DNA of 64,000 nucleotides from Ferrithrix thermotolerans DSM 19514 (lineage in GTDB: Bacteria; Actinomycetota; Acidimicrobiia; Acidimicrobiales; Acidimicrobiaceae), in NCBI RefSeq assembly GCF_900128965.1, contig NZ_FQUL01000004.1:1-64000 (forward strand), in the 5' to 3' direction. The position numbers and the translations under genes are program-made. The notes under the pieces are model-generated. The model was not told the DNA's origin, searched no databases, and worked only from the letters and a program-made list of their open reading frames with translations. How positions within the stretch are numbered: the stretch's first letter is position 1; each line of letters opens with the position of its first letter. Below are positions 1 through 64,000 of the stretch, piece after piece.

Positions 1-195
1 AACCACTTACTAAGATAGACACAGTTCCAAAGACTCTATGGCCTATTTGCACAACTTTAGGCACACGACCCCCTGAACACCTTCCACCTAAGTAAAAGTG
101 TTCGCCGAGATGTGAGCGTTGTTGATCTGAGATCGAAGACTATGCGGCGAGACTAATGCTGTGCTCGATAGCTGTACTTTTGATTCGATGAGGTG

Positions 196-1860
196 TTATT
201 GGGGCACGATAGTTACCAATGTGCCGATGTGAACCTGAGGATAGACGATGGCGGCGTTGGAAACCGGTAGTTCAACACAACCGAGGCTTTGAGGAAAGCC
301 GTATTGTGAGCGGACAAAGCCGTGTACGGCCTCACTGCCTAAGAAGTAGTTGATCCAGTGGACGAGATCGTGGTACGTCGTCCCGTTGGGGTTTGTCCCA
401 CTCATGTAGTCCTGCACGAATCGAAGGTATATAGGGTAGGTTCCATCAGTGGTGTTTAGACCTTGAATGCCTGTATTTACCAACGTGCTAAAGACCATGG
501 AGCCGTTTTCGTATAGGTAGAGCATCTCGGGACGTTGCTTTTCGACTTCGATCCAAGAGTACCTGTGTGGATCGGTCTTATTGGCTACTACGTCCTGGAG
601 AAGAGTTGGCCAGAGTAGGGGATTGTTGAGACCGTTTGTATCGAGATGGTTGAACTGCTCGAAAGACATAACGGCGCCTCTTGTTATTACATTGTAGGTT
701 CCGCTCTGCCAAAGAGATGTAAAGTTTGACGGCATCGACCACTTCCAGTTGAAGCTGCCGACTGGCGTAGTCAAGACTGTACTTGCTAGTTCGTTTACCG
801 AGTTTGTGGGTAGAGCAGAATTGCTGGTAAAGCTCAAGGGAAGGTAGTTGAGTTGTGCTAGCAGTTGCTGCAGTCGGGTTATGGAGGGAGGCGCTCCTTG
901 AAGAGAAAGTGTGTTCGTTGGAGACGAAACCGACCCATCGCCCTGAGCGATTGCAACCTTTGTCGGCAAGGTCATAGTGAACTGCTCGGACGGCCAAAAG
1001 TCTGCCTGTGTCGGTGTGTATGTAATGGAGTACGGCGTGTTAGATACCCACTTGCCCTGTGGTAGGAGAGCGCCGTTTATCTGCGGACTGATGGACGGCA
1101 TCTTGGCACCAAAGACCTGCGAGACGGGTTTAGACAATGTGATGGTGATTGGTGATGAGGGACTTAGGCTATCTAGAGGTTGGCTGACTACGGCCATTGG
1201 GACCGACGATGAGTTTCGAAAGTACGTTATTTGAGAAGGGGTCGGCAAGGACTCCCATGTCTCTGGTGACGCTGCAACGGTGATCGTGCCCGCCAGAGTT
1301 GAGCCGATAGAGTCTACCAAAGAGAGTTGTTTTGACCTAGAGGTGAGATCGATGATTTTGGTGCCTGCAGGCCCGTCGATGGCAGCCATTTGAACTGGAG
1401 ACGAGAAGTAGGCTAGTAAGGGCTTGGTGGGAGAGTCGAAGGCGATCGTGTTCAACAGAGTGGCTTTTGGGGTTATAACCGTCTCCGATAACCGTTCGGT
1501 CCTTCCGGTGAGCCAGCTGATCCAAGAGGGACGTTCTACTGTGAAGCTGATGTGAACTTTTACGCCTTCTGCTAACTTTTGCTGAGGTACTAAGTCGCCG
1601 TTCACAAGCTTGAACAGAATCGGTCTCCCGTCGACGGAGGCGATCGTGTTCAGAATCTTCTGGCTTACACCAGCCAGCTCGATGTGAGCTAAGGAGGTCT
1701 TGGACTCTATGAATCCAGCCTTCGGCCACTCAAGAACGGTAGCGACCGTAGCGCCTATTAGCGCTACGCCGACAAATATACCTGAACCTACAAAGATGCG
1801 CTTAGCACCAGAGTGTTTACTGCTATTGTGAAGTGCTCGTTTTCCCTGACTCAATGCCAC
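196..1860 (-). CDS. L,D-transpeptidase (YkuD domain) with N-terminal membrane anchor
   Basis: A 554-residue protein likely to form 3-3 crosslinks in peptidoglycan or attach proteins to it, outside the membrane. One hydrophobic helix (about residues 22-42) follows a basic start, so it is a signal anchor. The middle looks like Ig-like repeats, as in actinobacterial L,D-transpeptidases. The C-terminus carries the YkuD catalytic pattern: His513 in HGFVRSQYG and Cys528 in SLGCVEL. The GTG start at 1858-1860 is preceded by a GAGG-type ribosome site. It stands alone. The family assignment is firm from the His and Cys motif; the exact crosslink made is not visible. Confidence 0.88.
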   Translation of the reverse strand: MALSQGKRALHNSSKHSGAKRIFVGSGIFVGVALIGATVATVLEWPKAGFIESKTSLAHIELAGVSQKILNTIASVDGRPILFKLVNGDLVPQQKLAEGVKVHISFTVERPSWISWLTGRTERLSETVITPKATLLNTIAFDSPTKPLLAYFSSPVQMAAIDGPAGTKIIDLTSRSKQLSLVDSIGSTLAGTITVAASPETWESLPTPSQITYFRNSSSVPMAVVSQPLDSLSPSSPITITLSKPVSQVFGAKMPSISPQINGALLPQGKWVSNTPYSITYTPTQADFWPSEQFTMTLPTKVAIAQGDGSVSSPTNTLSLQGAPPSITRLQQLLAQLNYLPLSFTSNSALPTNSVNELASTVLTTPVGSFNWKWSMPSNFTSLWQSGTYNVITRGAVMSFEQFNHLDTNGLNNPLLWPTLLQDVVANKTDPHRYSWIEVEKQRPEMLYLYENGSMVFSTLVNTGIQGLNTTDGTYPIYLRFVQDYMSGTNPNGTTYHDLVHWINYFLGSEAVHGFVRSQYGFPQSLGCVELPVSNAAIVYPQVHIGTLVTIVPQ

Positions 1861-2282
1861 TTATTCCTCACTTCTTAGAGCATCGGTTCAACTGCACCAA
1901 AACTGGAGTTTCCTACCTTGTAGATGCCAATACGGGATACTTCCTACAAGCAAGTGTACATGATAAACGTCAATGGTGCCCAGAACAGAAGCAAACTCTA
2001 ACTTTATGCTATCCAATTGTGACCTCTTCGCTACCGAGGTGGCTGCGATCCTTGGGTGTTTCTTATGTAGAGTGGATGACCAACGTTACTCTGGAACCTT
2101 CGATGGTAGAAACGAAGTTGAGGTCGGACGCAACTGCCGAAACACACGAGATCAAAGATCCTTTAGCGCATCTGTGCAATATGGTACGTTTTATGAGAGT
2201 GAACACCATCTGCAAACTTGGCTTTGACGACTGCAATTGATGAAGGTTCTGAGCAGAGGAGCCGGTGTCTAAAAAGTAAGAA
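1861..2282. other. intergenic stretch without a supported gene
   Basis: Between the divergently placed L,D-transpeptidase start and the terminator of the next minus-strand gene. Open frames of 135 and 84 codons run on the plus strand, but they overlap each other in different frames, one begins inside the neighbouring gene, and neither resembles a known family. No RNA gene is recognised. Confidence 0.4.
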
Positions 2283-2317
2283 CGCTCCGCCGAACACTCA
2301 GGCTCGAAGGCGGAGCG
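2283..2317 (-). terminator. hairpin terminator of the small Cys-rich gene
   Basis: A perfect 9-bp inverted repeat (CGCTCCGCC at 2283-2291, GGCGGAGCG at 2309-2317) with a 17-nt loop lies 16 bases past the stop of the minus-strand gene. Read on the minus strand it is followed by a T-rich stretch (GTTCTTACTTTTTAG). Confidence 0.7.
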
Positions 2318-2332
2318 AGTCCTTAGATTTAA

Positions 2333-2494
2333 TTATCTTCTAAACCAGCCCTTTGAACTGCCAGCTGAGGCGTTGGAGCCACATTGGCATCTTTCAGATA
2401 CCGGAATATGTCCTAATACTTGCTCTACGTGCTGACCGCATCCGGCCCACGTAGGCTTCTTGCACTTGCTACATGTTACTGCTCTACACATACC
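2333..2494 (-). CDS. small conserved Cys-rich protein
   Basis: A 53-residue protein starting MCRAVTCSKC, followed by the conserved block KPTWAGCGQHVEQVL and a C-terminal CQC. This pattern is typical of a short uncharacterised actinobacterial protein. The two CxxC-like Cys pairs and a His suggest a structural zinc site, which is inference. I start at the ATG at 2492-2494 because homologues as I recall them begin at MCRAVTC; an upstream ATG at 2516-2518 would add eight residues. A clean hairpin terminator follows. The function is unknown. Confidence 0.72.
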   Translation of the reverse strand, partial: GMCRAVTCSKCKKPTWAGCGQHVEQVLGHIPVSERCQCGSNASAGSSKGWFRR

Positions 2495-2593
2495 CCACAG
2501 GGTATAGGCAGTATGCAAGTCGTCCGGTCAAATTTTCGATAAAATTGATACTAACACCTAGTTGTATCATGATAATGGCTCTTCATTGTGGTT

Positions 2594-2626
2594 GTTAGAG
2601 TTCCCCGGAGAGCGGGGAACTCTAAC
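2594..2626 (-). terminator. strong hairpin after the DUF3048 gene
   Basis: A perfect 14-bp inverted repeat (2594-2607 with 2613-2626) and a 5-nt loop, 8 bases past the stop of the minus-strand DUF3048 gene. No T run follows on either strand, so it may stabilise the 3' end rather than act as a classical intrinsic terminator. Confidence 0.6.
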
Positions 2627-2634
2627 TCAGGATC

Positions 2635-3750
2635 TCAGCTCACGGAAACGGCTACGGTGTTGGGTACGAGTTCCACCCAGGTGCGACCGGGTGCCAAGGG
2701 GATCTTTGTACCAGAACTTAGGTAGTACTGGGTTGGCTCAGCGTAGTTTGGTCGGCTCCAGTATCCCGTGTACTCTCTTCCATTTCGAAATATCATAACT
2801 GGTCCCGTGCCGATGGTGATGGAGTGGACTCCATAGACGTTGGTGCCGGTCTCGACGTAAGGGCCAGGTATCGTTTGCACCATCTGCACTACTACGTTGG
2901 TTGCATTCTGTTGTGCCCCGCTACTAGAGAGGTCGGGCTGACTTCCATACGATCTCAGCCAGAGCTGCTTTTGTGAACTCCATGTCCAGTTGACCTGAGC
3001 AGCGTAAGAGAAGGGTACATAAACGTTCGTAACCGCTGTGCCGCCGCTTGGGACTGACTTTTGAAAGGTAAAGATCCGATTGGGGGGTGTAGTGGATGGG
3101 TCAAGAGCGTAGAGATTTTTAGTCGATGTGTACAGGTTCTCGGGGGCGGCTCTAGTAGAGATTCTGTAGTAAGAGTTTATGTATCGGAAAAAGTCTGCAT
3201 CAAAGAGATAAGGCTTTTGAGAGACTGCGTAACGATCTGGATTTATGCCACCGGCAAACGCAATAATCGGTTTACCCAAAGGCTCAATGACGTGCCAGTC
3301 TGTCCAGCGTAAGGAGCGAACCGGTCCTATAGCTGAGGCGTTGTTGCACTGAAATACTGCTATGTATCGAGTGATGCCACCTTCAACCTGGACTTCGTAA
3401 ACGATGTCGGCCTCTTGCAGGCCACTCTGGGGTCGCGCAGCAGGGTCGTTTCCTACCTTAACTGCCAAGGCGGGTCGCTGGGGTACCGTGCCGTTGGGTG
3501 CTGGGAGATCTGTCAGCGGGCAAGTGGCTGAGGTGGTTGATGCGACAGGTGCTGAGTTAGAAGACACTGATGTGGTGCTTGATGGACTTGTTGCGATCGC
3601 TGACCGAGGACTTTTCTTTGCAGTAACGTATCTGTAGCCGAAGGCGCCGACGACTACGACTGCCAGGAGTCCTGCAAGTACGCTAAGTTTCAAACTCATG
3701 GAGTTGGGACCCTTTGGATTTCTTGGCGTGGCGCTGTGACTGCCAGGCAC
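2635..3750 (-). CDS. DUF3048 (YerB-type) extracytoplasmic protein
   Basis: A 371-residue secreted or membrane-anchored protein. A hydrophobic helix (about residues 20-42) precedes a Ser/Thr-rich linker, then the DUF3048 core with conserved blocks RPALAVKVGNDPAARPQSG, EADIVYEVQVEGGITRY and IGPVRSLRWTD. The family, named from Bacillus YerB, has no settled function. The GTG start at 3748-3750 sits just behind a good GGGAGG site; an internal ATG at 3697-3699 would begin directly before the hydrophobic helix and remains possible. It is monocistronic, between its hairpin and a 270-base spacer before the divergent dehydrogenase operon. Confidence 0.82.
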   Translation of the reverse strand: MPGSHSATPRNPKGPNSMSLKLSVLAGLLAVVVVGAFGYRYVTAKKSPRSAIATSPSSTTSVSSNSAPVASTTSATCPLTDLPAPNGTVPQRPALAVKVGNDPAARPQSGLQEADIVYEVQVEGGITRYIAVFQCNNASAIGPVRSLRWTDWHVIEPLGKPIIAFAGGINPDRYAVSQKPYLFDADFFRYINSYYRISTRAAPENLYTSTKNLYALDPSTTPPNRIFTFQKSVPSGGTAVTNVYVPFSYAAQVNWTWSSQKQLWLRSYGSQPDLSSSGAQQNATNVVVQMVQTIPGPYVETGTNVYGVHSITIGTGPVMIFRNGREYTGYWSRPNYAEPTQYYLSSGTKIPLAPGRTWVELVPNTVAVSVS

Positions 3751-4023
3751 GTGACCTCCCTCAGTTCACGCGAGCGGTAAGACTCAACGTTGTTATTTGC
3801 AGATACTAGCGGTTTTGTCGGCATATTTCACAGAGACCTTAGTGCAAAGTCTTCGTGAATCTCTTGAACCATGTTTGATAAATTTAGTAATTTAGTGGTA
3901 GCGTTTCAGTGTGCTTCGATAGTTGTCAATTTAGTTTTTCTTGATTGTAACCTACGTTAAAGTATGTAAGGTTAGGTTCCTGAGAGTAGTTTTAGGCATA
4001 TTTCCGACGGGAGGGAAAGCGAT

Positions 4024-5109
4024 ATGGTGGCCAAAACTAAGTCGAATGCGAAAGGTGTTATACCTCGGTACAGCCCTATCCAGATCCTAAATTCAGAGGG
4101 AGAACTGACAGGTCCTTCGCCTGAGATCAAAGACGAGCTGTTACTTGAGATCTACAAGTACATGATTTTGGGCCGTACCTTTGATCAGCGCGCACTTTCT
4201 CTCCAACGTCAGGGAAGGATCGGAACATACGCACCTATCTCAGGACAAGAAGCAGTGCAGGTTGTGAGCGCAATGTGTCTCAAAGAGGACGACTGGATGT
4301 TTCCAACCTATCGAGACTATGCAGCTATGTATGTGCATGGGATGCCCATGAGGGATCTGTTTCTGTTCCCGATGGGGCACCCTCAAGGAGGAAGGGCGCC
4401 TCAAAACGTTAACATCTATGCAATCTCGATCTCGATAGCGACTCATCTTCCTCACGCCGTGGGGGCGGCTTGGGCGTCTAAGATCAAAGGCGAGTCAAAG
4501 GCATTCATAACCTATCACGGAGACGGTGCTACCTCGGAAGGAGACTTCCACGAGGCCATGAACTTTGCGGGGGTTTTCCAGGTTCCTTTGGTAACGATCT
4601 GCGAAAACAACGGATGGGCTATAAGCCTTCCGAGAGACCATCAGACACACTCCGAGACCATTGCCCAAAAGGGAGAAGCCTACGGTATACCTTCTTTTAT
4701 GGTCGACGGGAACGACCCGTTGGCGGTCTACAAAGTTGTAACAGAGGGCCTCGAGAGAGCCAGGGCAGGGGAGGGGCCAACGTTCATAGAGGCCGTTACC
4801 TATCGTCTTGGACCGCATACGACAGCTGACGATCCCGGCAGATACAGAAGTCAGGAAGAGCTGGATCAGATGAAGCAGAAAGATCCACTAGTGAGAACCT
4901 CGCTATATCTGCGTAAACTCAACCTGCTTAGTGAGGCAGAGGAAGCTGCTATGTGGGAGGAGGCTAAGACGGTCGTTGGCGAAGCGCTGAAGGCTGCTGA
5001 GAGTATCGCACCGCCAGAGCCAGACTTCTTCTTCCATCATGTGTACGAAGAACCTACTCCCAATATTTTGAAACAGATGCGCGAGTTCGTAGCTGAGGAG
5101 GCAGAGTAA
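4024..5109 (+). CDS. pdhA: 2-oxoacid dehydrogenase E1 alpha subunit
   Basis: A 361-residue thiamine diphosphate enzyme, the alpha half of a heterotetrameric E1 that decarboxylates pyruvate (or branched-chain 2-oxoacids) and passes the acyl group to E2. The TPP and Mg motif is clear: HGDGATSEGDFHEAMN about residue 165, ending in ENNGWAIS. The start ATG follows GGGAGG by about 8 bases. It opens a four-gene operon (E1 alpha, E1 beta, E2, E3), with the stop directly abutting the next ATG. Sequence alone does not decide pyruvate versus branched-chain substrate; the family signature and length fit both. Confidence 0.92.
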   Translation: MVAKTKSNAKGVIPRYSPIQILNSEGELTGPSPEIKDELLLEIYKYMILGRTFDQRALSLQRQGRIGTYAPISGQEAVQVVSAMCLKEDDWMFPTYRDYAAMYVHGMPMRDLFLFPMGHPQGGRAPQNVNIYAISISIATHLPHAVGAAWASKIKGESKAFITYHGDGATSEGDFHEAMNFAGVFQVPLVTICENNGWAISLPRDHQTHSETIAQKGEAYGIPSFMVDGNDPLAVYKVVTEGLERARAGEGPTFIEAVTYRLGPHTTADDPGRYRSQEELDQMKQKDPLVRTSLYLRKLNLLSEAEEAAMWEEAKTVVGEALKAAESIAPPEPDFFFHHVYEEPTPNILKQMREFVAEEAE

Positions 5110-6087
5110 ATGGCGAAACTTACTATGGTGCAGGCGATAAACCAGGCTCTAAGACAAGCTATGGAGTCAAATCCTGAGGTAATGGTTCTAGGAGAGGATG
5201 TCGGCAGGGATGGAGGCGTCTTCAGGGCTACTGAGGGTCTCATCGAAATATTTGGAAGCGAGAGAGTTGTGGACACTCCTCTGTCCGAGTCGGGTATCTT
5301 GGGAACTGCGATTGGACTTGCGGTATATGGTCTTCGTCCGGTTCCAGAGATTCAGTTTATGGGGTTTTTGTACCCGGCCTTCGATCAGCTCGTCTCGCAG
5401 GCTGCGAGAATTCGAACACGAAGTACATCCCGCTTTACCTGTCCTTTGACGCTTAGAGTTCCCTACGGAGGCAACGTCAAGTCTCCGGAGCTGCACTCCG
5501 ACTCTCTTGAAGCGCTGATTGCGCACTCACCAGGAGTCAAAGTGGTTACTCCCTCTAATCCATACGACGCGAAAGGCCTCCTTTTGGCTGCAATCATGGA
5601 TCCCGACCCGGTAGTATTTGCCGAACCCTTAAGACTTTATAGAGCTACCCGGGAGGAGGTACCAGACGCATGGTATCAGATCGAGCTGGGAAAGGCGAAG
5701 GTTGCAAGAGAAGGAAGTGACGTCACGGTAATAGCCTGGGGATCCATGGTTCCAACCTCCCTGAGAGCTGCCGATATGGCTGAAGAAGAGGGAATCTCTG
5801 TAGAGGTCGTAGATCTAAGGACTGTGTCCCCAATCGATGTGGACACGATTCTGCGTTCAGTAGCCAAGACCCATAGGGCGATAGTGGTACACGAGGCTCC
5901 AAAGACGGCGGGACTTGGTGCTGAGATAGCAGCTACCCTAGCCGAAGAAGCGATATTGGACCTTGAGGCTCCCGTGATGAGGGTTACCGGTTACGATACC
6001 CCGTTCCCCGTGCCGGCAGTAGAGCGAAGCTATGTGCCTTCAGATCGACGGGTTATGGAGTCCATTCGTGCCTGTGTAAAGTTTTGA
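5110..6087 (+). CDS. pdhB: 2-oxoacid dehydrogenase E1 beta subunit
   Basis: A 325-residue partner of the E1 alpha subunit. It has the usual transketolase-like pyrimidine domain (MVLGEDVGRDGGVFRATEGL, then GTAIGLAVYGLRPVPEIQF) and the C-terminal transketolase domain (VEVVDLRTVSPIDVDTI, then VHEAPKTAGLGAEIAA). Its ATG directly follows the alpha stop codon, consistent with translational coupling and equal amounts of both subunits. Same substrate uncertainty as the alpha subunit. Confidence 0.92.
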   Translation: MAKLTMVQAINQALRQAMESNPEVMVLGEDVGRDGGVFRATEGLIEIFGSERVVDTPLSESGILGTAIGLAVYGLRPVPEIQFMGFLYPAFDQLVSQAARIRTRSTSRFTCPLTLRVPYGGNVKSPELHSDSLEALIAHSPGVKVVTPSNPYDAKGLLLAAIMDPDPVVFAEPLRLYRATREEVPDAWYQIELGKAKVAREGSDVTVIAWGSMVPTSLRAADMAEEEGISVEVVDLRTVSPIDVDTILRSVAKTHRAIVVHEAPKTAGLGAEIAATLAEEAILDLEAPVMRVTGYDTPFPVPAVERSYVPSDRRVMESIRACVKF

Positions 6088-6150
6088 CGTTTCGCCTAAA
6101 GCCTACTAAAGGTGAAGTGAGTCGGAAGCAAGTTTCGGAGGTGTATTGAT

Positions 6151-7497
6151 TTGGCTTATGAGTTTCGCATGCCCGACGTTGGAGAAGGCATCACAGAGGG
6201 AGAGGTTCTACGCTGGTTCTATGACATAGGCGACAAGGTGGACGAGGACGCTCCTCTGGTTGAGGTGCAAACCGATAAAGCGGTTGTTGAGATTCCGTCC
6301 CCGAGTGCGGGACTCTTACTGCGCCGGGGAGCCCAAGAGGGTGAGGTTATAGACGTGGGCAAGGTGTTGGCCGTGATCGGTGACTCCCTTGACGCAGAAG
6401 ATAGTCCGGTCGAAGTGGCGCCTAAGAGCCCGGAGTCAAAAGATGGATTCGACGGTCGCAACAACGACGCAGTGTCTCCGCAGAGTCTTGGCACAACATC
6501 AGCTTCGGTCCTCGATGCTCCTAATCCCACACTGAATCGTAGAGTGTTAGCCATGCCTTCGGTTAGAAAACTCGCTAGGGACCTAGGGGTAGACATTTCT
6601 CTTGTGAGCGGCACTGGCTCAGGCGGGCGTGTCCTTGCCCATGACGTTCGAGCCTTCGTTGACCAGCCCAAAGGTAAGTCACCTGTGTCGTCGCCTAAGA
6701 GGATTTTGGAGGAGGCCTCGTCCGATTCCGTGCTTGAGATTCATGACGAAGATCAGCACCTTGAAATAGACCATGACGTACCTCGGCAAGTCATGACGGA
6801 TGTCCGAGTGCCACTGAAGGGCCTGCGCAGGAAGATAGCAGAGCACATGGTAGAAAGCGTCTCCAAGATACCTCATGTGACGACATTCGACGAGGTCGAG
6901 ATATCTCGATTGGTAGAGCTAAGATCTAGGCTCAAGCCCTTGGCTGAACAGCAAGGGGTCAAGCTTACTTATCTTCCCTTCATCGTGAAGGCGGCCGCCT
7001 CCTTGCTTCGGAAGTACCCTTATCTGAACTCTTCCTTTGACGATGAGGCGCAGGAGATCGTGCTTCACCAGAGAGTCAACTTTGGAATAGCTACTGCGAC
7101 TGAAGCTGGTCTCATGGTTCCGGTTGTTCAAGATGTTGATAGAAGATCGGTGCTGGATCTCGCTAAAGAGATCGATAGATTGGCTGCATCATCCAGAGAA
7201 CGTACAGTTACTCTTGATGAGCTAAGAGGCTCCACTTTCTCAGTCACAAACATAGGAGTGGTAGGTGGTACGGCCGCCACGCCGATCATTAACTATCCAG
7301 ACTCTGCGATCTTGGGTGTCTACAGACTTGCGAAAAAGCCGGTGGTTATGGACGGAGCGATCGAGGTAGGTCAGATTCTTCCTCTGAGTCTTACTTTCGA
7401 TCACCGTATTGTGGACGGGGAGACCGGAGCTAGATTTTTGTCTGAGCTTTGTGGGTTGTTAGCCGATCCCGAGTTGCTGCTACTGGAGATGATCTAG
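6151..7497 (+). CDS. pdhC: dihydrolipoamide acyltransferase (E2)
   Basis: A 448-residue E2 core. Domains in order: one lipoyl domain (residues 1-78, lipoyl Lys43 in [12 protein letters not shown]); a charged linker; a peripheral subunit-binding domain (about 135-170, [14 protein letters not shown]...GGRVLAHDV); and the catalytic acyltransferase domain with His418 and Asp422 in DHRIVDG. The start is TTG at 6151, chosen because GGAGGTG lies at 6137-6143 and the lipoyl domain begins at once. The stop abuts the E3 gene. Kgd elsewhere in the window carries no lipoyl domain, so this E2 may also supply lipoyl groups to the 2-oxoglutarate reaction, as in hybrid actinobacterial complexes (inference). 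Confidence 0.92.
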
Positions 7498-8919
7498 GTG
7501 GTCGTAGGTGAGTTGACTATCGAGTGTGACCTTTTAGTCGTCGGAGGGGGTCCAGGTGGCTACGTGGCGGCGATCCGTGGGGCACAACTAGGTCAAGACG
7601 TGGTCCTGGTCGAAGAGAATGTCGTTGGCGGGGTATGTCTCAACGTCGGATGCATTCCGTCCAAGGCTCTCATTACCGTGGCCAACAAGGTAGATCAGAT
7701 GGGTCACCTCAAGGAAATGGGCGTCTCCGTTGGCTCCTTGGATGTGGACTTTAGCCAGCTCATGCGGTACAAGGATCAGGTGGTGTCCCGCCTTACCTCT
7801 GGAGTTGCACAGTTACTAAAGGGTAACGGTGTTGAGGTGGTGCAAGGTAATGCAACGTTTGTTTCTGCGAACCTGGCAAGGATACAGCTTGCTCATGAGG
7901 TACAGCAGGTCAGATTTAAGAACGCCATAGTTGCAACAGGTTCTCGACCCCTAGAACTGCCTTCGGTTCCGGTGGATCACGAGGTTGTGGTGGACTCTAC
8001 CGATGCTCTTAGCTTTAGTGAGATTCCTAAACGACTGGTGGTCGTAGGTGGTGGCTATATCGGTCTCGAGATAGGAACCGCTTATCGCAAGTTAGGTTCT
8101 GAGGTGACCGTTGTAGAGGCAACTTCGCAATTGTTGGGAGCTATGGATCAGACGTTGTTGGCTCCCGTTGCGAAAAGACTTAAGGCGCTAGGTGTTACTA
8201 CCCTGCTCTCTACGAAGATAGTTGGAGTCTCAAGAAAAGGTAATGAGGTCTTAGTTTCACTAGAGAGAGATGGCGTTGCTGAGACGCTCCAGGCAGACAA
8301 AGTTGTGGTGGCTGTCGGCAGAACACCTAACTCTCAAAGCCTCGGTCTAGAGCACCTTGGAGTTGCTTTAGATGAAAAGGGATTTATCGTTGTAGACGAT
8401 CAACGCCGAAGTAGCGTCAAGTCGATATTCGCAATCGGGGATGTGGCGGGGGGTGCGCTGCTAGCTCACAAGGCGTCCTTTGAGGGTAAGGTTGCGGCAA
8501 CCGTTGCGGCTGGAAAGAAGGATGCGTACGATCCAGTTGCGGTTCCAGCGGTGGTGTTTACCGATCCAGAGATCGCTTCAGTGGGCTTGACTTTGTCAGA
8601 AGCCGGACGTCTTGGGTACAAGGCAAAGGCAACACGGTTTCCGTTTGCAGCCATCGGAAGGGCGGTCTCGATCAACGAGACAGAGGGCTTCTGTCAGGTG
8701 GTCTACGATGAGGCCGCCGAAACGATACTTGGCATACATCTTGTTGGGCCTGAGGCGTCAGATCTGCTTGGTGAGGCTTCTGTGCTCGTTGAGTTTGGGG
8801 CGACTCTAGAGGACGTGGGTCGAACGATTCATGCGCATCCGACCCTGGCTGAAATCTTTATGGAGGCAGCCGAGGTAGGCCTCGGTCTTCCGGTGCATCA
8901 GTTGCCTCGGAAGTCATAG
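7498..8919 (+). CDS. lpdA: dihydrolipoamide dehydrogenase (E3)
   Basis: A 473-residue flavoprotein that reoxidises dihydrolipoamide with NAD. Seen directly: FAD-binding GGGPGGYVAAIRGA; redox-active disulfide Cys47 and Cys52 in GGVCLNVGCIPSK; NAD-binding GGGYIGLEIGTAYRKLGSE; second FAD motif AIGDVAGGALLAHKASFEG; and the interface His447 with Glu452 in HAHPTLAEI. The GTG start immediately follows the E2 stop. It is the last gene of the operon and the only E3 in the window, so it probably also serves kgd. Confidence 0.94.
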   Translation: MVVGELTIECDLLVVGGGPGGYVAAIRGAQLGQDVVLVEENVVGGVCLNVGCIPSKALITVANKVDQMGHLKEMGVSVGSLDVDFSQLMRYKDQVVSRLTSGVAQLLKGNGVEVVQGNATFVSANLARIQLAHEVQQVRFKNAIVATGSRPLELPSVPVDHEVVVDSTDALSFSEIPKRLVVVGGGYIGLEIGTAYRKLGSEVTVVEATSQLLGAMDQTLLAPVAKRLKALGVTTLLSTKIVGVSRKGNEVLVSLERDGVAETLQADKVVVAVGRTPNSQSLGLEHLGVALDEKGFIVVDDQRRSSVKSIFAIGDVAGGALLAHKASFEGKVAATVAAGKKDAYDPVAVPAVVFTDPEIASVGLTLSEAGRLGYKAKATRFPFAAIGRAVSINETEGFCQVVYDEAAETILGIHLVGPEASDLLGEASVLVEFGATLEDVGRTIHAHPTLAEIFMEAAEVGLGLPVHQLPRKS

Positions 8920-8945
8920 TTCGCCTGTATAAGGTATTTTTCGCA

Positions 8946-9029
8946 TCTGTTACAAAGTAAAGTGAAGGGCTCCTTAAGAGATCTCTGAATTTAGCCTTTC
9001 TGTAACAAAGCGGACAAGCTTACGAAACA
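8946..9029 (+). promoter_or_regulatory. possible nitrogen-regulator site upstream of amtB
   Basis: TCTGTTACAAAG (8946-8957) recurs as TCTGTAACAAAG (8999-9010), 53 bases apart. The second copy continues GTAAC-N6-GACAA-N6-GAAAC, which loosely resembles the GTnAC/GaAAC half-site spacing of actinobacterial GlnR operators. The position before an ammonium transporter fits, but the match is imperfect and the regulator is not in the window. Confidence 0.3.
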
Positions 9030-9079
9030 GGCCGAGGGTAGCTTTGAGCAACTGTAAAACCTATCAAGGAGGCTTTGCT

Positions 9080-10507
9080 TTGCTTGTACCTTATGCGTCT
9101 TGGCTTCATCCAGGCGATAACTCCTGGCAGTTAACCGCTGCCACGTTAGTTGGCTTGATGAGTATTCCAGGACTAGCCGTCCTATACGGCGGACTTGTCC
9201 AGAAGAAGTGGGTCGTAAACACCATGATGATGGCGTTCTCCGCCTTCTCTGCGGTGCTAGTCGTGTGGGTTCTCTGGGCGTTCAAGATGGGTTTCGGTGT
9301 TCCTGCGAACCTTGGACCAGGAATGTTGGGTTCTTTCGTGGGTCACCCTGGACCAGTTATCAACAGTCTTTCTGAACAGGGACAGGCTCAGATTCCGCTT
9401 CTAAACGGCCTCATGCCGAAGTTCCGGTTTCCTGAGTCCAGCCTTGTTTACTTTCAGTTTGTCTTTGCAGGAATCGCTCCACTGCTGTTTCTCGGATCCG
9501 TCTTGGGACGCATGAGCTTTCGGGCGTGGATGATCTTTGTGCCCCTATGGTCCACATTCGTCTATGCGGTCGATGCCTTTTTGATCTGGGGTGGAGGTTA
9601 CTTTGCCGCAAAAGGTGGCTTGGACTACTCTGGGGGTTACGTCATCCACCTCTCAGCCGGCATAACTGGATTTGTGGCTGCAGCTGTGATCGGTCCCCGT
9701 CTCAGAAAGGACCGGGAGACCACAGCGCCAACAAATCTGCTGTTAGTTGCCGTTGGTGCTGGAATTTTATGGTTAGGCTGGAATGGATTCAACGGAGGGG
9801 ATCCTTATTTTGCCTCGGCAGATGCCTCAGCTGCAGTGCTCAACACGAATATGGCTACTGCGGCCGCCCTTTTGACCTGGGTATTCATGGATGCCTTCAG
9901 CCACATAAAGAAGCCGACCTTTTTAGGAGCGGTAAATGGGATGATCGTTGGTCTGGTTGCCATTACTCCGGCGGCTGGTTACGTAAATGGCTATGGTGCC
10001 ATTGCGATTGGGTTTATTGCGTCTTTTGTAGTTTGGTTCTCATTCAACAAACTCTCGCAGAGGTGGTTCTTCGCTAAGGTAGACGACGCTTTGGGAGTCG
10101 TACATACTCACGGAGTTGCAGGACTTATGGGTGGCCTTTTGACTGGGGTGTTTGCCGATCCAAAGATGATAGAGTACCTCGGAGTCGGTAAAGTCGGGAG
10201 TTCTTCGGCTAAAGGGTTGATCTACGGACACCCATGGCAGGTCGTTATTCAGCTCTATACGGGGCTATGGGTTATCGGATGGAGTGCTCTTATGACTTTT
10301 ATTCTCCTCAGGCTGGTCAAACTGATTACACCTCTACGCATGGATGAAGAGACGTTGGAGATAGGAGATCTTGCGATCCATGGTGAACAGGTTGAGCCAT
10401 CTGAGACCGCTCGAAGGGTCATTCCAGCAGCCTACGAGTACGACCAGGTGGGTCATGGAGGGGAGCAAGACACACCAGTCAAAACTATGAAGGTCGAGGA
10501 GCTATAA
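9080..10507 (+). CDS. amtB: ammonium transporter (Amt/Rh family)
   Basis: A 475-residue, roughly eleven-helix transporter that admits ammonium across the cytoplasmic membrane. The Amt signature is present, and the twin pore histidines appear in GGYVIHLSAGITGF and VVHTHGVAGLMGGLL. The frame is open back to a TTG at 9044. I choose TTG 9080 because AAGGAGG (9066-9072) sits 7 bases before it, inside the longer frame, which would otherwise put a ribosome site within coding sequence. No glnK-type PII gene follows; the gene is monocistronic and ends in a hairpin. Confidence 0.9.
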   Translation: MLVPYASWLHPGDNSWQLTAATLVGLMSIPGLAVLYGGLVQKKWVVNTMMMAFSAFSAVLVVWVLWAFKMGFGVPANLGPGMLGSFVGHPGPVINSLSEQGQAQIPLLNGLMPKFRFPESSLVYFQFVFAGIAPLLFLGSVLGRMSFRAWMIFVPLWSTFVYAVDAFLIWGGGYFAAKGGLDYSGGYVIHLSAGITGFVAAAVIGPRLRKDRETTAPTNLLLVAVGAGILWLGWNGFNGGDPYFASADASAAVLNTNMATAAALLTWVFMDAFSHIKKPTFLGAVNGMIVGLVAITPAAGYVNGYGAIAIGFIASFVVWFSFNKLSQRWFFAKVDDALGVVHTHGVAGLMGGLLTGVFADPKMIEYLGVGKVGSSSAKGLIYGHPWQVVIQLYTGLWVIGWSALMTFILLRLVKLITPLRMDEETLEIGDLAIHGEQVEPSETARRVIPAAYEYDQVGHGGEQDTPVKTMKVEEL

Positions 10508-10555
10508 CGAAAGACAGACCGATTACTCGAATCTGACTGCTAGTTAGCAAAGCTG

Positions 10556-10607
10556 GAAAGTGCCAGGTCTAGGTACCAAACGAGGTTACCTGGACCCGGC
10601 AACTTTC
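10556..10607 (+). terminator. long imperfect hairpin after amtB
   Basis: GAAAGTGCC..GGTACC (10556-10577) pairs imperfectly with GGTTACC..GGCAACTTTC (10584-10607), followed by CTTTC. It lies 50 bases past the amtB stop and is the likely terminator. A smaller AGACCC/GGGTCT stem follows near 10619-10635. The rest of the gap to 10859 shows nothing recognisable. Confidence 0.55.
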
Positions 10608-10859
10608 TTTCATGAGGGAGACCCTGGGTGGGTCTTGTGCCGATGTGAGTGAATCTTCGGTAGAGACGGTGAACGACTCCCACTCGAAATGATAAAGGGG
10701 GGTAGAAATTTCCGTAACAACACCTCCGGATCGACTCAATCAGGTTTTACCTTGTTTTAGGCGACTGCCATTCGTCTCCGATCGAGCGCCTCTCTTCTTT
10801 GAGTTCCGTTGCACAACCTGCAGCTTGCAGGTCTTTTGGATAGATAGAAAAAGCGTAGG

Positions 10860-11972
10860 CTATGCGATATTTGCTCCGTCGGCGTCTGTGTCGCTATCCC
10901 CATGTTGACTACTGATGAGCGTTAGAGAACCTTGTACGTGGCTGTAGGAGCTGGGTATGGTAGTCAGAATAAAGTCGAAACGACCGATTCGGGGGAACGC
11001 CAACACTCCTCTGAGGGCCCGAGCGTTCACAAGTGTAACTTTGCCCCGCCCAAGTAGGTGATCGAATCTCAGAGAGACCAATGCCCTAGAGTTTACCAGA
11101 TCAAGGTAACCTGATGGTTGAGGAACTCCGCTGGCTGCGATGGTAACCGCTCCGATCCTGCCGTGATCGAGGGAACCCTCCACCCATACCCTCACCACCT
11201 GCTTGATGTTGGGGTTCGACGCAGATGCCGAGCCATAGAACCGAATTACCATAGGTAGACGATTTTCTCCATCTGGTCCGTTGGGCAGAATCCCCGAGCG
11301 AAAGGCGGAGTCAGACGAGGAACCTTGGCGACCCTGAGGTTGAAGAGGAAGGATCTGAGAGTTCGAGGATGAGGCGTTATGGTAGGTGACTGTTACCTGG
11401 CTATTGAGCAGGTATGAGGGAACTGCTAAAATTGCTACGAAGGCAAGTGCTGCACCCGCAAGATATCGACCAGAAAGAGTTCGTCTTGTTCGGATCTTAG
11501 GTGAAATTGTGCTCCAAATGTTGTTGAGTTTTGGTATCTTCCTGTTCAGGACAGCCAAAGCGATAGGCGTGACGGGGAGAAGAAGTAAGGGTTGTAAGCC
11601 GATGACGATCTGATCCACTACAACTTGGGATATCGCAGAACTATAGAAGATGAGCCTGAGGGTATCAGCTGAGAGCGGGGTCGACTGGCTCGGATACTGA
11701 ACGACGATGGCAGCTCCAGCTATGACCATCAGCCAAACTATCGCCAATGATCCCGTGACTAGGTGGGCGAGCAGCGTATGCGTGTTTGGTAACCCACGCC
11801 TTTCAAAGTATGAGAGGAGCTCAAAGGTGGTGCCTAGCGTGAAGAGAGTTTTCAAAACACGCATTCGTACCTTCGAAGCTACCTGCGATAGTTCGCTGAT
11901 GGCCAAGGCGATCGCAATTGATGCAATAAACGCTGCTACAGCGGCTGTCGAAGACAGTGTTAACTCGGGCAC
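10860..11972 (-). CDS. uncharacterised membrane protein with large C-terminal domain
   Basis: 370 residues, not recognised. The N-terminal half is hydrophobic: helices near residues 10-28, 75-98, 107-140 and 172-192 by eye. It has a basic loop between helices (NRKIPKLNN). The C-terminal 175 residues are soluble, Ser-rich and strand-like, and probably extracytoplasmic. The GTG start at 11970-11972 is well supported by GGAGGGAGGT 8 bases upstream. It is a single gene, convergent with amtB. No catalytic motif is visible. Confidence 0.65.
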   Translation of the reverse strand: MPELTLSSTAAVAAFIASIAIALAISELSQVASKVRMRVLKTLFTLGTTFELLSYFERRGLPNTHTLLAHLVTGSLAIVWLMVIAGAAIVVQYPSQSTPLSADTLRLIFYSSAISQVVVDQIVIGLQPLLLLPVTPIALAVLNRKIPKLNNIWSTISPKIRTRRTLSGRYLAGAALAFVAILAVPSYLLNSQVTVTYHNASSSNSQILPLQPQGRQGSSSDSAFRSGILPNGPDGENRLPMVIRFYGSASASNPNIKQVVRVWVEGSLDHGRIGAVTIAASGVPQPSGYLDLVNSRALVSLRFDHLLGRGKVTLVNARALRGVLAFPRIGRFDFILTTIPSSYSHVQGSLTLISSQHGDSDTDADGANIA

Positions 11973-12340
11973 GCTATGCTACCTCCCTCCCGCACCTTTT
12001 ACTTTCTGCCATTAATTGTTATAGTTGTTTTATGTGAGAACGCTGGGTAGGTTAGCGTTGTTCACTTAAGATTTGCTAAAGAATCAGACTGAGTTTTCCG
12101 ATAGACACAACTTTGTCAAGTTGGACCCGGACTCTGGCAAAGCTGCGTCAGGTAACGACTCAGTGGATGACGGGGCAATCTCTCTAGTTGGATTGAGACA
12201 TCTAGACGATACAGAGAGGCTCTAGATCGATGCAGGTAGCCGTTGTGGATGAGAAACTGGGTCTTGCTTATCTACTGCTTGGAGAGAATAACTCAAAGGG
12301 TCAAGACTCTGGTATGAGATCTCCGTAGTGCGGCTGTTAT
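11973..12340. other. spacer between divergent genes
   Basis: Holds the divergent starts of the membrane protein and xseA. A 33-codon ATG frame at 12230 is open on the plus strand but has no clear ribosome site or recognisable product. No RNA or operator is identified. Confidence 0.3.
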
Positions 12341-13897
12341 ATGGATGGGTACAATTGGGCTGTGGACCTAAACGAAAGCTTTGACCTGTTCGAACAACGA
12401 GATACGATAACGGTGTCGGACCTCTGCAGAGCGGTCGGTGAGGCCCTATCACCTGTAACCGGATCTATTCACAGGGTTAGATGTACGGTATCGTCAGCAA
12501 AACGTAACCAAAGAGGACACATCTTCTTCGACATGGTAGATGCCATGGAGGTGGGAGGCTTCTCTAAGTCCGTTACCGCAAAGATGCCAGCGGTTATCTG
12601 GAGCGCCGAGGCGAGCGTCATCTCTAGACAGTTGGCGCAGCGCTCCCTGCCTTCATTTGCAGACGACCTTGAAGTTGTAGTTGTGGGGAAACTGAACTTC
12701 CATGTTGTCTATGGAATGAGATTTCAGGTCTTGGATCTTGACTACGATGCGTTACGCCGGGATGAACTGATCAAACTCGAAGAGATTAGACGCGCGCTAA
12801 AGAAAGAGGGTCTATGGGACCGAAATAGGTCGCTGCCTGCTCCATATCTTCCTCTGAAGATAGCACTGGTGACCTCAGCAAGCGGAGTAGTAAAGCAAGA
12901 CTTTATAAATCCCCTCTTAGAAAGTGGTCTCAATTTCGCTGTTAGGCTCTATCCAACCTCAGTTGCGGGTCCCTACGCAGTCGGAGATCTCGTTCAGACC
13001 CTGGAAATGGCAGGTCGTGGCGGGCATGATCTGATCGTGTTGATACGCGGTGGAGGAGGGGCCCAGGAGCTGTCGATCTTCAACGAGGAGAAGGTAGTTC
13101 GAGCTGTGGCGGAGTCCCCTCTTCCAATCTGGTGCGCCATTGGGCACTCTACCGACTCGGTGCTGGTAAATGAGGTTGCCTCTCGTTTTTTCGATGTTCC
13201 CCAAAGCGTAGCAAAGGAGCTCACCTCCTTAGCTCTTGAGTATTTAAGATCAATTATGGATAGTGCACAACGAGTGGCCTTCTTCGCTTCGAAGGTGGCA
13301 GAGCGAGAGCTGGAGTTACTGAAGAGGGAAAAGTTGAGAGTCGCAATGGCCTATGATTCTTTCAATAAGAGGTTGCTCTCATCGTTAGTCGATTCCTTGC
13401 AAAACATAAGACATGAAGCTTCTACTTTGTTATCCCAACAGTTCCATGCTTTGGCCATTGCGGTGGGCACTGTAACTGAGTCCTTGGGAAGAGAGCTGGC
13501 AACACATAAAACCGATATCTTGGAGTCGCTTGCTGAGTTTAGATTTGGACTTCTGGGCCTACTAAGAGATGAGGAGGCAGGGATAGGTAGATCGCTTGCT
13601 GAGTTTAGATTTGGACTTCTGGGTCTTCTAAGAGACGAGGAGCTTGATGTGCAAAGGTACCCTTTGGGCCATGGTCATCAGCTTCTTAGTCTTGTAGAGT
13701 CTGAAGGTAGGTACTTGTCAGCCGCTCTTGGTAATGTTGTAAAGAGAGATCCAGAGGAGCCGTTAAGGGCTGGTTTTGCTATGGTAAGCGATGCCGAGGG
13801 GCGTTGGGTGGTCTCCGCTGCTCAAGCGGTTAGTACTGGGGTAAGCCAAATTCGATTTATCGATGGTGGTGTTCCTGTGAAGGTAGTCGAGGAGTAG
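12341..13897 (+). CDS. xseA: exodeoxyribonuclease VII large subunit
   Basis: A 518-residue catalytic subunit that degrades single-stranded DNA. It has an N-terminal OB-fold (about residues 20-115) and the exonuclease VII core with VTSASGVVKQDF, LIVLIRGGGGAQELSIFN and AIGHSTDSVLVNEVA. A long helical C-terminal region follows, which binds the small subunit. Two tandem 22-residue repeats occur at 396-417 and 418-439 in that helical region. The ATG at 12341 has only a weak ribosome site. xseB follows 4 bases later. It is longer than typical (about 400-460 residues), partly owing to the duplication. Confidence 0.92.
   Translation: MDGYNWAVDLNESFDLFEQRDTITVSDLCRAVGEALSPVTGSIHRVRCTVSSAKRNQRGHIFFDMVDAMEVGGFSKSVTAKMPAVIWSAEASVISRQLAQRSLPSFADDLEVVVVGKLNFHVVYGMRFQVLDLDYDALRRDELIKLEEIRRALKKEGLWDRNRSLPAPYLPLKIALVTSASGVVKQDFINPLLESGLNFAVRLYPTSVAGPYAVGDLVQTLEMAGRGGHDLIVLIRGGGGAQELSIFNEEKVVRAVAESPLPIWCAIGHSTDSVLVNEVASRFFDVPQSVAKELTSLALEYLRSIMDSAQRVAFFASKVAERELELLKREKLRVAMAYDSFNKRLLSSLVDSLQNIRHEASTLLSQQFHALAIAVGTVTESLGRELATHKTDILESLAEFRFGLLGLLRDEEAGIGRSLAEFRFGLLGLLRDEELDVQRYPLGHGHQLLSLVESEGRYLSAALGNVVKRDPEEPLRAGFAMVSDAEGRWVVSAAQAVSTGVSQIRFIDGGVPVKVVEE
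13526..13657 (+). repeat. in-frame 66-bp tandem duplication inside xseA
   Basis: Two adjacent 66-bp units (13526-13591, 13592-13657) both encode SLAEFRFGLLGLLRDEE and then diverge. Differences within the shared part are synonymous (GGCCTACTA against GGTCTTCTA, GAT against GAC). Confidence 0.95.
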
Positions 13898-13901
13898 ATA
13901 G

Positions 13902-14120
13902 ATGTCAGAAGTAGACCTTGCAAGCTTTAGCTATGAAGAGCTAAAGGGACAGTTGCAACAGATAGTCGACGACCTATCGGCAGGTAACGTAAAGATAGAC
14001 GACGTATCGAAGGTTGTAGAGAGGTCCCGTCTTATTGTCGCTGAGTGTCAAAGAAGGCTCAAAGGTACGAAAGAACAGATAGAGGCGATGATGGCGGAGA
14101 TTCAAGGCAGCGATCTATAG
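13902..14120 (+). CDS. xseB: exodeoxyribonuclease VII small subunit
   Basis: A 72-residue helical protein with the XseB pattern FSYEELKGQLQQIVDDLSAG, then a second helix rich in Arg and Glu (VVERSRLIVAECQRRL). It binds the helical tail of XseA and activates the nuclease. It begins 4 bases after xseA, so the pair is co-transcribed. Length and composition are normal for the family. Confidence 0.93.
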   Translation: MSEVDLASFSYEELKGQLQQIVDDLSAGNVKIDDVSKVVERSRLIVAECQRRLKGTKEQIEAMMAEIQGSDL

Positions 14121-14259
14121 TCTCAAAATACCCTTCGTCGCTCGGTGTAGGATCTCCCGGCAGTTAGATAGGTTTTGATGCAGCCAACTTCCTCTTTATG
14201 TTTGTGAAAGTTGGGAATTCAACTACTGGTAATCCTGCTAAGCTACCTGTGTCTGATTC

Positions 14260-14332
14260 GCCCTCGTAGCTCAGGGGATAGAGCGGTGGTTTCCTAAACC
14301 ATGTGTCGCAGGTTCGAATCCTGCCGGGGGCA
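14260..14332 (+). tRNA. tRNA-Arg (anticodon CCU)
   Basis: A complete 73-nt cloverleaf. Acceptor GCCCTCG pairs with CGGGGGC (one T-G wobble). The D arm contains TAGCTCAGGGGATAGAGC. The anticodon loop TTCCTAA gives CCT at 14293-14295. The T arm is GCAGG-TTCGAAT-CCTGC and the discriminator base is A. CCA is not encoded. It reads AGG codons, which are common in this window's genes. Confidence 0.97.
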
Positions 14333-14698
14333 CAAAGGCTTTCCGTAGCTCACTTGTAAGGCTTGTTGCGTTTGCTAGCCTTTGTTTTGCGGCTTAGTGT
14401 TAGATGAGGTAGAGCCGTTTGTGGCTCCCTGGCAGTCTTAGTCGCAAGTGGTGAAATTTCAGCAGCATACTGACGGTTCTCTGGCGGTTGTCAAGCTCTC
14501 TTACTATCTTGTTCCATAATCTCTTTGTTGTTGGCACCGGAAGTTCCCCCATTTTTTGAAGGCCTTCGACTGCTTGGGTAGTAGCTCAAGACAGTGGTAA
14601 AGTGTGAATCGAGTCCTGACGAAGATTTAAGTTAGTGTTCATCTAACGTACAACAAACGGTTTGCATTAGGTCAATTACGTGCCTTAGTGTCTCAGCC
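14333..14698. other. spacer between tRNA and ABC transporter operon
   Basis: About 366 bases without a supported reading frame. It must hold the promoter of the ABC transporter operon, but no convincing -35/-10 pair or Fur-type palindrome was picked out. Confidence 0.3.
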
Positions 14699-15784
14699 AT
14701 GAGAGTTACGAAAGTCGTCACGCGCACTAAGAAGTCAAAGATATCTTTGCTCTTTGGTGCTTTGTCATCGCTAGCCTTGGCTGCCTGTGGATCTACGTCG
14801 GCATCCTCGACCCCTACCACTGCAGCTGCAGCTTCGGTAAAGAAGGTGCCCCTGGTCGTCTACGCTGCTGAAGGATACGACGCAGCCGAGGTTAAAGGTT
14901 TCCAGCAGGCGACCGGTATCCCCACGGAACTGGAAGATCACTCCACCGGCACTTTGCTTGCTAAAATCTCTGCAGAGGCTAACAACCCCCAATGGGGAGT
15001 TTTCTGGTCTGACGGTTCAGAGTCTTATGCAGCCCTAGACCAGCAGGGAATGTTGCTCAGAGGTTTTGAGCCTACCTCAGGACAACTCACCGCTTTGGGC
15101 AAGTCGCTTGTACCCGCAGATAAGAGCTACATTCCCACGGGTACTACGATCGCTGGCGCCATAGTGTACAACTCCAAGGTTGTTACTAATCCTCCTACCT
15201 CTTGGCAGCAGCTTCTGTCGCCAACCTGGAAGGGTGCGGTTGGGATGAACAACCCTGCTATCTCTGGGCCAACCTACCCTGTTGTCGCATCTATTATGGA
15301 CCAACTAGGTGGGATTAGTAAAGGAGAGGCTTACTTCAAGGCTCTCGCTGCGAACGGTCTTCACGTATACTCGACCAATAAGGTGACCCTGGGGGCTCTC
15401 TTGCAGGGCACCATAAAGCTGGCGATCGTCCAGAACTCAGCTGGAATTGGCTTTCAGTTCACCAATCCGGCGCTAAAGGTTGCCTACCTGGATAAGTCTG
15501 CTCTTTTGCCAAGTGTTATCGGAATTGACGCAAAGCAGTCCAAGGCGGAGATCGCAGAGGCCAAGGAGTTCGCTAACTTCGTCTACTCTCCTAAAGGCCA
15601 ACAGCTGATGTTATCTGGAGATCCCCATGGAGATTCGCTCTTCTTTCCGATCATCGTGGGAACCAAAGCTCACAAGGTTGTTCCTCAGTTGTCTTCGATA
15701 CCCACTGACTACCCTAACCCCTTCGTCTGGGGACCCCGAGAGGCATCTTTGAACCAGTGGTTCACAACTAATATCGTCCAGTGA
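14699..15784 (+). CDS. ABC transporter substrate-binding lipoprotein (ferric-iron/family 1 type)
   Basis: A 361-residue extracytoplasmic binding protein. The signal peptide ends in a lipobox (SSLALAAC, Cys30), so it is a lipoprotein. The mature part resembles family 1 binding proteins such as FbpA/AfuA: PLVVYAAEGYDAAEVKGFQ, then GTTIAGAIVYNSKVV and FANFVYSPKGQQLM. It is the first gene of a complete importer; the stop TGA overlaps the GTG of the permease. The FbpB-like permease fusion and the FbpC-like ATPase favour ferric iron, but thiamine, phosphonate or sugar-phosphate uptake uses similar proteins, and the ligand Tyr pair was not confirmed. Confidence 0.82.
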   Translation: MRVTKVVTRTKKSKISLLFGALSSLALAACGSTSASSTPTTAAAASVKKVPLVVYAAEGYDAAEVKGFQQATGIPTELEDHSTGTLLAKISAEANNPQWGVFWSDGSESYAALDQQGMLLRGFEPTSGQLTALGKSLVPADKSYIPTGTTIAGAIVYNSKVVTNPPTSWQQLLSPTWKGAVGMNNPAISGPTYPVVASIMDQLGGISKGEAYFKALAANGLHVYSTNKVTLGALLQGTIKLAIVQNSAGIGFQFTNPALKVAYLDKSALLPSVIGIDAKQSKAEIAEAKEFANFVYSPKGQQLMLSGDPHGDSLFFPIIVGTKAHKVVPQLSSIPTDYPNPFVWGPREASLNQWFTTNIVQ

Positions 15785-17601
15785 GAGCCCCTTTATACAC
15801 AAGGGATAAGGAGGTAGCTGTCACCCTACCTGAGGGTGACAGCTACAGGGTTGAACCAGGGGTTAAAGACAAGGAACGATTCCCATCTCTGATAGGTTCC
15901 GTATTGGCAAAGGCGGTAGGCTGGCCCATACTGTGGGTTGTCCTAGCGGTTATCTTGATCGTTCCCAGTGCTTCTTTTCTAGTACTTGCGTTTTCTCCTA
16001 AGCTATTTGGTCAAGGGTCTTCGTACTTCACCCTCTCAAACTTTATTCAAGGCTTACAAGGCGTCACCTTGCAGGGGATGCGTGACTCTGTAGTGGTTGG
16101 CCTAGTGGCAGCGGTCTTGGCTACGGCTGTAGGCGCATTCTTGGCCTACGTCCTCCAAAGAACCACGCTAAGGGGTAGATCTCTTGTATCTGTCGGTATA
16201 TGGGGAACTCTTCTACTTCCGAGCTATGTTATTGCAGTTGGCTGGCAGGTTCTACTGGATAGAGGGGGAGTCCTCTCTTCGGTGCACCTGTACTCTCCGA
16301 CCCTTTTGAATCTCTTCTTTGGTCCAGGCGGATATGCGTTGATCCTTGCGATAAAGGGAGTTCCCTTTGCCTACCTGGCCCTTTCGGGCCCGATAGCGGC
16401 GCTCGGAAGTAGTTATGAAGAGGCGATCCGTGTACACGGCGGAAGAAGGTCTGACCTTCTCAAAACTCTGACGCCGATTATATTGCCGGCTATTTTCTCA
16501 TCCTTGGTGATAGTCTTTGCCGAGTCGATAGCCGATTTCGGGACAGCTGCGGTGATAGCCCCCAATGCACACTTCCCGGTTGCAACCTATATGCTCTACG
16601 TTTCTCTATCGTCGTACCCGGCAAACTTTCCCTTAGCCGCTGTTATCGGTTGGCTTTTGGTATCGACGTTAGCGCTTGCCTTGTTGGCGCAAAATCGTGC
16701 CTTGAAGAGGAGAGGTTTTGGAACTCTCGGTGGCAAGAGCGGAGTTGCAAAGGTTAAGAAGCTCGGGGGCTTGGGTCAGCTGGGCTACGGTTTGTTAGTG
16801 GCCTTGTTCCTGTCTATATCGTTAGGCATTCCGATTCTAGGAGCTATCGCTTCATCGCTTTTGAAGCCACTCAGCAGCATGGCTCTGTCTAACCTGTCTC
16901 TATTCGCCTACCGCTCCGTATTCTCCCTTCAGGGCTTCTCCTCGTCTGTGGTGTTTTCCATGAAGATGGCGGCGATAACTGCTTTGTTAGGTACCGTCCT
17001 GGCGGTCTTGGTGGCGCGAAGACTTACCAACGGACGCTTGGGTATCTTTGGCCGACTGTTGGACGTTACGGTGCTCGTTGCCGTCGCACTTCCCGGCTTG
17101 GTGCTTGCAGCAGGTTATATTTTCACTTATAACCTCCCATTGCTAGATAGGATGGGTGTCCATCTCTACGGCACGACCACCGTTTTGGAGATGGCATACT
17201 TAGCGGGTGCCCTGCCTTCTTCTTCCAGAGTTCTCGTAGGACCAATGGCGCAACTGCGGAGCTCTTTGTTGGAGGCAGCTAGAGTCCATGGCTCGGGACC
17301 GTGGCGGTCCTGGTCAAAGGCAGTGCTTCCCTTAGTAGCTCCCTCGATCCTCCGAGCCGCACTTTTGACTTTTGCTGGGACGTTTCTCGAGCTACCTGCT
17401 TCAGAGTTGCTTTCACCTCCAGGTGTTACACCTGTCTCTGTGGCTATAGTCCAGGTACTCAATAAATCGGATCTCTATCAAGGTACCGCGCTTTCAATCG
17501 TGGCGCTTGGAATTGACTTAGGAGTGATCGCAGCTGCGATAGTACTATTCCGTGTCTTTGCGCCAAAGGGATGGCGCCGAGTTGGGGGTCGGGTTATCTA
17601 G
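15781..17601 (+). CDS. ABC transporter permease, two fused domains (FbpB-like)
   Basis: A 606-residue integral membrane protein with about twelve helices, in two homologous halves. Each has the permease EAA-loop: YEEAIRVHGGRRSDLLKTL in the first, and LLEAARVHGSGPWRSWSKA in the second. This fused layout is typical of FbpB-type ferric iron importers. The GTG start at 15781 overlaps the previous stop. The first 45 residues are polar and contain the hairpin, so a later start is possible, but no in-frame start with a ribosome site was found. The ATPase gene follows with no gap. Confidence 0.88.
   Translation: MRAPLYTRDKEVAVTLPEGDSYRVEPGVKDKERFPSLIGSVLAKAVGWPILWVVLAVILIVPSASFLVLAFSPKLFGQGSSYFTLSNFIQGLQGVTLQGMRDSVVVGLVAAVLATAVGAFLAYVLQRTTLRGRSLVSVGIWGTLLLPSYVIAVGWQVLLDRGGVLSSVHLYSPTLLNLFFGPGGYALILAIKGVPFAYLALSGPIAALGSSYEEAIRVHGGRRSDLLKTLTPIILPAIFSSLVIVFAESIADFGTAAVIAPNAHFPVATYMLYVSLSSYPANFPLAAVIGWLLVSTLALALLAQNRALKRRGFGTLGGKSGVAKVKKLGGLGQLGYGLLVALFLSISLGIPILGAIASSLLKPLSSMALSNLSLFAYRSVFSLQGFSSSVVFSMKMAAITALLGTVLAVLVARRLTNGRLGIFGRLLDVTVLVAVALPGLVLAAGYIFTYNLPLLDRMGVHLYGTTTVLEMAYLAGALPSSSRVLVGPMAQLRSSLLEAARVHGSGPWRSWSKAVLPLVAPSILRAALLTFAGTFLELPASELLSPPGVTPVSVAIVQVLNKSDLYQGTALSIVALGIDLGVIAAAIVLFRVFAPKGWRRVGGRVI
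15814..15846 (+). promoter_or_regulatory. perfect hairpin at the lipoprotein-permease junction
   Basis: GTAGCTGTCACCCT (15814-15827) and its exact complement (15833-15846) enclose a 5-nt loop, beginning at the last base of an AAGGAGG sequence and about 30 bases past the lipoprotein stop. It lies in the first codons of the permease as annotated. Such structures commonly protect the binding-protein mRNA 3' end and lower permease expression (inference). Confidence 0.7.
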
Positions 17602-18723
17602 TTGAGCGATAGAACTATTTCTCAAGAGGTTGCTCCGGATCTCTCCGTTGTATCCGTCTCAAAGACCTACGAAGGAGGTAAGTGTGCACTCTCTGAGGTA
17701 ACTTTTGAGGCGGAAGCCGGTTCATTCGTCGTTTTGCTTGGCCCCTCTGGCTCAGGGAAGTCAACGCTTCTTAGATGCATAGCTGGGCTTGAACGTGTGA
17801 GTTCTGGGAGTATCAGTTTTTCAAAGAGGACTGTGAGTTCCTCAACGCTTCACGTAAAAAGTGAGGACCGACAGTTGTCAATGGTATTTCAGGACTATGC
17901 CCTGTGGCCTCACATGACAGCCTTAGAGAACGTGGCGTTTGCTCTAAGGAGAAGAGGGTTGGGTAAGAGCGAAAGGAATGCAAGCGCTGCCTCGATGCTT
18001 GAGAGGATGGGTCTTGGGCATCTAGCTTCTAGATACCCTCAGGAGTTATCAGGCGGTGAACAACAGCGAGTAGCTCTAGCGCGTGCTTTGGTAGCTAGAC
18101 CCGGGCTCATGTTGTTTGACGAGCCACTTTCTAACCTGGACGCAGATCTGCGAGAGAGGCTGCGTGTTGAGATCTCTACGCTGACGAGGGAGGTGGGAGC
18201 AACTGCTCTTTATATCACCCACGACCAGTCCGAAGCGTTTGCGTTGGCGGATTACGTGGGTGTCTTGGAATCAGGGAGGCTCGTCCAGTTCGATCGCCCA
18301 GAGAGACTTTACCTTTTCCCTAAAACTCCGTTTGTGGCTCGATTTACCGGTTTAGCGGGCGATCTCCCGGGAGTGGTTGCGTCTACCGATGAAAGGAAAC
18401 ACATCGCAGTCACGCAAGTTGGACCCCATAGCTTCAAGGCATCCTATTCAGAAACCTTAGCCGTTGGGGACAAGGTTCGAATGCTCATAAGAGCTAAAGC
18501 TGCACTTATGGTACCGTCTTCAGAGCATGATGTCGATGGGTTTGGACAGTCTCTATTTGGAAGCGTGACCGACGTTGCTTTTCGGGGCATTGGCTACGAA
18601 CACGTAGTCGAGATCTTTGACGGTCACAGACTTGAGGGAATATTTAGTGGTGAGAGATATGGGCGTGGGACCAAGGTCAAGGTTGAGCTAGATCCTGAAG
18701 GGTGCATACTTTTTGCTGAATAG
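17602..18723 (+). CDS. ABC transporter ATP-binding protein (FbpC/PotA-like)
   Basis: A 373-residue ATPase that powers the permease. It has Walker A GPSGSGKST, Q-loop MVFQDYALWPHMT, signature LSGGEQQRVALARAL, Walker B LMLFDEPLSNLDA and switch His in YITHDQ. After about residue 240 a TOBE-like regulatory domain follows. The TTG start directly follows the permease stop. The assignment as an importer ATPase is certain; the substrate rests on the operon. Confidence 0.93.
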   Translation: MSDRTISQEVAPDLSVVSVSKTYEGGKCALSEVTFEAEAGSFVVLLGPSGSGKSTLLRCIAGLERVSSGSISFSKRTVSSSTLHVKSEDRQLSMVFQDYALWPHMTALENVAFALRRRGLGKSERNASAASMLERMGLGHLASRYPQELSGGEQQRVALARALVARPGLMLFDEPLSNLDADLRERLRVEISTLTREVGATALYITHDQSEAFALADYVGVLESGRLVQFDRPERLYLFPKTPFVARFTGLAGDLPGVVASTDERKHIAVTQVGPHSFKASYSETLAVGDKVRMLIRAKAALMVPSSEHDVDGFGQSLFGSVTDVAFRGIGYEHVVEIFDGHRLEGIFSGERYGRGTKVKVELDPEGCILFAE

Positions 18724-18860
18724 CTATGGCCTAAACAGAAAAGCCTTATCTGTTTGAGTTCGTGGTTTTGGGTGGTAGGTTCGCGAATTTGTAGCTACCT
18801 CATTTGTTGTCTGCGAGATCGAATTGATCTCTATGCGGTTGCTACCTTGACTTGGTTCCA

Positions 18861-19796
18861 CTATTTGAATGGAACCCCGAGTATTGCTCCCTCCAGGTAG
18901 GAGGGGTTGTCTTTATCCAAGATGCGGTCGTTGAGAAGTTGTGTAAGCTCCCCACTGTCTTGGAGCTTAGAGAGGTACTTACAGCTGCAAATCACCTGTT
19001 GGCGATCTTTTGGACCATTATATACATCCGGCAATTGAATCATGGAAGGCCACCACTCACATAAGGTGAGAGGAGCCGGCGCTATGGATTGCATGGGATA
19101 TGGCCAGAGATCTATAGCTACACCTTGGTCCTGTAACTCTCGAGCTAGACGCATTAGCCTGGCGATACCCAGTATCGACTGGCTACCTACAGATCCAGCA
19201 CCGTAGAGCTGGAAGGGTGACGATATGAAACGCCGGCCGCTTATGGTTCTTGCGCCCTGGTCGCAGTTTCTGTACTCGCCAATAAGTTCCAAAGACCGTT
19301 TGTCCTTGTGAGCGTAGAGCCAAGGTTGCGATGAGTGTCGCGTTGGATGGCCCCAAAATACTCTCTGGCCGATCGCTCGGTTTAGTTCAGACGCCACATC
19401 GAAGCGATTGTTGCGGTTCTTAGAATCATCAACGACGGATCGCTCCAAGTATAAGTAGAGGTGCACGATCTCAGTTGGAAGCAGATTAACAGAGAAGGGA
19501 TTACTGTCCTCATGGGTTGCGAGGCCTCTTGTGCATCGATAGAACGTTTCAATAAAGGAAGCGGGATAGGAGATAGCGAAGTCGAGTGCTAACAACGCTC
19601 GGTGCTGATCGTCGACCGAGTCTTTGACAACGGCTTTGATGATCTCGCTTAGTCTGAACCTAGTAGGGGGATTGTATAGCTCTACCCCTTCAAAAGGGGC
19701 ACGGATCACTCCTAGCCAGATTGTGTCTTTCCCTGTCTTTGGGCGAGAGGAAGCGCTGTAGTCAACTACCATTATGGTTTCGAACATCTTGCGCAC
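18861..19796 (-). CDS. conserved protein of unknown function, possible RNase H-like fold
   Basis: A 311-residue cytosolic protein. The N-terminus VVDYSASSRPKTGKDTIWL and the later LLALDFAISYPASF place acidic residues at the ends of two strands. This recalls DUF429-like RNase H-fold proteins that carry a VDxS and a FDFxxxYP motif. I treat that as a suggestion only. The start is uncertain: GTG at 19794-19796, with in-frame ATGs at 19785 and 19770. It is isolated and convergent with the ABC operon; a 7-bp GGTTCCA/TGGAACC inverted repeat overlaps its stop. Confidence 0.6.
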   Translation of the reverse strand: MRKMFETIMVVDYSASSRPKTGKDTIWLGVIRAPFEGVELYNPPTRFRLSEIIKAVVKDSVDDQHRALLALDFAISYPASFIETFYRCTRGLATHEDSNPFSVNLLPTEIVHLYLYLERSVVDDSKNRNNRFDVASELNRAIGQRVFWGHPTRHSSQPWLYAHKDKRSLELIGEYRNCDQGARTISGRRFISSPFQLYGAGSVGSQSILGIARLMRLARELQDQGVAIDLWPYPMQSIAPAPLTLCEWWPSMIQLPDVYNGPKDRQQVICSCKYLSKLQDSGELTQLLNDRILDKDNPSYLEGAILGVPFK

Positions 19797-19856
19797 AGCC
19801 TATCTAATGACTTACGGCTAGGGTCTTTTGTGGATAAGGTTCGAAGAGGTTAATCG

Positions 19857-20693
19857 ATGACACACAAGACACTAATTTTGCCAGAGGAACTACCGGAGAT
19901 GAGTCGCCGTCTTGGAGATCGACTAGTCCTTTTGGATGTGACCTGGATTCTTGGGCGCAACATAGGTGGTTGTTACTACGAGAGAGCACACCTGCCAGGC
20001 GCACGGTTTCTTGATTTTGAAGATGTCATGGCTTCAAAAGCGGGAGCTATGGGCCGTCACCCTTTGCCTAGCAAGACGCAACTTGAGGAAGACCTCTCAA
20101 GGGTCGGAGTGAGCCAAGAGCAGACTGTCGTCTTTTATGATCACGGAGATACGTTAGCTGCTTCTCGCTCTGCGCTGGTTCTACGACACTTCGGGCACAA
20201 GAAGGTGCATACCCTCTTGGGTGGTTTCGGACGTTGGGCGGCAGAGGGGAGATCGGTTTCCGTTGGTCGATTCGAACCGATCTCGACCCGATATGCTTTC
20301 GACTCCTCGTCTGCCTCAAAGTCCTTTATCGACGTTGCGGGGTTGATGGAAGGAGAGAGGGTACTTATAGATGTAAGAGATAGAGTTCGCTACACAGGGC
20401 GCTACGAGCCGATTGATAAAGTAGCTGGTCATATACCCAACGCGATCAACTTGCCCTACAACGAGGTGTACTCGTTGCAGTCTGGTATCGATCGTGCAAA
20501 GATTCAGAGGTTCTGTGAGAAAAATCGGCTTTCTTCAGACTCAAACCTTATTACCTACTGCGGATCAGGTATTACCGCCTCGTTTATGGCTCTCGCCTTC
20601 GAGTATCTCGGTCAGGCAACTCCCTTAGTCTATGCAGGTTCATGGTCGGAGTGGATCGAGGACAGCAGCAGAGAGGTGATAGTCGAGCCATAG
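19857..20693 (+). CDS. thiosulfate/3-mercaptopyruvate sulfurtransferase (two rhodanese domains)
   Basis: 278 residues in two rhodanese modules. The N-terminal one (about 20-135) has YERAHLPGARFLDFED but no catalytic Cys. The C-terminal one carries Cys235 in ITYCGSGITA, where persulfide forms. CGSGIT resembles the active loop of mercaptopyruvate-type enzymes more than the CRKG loop of thiosulfate enzymes, so either donor is possible. The ATG start is preceded by AAGAGGT. It is monocistronic. Confidence 0.9.
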   Translation: MTHKTLILPEELPEMSRRLGDRLVLLDVTWILGRNIGGCYYERAHLPGARFLDFEDVMASKAGAMGRHPLPSKTQLEEDLSRVGVSQEQTVVFYDHGDTLAASRSALVLRHFGHKKVHTLLGGFGRWAAEGRSVSVGRFEPISTRYAFDSSSASKSFIDVAGLMEGERVLIDVRDRVRYTGRYEPIDKVAGHIPNAINLPYNEVYSLQSGIDRAKIQRFCEKNRLSSDSNLITYCGSGITASFMALAFEYLGQATPLVYAGSWSEWIEDSSREVIVEP

Positions 20694-20788
20694 AGCCATG
20701 CTTCCTTCATATAGGGTACAAAGACTCTAGACATAGCGACCGGTCTTGGGTACATTTAGTTGAAAGTATCTAATGTAAGGGGAGTAAA

Positions 20789-21319
20789 GTGCGAGTTCTG
20801 ATCGTTCGCCATGCGAAGGCGGGACGTAGAGAGTCCTGGGATCAAGACGATGAGTTGCGTCCACTTGATCCGGGAGGGGTCACCCAGGCCAAGTCCCTGG
20901 CTCAGAGATTAGTCGGCGCTGGGATCACTAAGATTTTGTCCAGTCCATATCTGAGATGCATAGAGACGGTTCAACCACTTGGCGAAAGTCTGAATATTCA
21001 GATTGAGACCGATGATCGCCTGAGAGAAGACACCGACTTTGAGGCGCTGTCTAGCTTTTTGGCCTCGCTTGAGACTGAGGGTGTCATCGTCGCTTGTACA
21101 CACGGAAACGTTGCGACCGAGCTTGTTGAGATCTTGCTCGGTCCTCACCTTGAAGAAGTGGACTATCCCCTAAGGTGTGCCAAAGCAAGCCTATGGGATC
21201 TTGACCTTAGTCGTGACAAGGTTATGCGTGCAACCTACGTTGAAGGTGACAGTGAGACCACGTATATCACCGATGGAGTGGCCAGAAGAACAACTTCCGG
21301 CCAACTTGCTAAACGGTAA
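20789..21319 (+). CDS. SixA-like histidine phosphatase
   Basis: A 176-residue phosphoglycerate-mutase-superfamily phosphatase. The catalytic RHG-type motif is RHAKA at residues 7-11. SSPYLRCIETVQPL supplies the second Arg, and CTHGN the second His. SixA relatives dephosphorylate phosphohistidine proteins; in actinobacteria such short members are often unassigned, so the substrate is not claimed. The GTG start follows AAGGGGAG by about 5 bases. No partner gene lies next to it. Confidence 0.82.
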   Translation: MRVLIVRHAKAGRRESWDQDDELRPLDPGGVTQAKSLAQRLVGAGITKILSSPYLRCIETVQPLGESLNIQIETDDRLREDTDFEALSSFLASLETEGVIVACTHGNVATELVEILLGPHLEEVDYPLRCAKASLWDLDLSRDKVMRATYVEGDSETTYITDGVARRTTSGQLAKR

Positions 21320-21446
21320 ATTAGTGAGATTGTAAAAGAGCACAATAAAGTACCGCCGATAGTTGTCGAAAATCATATCGAAACGCTGAAGTCTGTAACG
21401 CTTTGGCAGTAATTTAGGATTTCGGGTTGAGGTATCATCGGAACTG

Positions 21447-21890
21447 ATGGCAGCTTATATGCGTTCTAGGGTTATAGGGTCGGATCCCTTCGAGGTGGTA
21501 GCAGAAGCGAAGCTAGGGGGATCACGTCGTAGTTTTGGAAGGGGGGCTTCTTTACTCGCATCCTCGTTGTCTGCATACCCCTATACCCAGTCGTCTAGGG
21601 CCGGCAACTTGATCCTTAGCGTTGCGAACGTTCCCAAAGGGGTCGACACCGATGCCATCGCTGAAGCGCTCACGCACAAGAGTGGTCGTGGCTGGTTTAG
21701 TGCGATCGGCGGTGCCTTCTCTTTCGAACTAGTATCTAACGCCCCTCAGCAGTCTCAGTTTCACGAAGTGGAGATCGAAGGACGAACTCTGCCGCTACTT
21801 GCAATTAGCTATCCGTTGCCGTGTTTCATGAGTTCGACCGAGGTCATCTTCGACGCCTTTTTCCGCCTAAGGTCAAACGCTCCCCAATAG
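21447..21890 (+). CDS. hypothetical protein
   Basis: 147 residues, not recognised. No signal peptide or membrane segment is apparent; it is mixed alpha/beta in composition, with two conserved-looking patches (ANVPKGVDTDAIAEAL and LPLLAISYPLP). The ATG at 21447 has only a distant GAGGT. It is convergent with the UbiB-family gene, whose stop lies 5 bases past this one. It is kept because it is an open, gene-length frame filling an otherwise empty interval. Confidence 0.5.
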   Translation: MAAYMRSRVIGSDPFEVVAEAKLGGSRRSFGRGASLLASSLSAYPYTQSSRAGNLILSVANVPKGVDTDAIAEALTHKSGRGWFSAIGGAFSFELVSNAPQQSQFHEVEIEGRTLPLLAISYPLPCFMSSTEVIFDAFFRLRSNAPQ

Positions 21891-21895
21891 TGGTG

Positions 21896-23239
21896 TCACG
21901 AATTACGATATTGCATGTCACGATCTCTTATCCAGGCAAGTTCGCGTTGACCGATTTCAGTCGCTGGACCACCCATTACGAACGGCCAAATCTCCTCTGC
22001 AATTAGCCTCCAGTTTGCAGTTGCGCAGATGGAAGCTAAGACGGCGTAGAGTCCGAGATTGATCCGCTGTATAACGACGAAGCTTTTCGGGACGTTCAAG
22101 TAACGTGAAAGTTCCGACTTCCGATCAAAGCTATGGGTCAGTAAAGAGTTTGAGTAGCTGTCGGTAATGGTCATAGGAATAGGCTCCATAACAACCTGAT
22201 AGTAGGGTTGAAAGTACTCATAGATCTCACCGTCAGATATCGGTGCGTCCGCCTTGACTAGACCCGCCAGCTCGACTGACTTGCGGAATCCTTTTGGGTC
22301 GTGCTCGATGACCATGTATCGGATCATCTCCATGAAGCGGCTCATCTCTGACTCTGTGAAGCTTCTCGAAAATCCAAAGTCCAAGAACGCGACTTTCCCG
22401 TTGTCCAAAAATATGTAGTTTCCGGGATGAGGGTCACCGTTAAAGGTCTTTAGCTGATACAGGGATCTGAAGACAAAGCGAAAGATCGTCTCTCCGTATC
22501 CGTCGAGGATCTTTTGGGGTAGGTCGTGAATGTCTCGGAACGAACGCCCTTCGATTAGTTCGGTTGTAAGAACAGCGTCTCCGCTCAGGTCGGTGTAAAC
22601 CTTAGGTATGGTAATAGTGGGATGACCTTGGTAGTACTCGTAGAACAGCCCTTGGACCTTCGCCTCATGTCGGTAGTCTAGTTCTTCCATGATCCGGGTA
22701 CTTATCTCCTCGGTCATGTCTTTTACGTCCATGGAAGGGAACACGAACTTCAAGATCGTGGAAAGAGCCTGTGTGTTTTTTAGATCAGCGACGATAGCCT
22801 CTCGTGCTTCGGGGTACTGAATCTTAACTGCAACGGCCTCGCCGCTATTTGTGATCGCTCTGTGTACCTGCCCTATGGAGGCCGCTGCAAATGGTTCCTC
22901 CTCGAACTTATCGAAGAGATCTTCTAAAGTACTGCCCAAGTCTGCCTCGACTACCTTACGTGCCTCTTCGAAGGGGACTGCGACGGCGTTGTCCTGAAAC
23001 TGAGCGAGAGAATCCCTCATATCCTTTGGAACTCGAGTGTCTAGATAACTTGCCATCTGTGCGATCTTTGCTGTTACGCCGCGCATAGATCCAAAGCTGT
23101 CCCGTATCTTTTGAGAGCTGTTGTTGCCTGAGCCAGAGCGAGGCATTGAAGCTCTAACCCTCTCTGATAGGTGGTCCTTTCCAAGTGCCAATATCAGCCC
23201 CGCTGCCTTGGCTGCTCTTTTCCCTCTTGACGCTGACAT
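21896..23239 (-). CDS. ABC1/UbiB-family atypical kinase
   Basis: A 447-residue protein-kinase-like fold. It has the KxGQ-type helix (RGVTAKIAQMASYLDTRVP, with Ile-Ala in place of the usual Leu-Gly), the Ala-rich nucleotide loop AAASIGQVH, Lys in AVKIQYPEAR, catalytic Asp in DPHPGNY, and metal-binding FLDFGFSR. Family members support isoprenoid quinone metabolism or act as ATPases. It is followed at a 52-base gap by a TIGR01777 epimerase upstream on the same strand; shared function is unproven. The ATG start sits at 23237-23239. Confidence 0.9.
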   Translation of the reverse strand: MSASRGKRAAKAAGLILALGKDHLSERVRASMPRSGSGNNSSQKIRDSFGSMRGVTAKIAQMASYLDTRVPKDMRDSLAQFQDNAVAVPFEEARKVVEADLGSTLEDLFDKFEEEPFAAASIGQVHRAITNSGEAVAVKIQYPEAREAIVADLKNTQALSTILKFVFPSMDVKDMTEEISTRIMEELDYRHEAKVQGLFYEYYQGHPTITIPKVYTDLSGDAVLTTELIEGRSFRDIHDLPQKILDGYGETIFRFVFRSLYQLKTFNGDPHPGNYIFLDNGKVAFLDFGFSRSFTESEMSRFMEMIRYMVIEHDPKGFRKSVELAGLVKADAPISDGEIYEYFQPYYQVVMEPIPMTITDSYSNSLLTHSFDRKSELSRYLNVPKSFVVIQRINLGLYAVLASICATANWRLIAEEIWPFVMGGPATEIGQRELAWIRDRDMQYRNS

Positions 23240-23291
23240 TTCTTTAGCTGTCCTTGATTCTCCTAGCCGATTGGGTACCGTGTGACGTTAG

Positions 23292-24194
23292 TTACAGATC
23301 TAGCGCTGACAGAGCCTCGTAGATATCGTGGAATTTGAAGGAGAAACCAAGCTCTTCGAGGCGACGTGGTCGTGCGTTTTGAGATGCTAGAACGGTCTCG
23401 TTGGCCATCTCTTTGCCCAAGATGAGTTCCAACGCAGCTGCCGGAACTGAGAGAACGGCTGGACGGGATAGGGTCTTGCTCAGAGCTGTCGTAAACTCTG
23501 AGTTTGTCACTGGATTCGGATCCACGAGATTGTAAATACCAGATGTGCCTTGGTCCATAAGGAGCTTTATGACGGCTTCGACGTGGTCGTCTATGTGTAT
23601 CCAGGGCATATAAGACCTCCCGTCTCCGAGTCGCCCACCGGCTCCGAGGCGAAAGGGGATCGCTGCTTTAGGTAGTGCTCCTCCGTCTTTGGCTAGGACG
23701 ATACCAGTTCGAAGGATACAGGTCCGAACGCCAAAATCGCTGGCCTTTGCAGCCTCCTTTTCCCAGTCCTTACATACCCTAGCCAGAAATCCTGTGCCAG
23801 GGTCAGAACTTTCAGTAAGGACCTCAGCACCTCGACTTCCATAGTACCCGACCGCTGAAGCCGATATGAAGCTCAAGTTAGTTTGGCCAAGTGCTTTGAG
23901 AGCTTCAACGAGACCTCTAGTGCCATAGACACGTGATGAGTATATGTTTGAACGTACCGTGGCGTTCCAACGCCGTGAAGCAACAGGTTCTCCACCTAGG
24001 TGTATTAGTGCGTCTATCTGTGTCTCTTTGGGTATATTTGCCTTCGCTCCGTATGGATCCCACCAAATCTCGTTAGGTGGGTTGGTCTTAAGATCGACTC
24101 TTTTGACTGAAAGGGTTTCTATTCCCATCTCATCGAGTCTTTTGCGTAGGTGTCTACCGATCAGACCACTTGCTCCTGTGATGGCAACTCTCAT
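23292..24194 (-). CDS. TIGR01777-type NAD-dependent epimerase
   Basis: 300 residues of an atypical short-chain dehydrogenase (YfcH/SulA-like). The NAD motif ITGASGLIGRHL is at the extreme N-terminus. GGEPVASRRWNATVRSNI is a hallmark of the TIGR01777 group, followed by SASAVGYYGSRG and a C-terminal domain ending RPRRLEELGFSF. The frame extends 31 codons upstream, but the ATG at 24192-24194 has AGAGG before it and starts directly at the Rossmann strand. The physiological substrate is unknown. Confidence 0.88.
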   Translation of the reverse strand: MRVAITGASGLIGRHLRKRLDEMGIETLSVKRVDLKTNPPNEIWWDPYGAKANIPKETQIDALIHLGGEPVASRRWNATVRSNIYSSRVYGTRGLVEALKALGQTNLSFISASAVGYYGSRGAEVLTESSDPGTGFLARVCKDWEKEAAKASDFGVRTCILRTGIVLAKDGGALPKAAIPFRLGAGGRLGDGRSYMPWIHIDDHVEAVIKLLMDQGTSGIYNLVDPNPVTNSEFTTALSKTLSRPAVLSVPAAALELILGKEMANETVLASQNARPRRLEELGFSFKFHDIYEALSALDL

Positions 24195-24243
24195 AGCAAC
24201 CTCTTTATATAAACGACGGTTAGACAGTCTGAATCTTTCAACC

Positions 24244-24996
24244 TTATTTGTAGACCATCCTAGGCCGAACGCTGGATAAACCCCCATCGATGTGCAGAGT
24301 CGTTCCTGTTATCCACTCAGACTCTACGAGAAACATTACGGCCCTTGAGATCTCCTCTGGCTCTCCAGCGCGGCCAAGGGCGTGTGTCGCAAGTGACGCT
24401 CCCAATGTGCGTTCATCTTTAAATATGGCTTCGGTCAGATTGGTTTTGGTGAGACCGGGAGCAACTACGTTGACTCGTATCTTCTGCCTTGCGTAGGTCG
24501 CCGATGCTGCGCGTGCAAGTCCTTCTAAGGCGGCTTTAGTCATCGAGATGGTTTCATGAGATGCCATACCTACAGAAGCTGCTGCGGAAGAGAAGAAAAC
24601 TACTGCGCCACCGGCTCTCTTCATCTTAGGGACGGCGAGCTTTAGAGTCAAAAAGGACGATGTGATGTTGACATCGATGGCCTTTTGATACTCAGAGAGG
24701 GTTAGTCGATCGGCTGGTGTGAAACTCATTGAGCCTATTGTGTTGACCGCACAGCTAAGTGAGTCTAAACCCGAGAGACCCTCCGAGAGAGACTCTTCGA
24801 AAGACTTGGGATCTGTCGCATCTGCAAGGATCGATGCTACCGGGCGATGCGATAGTGCTTTGTTGAGATCGTCCAACTTGGCTCTATCTCTCCCTAGCAA
24901 GACGAGACCGTAGCCTCTCTCTTGGAGGTTGTGCGCTACTTGAGATCCAATCGTTCCGGTAGCGCCTAGAACGAGGGCAACTGGTCTATCTGTCAC
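24244..24996 (-). CDS. short-chain dehydrogenase-like protein lacking the catalytic Tyr
   Basis: A 250-residue SDR. The cofactor motif GATGTIG (11-17) and the LGRDRAK strand suggest NADP; AVNTIGSM stands where NNAG usually occurs. The catalytic Ser (137 in FFSSAAASV) and Lys154 are present, but the YxxxK position is Ile150 (HETISMTKAA). The C-terminal substrate loop and IDGG end are normal. Without the Tyr it may bind cofactor but not catalyse ordinary hydride transfer. The GTG start is at 24994-24996. It lies 49 bases upstream of the epimerase gene, probably in the same transcript. Confidence 0.85.
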   Translation of the reverse strand: MTDRPVALVLGATGTIGSQVAHNLQERGYGLVLLGRDRAKLDDLNKALSHRPVASILADATDPKSFEESLSEGLSGLDSLSCAVNTIGSMSFTPADRLTLSEYQKAIDVNITSSFLTLKLAVPKMKRAGGAVVFFSSAAASVGMASHETISMTKAALEGLARAASATYARQKIRVNVVAPGLTKTNLTEAIFKDERTLGASLATHALGRAGEPEEISRAVMFLVESEWITGTTLHIDGGLSSVRPRMVYK

Positions 24997-25060
24997 TTGG
25001 GCTTCTCCGTCTTTGTAAGAGTTTTAGTTGTCGAGCATTATGTTAAACCTAATTTAGTCA

Positions 25061-25930
25061 CTATTTGTAGCCAACGACCTCTCTCGTGGCCTGGAGTATC
25101 TCGGCAATGGCTGTGGGGTTGGCGATGTGGGCACCGTGACCGGCTCCAATTACTTGAGCGCACCGTGTATCTCGCACATATTCACAGAGGTGGATCTGGG
25201 CAGCTTGATGTCTTTCGGAAGCGTCTTGACCGACGAGCGAGAACAGCGGAACCTCGATGTTTTCATAGGGTATCTGATAGTCTTTAGAGGCAAGGTAGGC
25301 CATCTCTGCGACTAACGTTACTCCTTCAGCGCGTCTGCGCTGTTGAAACTCTCGTGGGAGCCGCCTCCACCGCTTCTCTCCAAGGACCGATATCATAAAC
25401 CTCTCAGCCCTGTCTGCAGCCTGTTTCGGGTCTATCGCAGCTTCTAACTCGCTCTCTTTCGCTATCCAAATGGGCCACCAATCCTCTGATGGGAGTGGCG
25501 ATTCGTAGGTAACTAGTCCTTTGAGGTCTGGGGGTATCTGGCTGGCGTAGTGAAGAGCTAATGTTCCACCCATAGAGTGTCCAAAGACTATGGTAGGCCT
25601 TCCTTCGCAGAGACCCCAGATATCTGCCACCTGTTCCTCGGGTGAAAGTTCCGAGATGTCTTGCAGGGGGTGCAGAGCTAGAGACTCGTCGTATCCTCGG
25701 CGATCATAGGTGATTACCCGACTTGGCGCTAGCTTTAGGGCCAGACGACGCATAGAAGACTTACGGTCCATTGCACCATGGACAAGTAGAAACTGGAGTT
25801 CTCGTTCGCTGTCGGCGTGGAATATCTCGACACTAAGCCTTGACTGTGTGCGACGGCTAAGGACGCCTGGCAGGCGACTCGATATCACGGTTCCCAATCT
25901 TGTAACTCCACCTCTGTGTCTTTGATGCAC
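25061..25930 (-). CDS. alpha/beta hydrolase
   Basis: A 289-residue alpha/beta hydrolase. It has the oxyanion region FLLVHGAMD, the nucleophile Ser119 in FGHSMGGTLAL and the C-terminal catalytic His in GAGHGAHIANP, with an acidic member expected near SLVGQDAS. It probably hydrolyses a small ester, lactone or peroxy substrate; nothing identifies it. The frame begins at GTG 25928-25930 with no clear ribosome site. A TTG at 25895-25897 is preceded by AGAGGTGGAG and may be the true start. Confidence 0.82.
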   Translation of the reverse strand: MHQRHRGGVTRLGTVISSRLPGVLSRRTQSRLSVEIFHADSERELQFLLVHGAMDRKSSMRRLALKLAPSRVITYDRRGYDESLALHPLQDISELSPEEQVADIWGLCEGRPTIVFGHSMGGTLALHYASQIPPDLKGLVTYESPLPSEDWWPIWIAKESELEAAIDPKQAADRAERFMISVLGEKRWRRLPREFQQRRRAEGVTLVAEMAYLASKDYQIPYENIEVPLFSLVGQDASERHQAAQIHLCEYVRDTRCAQVIGAGHGAHIANPTAIAEILQATREVVGYK

Positions 25931-26003
25931 AAGTTACTTGGGGAGTAATGTAGTCGGTCAGTCGCGGCGGTTGCCGTCACAGATCCAAATGGGAGACTTT
26001 CTT

Positions 26004-26243
26004 CTACTCCCGTGCTTTGCCGTATGGGAGACCAGCGCTTAGGTAACAGGTGTCATGGAAGTGCTCTACCCGGTTCCATACTCCGTTTTCGTAAACATTA
26101 GCGATGATCTGATGGGTGGGTGCCTTCATGGAGAACCGGATCGCTTGACCGCAGCTGGCGCACGTGGACCCTTCGCCAGGCTCCACCCTTCTTCGTACTC
26201 CACGTGAGGAAAAGGTGACTACCTGCTCTTCGCTTGTCTTCAT
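26004..26243 (-). CDS. small conserved Cys-rich protein
   Basis: 79 residues with CASCG near residue 28, then IIANVYENGVWNRVEHFHDTC. This pattern (CxxC, a strand pair and HxHxxC) is found in short uncharacterised actinobacterial proteins and looks like one zinc site. No membrane segment. ATG start at 26241-26243. It lies upstream of the alpha/beta hydrolase on the same strand. Function unknown. Confidence 0.72.
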   Translation of the reverse strand: MKTSEEQVVTFSSRGVRRRVEPGEGSTCASCGQAIRFSMKAPTHQIIANVYENGVWNRVEHFHDTCYLSAGLPYGKARE

Positions 26244-26408
26244 AGAGATAGTTTCGGTCCAAAGTGTAGCCTGCTTGAGTTTTTTGCAGATGGATGGGAG
26301 TGTCTGTTAGACGGAATCAACGACGACAGATGTGAGTTATTGTACCTCTGTGACCTACCTTGCTATGTGATTTTAAAGTTACCATAACATTGACTACGAT
26401 CTATAGAC

Positions 26409-29400
26409 GTGGAACAGAACTCTCGAGTACCAACGACCGCTGAATTTGGACCGAACGACTGGCTTGCGGAGGAGATGCTGGAGCGATACCTAAAGGACCC
26501 AACCTCTGTCTCAGACAGCTGGCGAAGGTACTTCTTAAAATCGCTTGGAGCTACCCAGACCTCGGAGTTAGCGAACTCTTTAGCTACGTCGACTAAGGGA
26601 AATGTTGTTCAAAGTGGTACCTTGACCAGCCAGGTGCAGACACAGGTTCAAGAGGCGTCCGTCGAAGCGGTAGGCACAGAGGTGCCGCCTCAGCGAGCAG
26701 TGTCGGCTGCCGAGGGGAGCTTCGGGCACAACGGCGTAGTAGAGGCTTCTAGCACTGGTGCCGAAAGCGCTTCTGACGAAGACTTCGCTTCGAAGATAGA
26801 AACTCAAGGAAACCGAGTTACCAAAAGTCCAGACGTTCGCCCCCTCGTCGTGGAGGACGCCGTCCCTTTGAGGGGTGTTGCGTATAAGGTGGTTGAGAAC
26901 ATGGTGGCGTCACTCGAGGTGCCTACCGCCACCTCGGTGAGGGTAATACCGGCGCGATCTTTAGAGGTGAACAGATCGATGATCAACGACCACCTCACGC
27001 GTATTATGGCTGCCAAGGTCAGCTTTACCCATATAATATCGTTCGCAGTCGTAAGAGCCCTTGAGACTGTGCCGCAGATGAACTCCTCTTTCTTAGAGGA
27101 CGTGGACGGAAAAGGGACACCAGGTGTGCTTCGCCACAAGGCATGTAACTTGGGAGTGGCGGTGGATGTTGAACGCAAAGATGGCTCAAGGGCACTCTTT
27201 GTTCCTGTGATAAAAAACGCATCAACTCTGACCTTCAAAGAGTTCGTAGCCGCTTACGACTTAGCGATAAAAAAGGTGAAGACCAACAAGATCTCCCCCG
27301 AAGACTTCGTCGGGGCGACCATGACTGTAACTAATCCCGGAACCATCGGTACCTCACACTCGGTACCACGACTGATGAAGGGTCAAGGGACGATTGTCGG
27401 AGTTGGCTCCATAACTTATGGGGCCGAGTTCGAGGCCTTAGATCCCATGGTTCTATCGGAACTAGGAGTCTCAAAGACGGTCACACTTACCTCGACCTAC
27501 GACCACCGTATCATTCAGGGTGCAGAGTCGGGCATGTTCCTAAAGAAAATTGATGAACTCCTAAGGAGCGCGTCGTTTTACCAAGAGATCTTCGACTCAT
27601 TGGACGTACCCTATCCGGCTGTTGAGTGGTCTTTGGATAGAAACGACTCCATATCCAGGCGAATCGATGATCGAGTAGTCAAACAGGTGCATGTGCAGAC
27701 CCTAATAAACAACTATCGGGTCAGAGGACACCTTATGGCGAAGTTGGATCCTTTAGGGCTTCAAAAGCCGATGTCGTCCAAGGAGCTGGATCCTAAGACT
27801 TATGGTCTGTCTATATGGGATTTGAGCAGAGAGTTTTACGCCGATGGACTAGCCGGATATGAGACTTTGACGCTTGAAAAAATCATAAATTTGCTTCGTG
27901 ATGCTTACTGTCGAACTATCGGTATTGAGTATATGCACATACAAAATCCAGAGGAGAAGCGCTGGATCCAAGAGAGGGTGGAGGGAGTACCTTTTAGTCT
28001 CAGCAAAGAAGAGAAGCTTAGGCTCCTTGAGAGATTGAATGCAGCTGAGGCGTTTGAGAAGTTTCTCTCAACCCGTTACATAGGCCACAAACGCTTTGGT
28101 CTCGAGGGAGCCGAGGCAGCGATCGCCTTTTTGGACGAGGTCCTCTCTCTAGCGGCAGAGGAAGGACTTCCTGAGGCGGTGCTCGGCATGGCACACAGGG
28201 GAAGACTGAACGTGCTGGCCAACATCGTTGGCAAGGGGTATGGCGAGATATTTAGAGAGTTTGAGGGGAACCTCGATCCAACCTCGGTTCAAGGCAGCGG
28301 TGACGTGAAGTACCACAAAGGCTACGCCGGGGTCTTCAAAGGTAGAAACGGAGCTACTCTTGAGGTAACGCTAGCGTCGAACCCGTCCCATCTCGAAGCT
28401 GTAGATCCCGTTGTCGAGGGTATAGCCCGAGCCAAAGAAGATATCCACGGAAACGTCGGAGAGTTCCCGGTGCTCCCAGTTTTAGTGCACGGTGATGCGG
28501 CGTTTGCCGGACAAGGGGTGGTGGTTGAGACTTTAAATCTGTCGCAGCTAAGGGGTTACAGAACCGGTGGTACGGTTCATCTGGTCATAAACAATCAGGT
28601 AGGGTTTACGACAAATCCGAACGAGGCGCGATCTTCAATCTACGCCTCCGACGTCGCAAAGACTGTGCAGGCTCCAATTTTTCATGTAAACGGTGACGAT
28701 CCCGAGTCTGTAGTCAGGGTTGCAAGGTTGGCCTTCGCTTATCGCCAGAGGTTCCACAAAGACGTGGTAGTGGACATGGTCTGCTACAGACGCCATGGTC
28801 ATAATGAGGGTGATGAGCCAAGCTACACGCATCCTCTTATGTATTCGGTCATCGAAGAGCATCCTTCGGTGAGGAAGCTGTACACAAAGTCACTCTCGAT
28901 GAGAGATGAGATTACCGAAGAGGACGAAGAGAGGGCGGTCGATGACTTCTTGGAGAAGCTCCAGAGGGCTCTAGATGAAACGAGATCGGCGTCTGCGCCG
29001 AATCCAACTGTTTTGCCTCCAGCACGACCACTTAGCGTTCCGCTCAGCAGAGTAGATACTGGCGTCTCAAAGGAGGCTTTGGATCTCATCGCAGAGAGAC
29101 TGATAACATACCCTCCCGGCTTTAGTGTCCATCCAAAGCTTGCGCGCTTGTTCTCTCAACGTGACGCTCTTTATAGATCTGGAGAGATCGACTGGTCGAT
29201 GGGAGAACAGCTAGCCTTTGGGTCGATCCTGCTCGAGGGGAAAGATATACGCTTTGCCGGGCAGGACTCTAGGCGAGGAACCTTCTCTCACCGTCACGCA
29301 GCTCTCATCGATTACGTAAACGGAGAGGAGTACTTTCCGTTGATGACGCTGCGAGATTACCAGGGTACCCACCTAAAGGCCGAGCGTGGGGGACGCTTTA

Positions 29401-30269
29401 TGATCTATGACTCCCTGCTTTCAGAGTACGCAGCCTTGGGTTTTGAATACGGCTACTCGCTAGTTCAAAAAGATGCTCTGGTGTGTTGGGAGGCGCAGTT
29501 TGGTGACTTTGCCAACGGAGCGCAGATCGTGATCGATCAGTTCATAGCGGCAGCTGAGGACAAGTGGGGACAACATTCTGGACTCGTTATGTTGCTTCCT
29601 CATGGTTATGAGGGCCAAGGTGCGGAACACTCGTCGGCACGTCTTGAGAGATTTCTAGCTCTTGCATCTGGAAGCAACATGGCGGTGGTCTACCCAACGA
29701 CCTCATCGCAGATCTTCCATCTCTTTAGATCTCAGGTCCATCGCAAAGACAAAAGACCTCTTGTTGTGGCTTCTCCGAAGTCTTTGCTGAGGGCCAAGAC
29801 CTCTAGGTCTTCTGTGGAGGAGTTTGTGATGGGTTCCTTCAGGCCGGTGATCGACGAAAATCTAGATAGATCCAGTGATGAGATAGATAGGGTGATCCTA
29901 TGTTCAGGTAAGGTCGCCTTCGAGGCGATGGCTCTGCGCGACTCTGAACAGGCTCAAAAAAGCGGTATTCCCCCAGCAGCCGTGGTGAGGGTGGAGCAGC
30001 TATTTCCTTGGCCAGAGGAAGAACTTGAGGACGTTTTCTCCAAGTACTACAACGCCAAGGAGATCGTCTGGTTGCAAGAGGAGCCCTCGAACATGGGTGC
30101 ATGGTCGTTCGTACACGAGAGGTTGCACTTTAGCGTCAGGGAGCGCTTCGCTCTGCGTCATGTGTCGCGACCCTCTGCGGGTTCTCCTGCCACGGGCTTT
30201 AGTGCAATGCACGTGCTGGAACAGGAAGATCTCCTGAGAAGGGCGTTGTTTGAGCCGATAAAGGCATAG
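26409..30269 (+). CDS. kgd: multifunctional 2-oxoglutarate metabolism enzyme (E1o with fused E2 domain)
   Basis: A 1286-residue enzyme of the actinobacterial Kgd/OdhA type, decarboxylating 2-oxoglutarate in the TCA cycle. Order: short N-terminal segment (FGPNDWLAEEMLERYLKDP, 15-33); a low-complexity linker; an acyltransferase domain (about 145-400) with DHRIIQGAESG; then the TPP-dependent E1 (about 410-1286) with MAHRGRLNVLANIVGK, HGDAAFAGQGVV and NNQVGFTTNPNEARSS. No lipoyl domain is present, so it depends on an E2 supplied in trans, probably pdhC at 6151. GTG start at 26409. Some relatives are controlled by GarA/OdhI; no such gene is in the window. Confidence 0.95.
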   Translation: MEQNSRVPTTAEFGPNDWLAEEMLERYLKDPTSVSDSWRRYFLKSLGATQTSELANSLATSTKGNVVQSGTLTSQVQTQVQEASVEAVGTEVPPQRAVSAAEGSFGHNGVVEASSTGAESASDEDFASKIETQGNRVTKSPDVRPLVVEDAVPLRGVAYKVVENMVASLEVPTATSVRVIPARSLEVNRSMINDHLTRIMAAKVSFTHIISFAVVRALETVPQMNSSFLEDVDGKGTPGVLRHKACNLGVAVDVERKDGSRALFVPVIKNASTLTFKEFVAAYDLAIKKVKTNKISPEDFVGATMTVTNPGTIGTSHSVPRLMKGQGTIVGVGSITYGAEFEALDPMVLSELGVSKTVTLTSTYDHRIIQGAESGMFLKKIDELLRSASFYQEIFDSLDVPYPAVEWSLDRNDSISRRIDDRVVKQVHVQTLINNYRVRGHLMAKLDPLGLQKPMSSKELDPKTYGLSIWDLSREFYADGLAGYETLTLEKIINLLRDAYCRTIGIEYMHIQNPEEKRWIQERVEGVPFSLSKEEKLRLLERLNAAEAFEKFLSTRYIGHKRFGLEGAEAAIAFLDEVLSLAAEEGLPEAVLGMAHRGRLNVLANIVGKGYGEIFREFEGNLDPTSVQGSGDVKYHKGYAGVFKGRNGATLEVTLASNPSHLEAVDPVVEGIARAKEDIHGNVGEFPVLPVLVHGDAAFAGQGVVVETLNLSQLRGYRTGGTVHLVINNQVGFTTNPNEARSSIYASDVAKTVQAPIFHVNGDDPESVVRVARLAFAYRQRFHKDVVVDMVCYRRHGHNEGDEPSYTHPLMYSVIEEHPSVRKLYTKSLSMRDEITEEDEERAVDDFLEKLQRALDETRSASAPNPTVLPPARPLSVPLSRVDTGVSKEALDLIAERLITYPPGFSVHPKLARLFSQRDALYRSGEIDWSMGEQLAFGSILLEGKDIRFAGQDSRRGTFSHRHAALIDYVNGEEYFPLMTLRDYQGTHLKAERGGRFMIYDSLLSEYAALGFEYGYSLVQKDALVCWEAQFGDFANGAQIVIDQFIAAAEDKWGQHSGLVMLLPHGYEGQGAEHSSARLERFLALASGSNMAVVYPTTSSQIFHLFRSQVHRKDKRPLVVASPKSLLRAKTSRSSVEEFVMGSFRPVIDENLDRSSDEIDRVILCSGKVAFEAMALRDSEQAQKSGIPPAAVVRVEQLFPWPEEELEDVFSKYYNAKEIVWLQEEPSNMGAWSFVHERLHFSVRERFALRHVSRPSAGSPATGFSAMHVLEQEDLLRRALFEPIKA

Positions 30270-30284
30270 GAGCGGATCCAAGCT

Positions 30285-30899
30285 CTAATTGAGATCGGTC
30301 AAGACTCTGCGTACCTGGGCAACCAGGTCAAGATCTCCTTCTGCCTTTATAGTCAGTATTCCTAGTGATCTTGGATACCTTAGATTCGCTCCAATATCGT
30401 CGATGTACACGATCTCTTCTGGGTCAATTTCAAGAGACGTAAAGGTGTAGTCGTAGATCTTGGGATCAGGTTTTCGACACCCAACGATAGATGACTCAAC
30501 CACAAGGTCAAAGAGGCCAGATATGGTCCATAGAGGTTCCTTGTGTGCAGGTATCTGAAAGTTATTTGTGATAACCGCTGTTTTGTACTTTCCCCGGAGC
30601 TCATCTTTGATGTACTGAAGAAGTGGGGTGTTGAAAGAGCCACCGGAGAGCTCGATTAGCGCAGATACCTCGACAGAGATATCATGACGATCGAGCTCTG
30701 CGCCCATTTCCTGAACAAAACCCTTGAGATCAATCTCTCCGCGTTCAAATCTGCCCCAGGCTCCCTTTGATCCTGATTCATCTAGAACTCTGGAGAGTTT
30801 TCCCGGTGGCAGTCCTGCTCTGCGCTCTAAGCGCGCAACTTGACCAAGGGGAGTTCCATAAAGTACGCCACCAAAGTCAAATACAACGCCCTTTATCAT
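30285..30899 (-). CDS. HAD-superfamily hydrolase (subfamily IA)
   Basis: 204 residues. Motif I is VVFDFGGVLYG (nucleophile Asp near residue 8); its second acidic position is Gly (DFGG), as in soluble epoxide hydrolase N-terminal phosphatase-like members. Motif II is ITNN. Motif III Lys is in GCRKPDPKIY. Motif IV is YIDDIGANL. Substrate unknown. I use the ATG at 30897-30899, where motif I begins at once; an upstream TTG at 30927-30929 is in frame. It converges on kgd with only 15 bases between stops. Confidence 0.86.
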   Translation of the reverse strand: MIKGVVFDFGGVLYGTPLGQVARLERRAGLPPGKLSRVLDESGSKGAWGRFERGEIDLKGFVQEMGAELDRHDISVEVSALIELSGGSFNTPLLQYIKDELRGKYKTAVITNNFQIPAHKEPLWTISGLFDLVVESSIVGCRKPDPKIYDYTFTSLEIDPEEIVYIDDIGANLRYPRSLGILTIKAEGDLDLVAQVRRVLTDLN

Positions 30900-31063
30900 G
30901 TAGTAGATCTTATGAGATCTCGCTCCCAAGCAGACTGGAGCTGTAATATCGCTATAGATCTTGAGCCCTAAACCCTTCTTGATTTAGGTCGTATTCGCAA
31001 TATTGCCACTTGTCGTAACCCTTCGATGTTAGGAAGTCGGCCAATTAATTGTAGTTTGTAGGG

Positions 31064-31480
31064 ATGGATCCAAGAGAAATCATTCCACACAGGGAGCCTT
31101 TCCTTCTTCTTGATGAGGTCGTTCAAGTGGAGCCGGGAGTGTCCGCGAAGGGACGGTGGACCCCCAGGAGTTCGATGGCGGTATTTGAAGGGCACTTCCC
31201 CACTCGACCGACCCTGCCAGGGGTGTATATGGTGGAATCTCTTGCACAACTAGGTGCGTGTGCAGTCCTTATGGACGATCGATATCGAGGTTCGCTCCCA
31301 CTTTTCGGAGGCATAGACCGGGCGCGCTTTAGAAGGCAGGTTCTGCCCGAGGAAACCCTCGACCTAGAGGTGCGTATGACGACGCTATCCCAACGTGCTG
31401 GTAAAGGTGAGGGTGTTGCAAGACGTAGTGGTGAAACGGTCTGTGAGGTATCGTTCTTCTTTGTGATAGCAGATAGTTAG
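31064..31480 (+). CDS. FabZ-like 3-hydroxyacyl-ACP dehydratase (hotdog fold)
   Basis: 138 residues. The N-terminus IIPHREPFLLLDEVV and the central helix EGHFPTRPTLPGVYMVESLAQ match FabZ, including the catalytic His in GHFP and the helix Glu in MVESLAQ. Members dehydrate beta-hydroxyacyl-ACP in fatty acid synthesis, but stand-alone copies also act in polyketide or lipid modification. No other fatty acid gene lies here. The ATG has only a weak TAGGG before it. Confidence 0.86.
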   Translation: MDPREIIPHREPFLLLDEVVQVEPGVSAKGRWTPRSSMAVFEGHFPTRPTLPGVYMVESLAQLGACAVLMDDRYRGSLPLFGGIDRARFRRQVLPEETLDLEVRMTTLSQRAGKGEGVARRSGETVCEVSFFFVIADS

Positions 31481-31524
31481 GCGTAAATAAGAGGTTGTAG
31501 GGCGGGAAGGGGTTCGACTGGCTT

Positions 31525-32307
31525 ATGAAGATCGTCTCGTGGAATGTAAACTCCTTGAACGCAAGGCTTCCCTTTGTGCTCGACTGGGTAGCAAAGCACG
31601 AACCAGACGTGCTGTGTTTACAAGAGACCAAACTCAAAGACGATGACTTTCCTTACCAGGCGTTCAAAGACATTGGTTACAACTCTGTTCACTTCGGACA
31701 GGGGCGTTGGAACGGAGTGGCTATTGTCTCTAAGGCGAAAGGTGAAGACGTCGTCTGCGGAGGGGTTGCAGAGTATTTTGAGGGTCAACTAGAGGCTCGG
31801 CACCTAGCAGCTACCGTAGAGGGAATAAGGGTGCATAGCGTCTATGTTCCAAACGGCAGAAGCCTCGAGGATGCACACTTTGACTACAAGCTCAGATGGC
31901 TAGGTGATCTTAGGTCACTCCTGGAGAAGGAGTGTAAGTTATTCGATCAGATCTTGGTTGCGGGCGACTTCAACATAGCTCCAGATGACCAAGACGTGTG
32001 GGATCCAGCAGCCTATGTGGGTTGTACTCATGTAAGTGACGACGAGCGCTCTGCACTAAAGAGCATCGAAGACCTTGGTTTTGTAGATGTAGCAAGGCAT
32101 CTAAACCCCAACGATGTCCAGTTTTCATGGTGGGACTATAGAGGTGGTGCGTTCCATAAAGGTGAGGGATTGAGAATAGATCTGGCGTTAGTGTCGAATT
32201 CACTTATATCAAGGGTAGTTTCCGCTCGTATCGATAGGGATGCAAGAAAGGTCTCCAAGGCGGGAAAGCCATCTGACCATGCTCCGCTCGAGCTGTGTTT
32301 GAGGTGA
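31525..32307 (+). CDS. xthA: exodeoxyribonuclease III (AP endonuclease)
   Basis: A 260-residue Mg-dependent endonuclease/exonuclease for abasic sites. Motifs in order: SWNVNSLNARL, LCLQETKLKDDDFP, GRWNGVAIVSK, VAGDFNIAPDD, FSWWDYRGGAFHKGEGLRID and SDHAPLEL with the catalytic His. Complete, normal length. It follows the dehydratase by 44 bases and may share its transcript. ATG start. Confidence 0.95.
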   Translation: MKIVSWNVNSLNARLPFVLDWVAKHEPDVLCLQETKLKDDDFPYQAFKDIGYNSVHFGQGRWNGVAIVSKAKGEDVVCGGVAEYFEGQLEARHLAATVEGIRVHSVYVPNGRSLEDAHFDYKLRWLGDLRSLLEKECKLFDQILVAGDFNIAPDDQDVWDPAAYVGCTHVSDDERSALKSIEDLGFVDVARHLNPNDVQFSWWDYRGGAFHKGEGLRIDLALVSNSLISRVVSARIDRDARKVSKAGKPSDHAPLELCLR

Positions 32308-32474
32308 TGAACTACCACGTAGCTAGGCCTTCGAGCTTAACCTCAAAAGAGAACGATCCCCGGGGAGAGTTCCGATCTAACAAGCCTTTAGCTTGTCCTC
32401 GACTGTTTCTCAACTTCTCAAGGCATAATTGTACCTCGAAGCGGCTGTAGCTGTGAAAAATCGTAGAGGGGTAG

Positions 32475-33389
32475 TTGTTGTCGGAGCCGTTAAGTGAGAT
32501 GTACACCAAAAGATTTGGTGCATTGGGAACCTACGTTGACCTCGCCTGCTCTAAGTGTGATGAGTCTGAGTCGATTCTAGATAGATTGTTGGACCTCCTT
32601 GAACAACTTGATGAGGCAGCCTCCTGTTATAGGGCAGACTCGGAGGTAAGGGTACTTTATGAGAGGTCCCTCCTTGGAGGGGAGGAGTCCGTATTTGAGG
32701 TCTCCGATGTCCTATGGGATCTCCTGATAAGCGCTCAGGAGGCGGTTCAGGTTACAAGAGGTCTAGTCGATATCGGTTGTGGTGGACTTTTTTGGGAGGA
32801 CTACGATATAGCCGGTGAAGAGCTCGTCCAAATAGATGGAGAGGTGGATCTGATACCTTCTGAGCGAGCCGTCAGGATAAGACGAGGTACCTTAATCGAC
32901 CTTGGCTCCGTAGGTAAGGCTTACTGGGCTCAACGTTGTGCCTCGTCCTTAGCCGTTGAGTTCGGATGCGATATATTAGTTGGTCTCGGCGGAGACATCT
33001 ACGCTAAGTGCGACCAAGGGACGAAGTTCCCCGTGGCGGTCCCCATGGATGGTCGTAGCGTCTACGAACCCGGTGATGAGATCGTCGAACTCTCCTCCAT
33101 GGCTATTGCGACCTCTGCACGTCGAACCAGGGAGCACCGATATAGCGCTTTAGGTAAAGCAACTCATATCTTTGATCCAAGAACTCTCCAGCCCGCAATA
33201 AGCGGAGCTCAGGTGGCAACGGTCATGGGCCGAGTCGCCTCTGTGTGCAACTCTTTATCTCTTATGTCAGTCGTGGATCTTGAACTCGCCAAAGATGCGA
33301 TCTTCACCCTTGGGTATATGGCACGTCTTGTCACTGAAACTAAAATCGAATACGTTGGGGGCTTCGAAGACGAGGTGCTTTCCCAGTGA
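32475..33389 (+). CDS. apbE: ApbE-family FAD:protein FMN transferase
   Basis: 304 residues. ApbE attaches FMN to Thr or Ser of target flavoproteins. Seen: the early MYTKRFGALGTYV block, IDLGSVGKAYWAQ for FAD and metal binding, LVGLGGDIYAK, and THIFDPRT near the C-terminus. No lipobox is visible, so it may act in the cytoplasm. TTG start at 32475 with AGAGGGG before it. It overlaps the next gene, a membrane heme protein. The usual substrate, an FMN_bind-domain protein with an SGAT-type motif, is not found in this cluster. Confidence 0.85.
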   Translation: MLSEPLSEMYTKRFGALGTYVDLACSKCDESESILDRLLDLLEQLDEAASCYRADSEVRVLYERSLLGGEESVFEVSDVLWDLLISAQEAVQVTRGLVDIGCGGLFWEDYDIAGEELVQIDGEVDLIPSERAVRIRRGTLIDLGSVGKAYWAQRCASSLAVEFGCDILVGLGGDIYAKCDQGTKFPVAVPMDGRSVYEPGDEIVELSSMAIATSARRTREHRYSALGKATHIFDPRTLQPAISGAQVATVMGRVASVCNSLSLMSVVDLELAKDAIFTLGYMARLVTETKIEYVGGFEDEVLSQ

Positions 33390-34153
33390 TGTTTTCTGTC
33401 CTTGGTACCCAGATACTATGGTACGTTACTCGATCGTCGGGACTATTGGCTCTCCTTATGCTAAGCGCAACGGTGGCTCTAGGGGTCTCCTCGGCCCAGA
33501 AGGCAAAGATCAGGGAGGTACCAAGAGTCTACTTTGCGGACCTGCATCGGTCTTTGGCGCTATTTGCGCTGGTTTTGCTTTCGGTCCATATATTCACGGC
33601 CATAGTAGACCCCTTCACCCACCTAGGGTGGACTACTGCGTTCGATCCCTTCAAAAGGTCTTATCGCCCACTATATCTTGGTCTTGGGATAACAGCCTTC
33701 GATATAGTCGTAGCCATCGTTGCAACCTCGCTTCTGCGCAAGCATCTATCCAACCGACTCTGGAAGGCGATACATCTAGGCTCTTATCTCGTATGGTTTT
33801 TGGCGATGGTCCATGGTCTTGGCACAGGAACAGATTCCCACTTTAGATTCGCCCTCTTTGTGTATGGCTTGTCCTTGGGTATTGTGGCGGTTGGCCTGTG
33901 GATAAGGATCCTAAGTGCAAAACCTAAGGCCTTGGTCCTTCGGTTCGTTGCGTATGCACTAATCGCCTTAGCTCCTTTTACTCTAGTCCTGTGGGGACTT
34001 TCGGGTCCGGCTAAGGCAGGATGGTCGAAGAGATTTTCCCTGCCTCAAACAACTATCCGAACTAAGTCCACGCAGGTTCATGGTAGTTCTAACTCGTCGT
34101 CCTTGGCACCTCCTACTACTGAGATTTACTCCGATGATGGCACGAGTCAATAA
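33386..34153 (+). CDS. ferric-reductase-like transmembrane protein, bis-heme
   Basis: 255 residues with six or seven helices. Two His pairs suit two hemes stacked across the bilayer: His54 and His68 in one helix region (ADLHRSLALFALVLLSVHIF), and His130 and His143 in another (AIHLGSYLVWFLAMVHG). This is the ferric reductase/YedZ transmembrane pattern. There is no C-terminal NAD/FAD module, only a Ser/Thr-rich tail after the last helix. The start overlaps apbE (GTG 33386 or ATG 33389). It would pass electrons between the flavoprotein/ferredoxin genes that follow and an outside acceptor or donor (inference). Confidence 0.82.
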   Translation: MMFSVLGTQILWYVTRSSGLLALLMLSATVALGVSSAQKAKIREVPRVYFADLHRSLALFALVLLSVHIFTAIVDPFTHLGWTTAFDPFKRSYRPLYLGLGITAFDIVVAIVATSLLRKHLSNRLWKAIHLGSYLVWFLAMVHGLGTGTDSHFRFALFVYGLSLGIVAVGLWIRILSAKPKALVLRFVAYALIALAPFTLVLWGLSGPAKAGWSKRFSLPQTTIRTKSTQVHGSSNSSSLAPPTTEIYSDDGTSQ

Positions 34154-34196
34154 AGATCTAAAGGGTACCGATGGCTAGGGAGGGGATCGATATACG

Positions 34197-35537
34197 TTGA
34201 CTGCAGAGTCGGTTGCAGATGCACAGATAGACAGGTTCCCATTCGTTCTTCTTCCACGCACCTTACAAGGGTGTGGAAGCTTGCCGTTCCCAAGGCGAAT
34301 AGAGCCCTTTGGTTCTGTGATGCGTGCTCCAGCACTTGCGAGGGCCCCGGAGTTCTATGGTGTTAGGGACCCGGTCAAGGAGCTGGTGGAACTTAGCCAA
34401 AGATGGCAGATAACCGGTCGAGGTGGGGCTGGCTTTCCGTTTTGGAAGAAACTCTCGGCGGTGAGTGACAAGACCTCTATTTTCTCTCGCCCCTTCGTCG
34501 TGGTTAATCTAACGGAGTCGGAACCCCTGTCGTTCAAAGACAGATTTATAAAGACCTACTATCTAGAACTCGTCTTAGAAGGCGCTGTACTTGCGTCCAA
34601 AGCGCTGCGTGCTGAGGCGATCTATGTCGCATCTCACTATGAAAAAGGGGAGTCCGATGCTCTTTCGGACTACGTCAAGGGATATGCCGCCGCCCGGGGT
34701 GTAAAGATTGAAACCGTGGCGATGAGAAAAGCCTTGGTCTCTGGACAGGAGACGTCGATCGTGAATGCCATCAACGGACGGGTGCCCCTCCCGAGAGTGC
34801 AACCACCTCGGCTGTCAGAAAAAGGGGTCAAATCGAGACCGACACTTCTCTCTAACGCCGAGACGTATCTGCGCGTTGCACAAGCGAAAAGGCTTGAGAG
34901 TATCGGCGACCATGTTGATCCTAAGATGGCGCTTGGGTATCTGGGCACAATTCATCTAAAAACCGGAGAGAGCTACATCGTCGAGTCCCATCCCTCGATG
35001 TCTGTAGCTGAAATAATGGGTTCTTTAGGTGCGCCACTGAACGAATCGTCTTTGTACCTCGTCGGTGGCTACTTCGGGCGACTGTTCCAAGGTAAAGATG
35101 CGCGTCTTTATGCGCCGATCTCTAGGTCTAAGCGAGAGGGTGGAGCAGGTTGGGGGGCAGGTCTTGTAGTGGAACTTGAACGACAAGGCTGCGTAGCTGC
35201 GGAGCTAGGGTTTTTGATCAGGTGGTTAAGCCTCCAAAGCGCTGGTCAGTGTGGTCCGTGTAAGTTTGGCCTACCTCAAATCTCAAATGAATTCGACAAC
35301 ATGGTGACCCAGGCAACCGGCAGTATTGAACTGATTAGACGGTGGAAGGGACAGATCAAAGGGCGCGGTGGATGTGCACTACCTGACAGTGTCTGTGACC
35401 TTGAAAGCTCCTTTGAGGAGGTGACTTTGGAGGAGTTGTCTTTGCATCAAGCAGGGAATTGCGACAGAGCATATGAACGCATCTTCGAAGGTCTTCACAT
35501 GAGTTTTTACGGCAAGGTGGATCCTTATGGGGGGTGA
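34197..35537 (+). CDS. NuoF-like flavin/iron-sulfur protein
   Basis: 446 residues resembling the 51-kDa subunit of complex I. The FMN/NADH loop is GRGGAGFPFWKK (74-85), with VVVNLTESEP following and the SLBB-like part near 255-300. The iron-sulfur segment reads QSAGQCGPCKFG: Cys352 and Cys355 are present, but the first Cys of the usual SCGxCxPC is Ala349. Cys393 (GGCALPDS) supplies a third ligand; Cys400 or Cys422 may complete it. The TTG start at 34197 is tentative. It overlaps the ferredoxin gene. Similar standalone NuoF-like proteins pair with ferredoxins in actinobacteria. Confidence 0.82.
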   Translation: MTAESVADAQIDRFPFVLLPRTLQGCGSLPFPRRIEPFGSVMRAPALARAPEFYGVRDPVKELVELSQRWQITGRGGAGFPFWKKLSAVSDKTSIFSRPFVVVNLTESEPLSFKDRFIKTYYLELVLEGAVLASKALRAEAIYVASHYEKGESDALSDYVKGYAAARGVKIETVAMRKALVSGQETSIVNAINGRVPLPRVQPPRLSEKGVKSRPTLLSNAETYLRVAQAKRLESIGDHVDPKMALGYLGTIHLKTGESYIVESHPSMSVAEIMGSLGAPLNESSLYLVGGYFGRLFQGKDARLYAPISRSKREGGAGWGAGLVVELERQGCVAAELGFLIRWLSLQSAGQCGPCKFGLPQISNEFDNMVTQATGSIELIRRWKGQIKGRGGCALPDSVCDLESSFEEVTLEELSLHQAGNCDRAYERIFEGLHMSFYGKVDPYGG

Positions 35538-35769
35538 CAAGGTAGCTAGGATCACTTCAAAAAGTCACTACGAGATCTCGATTGACCCGACAGTGTGCGA
35601 CGGTTACGGTTACTGCGTGGAGCTACTACCGGCGAATTTGACCTTCGATGACTGGGGGTTTCCTATCGTAAAGACAAGAGTAGTAGAAGCTGAAGAACTC
35701 GAGATGGCGAACCATGTCGTTCAACTTTGCCCAAGGTCAGCCTTCAAACTTTCCAAGGTAAAGGGCTAG
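35527..35769 (+). CDS. ferredoxin, 3Fe-4S type
   Basis: 80 residues. The pattern Cys24-x5-Cys30 (CDGYGYC) followed by Cys68-Pro matches single-cluster 3Fe-4S ferredoxins of actinobacteria; the Cys that would make a 4Fe cluster is Tyr27 or Gly. ATG 35527 lies inside the end of the NuoF-like gene, indicating coupled translation. It probably exchanges electrons with that flavoprotein. Confidence 0.85.
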   Translation: MGGDKVARITSKSHYEISIDPTVCDGYGYCVELLPANLTFDDWGFPIVKTRVVEAEELEMANHVVQLCPRSAFKLSKVKG

Positions 35770-35782
35770 CGTGCAAGAGGTT

Positions 35783-37777
35783 TCAGGTCAACTGAGATAG
35801 AGATCTCGAGATTTGCTTCAGCAATATGTCTTTGAAGGTGGGGGATAGAGTTATAAACTCCCCCACTAGCTCGGTCAATCGTTCGTAGGATTCGTTAGTA
35901 GCTCTGTTGGCTATAGTCCGAACACCTACATCGCTTATAAGCTCTCTGGGTTCGACGGCGCGACGCTTAGCCTCTTTTTCTCTGACCTTTAGGATCTCAG
36001 TCTTTATGTTGTGTATGAGCCTGTCCTCTTTGCTAAATGGGTACAGCTCGCCAAGAGCCAGGCCAATTGGATCAGGTGCCCTCCGATCTGTGTGGTCTGA
36101 CCTTAGCGCACTTTCAAGTGCTTCTAAATATGGTGGCCTAGTGGCGCTATCAAGATGGGAGGATTCTATGAACGTTATTAGTAGCGAGTCACTCGCTCTC
36201 GTCATTGCGACATAAGCTAACCGCTGTTCCTCAGCGAATGACTGGCGGTTGCTTGATTTCGAGGCGGCTGAAGGTATACGATCGACTCCGATCAGATGGA
36301 CGTGGTACCACTCAAGACCTTTAGCGCCGTGGAAGGTTGTGGCGGTGATCGTAGAGGTCGCATCTCGTCGTGGCTCGAGATCGTCTGCTATCTCTAGAAC
36401 GTCGCCAACCGTTAGGTTGGGCTGTGCTCGTCTGATCGTCTTTAGCTGATCGATCAGCCCAGCCGGCGGTTCTCGACCCGAGCCGTTTTCTGTCATCTCG
36501 GAGATCAGCGCCGATACCGGCCTGTTCTTCTCTTCGGCCTGCCAGCTGGATACAATCCTCCTAAGGTACCATCCATATGAGTAAGAACTGCTCGAAGTGG
36601 AGCCTCTAAAGGCTATCCCCATCTTTTCTAATGCAGCCTGGACTAGTCTGAGCTGGGCGTTAGTCCGTGCCAGGACCGCCATGGAGGAGTATGGAACACC
36701 TTTAGAGTGTTGTACTTGAATCTCTCTCGCACATATCAAGGCCTCCTCATCTTCGTCTTTGGCGTAACGAAGGATGACGTTTCCCTTAGAACCAGCCTGT
36801 CGGCCAGGACTTACCTCGTAGGCGATTCGCTTGTCATTGATCTTTGGCATCACCCTGCCTGAGGCATGCACGATGTTTTCTCCACAGCGAAAGTTACTCG
36901 AAAGGGTGACGACTGAAGCCTCGGGAAATGTGTCTAAAAACTCTGACATGTTGGTGGACCGAGCGCCATTCCATCCATAGATGGACTGATTTGGGTCACC
37001 AACGACACAGATATCGTGGTTGTTTTCGCCTAGATAGGTCATAAGTAGATCTATCTGAGGTTGATTCGCGTCCTGGAACTCATCCACGTAGATGTGACGA
37101 TGTAGGAAGCGCTCGATTGACGCAAAGGCATCGCTGTGATCTATGCAACTTGTTGCATAAGGGATCAGATCGTCCATGTCTAGAAGTCGGTATTTCTTCT
37201 TGTGGTTCTCGTAGCTCTCGAATATCAAGGAGATGGCCTCCGCCTCTTGAGCTCGAAGCCGTCGCTGTGATAGAGCTGCTTCAAGGTAGGTGACAGGCTC
37301 GAGCTGACTGCTTTTCGCCCAAGATATCTCCCTTAGACACCGAATGGCTGCCGACTCTTTGTTGGTGTTTGTTGACCTGACCGACAAGATGGATCGCACG
37401 GTGGAGCTAGACGTCTCGACTAACCTTTCCAGTACAGACTTTGGATCCTCCAGAACCTTTGGAGGAGGCGAGTGCACGAAGCTACTGTAGCGCCTCAAAG
37501 TGGCCAAGGCGACCGAGTGAAAGGTCCCCACTGATATTGGAGTCGTCTCTATGAGGGAGGACACCCTGGCACCTATCTGATAAGCTGCAGCCCTGGTAAA
37601 TGAAAGAGCAAGGACATTGCTCGGGGATGTCTGTCCGGAGAGTATCCGGTGAGCTATCCGTCGCGTAAGTACCGTTGTTTTCCCCGAGCCTGCGGGAGCC
37701 ACGATTGCAAGAGCGGGATTTGGGCATAGCACAGCCGCTCTTTGGTCCTCAGTTAGCCCAGCCGTTAGTTCTACCAA
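35783..37777 (-). CDS. UvrD/PcrA-like superfamily 1 DNA helicase
   Basis: 664 residues. Helicase motifs in order: Q-motif LTEDQRAAVLCP, Walker A APAGSGKTT (28-36), FTRAAAYQI, VDEFQDAN (motif II), GDPNQSIYGWNGA (III), SNFRCGENI (IV), TFHGAKGLEW (V) and RLAYVAMTRA (VI). The 2B region is shorter than in PcrA and the C-terminus is Arg/Lys-rich. TTG start at 37775-37777, five bases after the radical SAM gene, with no obvious ribosome site, so translation probably depends on that gene. The repair or recombination role is inferred from family only. Confidence 0.88.
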   Translation of the reverse strand: MVELTAGLTEDQRAAVLCPNPALAIVAPAGSGKTTVLTRRIAHRILSGQTSPSNVLALSFTRAAAYQIGARVSSLIETTPISVGTFHSVALATLRRYSSFVHSPPPKVLEDPKSVLERLVETSSSTVRSILSVRSTNTNKESAAIRCLREISWAKSSQLEPVTYLEAALSQRRLRAQEAEAISLIFESYENHKKKYRLLDMDDLIPYATSCIDHSDAFASIERFLHRHIYVDEFQDANQPQIDLLMTYLGENNHDICVVGDPNQSIYGWNGARSTNMSEFLDTFPEASVVTLSSNFRCGENIVHASGRVMPKINDKRIAYEVSPGRQAGSKGNVILRYAKDEDEEALICAREIQVQHSKGVPYSSMAVLARTNAQLRLVQAALEKMGIAFRGSTSSSSYSYGWYLRRIVSSWQAEEKNRPVSALISEMTENGSGREPPAGLIDQLKTIRRAQPNLTVGDVLEIADDLEPRRDATSTITATTFHGAKGLEWYHVHLIGVDRIPSAASKSSNRQSFAEEQRLAYVAMTRASDSLLITFIESSHLDSATRPPYLEALESALRSDHTDRRAPDPIGLALGELYPFSKEDRLIHNIKTEILKVREKEAKRRAVEPRELISDVGVRTIANRATNESYERLTELVGEFITLSPTFKDILLKQISRSLSQLT

Positions 37778-37782
37778 GGTTA

Positions 37783-39189
37783 CTAACTACGCTTTCCTTC
37801 CACATAAGGGGTATCTAATATAGAGATTCGCTGGGAAGCTGTGGGTTCGGCGCAACAGAACCAGGTCTCTGAAGACGAGACCGGCATGGCCTTCCTCTCT
37901 AGCTTTCGGGGCAATAGTATCTCCCTGTCTAAGTAGACCTCGGTTATGTGCCAGAGGTCCCAAAAGGTCTCATCAAAGGGTTCGTTATCGTCCTCTCCCT
38001 TTTGTACTCGGGCCTTTACGTCGAGTTCTAGCTCTGCCATGGCTGGCTCTCGATAGCTCCAGAGGTAACTGAAGGTTTCTTGACTGTAAGAACCTTTGTA
38101 AGGCAAAAACTCTTTGGAGGACAAAAGGAGAGACGCCTCAGGAACAAGCAACTTGATAGCGAGTTGGACGGGCTCTACGAACCCCTCCATCCCCATCTGG
38201 TAGACGAACCTCAATATCTCTTCGTAGTCTTCTTTGCCCGTCCAGGGGGTGAAGGGAACGAACGAAGGGTGAAAGTCTATGCCAGCGTTATCCACATAAG
38301 ATACAGCGGTATATATCTCATCCCTTTTGTGTCCTTTACTTAGGTTGTCGAGTATCTCATCTGACATGGACTCTACGGCGGAGGTTATGAAGGTACAGCC
38401 AAGCTGACCCAGTTCACCTAAGTACCTGTTGTGCTTTATGAGATGTTCTATCTTTATCGTGCAGTCAAAGGTTGTATCGCTGAACCGCTTGTGCAGCTCC
38501 CGTGCAAACTTCATCGCATGAATAGGGGCGTTGAAGAAGTCGGGGTCTCCTACAGTTACATGAGTTGCTCCTGCTGCGACCTGAACCTCTACGTCGGCTA
38601 GTACGTCCATAAGTGGATTGACACTAATTTTGCCGTTAAAGTGAATCGGCAAGGGACAGTGCTTACACCTATGTCTGCATCCTCCAGTCGTTTCTACGTA
38701 GCCCGATACCTTTTTGCCGCCTTCGACTTTTACGTGCTTGTATCGATCAAGACTACCTAGGCGTTTCCTGGAAGGAAAATAACGACGTGCGTCGATCGGC
38801 TCCAGATCTAGGTCTCTGGCTATCTCAGTTTGAGTTGGCGCGGACCGAATGATTAGTTCCCCCGCACCTAGGATCTCGGCCTCCCGGGCTAGATCGGAAG
38901 CGTAAAGTCCATAGAGAAATAGCCTATTTATGTGTACCTCTGCGTTTACCAGGTATCTAAAGACGTCCCGAAACAGCATCGCAGAGGTCAACATACCCAC
39001 TGTGCAGATAAGAGTGTCGATCTCAGAGCCTGCTCGACTCTCTATTGGGGCGAGTTTGTTCATGTCGGTTTCAACGCTTAGGTCTATGACCTTGTAGTTT
39101 AAGTTACTCTGCTCGTAGAGTCCGGCGATCACTGCGGCCAGCTGTGGCTGGTGGCCGAGGTCGTAGGTCGATACCACAATGGGTTCCAT
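37783..39189 (-). CDS. CCAEP-tail radical SAM protein
   Basis: 468 residues. An N-terminal domain of about 145 residues resembles a cobalamin-binding or Rossmann-like fold but lacks a DxHxxG motif. The radical SAM core has the 4Fe-4S motif CRHRCKHC near residue 172, then VTVGDPDFFNAP. The C-terminal sequence WFCCAEP matches what I recall as the CUAEP/CCAEP-tail radical SAM family, in which some members have selenocysteine at the second position; here it is Cys. The substrate is not known to me. The UvrD-like helicase follows directly, and an ATP-grasp gene lies upstream beyond a 490-base gap. Confidence 0.82.
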   Translation of the reverse strand: MEPIVVSTYDLGHQPQLAAVIAGLYEQSNLNYKVIDLSVETDMNKLAPIESRAGSEIDTLICTVGMLTSAMLFRDVFRYLVNAEVHINRLFLYGLYASDLAREAEILGAGELIIRSAPTQTEIARDLDLEPIDARRYFPSRKRLGSLDRYKHVKVEGGKKVSGYVETTGGCRHRCKHCPLPIHFNGKISVNPLMDVLADVEVQVAAGATHVTVGDPDFFNAPIHAMKFARELHKRFSDTTFDCTIKIEHLIKHNRYLGELGQLGCTFITSAVESMSDEILDNLSKGHKRDEIYTAVSYVDNAGIDFHPSFVPFTPWTGKEDYEEILRFVYQMGMEGFVEPVQLAIKLLVPEASLLLSSKEFLPYKGSYSQETFSYLWSYREPAMAELELDVKARVQKGEDDNEPFDETFWDLWHITEVYLDREILLPRKLERKAMPVSSSETWFCCAEPTASQRISILDTPYVEGKRS

Positions 39190-39682
39190 GCGTCTATCTC
39201 ACTGTTCGTAGCTACTTTAGGTGGCTTTTACTTCTATGATTCAGCATACCTCGACGATACCTCCTGAGTTCTTTGAGCGTAGGCGTCAAGTTGGGGAATA
39301 TGTATCTGCGCTAATGCTCGAAGATCTAGAACCTGAGAGGTCAACGGCTTATTAGGACTCACTGCTCCCAAGGACGTTGCTGAAGCCTCTAAAGACGCCC
39401 GTGACTAACTGAGAGAGGCAAGTCATGGTCGACACCCGTTGAATCTCCTCTACCTTTGTTCACGAACTGCCAGAGGACTGACGGCGGATCGGAGGGGTAC
39501 AGGAGTTATTGGTTCATTAGAAATTCATCGATCAGGTTCTTGTATCGACGGTAAGGGCAAGAGTCTGCAGAGAGGCGAGGGGATCTTACAGACTGCACCT
39601 AAAGATGATCTTGGGCTAGCTTTGTTGGACGTAGCGATCTCACCTTCACCCTCTTCACGCAGTGTTCTTACGTTTGTGACGT
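39190..39682. other. gap between radical SAM and ATP-grasp genes; possible gene remnant
   Basis: No intact gene. On the plus strand an ATG frame near 39236 reads IPPEFFERRRQVGEYVSALM, then stops. Coding-like stretches continue in shifted frames (for example GLTAPKDVAEASKDARD, then a 92-codon frame from 39439). This could be a frameshifted pseudogene, but no family is recognised. It also must contain the promoter of the radical SAM gene. Confidence 0.3.
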
Positions 39683-40909
39683 CTAAAGCTCAAGGTCGTC
39701 GATCTCGATCTCGATAATGTCGCGGGCTCGGCGCAAGGCTGCAAGTGTTGTACTATAACCCGGGGATACTGCGAACACAAAACCCATATACCGCTCGGAG
39801 AATGGAGGTGCCTTGACAACCGACCCAACCGTAGCGGTTATCTCTATAGAGGTAACGAACCGGGTTGCTTCGGCTGCTTTGAGATTCCCAACCGATAGCA
39901 GTATGCCAGACTTTGGAGTTGGCAGCATTAAGACGCCGGAGTAGCTGCGCTTTTGAGTTGCTTGCAAAGTTTTATGTGAGTCTCCTAAAGTAGCTTGTGA
40001 GACTAATATCTCCTCTAGGGTGATCCTCGGCTCGAATGCTAGGGCCTTGGAGCATGAACCTCCTATAGATCTGGCTGCGATCTCAATTAAGAACAACTGA
40101 CCCTCACTGGTTACACGGAACTCTGCGTGTATAGGTCCCGTCCATAGTCCAAGTGAACGACAGGATCTCTGAACCACTCGCTTGGCCTCTGTAATGACCT
40201 TATCGGGGAGGTTAGAGGGAGTTATGTAGATCGACTCTTCGAAGTAGGGTCCGACGAGTGGTTCCGGTTTGTCGAAGATAGCTAACGTAACTAGTTCGGA
40301 GTCGACGAGAACACCCTCTAAAGCGTGTTCACTACCGTCTATGTACTCTTCGATCAACAGGTTGTCTTTATGGGTTACAGAAGATGCTATCTCTATGGCC
40401 TGTAGAAGTTCAGAGTAGGAGTTAGCACGGCTAACACCACGTGACTGCGTCTCTGAGGTTGGCTTTACGACGATGGGGTATCTGATGTGTGCATCTGCAA
40501 GGGTTTTGGCGATCTCTTCTGGGTGCTGGTGACCTTGGATTTCGATGTAACGAGGCTGGGGAATCTCATGCTTCGATAGCCTTGAGCGCAATAACTCCTT
40601 GTTGAGCGTAGCTTCTACGGCATCGATTGGATTTGTAGGTAGGCCGAGCCTCTGGGATAACTCTGTGGCTAACACGACCGATGCTTCGTCCACCGCTACT
40701 ACGGCGTCGAGGCGAAGCTTATCCAGTTCTTTGAAGGTAGCGTCATCTATTTTCCAGTCCTTTACCCTATAGACCCTGTTGGGAGGGAGAATCGATGGCG
40801 TATCGGCGTTGGTGACTATGGTTATGTCAAGATTTAGGTGTGATGCGGCTAGGACAAATGCGCCATTTCGGTAGCTTGTGGATGGTAGAACTAGTAAAAC
40901 TTTGGTCAT
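39683..40909 (-). CDS. ATP-grasp ligase-like protein
   Basis: 408 residues. It has an N-terminal Rossmann-like pre-ATP-grasp domain (MTKVLLVLPSTSYRNGAFVL), then the ATP-grasp fold: YPIVVKPTSETQSRGV with the ATP Lys and glycine-type loop, LLIEEYIDGSEHALEGVL, and the metal site HAEFR...FLIEIAARSIGGS. This resembles the carboxylate-amine ligases of the dipeptide/amide-forming group. I start at ATG 40907-40909, where the Rossmann strand begins; ATG 40919-40921 is also possible. No ribosome site is seen for either. It is divergent from nfuA. Its product is unknown. Confidence 0.82.
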   Translation of the reverse strand: MTKVLLVLPSTSYRNGAFVLAASHLNLDITIVTNADTPSILPPNRVYRVKDWKIDDATFKELDKLRLDAVVAVDEASVVLATELSQRLGLPTNPIDAVEATLNKELLRSRLSKHEIPQPRYIEIQGHQHPEEIAKTLADAHIRYPIVVKPTSETQSRGVSRANSYSELLQAIEIASSVTHKDNLLIEEYIDGSEHALEGVLVDSELVTLAIFDKPEPLVGPYFEESIYITPSNLPDKVITEAKRVVQRSCRSLGLWTGPIHAEFRVTSEGQLFLIEIAARSIGGSCSKALAFEPRITLEEILVSQATLGDSHKTLQATQKRSYSGVLMLPTPKSGILLSVGNLKAAEATRFVTSIEITATVGSVVKAPPFSERYMGFVFAVSPGYSTTLAALRRARDIIEIEIDDLEL

Positions 40910-40968
40910 TGCAACTATCATGCTAGGTGAGAAAAGTTTTTGTTTATGCGGAAGGAAGTCTCCGGGGT

Positions 40969-41589
40969 ATGGATATGTCATTTAGTGTATCAGAGAGTGC
41001 ACAAAAGGTCGTGGATGAGGCGCGTCGCTCTGAGGCTGATCCAGATACGCTGGGACTTTGGATAGAGGTGGTGGGTGCAAGTGGAGAGAGCTACACCTAT
41101 GACGTGTACTTCCAAGAGACGAAGCATGCGAGCCTCGATGATCTCGTCATACGAGATGGAGATACTCCTATAGTCATCCCGAATAACTCCATCGATGCAT
41201 TAAGTGGTGCAAAGTTGGACCTCGATGATGAAGGTGGTCTGGTAATCGTGAACCCCAACTCTCCAAGTGTTGCACCCAAGGTAGATCTAGACTTTGGTCC
41301 TGAAGCCCTCACGAACGAACTCGCCCTAAGGGTAAGTGCGGTATTGGCTGACGAGATCAACCCATCGATAGCGGCCCATGGCGGGAGAGCAGACCTGGTA
41401 GGGGTTGTCGAAGACACGGCTTACGTGGTGATGGGAGGAGGTTGCCAGGGCTGTGGTCTTGCGGCTGTTACACTTTCACAAGGAATTACAGTTGCTATAA
41501 GAGAGGCAGTTCCTGAGATCAAGCAGGTTGTAGACGTTACTGACCACGCCTCCGGATCAAACCCGTTCTACCAGGAAGCTAAGAAGTAG
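40969..41589 (+). CDS. nfuA: iron-sulfur cluster carrier NfuA
   Basis: 206 residues in two domains. The N-terminal A-type-like (HesB-like, degenerate) domain runs to about residue 95; the C-terminal NifU/Nfu domain has INPSIAAHGGRADLVGV and the cluster-binding GGGCQGCGLAAVTL. It delivers 4Fe-4S clusters to apoproteins; the radical SAM and NuoF-like proteins nearby are potential clients. Start ATG 40969 is chosen because GGAAGGAAG lies 10 bases upstream; ATG 40975 is possible. The frame also extends upstream to 40927, without support. Confidence 0.88.
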   Translation: MDMSFSVSESAQKVVDEARRSEADPDTLGLWIEVVGASGESYTYDVYFQETKHASLDDLVIRDGDTPIVIPNNSIDALSGAKLDLDDEGGLVIVNPNSPSVAPKVDLDFGPEALTNELALRVSAVLADEINPSIAAHGGRADLVGVVEDTAYVVMGGGCQGCGLAAVTLSQGITVAIREAVPEIKQVVDVTDHASGSNPFYQEAKK

Positions 41590-41605
41590 CAGACTCTAAG
41601 TTCTG

Positions 41606-41694
41606 CTACACAGTTTGGTGAGTAGATCTAAGTGGAAGAGCGAGCCTCTCTTTGGGATGTGAGGCTCGCTCTCTTTAGGTTACCAACTGTGTAG
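41606..41694 (+). terminator. nested bidirectional terminator between nfuA and the YceI gene
   Basis: Inner stem GAGCGAGCCTC (41638-41648) with GAGGCTCGCTC (41661-41671), a perfect 11 bp followed by TCTTT. An outer pair CTACACAGTTTGGT (41606-41619) with ACCAACTGTGTAG (41682-41694) encloses it with one bulged base. The two genes converge, so it can serve both strands. Confidence 0.8.
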
Positions 41695-41710
41695 TTGTTG
41701 CCTCTGCAGC

Positions 41711-42259
41711 CTATGCCTTCGTTAGCTCGACCTCGAGATGGATAGTTACCTCATCACCTACCACAGCACCGCCGGTCTCCAACATGGCGTTCCATGTAAG
41801 TCCGAACTCCTTGCGTGAGATCTTGGTCGTAGCACTTATACCGCTACGCACGCCACCGTATGGGTCAGGTCCTGCACCGTTGAACTCAGCCTTTAGCTCA
41901 ACCGCTTTGGTGGTGCTCTTTATAGTCAAGTCGCCCTTGATGATGTAATCGCTACCGTCGGGGACGATCTCAGTGGACGTAAAGGTGATGGTCGGATAGT
42001 TCTCTACGTCAAAAAAGTCAGCAGACTTTAGATGGCCATCCCTGTTCTCATCACGTGTGTCAATTGATGCTACATTTATCGTGGCGTTAACTTTGGACTT
42101 GGTGACGTCTTCATCGACCTCTACCTCTCCACTAAAGTCGTTAAAACGTCCTCTTACCTTCGACACCATCATGTGCCTGACAGAGAACTCCACGTTTGAG
42201 TGGATTGGATCGATGACCCACTTTCCTGTCTGCAAACCTAGATCTGTAGCTGTTGTCAC
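41711..42259 (-). CDS. YceI-family lipocalin-like protein
   Basis: 182 residues. YceI proteins form a lipocalin-like barrel that binds isoprenoid lipids. Signature blocks: GKWVIDPIHSNVEFSVRHMM, FDVENYPTITFTSTEI and DLTIKSTTKAVELKAEF. No signal peptide, so cytoplasmic unless exported otherwise. GTG start at 42257-42259 with TAGGAGG 5 bases upstream; the longer frame to 42283 is rejected. It converges with nfuA. Confidence 0.92.
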   Translation of the reverse strand: MTTATDLGLQTGKWVIDPIHSNVEFSVRHMMVSKVRGRFNDFSGEVEVDEDVTKSKVNATINVASIDTRDENRDGHLKSADFFDVENYPTITFTSTEIVPDGSDYIIKGDLTIKSTTKAVELKAEFNGAGPDPYGGVRSGISATTKISRKEFGLTWNAMLETGGAVVGDEVTIHLEVELTKA

Positions 42260-42379
42260 ATTTCCTCCTACGTAGTCGAACAATTAGTTCAATTTTAAAC
42301 TAACGCGAATGTAGCCCTGATAATTCCCGGTCGTAGTTTGGCAACTTCGAAGCACCTCTAGGGCAGCGAGCTTATACTT

Positions 42380-43144
42380 TCAGCCTAAGAGGGAGCGCCT
42401 TAATGAGCTGATCTCGCTCTCGGTGACTCCGATAAATTCTAGATACTCCTCAAACCCGCCATAGGTTGAAACCAGCCAGTCGATGACCTGTGACATGGTT
42501 CTGGGCTCGGCAGCCATTAGAGATGCCGGCAAAGACCTAACGTAACGAGCCATATCTGGGCTGATGTTGTCCAGCCAAGTAAGCATGTTTGTTACCGCCA
42601 GCTGGGTGAGTGCGTAGTCTTGCACGATAGTATCGGGCTCTACTCCTAATACGCCCAGAAGCACCATGGCAACTACTCCAGTACGGTCTTTGCCGACGGC
42701 ACAGTGAAAGACGACAGGATGGCTGTCTGGGTCAGAGATCGTACGAAATACCTGATACAGCGATGGAGCTCCCTCTGTCAGGATCTCCTTGTACCTATAT
42801 GTGAGGTAGTCGCTGTCAGTCTTTGCTCTCTCCGGATCTGCTGAGACGTCCATGAGAGGTATGTGTACAAAACGTGCAGGGGTGTCTGGTTTTTTGGCGT
42901 AGCTTCCTCTTCTTAGCAGCTCATCTTCGGTGCGAAGGTCAAGGACTGTCCGAAGCTCCAACTTCTTTAGATCATTTAGGTCTTTGGCGGTTAGTTGACC
43001 AAGATTGTCTGATCGAAAGACTCGCCCCATCTTTACGCGCTTGTCGCTTAGGCCTTTATATCCTCCCAGATCACGGAAGTTGAACACCCCTTCGAGGGGG
43101 TAGAAGCGATCTACTGACTCGCCGTTGGTGATGATGTCTGTCAT
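42380..43144 (-). CDS. protein tyrosine/serine phosphatase (Tyr-phosphatase family 3)
   Basis: 254 residues. The N-terminal NFRDLGGYK and RVFRSDNLGQLT blocks and the phosphatase loop VVFHCAVGKDRTGVVAM (Cys-x5-Arg) identify the PTP family that includes MptpB-like and lipid phosphatases. It may act on phosphotyrosine or phosphoinositide. Start ATG 43142-43144 is used; the frame continues 27 codons upstream but reads as noncoding. It is divergent from the prepilin gene. Confidence 0.88.
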   Translation of the reverse strand: MTDIITNGESVDRFYPLEGVFNFRDLGGYKGLSDKRVKMGRVFRSDNLGQLTAKDLNDLKKLELRTVLDLRTEDELLRRGSYAKKPDTPARFVHIPLMDVSADPERAKTDSDYLTYRYKEILTEGAPSLYQVFRTISDPDSHPVVFHCAVGKDRTGVVAMVLLGVLGVEPDTIVQDYALTQLAVTNMLTWLDNISPDMARYVRSLPASLMAAEPRTMSQVIDWLVSTYGGFEEYLEFIGVTESEISSLRRSLLG

Positions 43145-43349
43145 ATGGATCCAGACTAGAGCCCATAGATGACACGGAGGTGGCGTCAGCGTAACGAATA
43201 GGTGATGAATCCGGTCGATGACCACTTATAGTGAAAAAACCTCTAAATGTGGTTTAAGTTTGAAGTCTGTCGGTACGAAGAGTATCTCTGAGAGCCGGGA
43301 ATCGTCTGCGGGGTCTCAGCACAAGTTGGATAGTTCAGGAGAATGCCTA

Positions 43350-43871
43350 ATGAAGATAAACAAGTTGAAGAGATGCCTAGAGAAGGCGCAGGGAGAGGAT
43401 GGATTTACCCTGATCGAGCTCATGGTTGTCGTGCTCATCATCGGAATCCTGATGGCGATTGCGATTCCAACCTTTTTGGGAGCGCAGAAGTCAGCACAGG
43501 ACCGCTCTGCTCAAAGCGATCTGCGAAACCTGTTGACCTCTGAGGTGTCGTACTACACTCAGAATCAGTACTACGCCAATGCGACAGATCTGGCAAATCA
43601 GGATCCATCATTTGCCTCTAAGTTGAGCGGAACTTCACCGGCGATAACGGTGGCAGCGCCGAGCGGTGAGACGTTGAGCAGCTCTGGGGCAACGACGGTG
43701 TGTCTCTCAGAGGCGTCACAAAGCGGCACAACCTGGGGTATCGAGGAGATAGCCACGGGTAGTGGAGCCGGAACATGGTACTACAAGGGCACAGGTTCCT
43801 TTAGCTGCTCCGCGACGCCGACTGCAGTAGCTGGAAGTCTCAGCCAGGACGCTGCAAGCGTGGGCTGGTAA
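43350..43871 (+). CDS. type IV prepilin (first copy)
   Basis: A 173-residue pilin precursor. A short basic leader ends in Gly, then FTLIELMVVVLIIGILMAIA, the class III signal cut by prepilin peptidase before Phe; the pilin Glu5 is present. The C-terminal part is Ser/Thr/Ala-rich with a possible disulfide pair (VCLSEAS, SFSCSAT). GGAG lies about 8 bases before ATG 43350; the frame also extends further upstream but without support. It has its own terminator, so it can be made in excess over the genes downstream, as expected for a major pilin. Confidence 0.92.
   Translation: MKINKLKRCLEKAQGEDGFTLIELMVVVLIIGILMAIAIPTFLGAQKSAQDRSAQSDLRNLLTSEVSYYTQNQYYANATDLANQDPSFASKLSGTSPAITVAAPSGETLSSSGATTVCLSEASQSGTTWGIEEIATGSGAGTWYYKGTGSFSCSATPTAVAGSLSQDAASVGW
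43395..43509 (+). repeat. near-identical prepilin segment, copy 1 (copy 2 at 44036-44150)
   Basis: About 115 bp encoding the prepilin signal and first helix is almost identical between the two prepilin genes, offset by 641 bp. Most of the few differences are synonymous, whereas the downstream regions of the two genes are unrelated at DNA level. Confidence 0.9.
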
Positions 43872-43891
43872 GCAGCCTCCCAGAGATAGCC

Positions 43892-43940
43892 AAGCACCCT
43901 TTGCCGTCCCTCTAAGAAGACCGGCAATGGGTGCTTTTTG
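43892..43940 (+). terminator. intrinsic terminator after first prepilin
   Basis: AAGCACCC-T-TTGCCG (43892-43906) pairs with CGGCAA-T-GGGTGCTT (43922-43936), followed by TTTGTCTTT. This is a textbook terminator between the two prepilin genes. Confidence 0.92.
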
Positions 43941-43966
43941 TCTTTAAGTTATGGGCTTAGGAGCCG

Positions 43967-44563
43967 ATGAAGCAGGAGGAGGTTGTAGATCAGTTGATAG
44001 GGGACCAGAGTATTGCTACCAATAGGTTTCGGTCTGAGGATGGATTTACCCTTATCGAGCTCATGGTTGTCGTGCTCATCATCGGAATCCTGATGGCGAT
44101 TGCGATTCCAACCTTTTTAGGGGCACAGAAGTCGGCGCAGGACCGCTCCTCCCAGAGCAACCTAAAGGCAGTATTAGCCGCAGAGATAGCGTTTTATGAT
44201 TCACATGGGAGCTTCGCTGCAGCTGGTGTAGGATCAGGAACTCTTGGATCGGCCGATCCGGAGTTCGCAAGGCTACTAACTTCGTCAGCTCCAAGCGGCG
44301 CAGGCACTACCAACGATATCTATATCGCTCTGGCTTCAGTTCAAGGACAAAATGGCCAAGCGTTCTGTGCATTTGAGTACTCTGCGGGCGGGTCTTTATA
44401 TGGAGTAGAGGCGGTGGCAGTGGGCAGCTCTATGGGGAACTACTTCTATGCGAACCAGGGTTCTTCCCCTTCGGTTCCATCTGGGTGCGCGGTCCCTCCA
44501 GCTCTTGGAGGTTCTATCGCCTCAGGGATCTGGACGACCAGTGCACAAGCCGCAGGTTTTTAA
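43967..44563 (+). CDS. type IV prepilin (second copy)
   Basis: A 198-residue prepilin with the same processing site (EDG then FTLIELMVVV) and helix as its neighbour, but a longer, different leader (MKQEEVVDQLIGDQ) and a different, Gly/Ser-rich C-terminal domain with two Cys (AFCAFE and SGCAVPP). ATG 43967 follows AGGAG. It lies 15 bases before the prepilin peptidase gene and so is probably cotranscribed with the assembly genes, unlike the first copy. It may be a minor pilin or an alternative major pilin. Confidence 0.9.
   Translation: MKQEEVVDQLIGDQSIATNRFRSEDGFTLIELMVVVLIIGILMAIAIPTFLGAQKSAQDRSSQSNLKAVLAAEIAFYDSHGSFAAAGVGSGTLGSADPEFARLLTSSAPSGAGTTNDIYIALASVQGQNGQAFCAFEYSAGGSLYGVEAVAVGSSMGNYFYANQGSSPSVPSGCAVPPALGGSIASGIWTTSAQAAGF
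44036..44150 (+). repeat. near-identical prepilin segment, copy 2
   Basis: Partner of 43395-43509; see that entry. The offset between the copies is 641 bp. Confidence 0.9.
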
Positions 44564-44578
44564 GCGGATAGATAGATT

Positions 44579-45313
44579 ATGTACGTCTTAGGTTTCGTGC
44601 TCGGTGCGGTTATGGGATCTACAGCTAGTGCGCTGGCCTATCGTCTACCACTTGAGATGGATCTCGTCTTTTCTAGGTCGATGTGTCCGCAATGTGGCTC
44701 TAAGATCGCTTTTTACGATAACGTTCCACTCCTGTCTTACCTTGTGCTACAGGGTAGATGTAGGAGATGCCACAAAAAGATCTCTACTCAGTACTTCTTG
44801 CTCGAACTCTTTAGTGCTTTGTTGTTCGCTTATCTTGTAGGACGATACGGACTAGGACTTAGACAATTCGGTCTTTACCTAGCCGCCTTTTTGGCGATCA
44901 CCGCTTCGATAATCGATCTTAAAGTCCATAAGATCCCCAACAAAATCACCTACAGCGGATTTAGTCTTCTAATGCTCCTAACTGCCGTGGAGGCTTTTGA
45001 GGTTCACTCCCTAAAGCCGTTAGTTGAAGGGGTCGAGTCCGTCGTGGTCTTTGGTGGATCGCTTGTTCTATTGGCGATCCTAAGCAGGGGCATGGGACTA
45101 GGAGATGCAAAACTAGTCGCAATGTTGGCGCTAGCTCTAGCTCCATTTGGTCTTATGGCCACACTATACGGCCTAGTTGTAGCGTTTCTGGCTGGTTCTA
45201 TAGTGGGGGTTATCCTAATGGCTTCGGGCAAGGCTACGAGGAAGAGCGCGATTCCCTTTGGACCCTTTATAACCTTGGGCTTCCTCCTTGTTCTTATAGT
45301 TGGCAAGCTCTAG
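44579..45313 (+). CDS. pilD: type IV prepilin peptidase
   Basis: 244 residues, an A24 aspartic peptidase in the membrane that removes prepilin leaders and may methylate the new Phe. The N-terminal cytoplasmic zinc site is CPQC...CRRC. Catalytic Asp occur in SIIDLKVHKIPN and GMGLGDAKLV. Seven or so helices. It starts 15 bases after the second prepilin gene. Complete. Confidence 0.93.
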   Translation: MYVLGFVLGAVMGSTASALAYRLPLEMDLVFSRSMCPQCGSKIAFYDNVPLLSYLVLQGRCRRCHKKISTQYFLLELFSALLFAYLVGRYGLGLRQFGLYLAAFLAITASIIDLKVHKIPNKITYSGFSLLMLLTAVEAFEVHSLKPLVEGVESVVVFGGSLVLLAILSRGMGLGDAKLVAMLALALAPFGLMATLYGLVVAFLAGSIVGVILMASGKATRKSAIPFGPFITLGFLLVLIVGKL

Positions 45314-45437
45314 GTCTCAACCTCTATGGCGGTAAGTGACAAACAAAAGGCTCAAGGTTTTGCTGTCTATGTCGACCAATCTATTGTGAAGCGTTTTCGA
45401 CTCTCGTCTTGGTTGACCGGCTCGTGTGAGGTGTAAA

Positions 45438-47198
45438 TTGGCGGAGAGGATTCTCGGCATCGATATCGGTAGCTTTGCCGTCAAGTTTGTTGAGGTTGAG
45501 TTCAAGGGGAGTCCTCCTAAACTCATGAAGCTTGGACAAAAGACCTTGCCTCGCGGAACCGTTGTATCTGGAGAGGTAGTAGACATCGAGGCCGTAGCTT
45601 CTACCCTCAAAGCTCTGCTGGCCTCGGCCGATGTGCGAACCAAGCGTTGTGTCGTTGGTCTGGGGGGTTCTAGGGTAGTTGTTCGGTCGCTTCTAAACCC
45701 CGAGATGACGGACGCCGAGCTAAGAGACGCTATCGCCTTTCAAGTAATTGAGTCATTGCCGATCCCTGCTTCAGAGCTTGTAAGCGACTTCGAAAGACTT
45801 GGAACGGTCTCTGTCGACGGTAACAGCTTCGTACGAGTCTTGCTCGCTGGGGCACATGAGAGCGTTGTGAGAGCTTCGCTTGAGGCTGTGAGACGTGCGG
45901 GGCTACACGTGGTTGGAGTCGATGTAAATGCACTCTGCAGTGCTAGGGCACTAAAGCGTATTACGGATGATATGTCAAAGGAGCCGTCAGTGGAGTCATC
46001 TCCGACGGTAGACGCCTCATCCTTTGCGATAATCGAGGTTGGTTCCGACGTAACCGACATAGTTCTGTCTTCATCAAACGAGGTGCGCTTTGTGCGTACC
46101 TTGCAGGTGGGTGGCGGTGAGATCACCAGACGCATTCAGGAGGTCGCCAGTTGCGACGAGGCCACAGCTGAATGGTACAAAAGAGGTGGACACCTTGAGG
46201 AGAAACAGATAGACGCCTCCTTGAGAGATGGAGTGTCGAGGGTAATCGATGAGGAGGTGACCCGCCTCACTCAAGAGGTTGCTAACTCGCTTGAGTATTA
46301 TCTGCTTCAGTCCGACGACCTCAACATTGAAAAGGTATTCCTCGGTGGTGGGGGAGGGCTTATAAAGGGCCTGGATGAACAGCTTCGAAACAGGCTCTCC
46401 GTAGAGGTCGAGTTGGTTCCAGCATCGCCGTACTTCGATATGATATGTGACGCCTCGGTCTCGGAGTCTGACAGGAAGCTCTTAAGCCTCTCTGGTCTTA
46501 CTGCGCTTGGATTAGCGCTCTGGAAGGCTGGAGATCAAAAAGAAAAGCGGATAAACCTAATTCCAAAGAAAACGGTGTATCGGGAGTCTATCAAAAGAGA
46601 GGTGTCGGTATTTGCGCTTGTGTTTGCGGTGTTAGCCGGGGGACTGGGCCTTCTATCTCTCCGACAGACTCAGGCGTTGTCGGCCAATAACGCCGAGATA
46701 GATGGGCTTAATGCGCAAAGCGCTAATTTGCAAGCAAAGATTGGAGGATATCGAGAGGTCGCAAAGCTCTCTTCCATCGTGCAAGGTCTCAAATCACAGG
46801 TCGGTACCGACCTAGAGGGATCGATATCGTGGGCAACGGTGATATCGCAGATAGCGTCGGTAACACCTTCTGACTCTTGGTGGACGCAACTACAGACGTC
46901 ACAGGCGGCGATCGGAGCTCCAGCCTCCCTCACGTTTTCCCTGACAGGGTGTTCTCAGCAGTCTCCAAAGAACTGGCTCCTTGCGCTCTCGGATCTAAGT
47001 TTTGTTCAAAATGAGTGGGTGTCCTCGTCAAATCTTGCTCCGGCGTTCGCCTCAGGGCAGGCATGCCCCGGTTATAGCGGCGGATCTGGGCAAGGGCTAG
47101 AGAACGGCGTTACCACTTTTTCCTCTACAGCTACGTTGCCCCAAGGCTTCAGCTCTAATCGTGCGTCGGTGTATCTATCAACGGTGGTGAACGGATGA
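45438..47198 (+). CDS. pilM: fused PilM-PilN type IV pilus assembly protein
   Basis: 586 residues combining two normally separate proteins. Residues 1 to about 365 are PilM, an actin-like cytoplasmic ATPase fold (RILGIDIGSFAVKFVEVE, then QVGGGEITRRIQEV and FLGGGGGLIKGLDEQL). After a short junction, the PilN part begins with RINLIPKK, the cytoplasmic motif PilN uses to bind PilM. It continues with one transmembrane helix (FALVFAVLAGGLGLLSL), a coiled coil and a periplasmic-type domain. Start TTG 45438 has GAGGTG 4 bases upstream; a GTG at 45426 is in frame. The stop overlaps pilO. Confidence 0.9.
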   Translation: MAERILGIDIGSFAVKFVEVEFKGSPPKLMKLGQKTLPRGTVVSGEVVDIEAVASTLKALLASADVRTKRCVVGLGGSRVVVRSLLNPEMTDAELRDAIAFQVIESLPIPASELVSDFERLGTVSVDGNSFVRVLLAGAHESVVRASLEAVRRAGLHVVGVDVNALCSARALKRITDDMSKEPSVESSPTVDASSFAIIEVGSDVTDIVLSSSNEVRFVRTLQVGGGEITRRIQEVASCDEATAEWYKRGGHLEEKQIDASLRDGVSRVIDEEVTRLTQEVANSLEYYLLQSDDLNIEKVFLGGGGGLIKGLDEQLRNRLSVEVELVPASPYFDMICDASVSESDRKLLSLSGLTALGLALWKAGDQKEKRINLIPKKTVYRESIKREVSVFALVFAVLAGGLGLLSLRQTQALSANNAEIDGLNAQSANLQAKIGGYREVAKLSSIVQGLKSQVGTDLEGSISWATVISQIASVTPSDSWWTQLQTSQAAIGAPASLTFSLTGCSQQSPKNWLLALSDLSFVQNEWVSSSNLAPAFASGQACPGYSGGSGQGLENGVTTFSSTATLPQGFSSNRASVYLSTVVNG

Positions 47199-47800
47199 AT
47201 AATGCGAAGGTTAGGTATATAGCTGGAGCGGTGATCCTAGTGCTTGTAGTGGCAGGCTGGTACTTCTTTTACTACTCTTCGCTCTCCACTAAGGTCTCAG
47301 CAAGTGCGCAGGTTATTACCACAGATCAGCAAAACCTTGCGCTACTGCAAAGTAAGCTCGAAGGGCTGGTAAGGGAGGACAAGAACTTACCAACACTCAA
47401 ACGGGAGGCATCGGCGTTGCAGAGAGCCCTGCCTTCTTCTCCGCAGCTTCCGCAGCTATTCAATGACTTCAACCAAGCTGCAGCGTCCTCAGGGCTTCCG
47501 CTAATCAACATAACTCCTACGCCACCTTCCTCAACTCCCCAGGCGGCTGGTACGACGTCTGGTTCTCCATCTAAGGCCACCGCTCCATCTATCTTCTTCT
47601 CCATCCAAACCGAGGGCGGTTACTACCAGGTCGAGAGTTTTTTGAAAGATCTGGATACTCTAAGCAGGCTGGTGAACGTTGAGTCTGTCTCAATTTCTGC
47701 TGCAGGCCAGCATGTCCCTGGATATCCGAGCTCAGAGGGTGAGATTCTGAGTGTAACGATAAAGGGGCAGGCCTTTGAGTCGCAGGGAACTTTACAGTAA
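47195..47800 (+). CDS. pilO: PilO-like pilus assembly protein
   Basis: 201 residues. A single N-terminal membrane helix (YIAGAVILVLVVAGWYFFYY) is followed by a coiled coil (about 30-85, QQNLALLQSKLEGLVRED) and a ferredoxin-like domain with ASSGLPLINITPTPP and YYQVESFLKDLDTLSRLVNV. This matches PilO, the partner of PilN in the inner-membrane alignment complex. ATG overlaps the PilM-PilN stop. Confidence 0.86.
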   Translation: MNNAKVRYIAGAVILVLVVAGWYFFYYSSLSTKVSASAQVITTDQQNLALLQSKLEGLVREDKNLPTLKREASALQRALPSSPQLPQLFNDFNQAAASSGLPLINITPTPPSSTPQAAGTTSGSPSKATAPSIFFSIQTEGGYYQVESFLKDLDTLSRLVNVESVSISAAGQHVPGYPSSEGEILSVTIKGQAFESQGTLQ

Positions 47801-47815
47801 AGAGAGGTTATCGAG

Positions 47816-48214
47816 ATGTCTATCACGGAGAGCGAAGTAAAAGAGCGTGACGATCAAGTAGGCGGAGGGGAGGAGACCTCTAGCCCACCTAAGAAAAAGG
47901 GCTATGCACCAGAGCGTAGTGCCCGAACTGTTGTGGTGGTGCTTACGGTCCTGGCCATCTCGGTTGCAACATCTCTATTTATCTACAAAGGTGGCTTGAC
48001 CTCACAAGCGCCTGTCAAGATTCCGCAGTCTCTGCCAACCTTTCCAAAGACATCGGGGCACAGAGTTATTGACGCCAACTCTGGAGTCTCTGTCTCAAAT
48101 CGGTCGAGTGGTTCAGTCAACCGCTCTTCACGGACCACTACGCCCACGGTGCAAAAGAACCCCTTTACTCCGTTGGTAAACACCTCTTCTTCGCCGTCTG
48201 CTCCACAAGGGTAG
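47816..48214 (+). CDS. small membrane protein of the pilus operon, PilP-like
   Basis: 132 residues. The N-terminal 37 residues are charged and cytoplasmic, then one helix (TVVVVLTVLAISVATSLFIY), then a Ser/Thr/Pro-rich extracytoplasmic tail that ends with QKNPFTPLV. An NPFxPL motif is typical of PilP and GspC, which connect the alignment complex to other parts. It starts 15 bases after pilO. In a monoderm cell a secretin partner is not expected, so a shortened PilP-type role is inference. Confidence 0.65.
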   Translation: MSITESEVKERDDQVGGGEETSSPPKKKGYAPERSARTVVVVLTVLAISVATSLFIYKGGLTSQAPVKIPQSLPTFPKTSGHRVIDANSGVSVSNRSSGSVNRSSRTTTPTVQKNPFTPLVNTSSSPSAPQG

Positions 48215-49381
48215 ATACGCCTTGCGGCGAAGCAATATCTCGCAACTGAGGTTGTAACCTCTGGCTTCAGATTGCCGCTTGTCTGCGGCGGCATATTTAT
48301 AAGGGTAGTTCTGAGATCCCTTGCTTGATGGATCCTGCGACAGGGCTAGATAGACCGACTGAGGGAACACATCCTACCGACTTGGTCTCAATCTCCTTGG
48401 AGGTTGCACGAACCTCCAATGGAACGTTTGCGTATCCCAACCGCCTTGGGAACGAGAGTCAAGTAAAGATCAATTGAGCAAACTGAAAGATCGATAACCG
48501 CTAAATTGCATCATTTCTAAAGGGGGTCTGGATCCATCGGGGATCGAGAATGCACTTTTTTCTGCGATGAGAGTGTGTCTACTAGAGCCTATTTAGATAC
48601 GGTCATTGAGTAAAACAACAACGACAAACCTAGGACCGATGACTCTCTAAAAGGGGTAACGGTCCATCTGCCTATCGATGCGGGCTGATGTCTTTGCGGA
48701 CCTTCAGTGCCTACTAGTTGGTACCTCCCCAAACTCTGCAGTCCTTAGACTCTTAGGCAGTGTCCTTTGACTCCAAAATTAGCCTTCCGGGCTTATTTGT
48801 CATGATCTAAGGCTCATCTCTTCGCAGTCTGCGTGATCTGCGTATGAATCCATATGAACCTTGTAGTAGGTCGCACCCTCGACCAAGTCATTGATGCTTT
48901 CTATTGCAGATACGTTGCGCAATGAATGGATCAAGGTGTAATTGCAAAGATTTACGTTCGTTTAGACCTTATTGACCATGGCATCGACCCTTAGATGCAT
49001 GGACCTTCTCATAGCAGTCGAACTCTGCAGCTTCTACAAGGACTAGTTGAATTTGTAACTACTGAACTTCTTAGGGAGCTTCAGCTTATTAGATGCTGTG
49101 TGTTTTGTCTGAGGTGTGCTCGGCTTTGGCCCCAGACTATGTCGTAAACGACTCGTCTAACTGTTTCCAGTTTCTTTCAGAGCGCCTCTTGCCTCTTGGC
49201 TATGGGGAACTGTTTTGGAGTTTGCAGTGCTGATTATCTATCGGATCGCATACCCAGGGTGGGAGTATCCTCTCTCCTGAGTTACGCAGCAATGGGTGTG
49301 CAGATACTGCAGGAACATGTGAGTTTAGTTCCTCAAGTCAATTCGAGTAATAGTAAGTTCTAGGTGGCTATCCTGTTTTCA
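48215..49381. other. 1.17-kb gene-poor region between pilus and aro genes
   Basis: No open frame above 60 codons lies wholly inside most of this stretch. Two adjacent hairpins stand near its start: TTGGAGGTT/AACCTCCAA (48397-48419, perfect 9 bp, 5-nt loop) and TCCCAA/TTGGGA (48435-48451). A 49-codon ATG frame (48328-48477) spans them and reads ...TDLVSISLEVARTSNGTF, which faintly recalls minor pilin C-termini. No tRNA, IS or known RNA is recognised. The rest may be decayed coding sequence. Confidence 0.4.
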
Positions 49382-50566
49382 ATGTTGAGGTTTTTGACTG
49401 CAGGCGAATCTCATGGCAAGGGACTCGTAGTAACGGTTGAGGGAGTCCCCTCTGGACTCAGTGTAACTAAGAAAGATATTCAAAATGAACTCGCACGTAG
49501 ACGCCTAGGTTACGGTCGCGGACCGAGAATGCGCTTTGAGGCTGACGAGGTTGAGCTACTAACAGGGATCAGACACGGTCGCTCTCTTGGGTCGCCGATA
49601 GCGATCGTAATATACAACTCGGAGTGGGAGCGAAAGTGGACGGAGGAGATGTCTCCTGAACCTGGAATCCCTTCTAAGGTGCTAACGAAGCCTAGACCTG
49701 GGCATGCCGACCTTTCAGGTATGTTGAAGTACGGCTTCGCCGATGCCCGAGACGTTTTAGAGAGAGCCTCAGCGCGTGAGACAGCAGCAAGAGTTGCAGC
49801 AGGATCGATCTTCAAACTCATGCTTAGGGAGCTAGGAGTAGAGATTCTAAGCCACGTAACCCAGATCGGATCTGTGGAAGCTGTGCTTTCAGAGCTTCCA
49901 ACTCCGGCAGATCTTGAGCTGATCGACTCCTCTGAGGTTAGATGTTTCAAAAAAGATGTCGAGCAAGACATGGTGGCAGAGATAAAGGCGGCTGCTAAAG
50001 TTGGAGACTCTCTTGGAGGTGCAGCTCAGGTTCTTGCATATGGAGTCCCAGTCGGCCTCGGCAGTCACGTTCATTGGGATCGCAAACTTGATGGTCTTAT
50101 AGCGCAGGCCCTCATGTCGATACAGGCGGTCAAGGCAGTATCAATCGGGGATGGAGTCGAGGTGTCCTACAAGCGTGGGTCTGAGGCGCACGACGCAATC
50201 TTCTGGGACCCGGTTTCTGAGTCTTATACGAGGGATACACACCGAGCTGGAGGCATCGAGGGCGGTATCTCCAGTGGAGACCTTATTACTGCGACCGCAT
50301 GGATGAAGCCGCTTGCAACGCTGAATCGACCGTCGATCGAGACGGTAGATGTAGTCTCTAAGGAACAGTCTTTCTCCTTTAAAGAACGAACCGATGTAAC
50401 TGCAGTGCCGGCGATGGGTGTGGTTGCGGAACATATGATGGCCTATGTACTTGCTCAGGAAGCGACGCGGAAGTTCGGTGGAGACTCTATGGCTGAGATG
50501 AAAAGAAACCTGACATCTTTTATCAATAACTTAGGCTCGGCTGACTCTCGAGTCGGAGAAGGGTAG
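49382..50566 (+). CDS. aroC: chorismate synthase
   Basis: 394 residues. It makes chorismate from EPSP using reduced FMN, the last shikimate-pathway step. Motifs: MLRFLTAGESHGKGLVVTVE, RRRLGYGRGPRM, GHADLSGMLKYGFADARDV, ERASARETAARVAAGSI and EGGISSGDLI. I start at ATG 49382, which matches the family N-terminus; the in-frame GTG 49364 has no better ribosome site. First gene of aroC-aroK-aroB-aroQ. Confidence 0.95.
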   Translation: MLRFLTAGESHGKGLVVTVEGVPSGLSVTKKDIQNELARRRLGYGRGPRMRFEADEVELLTGIRHGRSLGSPIAIVIYNSEWERKWTEEMSPEPGIPSKVLTKPRPGHADLSGMLKYGFADARDVLERASARETAARVAAGSIFKLMLRELGVEILSHVTQIGSVEAVLSELPTPADLELIDSSEVRCFKKDVEQDMVAEIKAAAKVGDSLGGAAQVLAYGVPVGLGSHVHWDRKLDGLIAQALMSIQAVKAVSIGDGVEVSYKRGSEAHDAIFWDPVSESYTRDTHRAGGIEGGISSGDLITATAWMKPLATLNRPSIETVDVVSKEQSFSFKERTDVTAVPAMGVVAEHMMAYVLAQEATRKFGGDSMAEMKRNLTSFINNLGSADSRVGEG

Positions 50567-50567
50567 T

Positions 50568-51128
50568 TTGGCGACACTGCGCCCGAGTCTGATCGCACTC
50601 AGTGGAATGATGGGAGCCGGCAAGTCCAAGGTTGCTGCAGAACTTGCCACCCTTTTATCTTGGGAGTCTAAAGATCTGGACTCTATCGTAGAGGACATTT
50701 TGGGTGAGACGATAGCCTCGTATATAAGCGTGCATGGGGAGCAAGCGTTTCGTTTCTGCGAATCGAAGGCTCTGGCTCAGGTGCTGCAACTACCTAGGCC
50801 GCTAGTACTAGCCCTAGGCGGCGGAACCCTTATGTCTTTGGAAAACCAACGGATGTTGAAAGATGCCGGAGCGTTTATAGTCTGGCTCGATGTTCCGCTT
50901 GAGATAATTTACAGGAGACTGAGTGCGCCGGAGGAGATCTCAAAGCGCCCACTGCTAAACGTAAAAGATCTCTACCTAGCGCTATCTGATCGGGAGCGAA
51001 AGAGGCGTCCAGGGTACGAAAGTACCTGCGACCTTAGGATACACACACACTCCATGTCGGCATCGGAGGTAGCCCGAGAGATTGAGAGAAAGATCGGGTT
51101 CTCTTTGGAGAGTGAGGAAGTTGAGTGA
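50568..51128 (+). CDS. aroK: shikimate kinase
   Basis: 186 residues. P-loop GMMGAGKSKVA; shikimate-binding Asp in WESKDLDSIVED (usual form DxDxxIE); Arg in FRFCESKAL; the ALGGGTLM loop; and the lid SKRPLLN. It phosphorylates shikimate at O3. TTG start at 50568, one base after the aroC stop; GGAGAAGGG lies just before. The stop overlaps aroB. Confidence 0.93.
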   Translation: MATLRPSLIALSGMMGAGKSKVAAELATLLSWESKDLDSIVEDILGETIASYISVHGEQAFRFCESKALAQVLQLPRPLVLALGGGTLMSLENQRMLKDAGAFIVWLDVPLEIIYRRLSAPEEISKRPLLNVKDLYLALSDRERKRRPGYESTCDLRIHTHSMSASEVAREIERKIGFSLESEEVE

Positions 51129-52150
51129 AAAGCATTACTAAGACGGTACGAGTGTCACTAGGGGATCGGAGCTACCCGATATTTGTGGGCAACGGCGTCC
51201 TAGACGATGTCGACCGATTCATAACCGCGCGCTACGACAAGGTAGCAATCGTTACCCAAAGGGAGATTCCGTGGCAACTGAAGCTGTCGGTAGAACATGA
51301 AGTCTTCATCGTGCCAAATGGAGAAAGCGCCAAAAGTCTATCGACGGTCGAGGCTTTATGTTCTCAGCTCGCGCGTTTTGGTTTAAAGAGGAACCATCTT
51401 GTGATTGCTATGGGCGGTGGAGTGGTAAGTGATCTGGGGGGATTCGTAGCTGCGACCTATTATCGTGGCACCGACTATATAAATGTTTCAACGACGCTGC
51501 TAGCGATGGTGGACGCGTCTATTGGAGGCAAAACGGCAGTTAATCTGCGAGAAGGTAAAAACCTTGTGGGAGCGTTCTGGCAACCCAAGGGAGTCTTTTG
51601 TGACTTGGATACTCTTGAGACTTTGCCGGATCGTGAGTACAGATCCGGGCTGGGCGAGATGGCAAAGTACTCCTTTATCACTGACGAGGACTTGGTTGGC
51701 CTTTCGCTGTTAGAACAGGTTTCAAGGTGCGCCGAAATCAAGGCGGAAGTGGTTGCCGAAGACGAAAGGGAAGGTGGACGGCGAGCTCTACTGAACTACG
51801 GCCATACACTAGGCCACGCTATCGAAGCGCAGAGCTTTCATCGACCAAAGGACGAACGTCTAAGTCATGGAGAGGCAGTTGCGATCGGAGTAGAGTTTGC
51901 AGCGAGACTAGCTTACGTCGCTGGTCGGATAGGTGAATCGTCGCTCGAGCGTCATCGAGCTGTTTTGGACTCTTATGGACTTTCGTACAAAATGCCCGAG
52001 TGGATAGATATAGATAAAGCTTTGGAGTTTATGGCTCGTGACAAGAAGTCGCAAGGTTCGCTTACCTTTGTTTTAGACGGTCCCAATGGACTAGAGGTTG
52101 TGAGAGACGTCCCTGAGTCGTTGGTCTGGGAGGTTCTAAGTGAACGATAA
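51125..52150 (+). CDS. aroB: 3-dehydroquinate synthase
   Basis: 341 residues. An NAD- and metal-dependent cyclisation of DAHP. Seen: AMGGGVVSDLGGFVAATYYR for NAD, TTLLAMVDASIGGKTAVNL, SGLGEMAKY, and metal ligands in LLNYGHTLGHAIE and SHGEAVAIG. GTG start overlaps aroK (GTGA). It also overlaps aroQ by 11 bases, so the four genes are one translationally coupled operon. Confidence 0.95.
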   Translation: MKSITKTVRVSLGDRSYPIFVGNGVLDDVDRFITARYDKVAIVTQREIPWQLKLSVEHEVFIVPNGESAKSLSTVEALCSQLARFGLKRNHLVIAMGGGVVSDLGGFVAATYYRGTDYINVSTTLLAMVDASIGGKTAVNLREGKNLVGAFWQPKGVFCDLDTLETLPDREYRSGLGEMAKYSFITDEDLVGLSLLEQVSRCAEIKAEVVAEDEREGGRRALLNYGHTLGHAIEAQSFHRPKDERLSHGEAVAIGVEFAARLAYVAGRIGESSLERHRAVLDSYGLSYKMPEWIDIDKALEFMARDKKSQGSLTFVLDGPNGLEVVRDVPESLVWEVLSER

Positions 52151-52589
52151 CTCAATCCTCTTGGCGCATGGTCCTAACCTCAATACCTTGGGGACGCGTG
52201 AGCCGAAGATCTACGGCTCTACGTCTTTGGGAGAGATTGAGACGGCGGTAAGGGTTCTAGGCGCAGAGTTGGGGCTTCAGGTTGACACTTTGCAGTCGAA
52301 CTCAGAGTCCGTGTTGGTGCAAGAGGTGCAACGAGCCAAAGGTCGTTATGACGCCATAATACTGAACGCCGGTGCGCTGACACACTACTCCTTTGCCTTG
52401 GGTGACGCGCTGGCATACTATGGGGGGCTCGTTGTTGAGGTCCATATGACCAACGTGTATGCGAGGGAGAACTGGAGGCATCTCTCAGTTGTGGCACCCC
52501 ACGCTAAAGGTAGCATCGTTGGATTCGGTGCAGTAGGTTATGAACTAGCTGTGCGGGCGGTCAAGCAGTTTCTGTCGAACAGCCTCTAG
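52140..52589 (+). CDS. aroQ: type II 3-dehydroquinate dehydratase
   Basis: 149 residues. It dehydrates 3-dehydroquinate to dehydroshikimate. Signature: HGPNLNTLGTREPKIYG with the active-site Tyr, SNSESVLVQEVQRA (Ser in place of the usual His in SNHEG), LNAGALTHYSFAL and EVHMTNVYARENWR with the catalytic His. GTG start inside the end of aroB. Complete. Confidence 0.94.
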   Translation: MNDNSILLAHGPNLNTLGTREPKIYGSTSLGEIETAVRVLGAELGLQVDTLQSNSESVLVQEVQRAKGRYDAIILNAGALTHYSFALGDALAYYGGLVVEVHMTNVYARENWRHLSVVAPHAKGSIVGFGAVGYELAVRAVKQFLSNSL

Positions 52590-52628
52590 GCTGTGTGTCA
52601 AGTTCATTTTTAAAGCTTTAGTTGGAAG

Positions 52629-53294
52629 TTGGTAAGTCAAAAAGTGAAAACGTACAGATCTGACGAGCAGCGGCGAGATCCTGCTCAGGTCGCAGAGGAG
52701 AGACGCAAAAAGTTGCGACGGAACTGGGGCTTTATCGTTCTGGCCATACTTTTAGTTGCGATCATTCTCAGCAATCTGCCCCAGGCATCGACAACTTCGT
52801 CGAAGCAAGCCGATATGAAGACAATGATGAGCCAGGTTCACTTTGACCTTTTGGGCTGTAATCAGGCGGTGCTGGATGCATTCGATGCGTTGCAAGCGGT
52901 GCAAAACCACACTGCAACCAACCTAAAGACAGCGGACACGATCCTCTCTCAGGACCTTGCACAGTGCACCATCGTCAACTCAGACTTGAACAACCTGGCA
53001 GACTACGTTCCAACAGGAGATCTGATCCGCCTCGATGTACAGCCAGCCCTGAACGACTACTACAACTGGGCCTTTCCGAATGCCTCTGCAGTGATATCGT
53101 ACATAACCGATCTAACCAAAAGTCCCCATAATCCTTTGTATGTATCCAAGATTAAAAGCAGGTTTCAGATCATGGCGTACGACCTCAAGGCTGCAAACTC
53201 TGTGATCGCGACAGCCTGTAACGAGATCCATATGGCTCCTATATCGATATCACTGTTCTCCTTGAAAGATGTTCCCAATGGACTTTTGAACTGA
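52629..53294 (+). CDS. hypothetical single-pass membrane protein
   Basis: 221 residues, not recognised. A basic N-terminus (EERRKKLRRNW) precedes one helix (GFIVLAILLVAIILSNLP, about residues 33-50). The remaining 170 residues are extracytoplasmic and mostly helical, with three Cys (GCNQAV, AQCTIV, ATACNEI) and several Asn/Asp-rich turns. TTG start at 52629 is tentative, with GGAAG directly before it. It follows aroQ by 39 bases and may be transcribed with the aro operon. Confidence 0.65.
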   Translation: MVSQKVKTYRSDEQRRDPAQVAEERRKKLRRNWGFIVLAILLVAIILSNLPQASTTSSKQADMKTMMSQVHFDLLGCNQAVLDAFDALQAVQNHTATNLKTADTILSQDLAQCTIVNSDLNNLADYVPTGDLIRLDVQPALNDYYNWAFPNASAVISYITDLTKSPHNPLYVSKIKSRFQIMAYDLKAANSVIATACNEIHMAPISISLFSLKDVPNGLLN

Positions 53295-53322
53295 AATGTT
53301 TGTCGGCATCGAATGGCTCCGT

Positions 53323-53385
53323 TCTGATTTGCGCATAAGAATCAGAGCATCCGCATCAGAGAACAACGTCGTCATCAGAGAACAA
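53323..53385. repeat. inverted repeat and short direct repeats between convergent genes
   Basis: TCTGATT (53323-53329) and AATCAGA (53340-53346) form a 7-bp stem; CATCAGAGAACAA then occurs twice (53354-53366, 53373-53385), 19 bases apart. It lies between the convergent membrane protein and nusB. No T run follows, so a terminator role is uncertain. Confidence 0.5.
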
Positions 53386-53453
53386 TGAGAAGCGAGTGTT
53401 CTAAGTTCAGACCCCCGGTATCTGTCTCCCTCGACGTACTTCTGTAAGTGCCC

Positions 53454-53864
53454 TCAACCGGCCTCTTTGGCGTGAAGGGTACGCTGTACCTCAGCTAAGA
53501 CTCCATTTACAAATCGTCCAGAGTCAGAGGTGGAGAACGTCTTTGCGAGCTCTACCGCTTCGGATATCGCCACGGGGGCTGTAACATCTGAGGCGTATAT
53601 CAGTTCGTAAACAGCCAAGCGTAAAATATTCCTATCGAGGCTTGGCATTCGAGCTAGCTCCCAGTTGTTAAGGTGCTGGCTACAGGTTCTGTCGATAAGC
53701 TCTTGATGTTCAGCTACACCGAGAACTCTGTCGGTGACGAACTCCGACTCAGGTAGTGTTGACCTGCCTAGAACCTCACGTATCGGGATATCCAGTATCT
53801 CAGCCTGGTAGAGAAGCGTTAGAACCCGTTCTCTTTCGGATCTCCGTACATCAACGCCGTTCAT
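53454..53864 (-). CDS. nusB: transcription antitermination factor NusB
   Basis: 136 residues, all helical. The NusB pattern is present: RRSERERVLTLLYQAEI, RMPSLDRNILRLAVYELIY and APVAISEAVELAKTFST, ending SGRFVNGVL. It binds BoxA RNA with NusE in rRNA antitermination. It lies 9 bases after efp on the same strand, the usual efp-nusB order. Confidence 0.93.
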   Translation of the reverse strand: MNGVDVRRSERERVLTLLYQAEILDIPIREVLGRSTLPESEFVTDRVLGVAEHQELIDRTCSQHLNNWELARMPSLDRNILRLAVYELIYASDVTAPVAISEAVELAKTFSTSDSGRFVNGVLAEVQRTLHAKEAG

Positions 53865-53873
53865 GATCGCTGA

Positions 53874-54440
53874 CTACGCTCTTGTTATGTATTCGTTGGT
53901 TCGGGTATCAACCTTTACTTTGTCGCCGATGTTTACAAACAGAGGAACTTGGATGACTAGACCGGTCTCCAACGTGGCAGGCTTTCTAGCTCCCGAGACG
54001 CGATCTCCCTGAATTCCGGGCTCTGTCTCGGTGACGGTGAGCTCGACCGAAGCGGGTAGCTCTGTAGCGACTACCTGGCCTTCGTACATCGAAAGGGTTA
54101 TTGAGTCGCCCTCTTTCATAAACGACACTGCGGATCCGATAACTGATTTGTCGACTTGAAGCTGCTCATAACTTACATTGTCCATGAAGACGTAGTGGTC
54201 ACCCTCTCGGTAGAGGAACTGCATCTCTCGCTTTTCGATGATCGCTTGGTCCATCTTCTCATCGGCTCTATAGGTTCGCTCAAGTACCTGTCCCGTACGC
54301 AGATTCTTGAGTTTCGTGCGCACAAATGCACCACCTTTTCCAGGCTTTACGTGTTGAAACTCGACGATGGTGAACAACCCTTCAGGGAGCTCTAGTGTCA
54401 TTCCGTTTTTAAAGTCATTAGTAGATGTACTTATAGCCAT
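53874..54440 (-). CDS. efp: translation elongation factor P
   Basis: 188 residues in three beta-barrel domains. It relieves ribosome stalling at polyproline. The N-terminal KOW-like domain has FKNGMTLELP and HVKPGKGGAFVRTKLKNL with Lys35 at the tip; later come FMDNVSYEQ and the C-terminal ETGLVIQVPLFVNIGDKVKV with the family end TNEYITRA. ATG 54438-54440 has AGAGGC before it; the open frame further upstream is not part of the protein. The pepP gene that normally precedes efp is separated from it here by a decayed IS element. Confidence 0.95.
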   Translation of the reverse strand: MAISTSTNDFKNGMTLELPEGLFTIVEFQHVKPGKGGAFVRTKLKNLRTGQVLERTYRADEKMDQAIIEKREMQFLYREGDHYVFMDNVSYEQLQVDKSVIGSAVSFMKEGDSITLSMYEGQVVATELPASVELTVTETEPGIQGDRVSGARKPATLETGLVIQVPLFVNIGDKVKVDTRTNEYITRA

Positions 54441-54920
54441 ATGTGCCTCTGCGTCTATCCTAGGTGTACCCCGCAACAGTTTAGTGAGGGTGGAATCCTT
54501 TGGACGCGTCTGGATCTGGGAGCTATTAGCGCCATGGCTACAACTCTGCGTTAGTCTGACGCGTCTTCTTTGCCCAGAACATGTCCCAGCTATACGTTTG
54601 CTTCCGATCTCATAACGGCTATGCGGATGAGTAGTAGATAGTGGGCGTGTCAAATTCTCCAACACTTGCGCAACACTATCATCTAAAATCGTACCTCAAT
54701 GGTTCGGCCGTCGTCCGGACAGATGAGAACATCCCCTAGGGCGTTGTAGGACCCATTAGCTCTATGTATTTGCGGTTGCCTTTAGCGAGCGAACCTGTTC
54801 TCTGCGTCAAAGGTACTACCAAGTGTCTGACAAAAACTGGCCGAAGGACTGCTCTGCTATATAAAGTATCCCAAGTAAGTGCGTAAGCGCCGGTACACCT
54901 CATTGAGGTCACCTGACGTA
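54441..54920. other. spacer upstream of efp
   Basis: 480 bases. It must hold the efp-nusB promoter. A 67-codon minus-strand frame at 54736-54939 runs into the IS terminal repeat and is not believed. Nothing else is recognised. Confidence 0.35.
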
Positions 54921-54943
54921 ACCCAATAAAGTTGGACACATTC

Positions 54944-55775
54944 CTATTCCGCCGTAGTAGCTAGTGCTAACGATAGCTCGTAGTTGACCGGCGAGACGTC
55001 CCTAATCTTTCAGTACCGGCACCTACTGTTGTAAAGGTCCATGTAGTTCGAGATTCCACGTCTGAGATCTTAGAGGCTTTCAAAGGTGTAACGATAAAGT
55101 TACTTGTATTTGAAGATCAATTAGAACGACTAAGAAGTGCCATGGATCATAACATTACCCCGTTCTTCCCATGGACCTCCTGATGCCGGTGGCCTCACAC
55201 AACGCTGCAACCTTGCGATCGCCAAATTTAGCGCCCCTATCTGTGTTTAGAACCATATTGGAAAATGCAACCGTTTCTGATTGCGCATACAGATCAGAGG
55301 GCGTCGGTGACGAGTTCGGTTCTCATGTGATCTGAGATGGAAAACCTGAGCACTCTACCAAAGTGTTCACCCCTCATTCATTGCACAGAGATCCGCAAAG
55401 CCTGATCCAATACTTAGGTAGGTAATGTCCGATGTCACCACCCCACTTACTCTGCCTTGGTCGAAGTTTTGTTCCACTAGATCTAGGGAGTAGGTGGCAC
55501 CTGGACCTTCTATGGTCGTTACCACCTTCAAGCTCTAAGGAGAGATACCTTGGGTGCCGAGCTCTTTCATCTGCGAAACTACGGTGTTGTGTCTCACAGA
55601 TTCATGAGGGTCAAAGAGCTCCCTTCTGCACTGCTTGGCGACGGATAGGCTCTCTCTTTGAAAGAGCTAGAGGTGGTACCTAAGCACGAAAGACCTTGAG
55701 CAGTCTCGCCATCTGTGAGATTTCAAAGTTTGCGCACTTAGCTTCCACCCATGCAAATCTCTCCTTTGTGATGGT
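54944..55775 (-). pseudogene. IS3-family transposase orfB remnant (DDE integrase)
   Basis: Fragments, N to C terminal, in changing frames: TKERFAWVEAKCANFEISQM; HNTVVSQMKELGTQGISP; DLVEQNFDQGRVSGVVTSD then ITYLSIG; FSISDHMRTELVTDAL; NTDRGAKFGDRKVAALCE; GIRRSMGRTG; and the C-terminal RDVSPVNYELSLALATTAE. These match the integrase core of actinobacterial IS3 transposases: the TSDITYL Asp, the second Asp in NTDRG (usually HSDRG) and the region before the missing DNALAES Glu. There are at least four in-frame stops or shifts. Confidence 0.85.
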
Positions 55776-56060
55776 TCTGCTTTCGAAGTACGCTGACTCC
55801 TTTCTCAGGAACTCGTTGTCCTTGCACAGCTAGCAAGGCTCCCGACCAAAGCGAATGAGCTCTTGGCGTTCGGCCGAGCTAAGCGGTTCCTCAGCCATAA
55901 AGACGACGCTTCTTCTAATCCCCGATGTTCGTCTCTCACCCAGAGATAGAGCGAGTCCTCTTCAACAAAGAACTCTTTATCGACCGCAGCAACCCTTCTC
56001 CCGGAGTCGATGACCCGATGGGCTGCTTTAGTCTTGAACTATAAGATGAACTGTCATCTA
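55776..56060 (-). pseudogene. IS3-family orfA remnant (helix-turn-helix)
   Basis: Two fragments. FKTKAAHRVIDSGRRVAAVD, continuing to LYLWVRDEHRG, corresponds to the helix-turn-helix of orfA. A shifted frame then reads LSSAERQELIRFGRE and DNEFLRKESAYF, the leucine-zipper-like C-terminal part. A stop and a frameshift separate them. The remnant starts about 70 bases inside the terminal repeat, the usual distance. Confidence 0.78.
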
Positions 56061-56249
56061 CTGGCTTCCAAGATGACATTCTTCCTGCCAGAATCGTAAG
56101 TGGGCTTGGCAGGTGTCTAGTTTCCTTGGGTCGCCTCAGATAACCCGAACGGTCTGCTACAGCTGCAGATGGGCAGTGCTTATCTAACTCGTCTGGGGGC
56201 AAGTTAGCTTAGTTGCCATCTAAGGGCAACGTCTCGCTCTGTGCGTTAG

Positions 56250-57368
56250 TTACCTCAAGATCCATTGCTTGTCGGCTCTGGTTAGTTGGTTACTCCCGTC
56301 CTTAGAGACCAAGATCGTGTCCTCGATCCTGACTCCAAATCTGCCGCTCAGGTATAGACCGGGCTCTATTGTTACAACAAACCCTTCGGTTATCTCCACT
56401 TCAGTATCTGTAGAGATAAATGGTCTTTCGTGAATATCGAGTCCCACTCCGTGTCCCAAGCCATGAGCGAAGTATTGGTCGACCCCGTTTTCTTTGAAGA
56501 CCGATCGCGCTGCACCGTCCATTTCTCTGCCTGTTACTCCGGGGCATAGAGTTGCGACTGCCCTTTGTTGGGCTTCCAGGACGAGTTCATAGGTCTCGCG
56601 TACCTCCGCTGAAGGTTCACCAAAGAAGTAGGTTCTAGTGCAGTCGGAGTGGTAACCAGAGTGAACTGCCCCAAAGTCTACGACGACTACGTCACCCTCT
56701 CTAATACGTCGATCGGTTGGATGACCGTGAGGAAGAGAAGATCTCTCTCCGCTAGCAACGATAGAAGGAAATGAGCGATCTTCGGCGCCGAACTTGAGCA
56801 TCTGGTACTCTAGCTCGATTGCGAACTCGCGCTCTGTAACTCCGGTGGTAAGTAGGGTCTTTGTGTATGACAAGGCCCTATCTGCTATTTGGCACGCCTT
56901 TTCGATCTCCTGTATCTCGGTGATGTCCTTAGTCCTTCTTAGAAGTTGGACGCTTTGATCTCCGTCAACAACCTCGACCTCTTGTCCGAGGTACGTCGTA
57001 AGTTCGTTGTAGTCAGCTACTGAAAGGTGTGATGTCTCAACTGCCAGCCGTCTTATGTCATTTCGTCTTGTCTCCGAACTTACCAGCTCGAGGATCCTAT
57101 ATCCCTTCGGTTCGCTAATAAGGAATCTAATATCATCCAAACCTGAACGTTGTAGTTCGAGAGAAGCCTGCTCCTCGTACCTCGAGTCTGTTAGGAAGAC
57201 CGATGGTAGCTGCGGATGTGCGAATACTATCATCGCTGCATTAGAACCTGTGAAACCGCTGAGAAAGCGTACATTGGTTAGATTCGAGATGAAGAGCGCC
57301 TCCTCCTTACGATCGGCGATGAGAGATTTGAGGTTTTCGATGCGGTTTTTTATCGTTTTGCGTCCCAT
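56250..57368 (-). CDS. Xaa-Pro aminopeptidase (M24 family)
   Basis: 372 residues. An N-terminal creatinase-like domain (FISNLTNVRFLSGFTGSNA) is followed by the pita-bread catalytic domain with metal ligands in VVDFGAVHSGYHSDCTRTYF, HGLGHGVGLDIHE, VTIEPGLYL and RIEDTI. It removes N-terminal residues before proline. In many bacteria it precedes efp and nusB; the same order survives here, but with an IS remnant between. ATG 57366-57368. Divergent from ctaB. Confidence 0.92.
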   Translation of the reverse strand: MGRKTIKNRIENLKSLIADRKEEALFISNLTNVRFLSGFTGSNAAMIVFAHPQLPSVFLTDSRYEEQASLELQRSGLDDIRFLISEPKGYRILELVSSETRRNDIRRLAVETSHLSVADYNELTTYLGQEVEVVDGDQSVQLLRRTKDITEIQEIEKACQIADRALSYTKTLLTTGVTEREFAIELEYQMLKFGAEDRSFPSIVASGERSSLPHGHPTDRRIREGDVVVVDFGAVHSGYHSDCTRTYFFGEPSAEVRETYELVLEAQQRAVATLCPGVTGREMDGAARSVFKENGVDQYFAHGLGHGVGLDIHERPFISTDTEVEITEGFVVTIEPGLYLSGRFGVRIEDTILVSKDGSNQLTRADKQWILR

Positions 57369-57408
57369 TCCCAGTCTTTTTCTGTTAATTTTCTAAGTAC
57401 GGATATGG

Positions 57409-57463
57409 CTTTACTCTCAGACTAATGTTTCTTTACCTTTCTATAACTTTACTCTCAGACTAA
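57409..57463. repeat. 17-bp direct repeat between pepP and ctaB
   Basis: CTTTACTCTCAGACTAA occurs at 57409-57425 and again exactly at 57447-57463, start to start 38 bp. It lies in the 167-base divergent promoter region of the M24 peptidase and heme O synthase genes. Both copies on one face at 3.6 helical turns apart could be operator sites (inference). Confidence 0.85.
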
Positions 57464-57535
57464 GGTGGAGGATATAGAAAGTTCTACTCGGACAGTAAGC
57501 GGTTGTGTAGTAGTAGGTTTGAAAGTGAAGGGTGA

Positions 57536-58441
57536 ATGGATTCGTTTGTAGCGGCGTCTAAGACTGTGCCTCTATCGCGCCAAGTGAGAGGTTATATAGC
57601 CCTAACGAAGCCACGTATAATTGAACTTCTTCTGATAACCACCGTGCCAGCGATGGTAGTGGCGAAGGGTGGGATCCCATCCCTGTGGAAGATGGCGATA
57701 ACGGTGGTGGGTGGTACCTTGGCTGCCGGTGGCGCCAACGCAGTCAATATGTGGTTCGATCGTGATATCGATGCAGTAATGAAGAGGACTCAGCACCGAC
57801 CGCTAGTGACTGGCGACGTGACCCCTACCGGAGCACTGGTCTTCGCCGTTGCCCTTGAGGTAGTCGCCTTTGCACTCTTAGACCTCGGTGACAACTTTCT
57901 GTCTGCTGTTCTGGCGCTTTCTGCTGCCCTTTTTTACATATTTATCTACACGTTGTGGCTCAAGAGGTCGACATCTCAAAACATCGTGATAGGTGGAGCA
58001 GCAGGTGCAGTCCCAGTCCTTGTGGGATGGGCTGCGATTCAGAACAATATTACTGTGGCATCTTTGTTGATGTTCTTGATCATCTTTCTTTGGACTCCTC
58101 CTCACTTTTGGGCCTTGGCCTTTCGTTACAAGGAGGATTACTCAAAGGCCAACGTCCCCATGCTCCCATCCGTCAAGAGCATGCGATCTACCTCTGTGCA
58201 GATAATGGCGTACACTTTGGTGCTCACAGCGGTAACCTTGGTGCTTGGTCCCATCGCACACCTTGGAGCGCTCTACGACTTGGCGGCACTAGCCCTCGGA
58301 CTTGGCTTCTTTGCATACTCCTACCGGCTCTATAAGACGGAGAGTCCAAAGGTGGCTATGCGAGTGTTTTCTTACTCGATCACTTATCTCATGCTTTTGT
58401 TTATTGCAATGGGGGTTGACGTAGTTGTCCACCACGGCTAA
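57536..58441 (+). CDS. ctaB: heme O synthase (protoheme IX farnesyltransferase)
   Basis: 301 residues, UbiA-superfamily integral membrane prenyltransferase. First Asp-rich motif NMWFDRDIDAVMKRTQHRPL; second region YTLWLKRSTSQNIVIGGAAG; then WTPPHFWALAFRYKEDY. It makes heme O, the precursor of the heme A needed by the oxidase encoded downstream. ATG 57536 with AGGG before it. It leads the oxidase locus; a heme A synthase (ctaA) is not in the window. Confidence 0.95.
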   Translation: MDSFVAASKTVPLSRQVRGYIALTKPRIIELLLITTVPAMVVAKGGIPSLWKMAITVVGGTLAAGGANAVNMWFDRDIDAVMKRTQHRPLVTGDVTPTGALVFAVALEVVAFALLDLGDNFLSAVLALSAALFYIFIYTLWLKRSTSQNIVIGGAAGAVPVLVGWAAIQNNITVASLLMFLIIFLWTPPHFWALAFRYKEDYSKANVPMLPSVKSMRSTSVQIMAYTLVLTAVTLVLGPIAHLGALYDLAALALGLGFFAYSYRLYKTESPKVAMRVFSYSITYLMLLFIAMGVDVVVHHG

Positions 58442-58457
58442 GGAGCGTCGAGACACG

Positions 58458-59078
58458 ATGAACTCAAGTGACCCCGTTTTCAAAGGTTCCGTATTGAGCT
58501 CAAAGAAACGAGCAGTTGCAGTGGTATTGCTCGTAACTTCGCTGTTTGTTGTGATCTACGCTGTATATCTATCGACGGTGGTCGTAAAGAGTAAGGGTTC
58601 GACTACCAACCTGATAGCCAGTGCATCTGGAACAACCCTCACGGGTCCGCTACAGGGGCGTATGCTTCCAAAGTTTTCACTACCTTCCCTCGGAGGAGGA
58701 TCTACTTTTCTTGGTTCCAGCTACATTGGCGGTAAACCTGCAGTGGTGAACTTCTTTGCGTCATGGTGTACATCTTGTCAGGCAGAGATGGCAACCCTTA
58801 CCCAAGCCTCTAAGACGTACGGTCAGAAGGTGACTTTTCTAGGTGTAGATGAGAACGATACCGCATCTGCTGCTACAAAGTTTCTTGCTAAGTACGGTGT
58901 TCGGTACCCAATTGCCTACGACCCAAAGGTATCGTTGGCTGGCCCATTTCAACTTGTGGGTCTTCCGACCACTTTATTTGTTGAGCCAGACGGAAGGATC
59001 TATAGAGAGGTTCTGGGAACAATGAGTTCATCTTTACTATCCAAGAATCTGAGAGCTTTAGAAGAGAAGGCGAAGTGA
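58458..59078 (+). CDS. TlpA/ResA-like membrane-anchored thioredoxin
   Basis: 206 residues. One N-terminal anchor helix (VAVVLLVTSLFVVIYAVYL), then a thioredoxin fold facing out, with redox Cys pair in FFASWCTSCQAEM and cis-Pro in GLPTTLFV. Such proteins reduce disulfides of apocytochromes or deliver reductant for copper-site assembly in oxidases; the location directly before oxidase genes supports the latter (inference). ATG 58458 is preferred over the in-frame GTG inside ctaB. Confidence 0.88.
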   Translation: MNSSDPVFKGSVLSSKKRAVAVVLLVTSLFVVIYAVYLSTVVVKSKGSTTNLIASASGTTLTGPLQGRMLPKFSLPSLGGGSTFLGSSYIGGKPAVVNFFASWCTSCQAEMATLTQASKTYGQKVTFLGVDENDTASAATKFLAKYGVRYPIAYDPKVSLAGPFQLVGLPTTLFVEPDGRIYREVLGTMSSSLLSKNLRALEEKAK

Positions 59079-59415
59079 TTCTGCTCAAAACTACTCACAA
59101 CTGCGCTCAGGTTGATCTAAGGTGTTTCACAGGGCACGTGGAATGTTCCAAGGGGTGCTTTTAGTGAGAGGAAGCAATTTAGCCACAAGACGGGTAGATG
59201 AGACGAATAAATCTACACGCAAGGTTTCGGTAAGGCCGCTCTTAGGGGATCGTGAAATCCTCTTTGCTGTGGACTTCCGATTGGAGGGACCGTGGTCTCG
59301 TCAGGAGCTTGGCTCCGAGGACGAGCTGGTCCATGAGCAATGGATGCTCAATGCGTTCAGGATAAGCATAAGTAACTATTGGTTGACGCTAACTACTAAC
59401 TAAAAGGGGGTTAGG
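59079..59415. other. spacer before the oxidase structural genes
   Basis: 337 bases. A 93-codon frame (GTG 59122 to 59403) is open on the plus strand, but resembles nothing I know and has no ribosome site of note; I do not call it. The spacer probably carries the promoter of the oxidase operon. Confidence 0.35.
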
Positions 59416-60096
59416 TTGTCGAAAGGAGCACGAGCGGGACTCGTCATGGTAGCCTTCGCAGCCGCTATAGGAATTATCCTATTCGGTGTATTTGGCTACC
59501 TTAGGAGTAGCCCGCCGGTCGTGTCAGCGGTTCCTTCTGCTACGCAGCCAAACACGGTTAACGTGACGATGCAGGTAGATGGTGCCGTTGGTGTTGGACC
59601 TCACCCGACTTGGGTGGGTTATTGGATTCAGGGTGCAAATGGGCAGTACAAGCAGACAACGCTGCTCAAGGTGCCTGTAAACACATATGTTCATGTAAAG
59701 CTATATGAGTACGACAGCGGTGGTCCACTCCGTAACCCGTATTGGGGTAAGGAGATAGGTACTGCTGGGAACGTGATCGTTGTGAACGGTCAACCGGTCT
59801 CTCTGGTTAACTCTTACGCTGGAAACGGTGTAGCTCACAACTTCGATGTTCCTGGCCTTGGCGTAAATGTAGCCCTTCCGGGGGTCAACGGAAATGCCAA
59901 GAACTTCTGTAACGTAGGTCCTTGTAATCCAAGCGAGGCGCATAACCTGATTCAGTTCACCTTTTACTCGGGTAAGACGGTGCACAACTATCGTTGGCAG
60001 TGCTTTATACCTTGTGGTCTTGGTTATCTGACCGGTAACGGTGGACCTATGCAATCACTTGGTTACATGGCTGGATTTGTTCAGGTGGTGAAGTAA
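59416..60096 (+). CDS. membrane-anchored cupredoxin-like protein of the oxidase operon
   Basis: 226 residues. One N-terminal helix (GLVMVAFAAAIGIILFGVFGYL) anchors a soluble outer domain of strand-rich composition. Possible copper ligands: His141 in GVAHNFDVPGLG, Cys196 and Cys200 in WQCFIPCG, and Met212 or Met218 in GGPMQSLGYM. The Cys-x3-Cys spacing recalls the CuA loop of subunit II, though the CuA His is absent. A second Cys pair (FCNVGPC) may be a disulfide. TTG start; the stop overlaps the subunit II start (TAATG). It may feed electrons to the oxidase. Confidence 0.72.
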   Translation: MSKGARAGLVMVAFAAAIGIILFGVFGYLRSSPPVVSAVPSATQPNTVNVTMQVDGAVGVGPHPTWVGYWIQGANGQYKQTTLLKVPVNTYVHVKLYEYDSGGPLRNPYWGKEIGTAGNVIVVNGQPVSLVNSYAGNGVAHNFDVPGLGVNVALPGVNGNAKNFCNVGPCNPSEAHNLIQFTFYSGKTVHNYRWQCFIPCGLGYLTGNGGPMQSLGYMAGFVQVVK

Positions 60097-60983
60097 TGGC
60101 TCTAAAGACATCAGAGGAGAGTGGATCACCGGCTGCGATTGCTAGAAAGCACGGTTCCAGGATCGTTGCGATCTGGTTTATCTTGTCGTTGATCATTGAT
60201 TTGGTCGTGTGGTTCGTATGGGGGCCACATATGCCGCCTGGAGATATGACAACAACGGCAGCAGGACAGCAGTTTGACTTCAAGGTTCTAACTGTGATGT
60301 CTGTCCCAGTGTTGTTAATGGTCTGGGTTTACGGCGCTTACGTCATTATCAATTTCCGTGATCGTGGCGACCATGCGGACGGCTACTACGTGAAAGGAAA
60401 CCGTAAGTCTCAGGGACTTTGGTATGCCGCCACTGCGGTGCTTGTTCTGTTCCTAGCCGGATTTGGTACCTACGAGCTTGTTGTTCCTGCTGGTGCTGGT
60501 GTGGGAGAAGGCCCTTCGCCTATTTGGAAGCCAGCGAGCACGGCGCATATGCTTCAGGTTCAAGTCATAGCCCAACAGTGGCGTTTCACCTACAGGTGGC
60601 CACAGTTCGGAGGAATGGAGACGACGTCTTTGGTGCTTCCGGTGAACACAGAGATCCAGTTCAACGTGACTTCATTGGACGTCATTCACGACTTCTGGGC
60701 ATATCAGCTAGGTGTTAAAGCTGACGCAAACCCAGAGGACAATAACGTGGCCTATACGAAGACTCAGCAGACTGGACGCTTCGTAGTCCGCTGCGATGAG
60801 CTATGTGGTATCTGGCACGGTGCGATGTATAACTACGGAAACGTTGTTTCGCAAAACGCGTTCTATCAGTGGGCTACCAACATGGAGGCTCAAAACGCAT
60901 CTTTGACGAAGCTGCTTCCTAAGTATTCGACCGTATACGTACCAAATGATAACGTGGCCGGAGGTCAGTACTTCAATGGCTAG
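60096..60983 (+). CDS. ctaC: cytochrome c oxidase subunit II
   Basis: 295 residues. Two transmembrane helices (about 22-43 and 64-86), an extra hydrophobic stretch (110-130), then the cupredoxin domain with a full CuA set: His198 (DVIHDFW), Cys233, Glu235, Cys237, His241 and Met244 (CDELCGIWHGAM). It takes electrons from the donor and passes them to heme a. No C-terminal cytochrome c domain. ATG overlaps the preceding cupredoxin-like gene. Confidence 0.94.
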   Translation: MALKTSEESGSPAAIARKHGSRIVAIWFILSLIIDLVVWFVWGPHMPPGDMTTTAAGQQFDFKVLTVMSVPVLLMVWVYGAYVIINFRDRGDHADGYYVKGNRKSQGLWYAATAVLVLFLAGFGTYELVVPAGAGVGEGPSPIWKPASTAHMLQVQVIAQQWRFTYRWPQFGGMETTSLVLPVNTEIQFNVTSLDVIHDFWAYQLGVKADANPEDNNVAYTKTQQTGRFVVRCDELCGIWHGAMYNYGNVVSQNAFYQWATNMEAQNASLTKLLPKYSTVYVPNDNVAGGQYFNG

Positions 60984-61058
60984 TTGTTTGCTAGCCAAGG
61001 GGACTTTTGATTCGGTCCAATGCTATATCTGTTTCTCACGAATGGGAGGGAATAATTA

Positions 61059-62990
61059 ATGGCGATTGATATGTCGCAGTCGACTGGCGTTGGCCAGTCA
61101 GGCGGAGCCGGCGGATCAAGCGCAGCCAGATGGTTTGCCCGTGGGAACATCTTTACAGCTACCTTATTTGGTGCTGGAGGGTGGTTCTTTGGACACTGGT
61201 GGGGTAATGTCATAGCAGGTCATTACACGTCAGTGCAAAACAGCGGTACAAATGACGTATCGTGGCTGCTTGGTGCGATCTTCGCTGTTGTTGCGTGGTT
61301 TATTGGTCTCGGTGCTCTCAATCACCCCATTGCTAAGCTCTGGGGTGGGGAGGCTCCGATGGCGGAGAAGAAGCAGAAGTACTCGATTATGGAGTATTTC
61401 TCTTATTCGACGGATCACAAGGTTGTGGGTATTCAGTACCTGTTTGCTATGCTAATGTACTTCTTCGTAGCAGGGTTGTTGGCTCTTGGGATAAGGACAG
61501 AGCTCCTATCTCCGACCTATCACATCTGGGGTCCTGACACCTACATCGAGATTGTTGGCGAGCATGGAACCATGATGATGATGATGATGACCTCAATTAT
61601 CATGGGTCCTTTCGGGAACTTCTTGGTGCCACTTATGATCGGTTCAAAGAGGATGGCGTTCCCAAGGCTTGAGGCTGCGTCATTTTGGTTCACGGTTCCC
61701 GCCTTCTTCTTCTTGCTCTCCGCTCTGTGGCAGGGAGGATTCCAGTCGGGCTGGACTGGGTATGCGCCTCTCTCCATCCAAGGTGGAGTGGGTCAGGATG
61801 CTTATCTATTTAGCTTCACCCTTATGGCGTTGTCGATGCTTGCGGCCTCCACGAACATGGTGGCAACGATCATTAACTACCGTGCACCAGGTATGAGGTG
61901 GAGTCGGTTGTCGGTGCTCACTTGGGGTATGATTACGACAGCCTTCACTATGATCCTCTCAGTTCCGGTTCTCATCGATGGTCTTTATGTCATGGGTATG
62001 GACCGAGCGGTTCAGACTTCGATGTTGTATGGTCAGCATGGTGGATCACCGTTCCTTTGGGAAAACCTGTTCTGGTTCTTTGGACACCCCGAGGTCTATT
62101 TGCTGGCACTGCCTGGGTTTGCAATCACCACCGAGATTCTCCCGGTGTTTGCCAGAAAGCCCGTCTTTGCCCTCAAGACCTCAATTGCTGGAATGATCGG
62201 TGTGGCGACATTAAGCTTCTTTGTGTGGCAACACCACCTGTTCAACTCAGGTATGAACCCGGACATGAGACCATTGTTCATGCTCTCAACCGAGTTGATC
62301 TCCATTCCGACTGGTTTCCTCTATCTAGTAGGTATGGGAACGGTTTGGAGAGGGCGTCTGCGTTTCAACGTCCCAATGCTGTTCATGTTGGCAGTTTTCT
62401 TCAACTTCCTTTGGGGTGGCATAACCGGTGTCTATAACTCAGACGTTCCTGTGGACGCTTTGATTCACGGAAGCTTCTTTGTTATGGCCCACTTCCACTT
62501 TACGATTATGGGTCAGTTGATGTTCGCTGTGTTTGGAGCGATCTACTACTACACTCCTCTGTTCTTCGGTATCAAGTTGTCAGAGAAGCTAGGAAAGATT
62601 CACTTCTGGACGATGTTCGTGGCTTTCAACTCGACCTTCCTACCCCTGTTTATTGTTGGATGGTTGGGGCAACCAAGGAGGGTTTTCGAGTATGCTGCTA
62701 GGTTGCAGACGCTGAACCAGTGGGTATCCATCTCGGCCTATGTCCTTGGTCTGTCCCTAGCGTTCTTCGTGGTCACCTTCATATGGCAGCTCGTAGTTAC
62801 ACGTCCCAAGAGCGAACCCAACCCTTGGGACTCTCGTGGACTTGAGTGGCAGGTTGGTATTCCGGTACCCAAGGACAACTTTGATAGGATCCCCGTGATC
62901 TTGTCGTCGCCCTATGAGTATGGGAATCCGAACGCTGGACCTATGGCGGATCTGTCGCCAACGGTTGCCTCTGTTGGGAGTGATGCGTAG
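61059..62990 (+). CDS. ctaD: cytochrome c oxidase subunit I, divergent
   Basis: 643 residues. An N-terminal extension of about 100 residues holds two extra hydrophobic segments (31-55, 68-88) before the conserved core. Metal ligands are all present: His169 and His480 for heme a, His478 for heme a3, and His343, His392 and His393 for CuB, with the cross-link Tyr347 in GHPEVY and the Glu345 proton residue. However, the D-channel segment reads IGSKRMAFPRLEAASFW (usual Asp is Arg198, usual Asn-Asn are Glu-Ala), and the K-channel IPTGxK reads IPTGFL (Leu421). A run of six Met (172-177) lies in the heme a helix. The stop overlaps ctaE. Confidence 0.93.
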   Translation: MAIDMSQSTGVGQSGGAGGSSAARWFARGNIFTATLFGAGGWFFGHWWGNVIAGHYTSVQNSGTNDVSWLLGAIFAVVAWFIGLGALNHPIAKLWGGEAPMAEKKQKYSIMEYFSYSTDHKVVGIQYLFAMLMYFFVAGLLALGIRTELLSPTYHIWGPDTYIEIVGEHGTMMMMMMTSIIMGPFGNFLVPLMIGSKRMAFPRLEAASFWFTVPAFFFLLSALWQGGFQSGWTGYAPLSIQGGVGQDAYLFSFTLMALSMLAASTNMVATIINYRAPGMRWSRLSVLTWGMITTAFTMILSVPVLIDGLYVMGMDRAVQTSMLYGQHGGSPFLWENLFWFFGHPEVYLLALPGFAITTEILPVFARKPVFALKTSIAGMIGVATLSFFVWQHHLFNSGMNPDMRPLFMLSTELISIPTGFLYLVGMGTVWRGRLRFNVPMLFMLAVFFNFLWGGITGVYNSDVPVDALIHGSFFVMAHFHFTIMGQLMFAVFGAIYYYTPLFFGIKLSEKLGKIHFWTMFVAFNSTFLPLFIVGWLGQPRRVFEYAARLQTLNQWVSISAYVLGLSLAFFVVTFIWQLVVTRPKSEPNPWDSRGLEWQVGIPVPKDNFDRIPVILSSPYEYGNPNAGPMADLSPTVASVGSDA

Positions 62991-63640
62991 TGGCTTCGAA
63001 TGTTGATGAGAGGCCAGTCATAGATGAGGAAGCGTACTACCATGATGCTTCTTTAGGTGCGACGTGGACCGCATCTCGCACTGCAGTAGCCATGGTTGCG
63101 ACGTTGTATGGAGGCATCGCCTTCGCCTTCTTCTACCTTAGGTCATTGAACTCTAACGGTCAGTGGAATCCGAATCATATAACCGCATCGACAATCATTG
63201 GTACCACGATCTTGGTGCTGATGGTCGTGGCGGCTCTTGTGAATTACTTCGGTGCGCGTAGGCTGAGGCGTGGAATGGTGGTTGACTGGCAGGTCGCTGC
63301 TGCCTTCACTGCACTGTTCGTGTTGGTTGCAGGCGGTATGCAGATCTGGGAGTTGACCAGGCTGCCGTTTCAGCCCTCTTCGTTCGGATACGCAAGCGTA
63401 TTCGTTGCGTTCGGTCCAGTAAACGCCTTTGCTATTTTGCTGAGTGCTTATTGGGCCGAGACGGCAGTAATGCAGTCTGTTCGAATCAAGAAACTGGCCA
63501 TTACCGATGGAGGTCTTGGTCTGTCAAGTCTTCCAGTCGCTGAGAAGTTCAGGGCCAATGTAGATGGTCTTTCGTTCTTCCTGAACGGTATGGCTCTAAT
63601 TACCATTGTGTTCTACGTCATCTTTTACGTGATAGCGTAG
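62990..63640 (+). CDS. ctaE: cytochrome c oxidase subunit III-like protein
   Basis: 216 residues with five predicted helices, the length of bacterial five-helix subunit III. QIWELTRLPFQPSSFGYASVFV corresponds to the helix with the lipid-binding and loading Glu region, and AYWAETAV to the last part. Weakly conserved but placed exactly where subunit III belongs. GTG start overlaps the ctaD stop by one base. Confidence 0.82.
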   Translation: MASNVDERPVIDEEAYYHDASLGATWTASRTAVAMVATLYGGIAFAFFYLRSLNSNGQWNPNHITASTIIGTTILVLMVVAALVNYFGARRLRRGMVVDWQVAAAFTALFVLVAGGMQIWELTRLPFQPSSFGYASVFVAFGPVNAFAILLSAYWAETAVMQSVRIKKLAITDGGLGLSSLPVAEKFRANVDGLSFFLNGMALITIVFYVIFYVIA

Positions 63641-63651
63641 GAGTTGTTCGT

Positions 63652-63701
63652 CAGTGCAGTTGGTGCCAGCTCAGCAACTGTGGGGCTGGCACTCTGCACT
63701 G
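63652..63701 (+). promoter_or_regulatory. hairpin between ctaE and the small membrane gene
   Basis: CAGTGCAG and GTGCCAGC (63652-63670) pair with GCTGGCAC and CTGCACTG (63685-63701), 16 bp with a small internal loop, 11 bases past the ctaE stop. It is followed by only a weak T-rich stretch (ACTTTATTTC). It may attenuate or stabilise the operon mRNA. Confidence 0.65.
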
Positions 63702-63738
63702 GACACTTTATTTCTAGCTAGGAGGAGGTGCAACAGGA

Positions 63739-63867
63739 GTGTTAGGTATCCTTGGAGAAAACAGCCAAGCAGGGGCTGATATAACCTACATAATTCCGAT
63801 CGGAGTGTTTATTGCGGCCTTGATCTACGGATTCTTCGTTAGGAAACGTCCTACAAACAAGGTCTAA
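63739..63867 (+). CDS. 42-residue single-pass membrane peptide
   Basis: A short protein with one helix (YIIPIGVFIAALIYGFFV) and a basic tail (RKRPTNKV), so the C-terminus faces the cytoplasm. Start GTG 63739 is supported by a very strong GGAGGAGGTG ending 8 bases upstream. It follows the subunit III gene in the same direction and precedes the operon terminator. Likely a small oxidase subunit of the subunit IV type or an assembly peptide (inference); it matches no family I can name. Confidence 0.75.
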   Translation: MLGILGENSQAGADITYIIPIGVFIAALIYGFFVRKRPTNKV

Positions 63868-63893
63868 TGTAGATAGTAGAGTTGTCTTTGACG

Positions 63894-63932
63894 GGTGGAC
63901 CGACTCAATGAGTTGGTCCACCGTTTGTTTTT
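63894..63932 (+). terminator. intrinsic terminator of the oxidase operon
   Basis: GGTGGACCGACTC (63894-63906) pairs with GAGTTGGTCCACC (63910-63922), one G-T wobble and a 3-nt loop, followed by GTTTGTTTTT. It ends the ctaC-ctaD-ctaE-small peptide transcript. Confidence 0.95.
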
Positions 63933-63963
63933 GAACTATTTCGATGGGAATTGGGAGCTATTA

Positions 63964-64000
63964 ATGGAGCCGTATGTCTTCTGGCATGATAGGTTCCATT
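63964..64000 (+). CDS. start of a gene cut by the window end
   Basis: ATG 63964 opens MEPYVFWHDRFH, preceded by TTGGGAG at a suitable distance. Only 12 codons are visible, so the product cannot be named. Confidence 0.4.
   Translation, partial: MEPYVFWHDRFH

Follow-up and report, generated by a model that had tools for sequence, protein, structure and literature searches.

A family A heme-copper oxidase of Ferrithrix thermotolerans with a charge-inverted D-channel mouth and no K-channel lysine

The oxidase subunit I gene (COX1) at positions 61059..62990 of the window, the 64,000-nucleotide stretch of contig NZ_FQUL01000004.1 of Ferrithrix thermotolerans DSM 19514 that was analysed here, encodes what its sequence identifies as a family A heme-copper oxygen reductase. 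Its K-channel looks gone. Judging from residue conservation, its D-channel is re-mouthed and not abandoned, with K197/R198 as a basic pair on the outside and an invariant Glu205 at the Asn gate. The explanation favoured here, to which we give just short of an even chance, is that protons enter through the D-channel by way of this relocated acid and that pumping is weak or absent.

Trees of 52 and 100 COX1 sequences place the protein within A-type COX1, and the top Foldseek match of its AlphaFold model is 2gsm (target TM 0.83). The profile scores are 512 bits for TIGR02891 (CtaD), below the equivalog cut-off of 671, and 62 bits for SoxB; these scores and the tree position rule out a B-family, ba3-like identity. 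The model also has two additional N-terminal transmembrane (TM) helices at residues 31-53 and 66-84, both with high pLDDT. When about 85,000 species genomes were scanned, the best 80 loci (53-94% identity) came from Acidithrix ferrooxidans, Ferrimicrobium, Acidiferrimicrobium, many Acidimicrobiaceae MAGs from acid mines and peat, Trebonia and other Streptosporangiaceae. Residues were counted in 91 distinct COX1 relatives of approximately 53-94% identity and, for subunit II, in 89 sequences. Positions were mapped onto subunit I of R. sphaeroides (Rs; 1M56), and the features concerned are as follows.

61059..62990, + strand: COX1 (subunit I), ATG start, 643 aa; PF00115, 395 bits
61650..61652, + strand: R198 codon, equivalent to Rs D132 at the D-channel mouth; R/K in 90/91 relatives, G in one
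61671..61673, + strand: E205 codon, equivalent to Rs N139, candidate relocated proton-accepting acid; Glu in 91/91
62091..62099, + strand: codons of E345 (Rs E286), V346 and Y347 (Rs Y288); E345 and Y347 in 91/91
62292..62303, + strand: E412-S415 codons (Rs M353-A356), helix-VIII Glu and Ser; both in 78/78 clade sequences
62319..62321, + strand: L421 codon, equivalent to Rs K362, K-channel lysine lost; I/L/V in 91/91

The original prediction that the D-channel Asp has become Arg198 and the K-channel Lys Leu421 holds in this mapping, numbering included: Rs D132 corresponds to R198, N139 to E205, N140 to A206 and K362 to L421. In alignments with mycobacterial structures, which run without gaps, the D-mouth segment reads IGSKRMAFPRLEAA against IGAPDVAFPRLNAF, and IPTGFL stands against VPTGIK. 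A shift that hides the true channel residues is ruled out for K362, as helix VIII has no nearby Lys; near the D132 site, the sole acidic residue is E205, seven residues further on. The retention of every metal ligand was also correctly read, with heme a ligands H169/H480, heme a3 ligand H478 and CuB ligands H343/H392/H393 all in place, together with E345 and the cross-link Tyr347 of the HPEVY motif, the Glu of which (E278 in P. denitrificans (Pd), E286 in Rs) marks A1 oxidases. Of the change of Asn-Asn to Glu-Ala, only Glu205 is unusual. Ala206 is ordinary, since canonical actinobacterial oxidases, including the second copy in the same genome (L001), have Asn-Ala.

The D-channel marks of Pd are Asp124 and Asn131 (PMC3084760), and both are replaced here, by R198 and E205. 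The set of K-channel marks (Lys354, Thr351, Ser291 and Tyr280 in Pd numbering) is incomplete, with the Thr and Tyr kept and Thr at the Ser291 site. Among the 91 relatives, Lys occurs at position 421 in 0/91 and the K-channel Ser299 site varies, while the subunit II column at the channel entrance (Rs E101) is Gln in 79/89 and Glu in 4/89 sequences; the canonical copy has Glu. It is the joint loss or variability of K362, S299 and the subunit II Glu that makes the K-channel look gone. The helix-VIII residues E412 (Rs 353), S415 (Rs 356) and T418 are invariant in the same 91 sequences. Between close relatives dN is about 0.04 and dS about 2 or saturated, which points to strong purifying selection on the new residues. 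Because the same residues recur in 91 relatives with such low dN against saturated dS, the pattern is not one of decay: degeneration to a pseudogene is ruled out, and so is drift, or a sequencing or assembly error, in one genome, the chance of which we regard as negligible.

The inner D-channel is largely preserved, with Y33 in 99% of relatives, N121 in 81/91 (otherwise Gln or Gly) and N207 and E286 each in 91/91. The ba3 and cbb3 oxidases, with their inactive D-pathway, have other residues at the inner positions (PMC12901375 Table 2), whereas here Y33, N121, N207 and E286 are kept, so the channel does not appear to have been abandoned. The Thermus ba3 oxidase (B family) resembles the window COX1 in its Arg at the D132 site and in lacking a Lys at K362, but it has Ile for E286 and F24, V80, R100, M106, I162 and I235 at inner D-channel sites, having lost an inner channel that the window COX1 keeps (PMC12901375 Table 2). 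The proposal that protons take other routes or that pumping is reduced or absent is sharpened on both sides, with neither chosen: the K-channel does look lost, and loss of the D-channel is not borne out.

The trees also suggest an order of events. In a clade of 78 sequences, K362 is absent and Glu and Ser occupy positions 353 and 356 in 78/78; its members include A2-like (YSHPAVY) and A1-like (HPEVY) oxidases that still carry D132 and N139. Nested within it, with a support of 100, are 50 sequences in which D132 is replaced by R/K (one by G) and N139 by Glu (in three by Gln). The two changes are always paired, no clade sequence having one alone. K362 would thus have been lost once, with gain of Glu and Ser on helix VIII, and the charge of the D-mouth inverted later inside the clade. 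Independent losses of K362 are seen in other COX1 lineages, to Gln in L113 and L140 (G041) and to Leu in L129 (G044:C90). L113 is the plasmid oxidase of Sulfitobacter pontiacus (2923-5490), which has Ser at N139 and Glu at both N207 and 353.

The constancy of E412 and S415 throughout the K362-less clade could mean that E412-S415-T418 forms an alternative K-channel for all protons, the D-channel surviving as a structural relic as in ba3. The Sulfitobacter oxidase, in which a different branch replaced the Lys by Gln and placed a Glu at the same position, would fit such an arrangement, as would the Arg that ba3 likewise has at the D132 site. L129 and L140, however, lack K362 and have no Glu at 353, and the inner D-channel residues that ba3 and cbb3 replaced are conserved here, so that this explanation seems improbable. 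A correspondence of S415 with ba3 Ser309 is ruled out by the published equivalence table (PMC12901375).

According to the favoured explanation, entry through the re-mouthed D-channel, cytoplasmic protons would pass the basic mouth (K197/R198) to E205 and continue through N187, Y127, S208/S259 and N266 to E345 (E286), feeding the binuclear centre. The local helix-VIII set E412-S415-T418 would replace the role of the K-channel near Tyr347. Given the acid at the gate and the missing Lys, pumping would probably be weak or absent, and about one charge would be moved per electron, through chemical proton uptake only.

An acid at the Asn gate fits reduced pumping. It is the classic decoupling substitution at the N139 site (PMC12901375; title of 3ehb); in the P. 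denitrificans N131D structure (3ehb) E278 is flipped (PMC8111224), and N98D (bovine numbering) keeps O2 reduction, loses pumping and partly rescues the K319M enzyme (PMC12901375). The window variant shares this gate acid with the laboratory mutants N139D (Rs), N131D (Pd, 3ehb) and K319M/N98D (bovine numbering), and with the last also the loss of the Lys. Unlike them, it is natural and fixed, has Glu instead of Asp, adds D132 to Arg and carries the helix-VIII Glu and Ser. The R. sphaeroides double mutant D132N/N139D is reported to pump again, so that moving the acid does not necessarily disable the pump; set against the decoupling by an acid at N139, this leaves pumping undecidable from sequence alone.

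The recoupled mutant lends some plausibility to a second explanation, by which R198 and E205 form a second-site pair, E205 takes the role of D132 and pumping is normal or nearly so. The replacements of D132 by R/K and N139 by E/Q never occur apart within the clade, and the inner channel and E286 are conserved. Both changes have one origin, however, and their constant pairing therefore adds no independent proof of coupling. The K-channel is gone as well, Glu differs from Asp and Arg from Asn, and the energy span of an Fe(II) donor is too small for full pumping. We consider restored coupling unlikely, if less so than an alternative K-channel.

The proton exit side is changed as well. At the Mg site, Gly takes the place of the Asp (Rs D412) in 91/91 relatives (window 62463-62471, COX1 residues 469-471), and Rs D407 is Asn in 49/91. 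The latter residue is presumably the Asp near the heme a3 propionate. That Asp is a further decoupling site in mutants (PMC4321873).

These exit-side replacements would also suit a mouth sealed by an R198-E205 salt bridge, with protons drawn from the periplasm and no energy conserved, the enzyme acting as an electron or oxygen sink. D132N enzymes are indeed slow, and protons leak into them from the P side (PMC4321873). But an iron oxidiser needs its oxidase for charge separation, a sealed mouth leaves the conservation of the N121-N207-E286 chain unexplained, and a canonical oxidase is kept separately in the same genome. This reading is accordingly given little credence, below that of either other route.

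The genome has two COX1 genes, in different operons. The second copy, L001, is canonical, with GAPDMAFPRLNA and VPTGIK and with D132, N139, K362 and the subunit II E101 all present. It adjoins QcrB, QcrA, QcrC, COX3 and CtaF, an operon that, by its gene content, encodes a quinol-linked bcc:aa3 supercomplex; its position with QcrABC suggests that labour is split between the two oxidases. Canonical actinobacterial aa3 oxidases (the second copy, L001/L145; Mycobacterium 6adq and 8hcr) share with the window COX1 the family A core, metal ligands, E286 and Y288 at about 43% identity. They differ from it in D132, N139, K362 and subunit II E101, in adjoining QcrABC and CtaF, and in having no extra TM helices. 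Other Acidimicrobiia carry a divergent COX1 homologue in which the first CuB His is Arg: L133 (G049:C44:63200-65900), L134 (G044:C59) and L139 (G039:C1), with the motif HGRPEVY in L133 and FGRPEIL in L139. In G049 and G044 this copy lies about 5 kb from the canonical COX1. The homologue looks metal-poor and is possibly a structural oxidase paralogue.

The variant COX1 lies in an operon with its own maturation and electron-transfer candidates, as follows.

57536..58441, + strand: CtaB, heme o synthase; NF003349, 389 bits, above cut-off
58425..59078, + strand: ResA/TlpA-like thioredoxin, possible copper-site or heme maturation factor; PF00578, PF08534
59416..60096, + strand: membrane-anchored AcoP-like cupredoxin, probable electron-transfer or stabilising partner
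60096..60983, + strand: subunit II (COX2) with CuA motif; PF00116
60411-60413, + strand: subunit II Q106 codon, replacing the K-channel entrance Glu (Rs E101)
62990..63640, + strand: putative divergent subunit III, by conserved position and sequence

The gene order cupredoxin-II-I-III is found in 68/80 loci. The protein at the subunit III position has no Pfam or NCBIfam match and is conserved in about 89 homologues; it is a candidate for a new, highly divergent COX3 family. The cupredoxin profile matches AcoP of Acidithiobacillus ferrooxidans with weak E values of 0.006-0.02, and its model, an N-terminal helix followed by a beta fold, has rusticyanin as a weak top Foldseek match. The copper ligands of AcoP are His85 and Cys159-x6-His166-x4-Met171 (PMC4059628). 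H141 and C196 of the cupredoxin align with H85 and C159, but there is no His at C+7, for which reason it is labelled AcoP-like and not AcoP; instead, it has an invariant C196-x3-C200 and M212. Four Cys (C165, C170, C196 and C200), His141 and Met212 are invariant in this protein, and its usual ligand loop contains no His, so the metal site would be unusual.

The rus operon of A. ferrooxidans comprises cyc2, cyc1, hyp (acoP), coxB, coxA, coxC, coxD and rus (PMC2621215); its AcoP protein associates with the oxidase, which it maintains in an active state under acidic conditions (PMC4059628). The window operon likewise has a cupredoxin gene directly before coxB-coxA-coxC, but no adjoining cyc1, cyc2 or rusticyanin gene. 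Two extra N-terminal TM helices characterise the A. ferrooxidans aa3 and, among acidophilic iron oxidisers, the '2TM' COX1 group (Degli Esposti et al. 2021, PMC8239418), and hosts of that kind, e.g. Acidithrix, Ferrimicrobium and Acidimicrobium, are a further common trait. The resemblance to AcoP-coxBAC is one of gene order and fold. In the F. thermotolerans genome, neither the rusticyanin nor the sulfocyanin model has a match, and QcrC is the only c-type cytochrome of family PF13442 found. Electrons might reach the variant oxidase from a high-potential periplasmic donor via the membrane-anchored cupredoxin, apart from the quinol-linked bcc:aa3. Against this part of the favoured explanation stands the missing AcoP His ligand position, and the cupredoxin remains a candidate for the donor role.

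The O2/H2O couple lies at about 1.1 V at pH 2, and the proton-motive force is taken as 0.2-0.25 V. The Fe(II)/Fe(III) potential is +0.77 V (PMC4059628), which would leave approximately 0.33 V per electron; against such a proton-motive force, one charge would be affordable and two would not. This estimate accords with the Ingledew model, which has the oxidase do no more than consume cytoplasmic protons (PMC2754497). Many peat and soil members, however, may not use a +0.77 V donor, which weighs against the favoured explanation. The same holds for the idea that the variant suits a cell in a very large pH gradient: it fits the hosts Acidithrix, Ferrimicrobium and Acidimicrobium, but the variant is shared by Streptosporangiaceae of peat and soil, Trebonia among them, so that extreme acid is an incomplete explanation.

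Loss of the K-channel and variant D-channels within family A have already been published, as has the 2TM COX1 group of iron oxidisers (PMC8239418). In a literature search of limited scope, neither the fixed D132R/N139E pair nor the linked E353/S356 pair was described. The comparison of sequences raises the speculative and on balance doubtful idea of a natural decoupled class, with a charge-inverted D-mouth, an acceptor at the Asn gate, a helix-VIII Glu/Ser pair for the K-channel and a pump constitutively off. If it exists, such a class, fixed in acidophilic actinobacteria, could draw on a high-potential donor while facing a large proton-motive force. How pumped protons are kept apart from chemical ones has long been a question, mostly studied in mutants of two or three enzymes. 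Evolution has here fixed equivalents of several such mutations in order, K362 first and then D132/N139, and the intermediates survive as oxidases with an intact D-channel and no K, with R/Q and with R/E. H+/e- ratios along this series would directly test the roles of the mouth residues and the Lys, and would bear on whether iron-oxidising acidophiles gave up pumping for lack of redox span.
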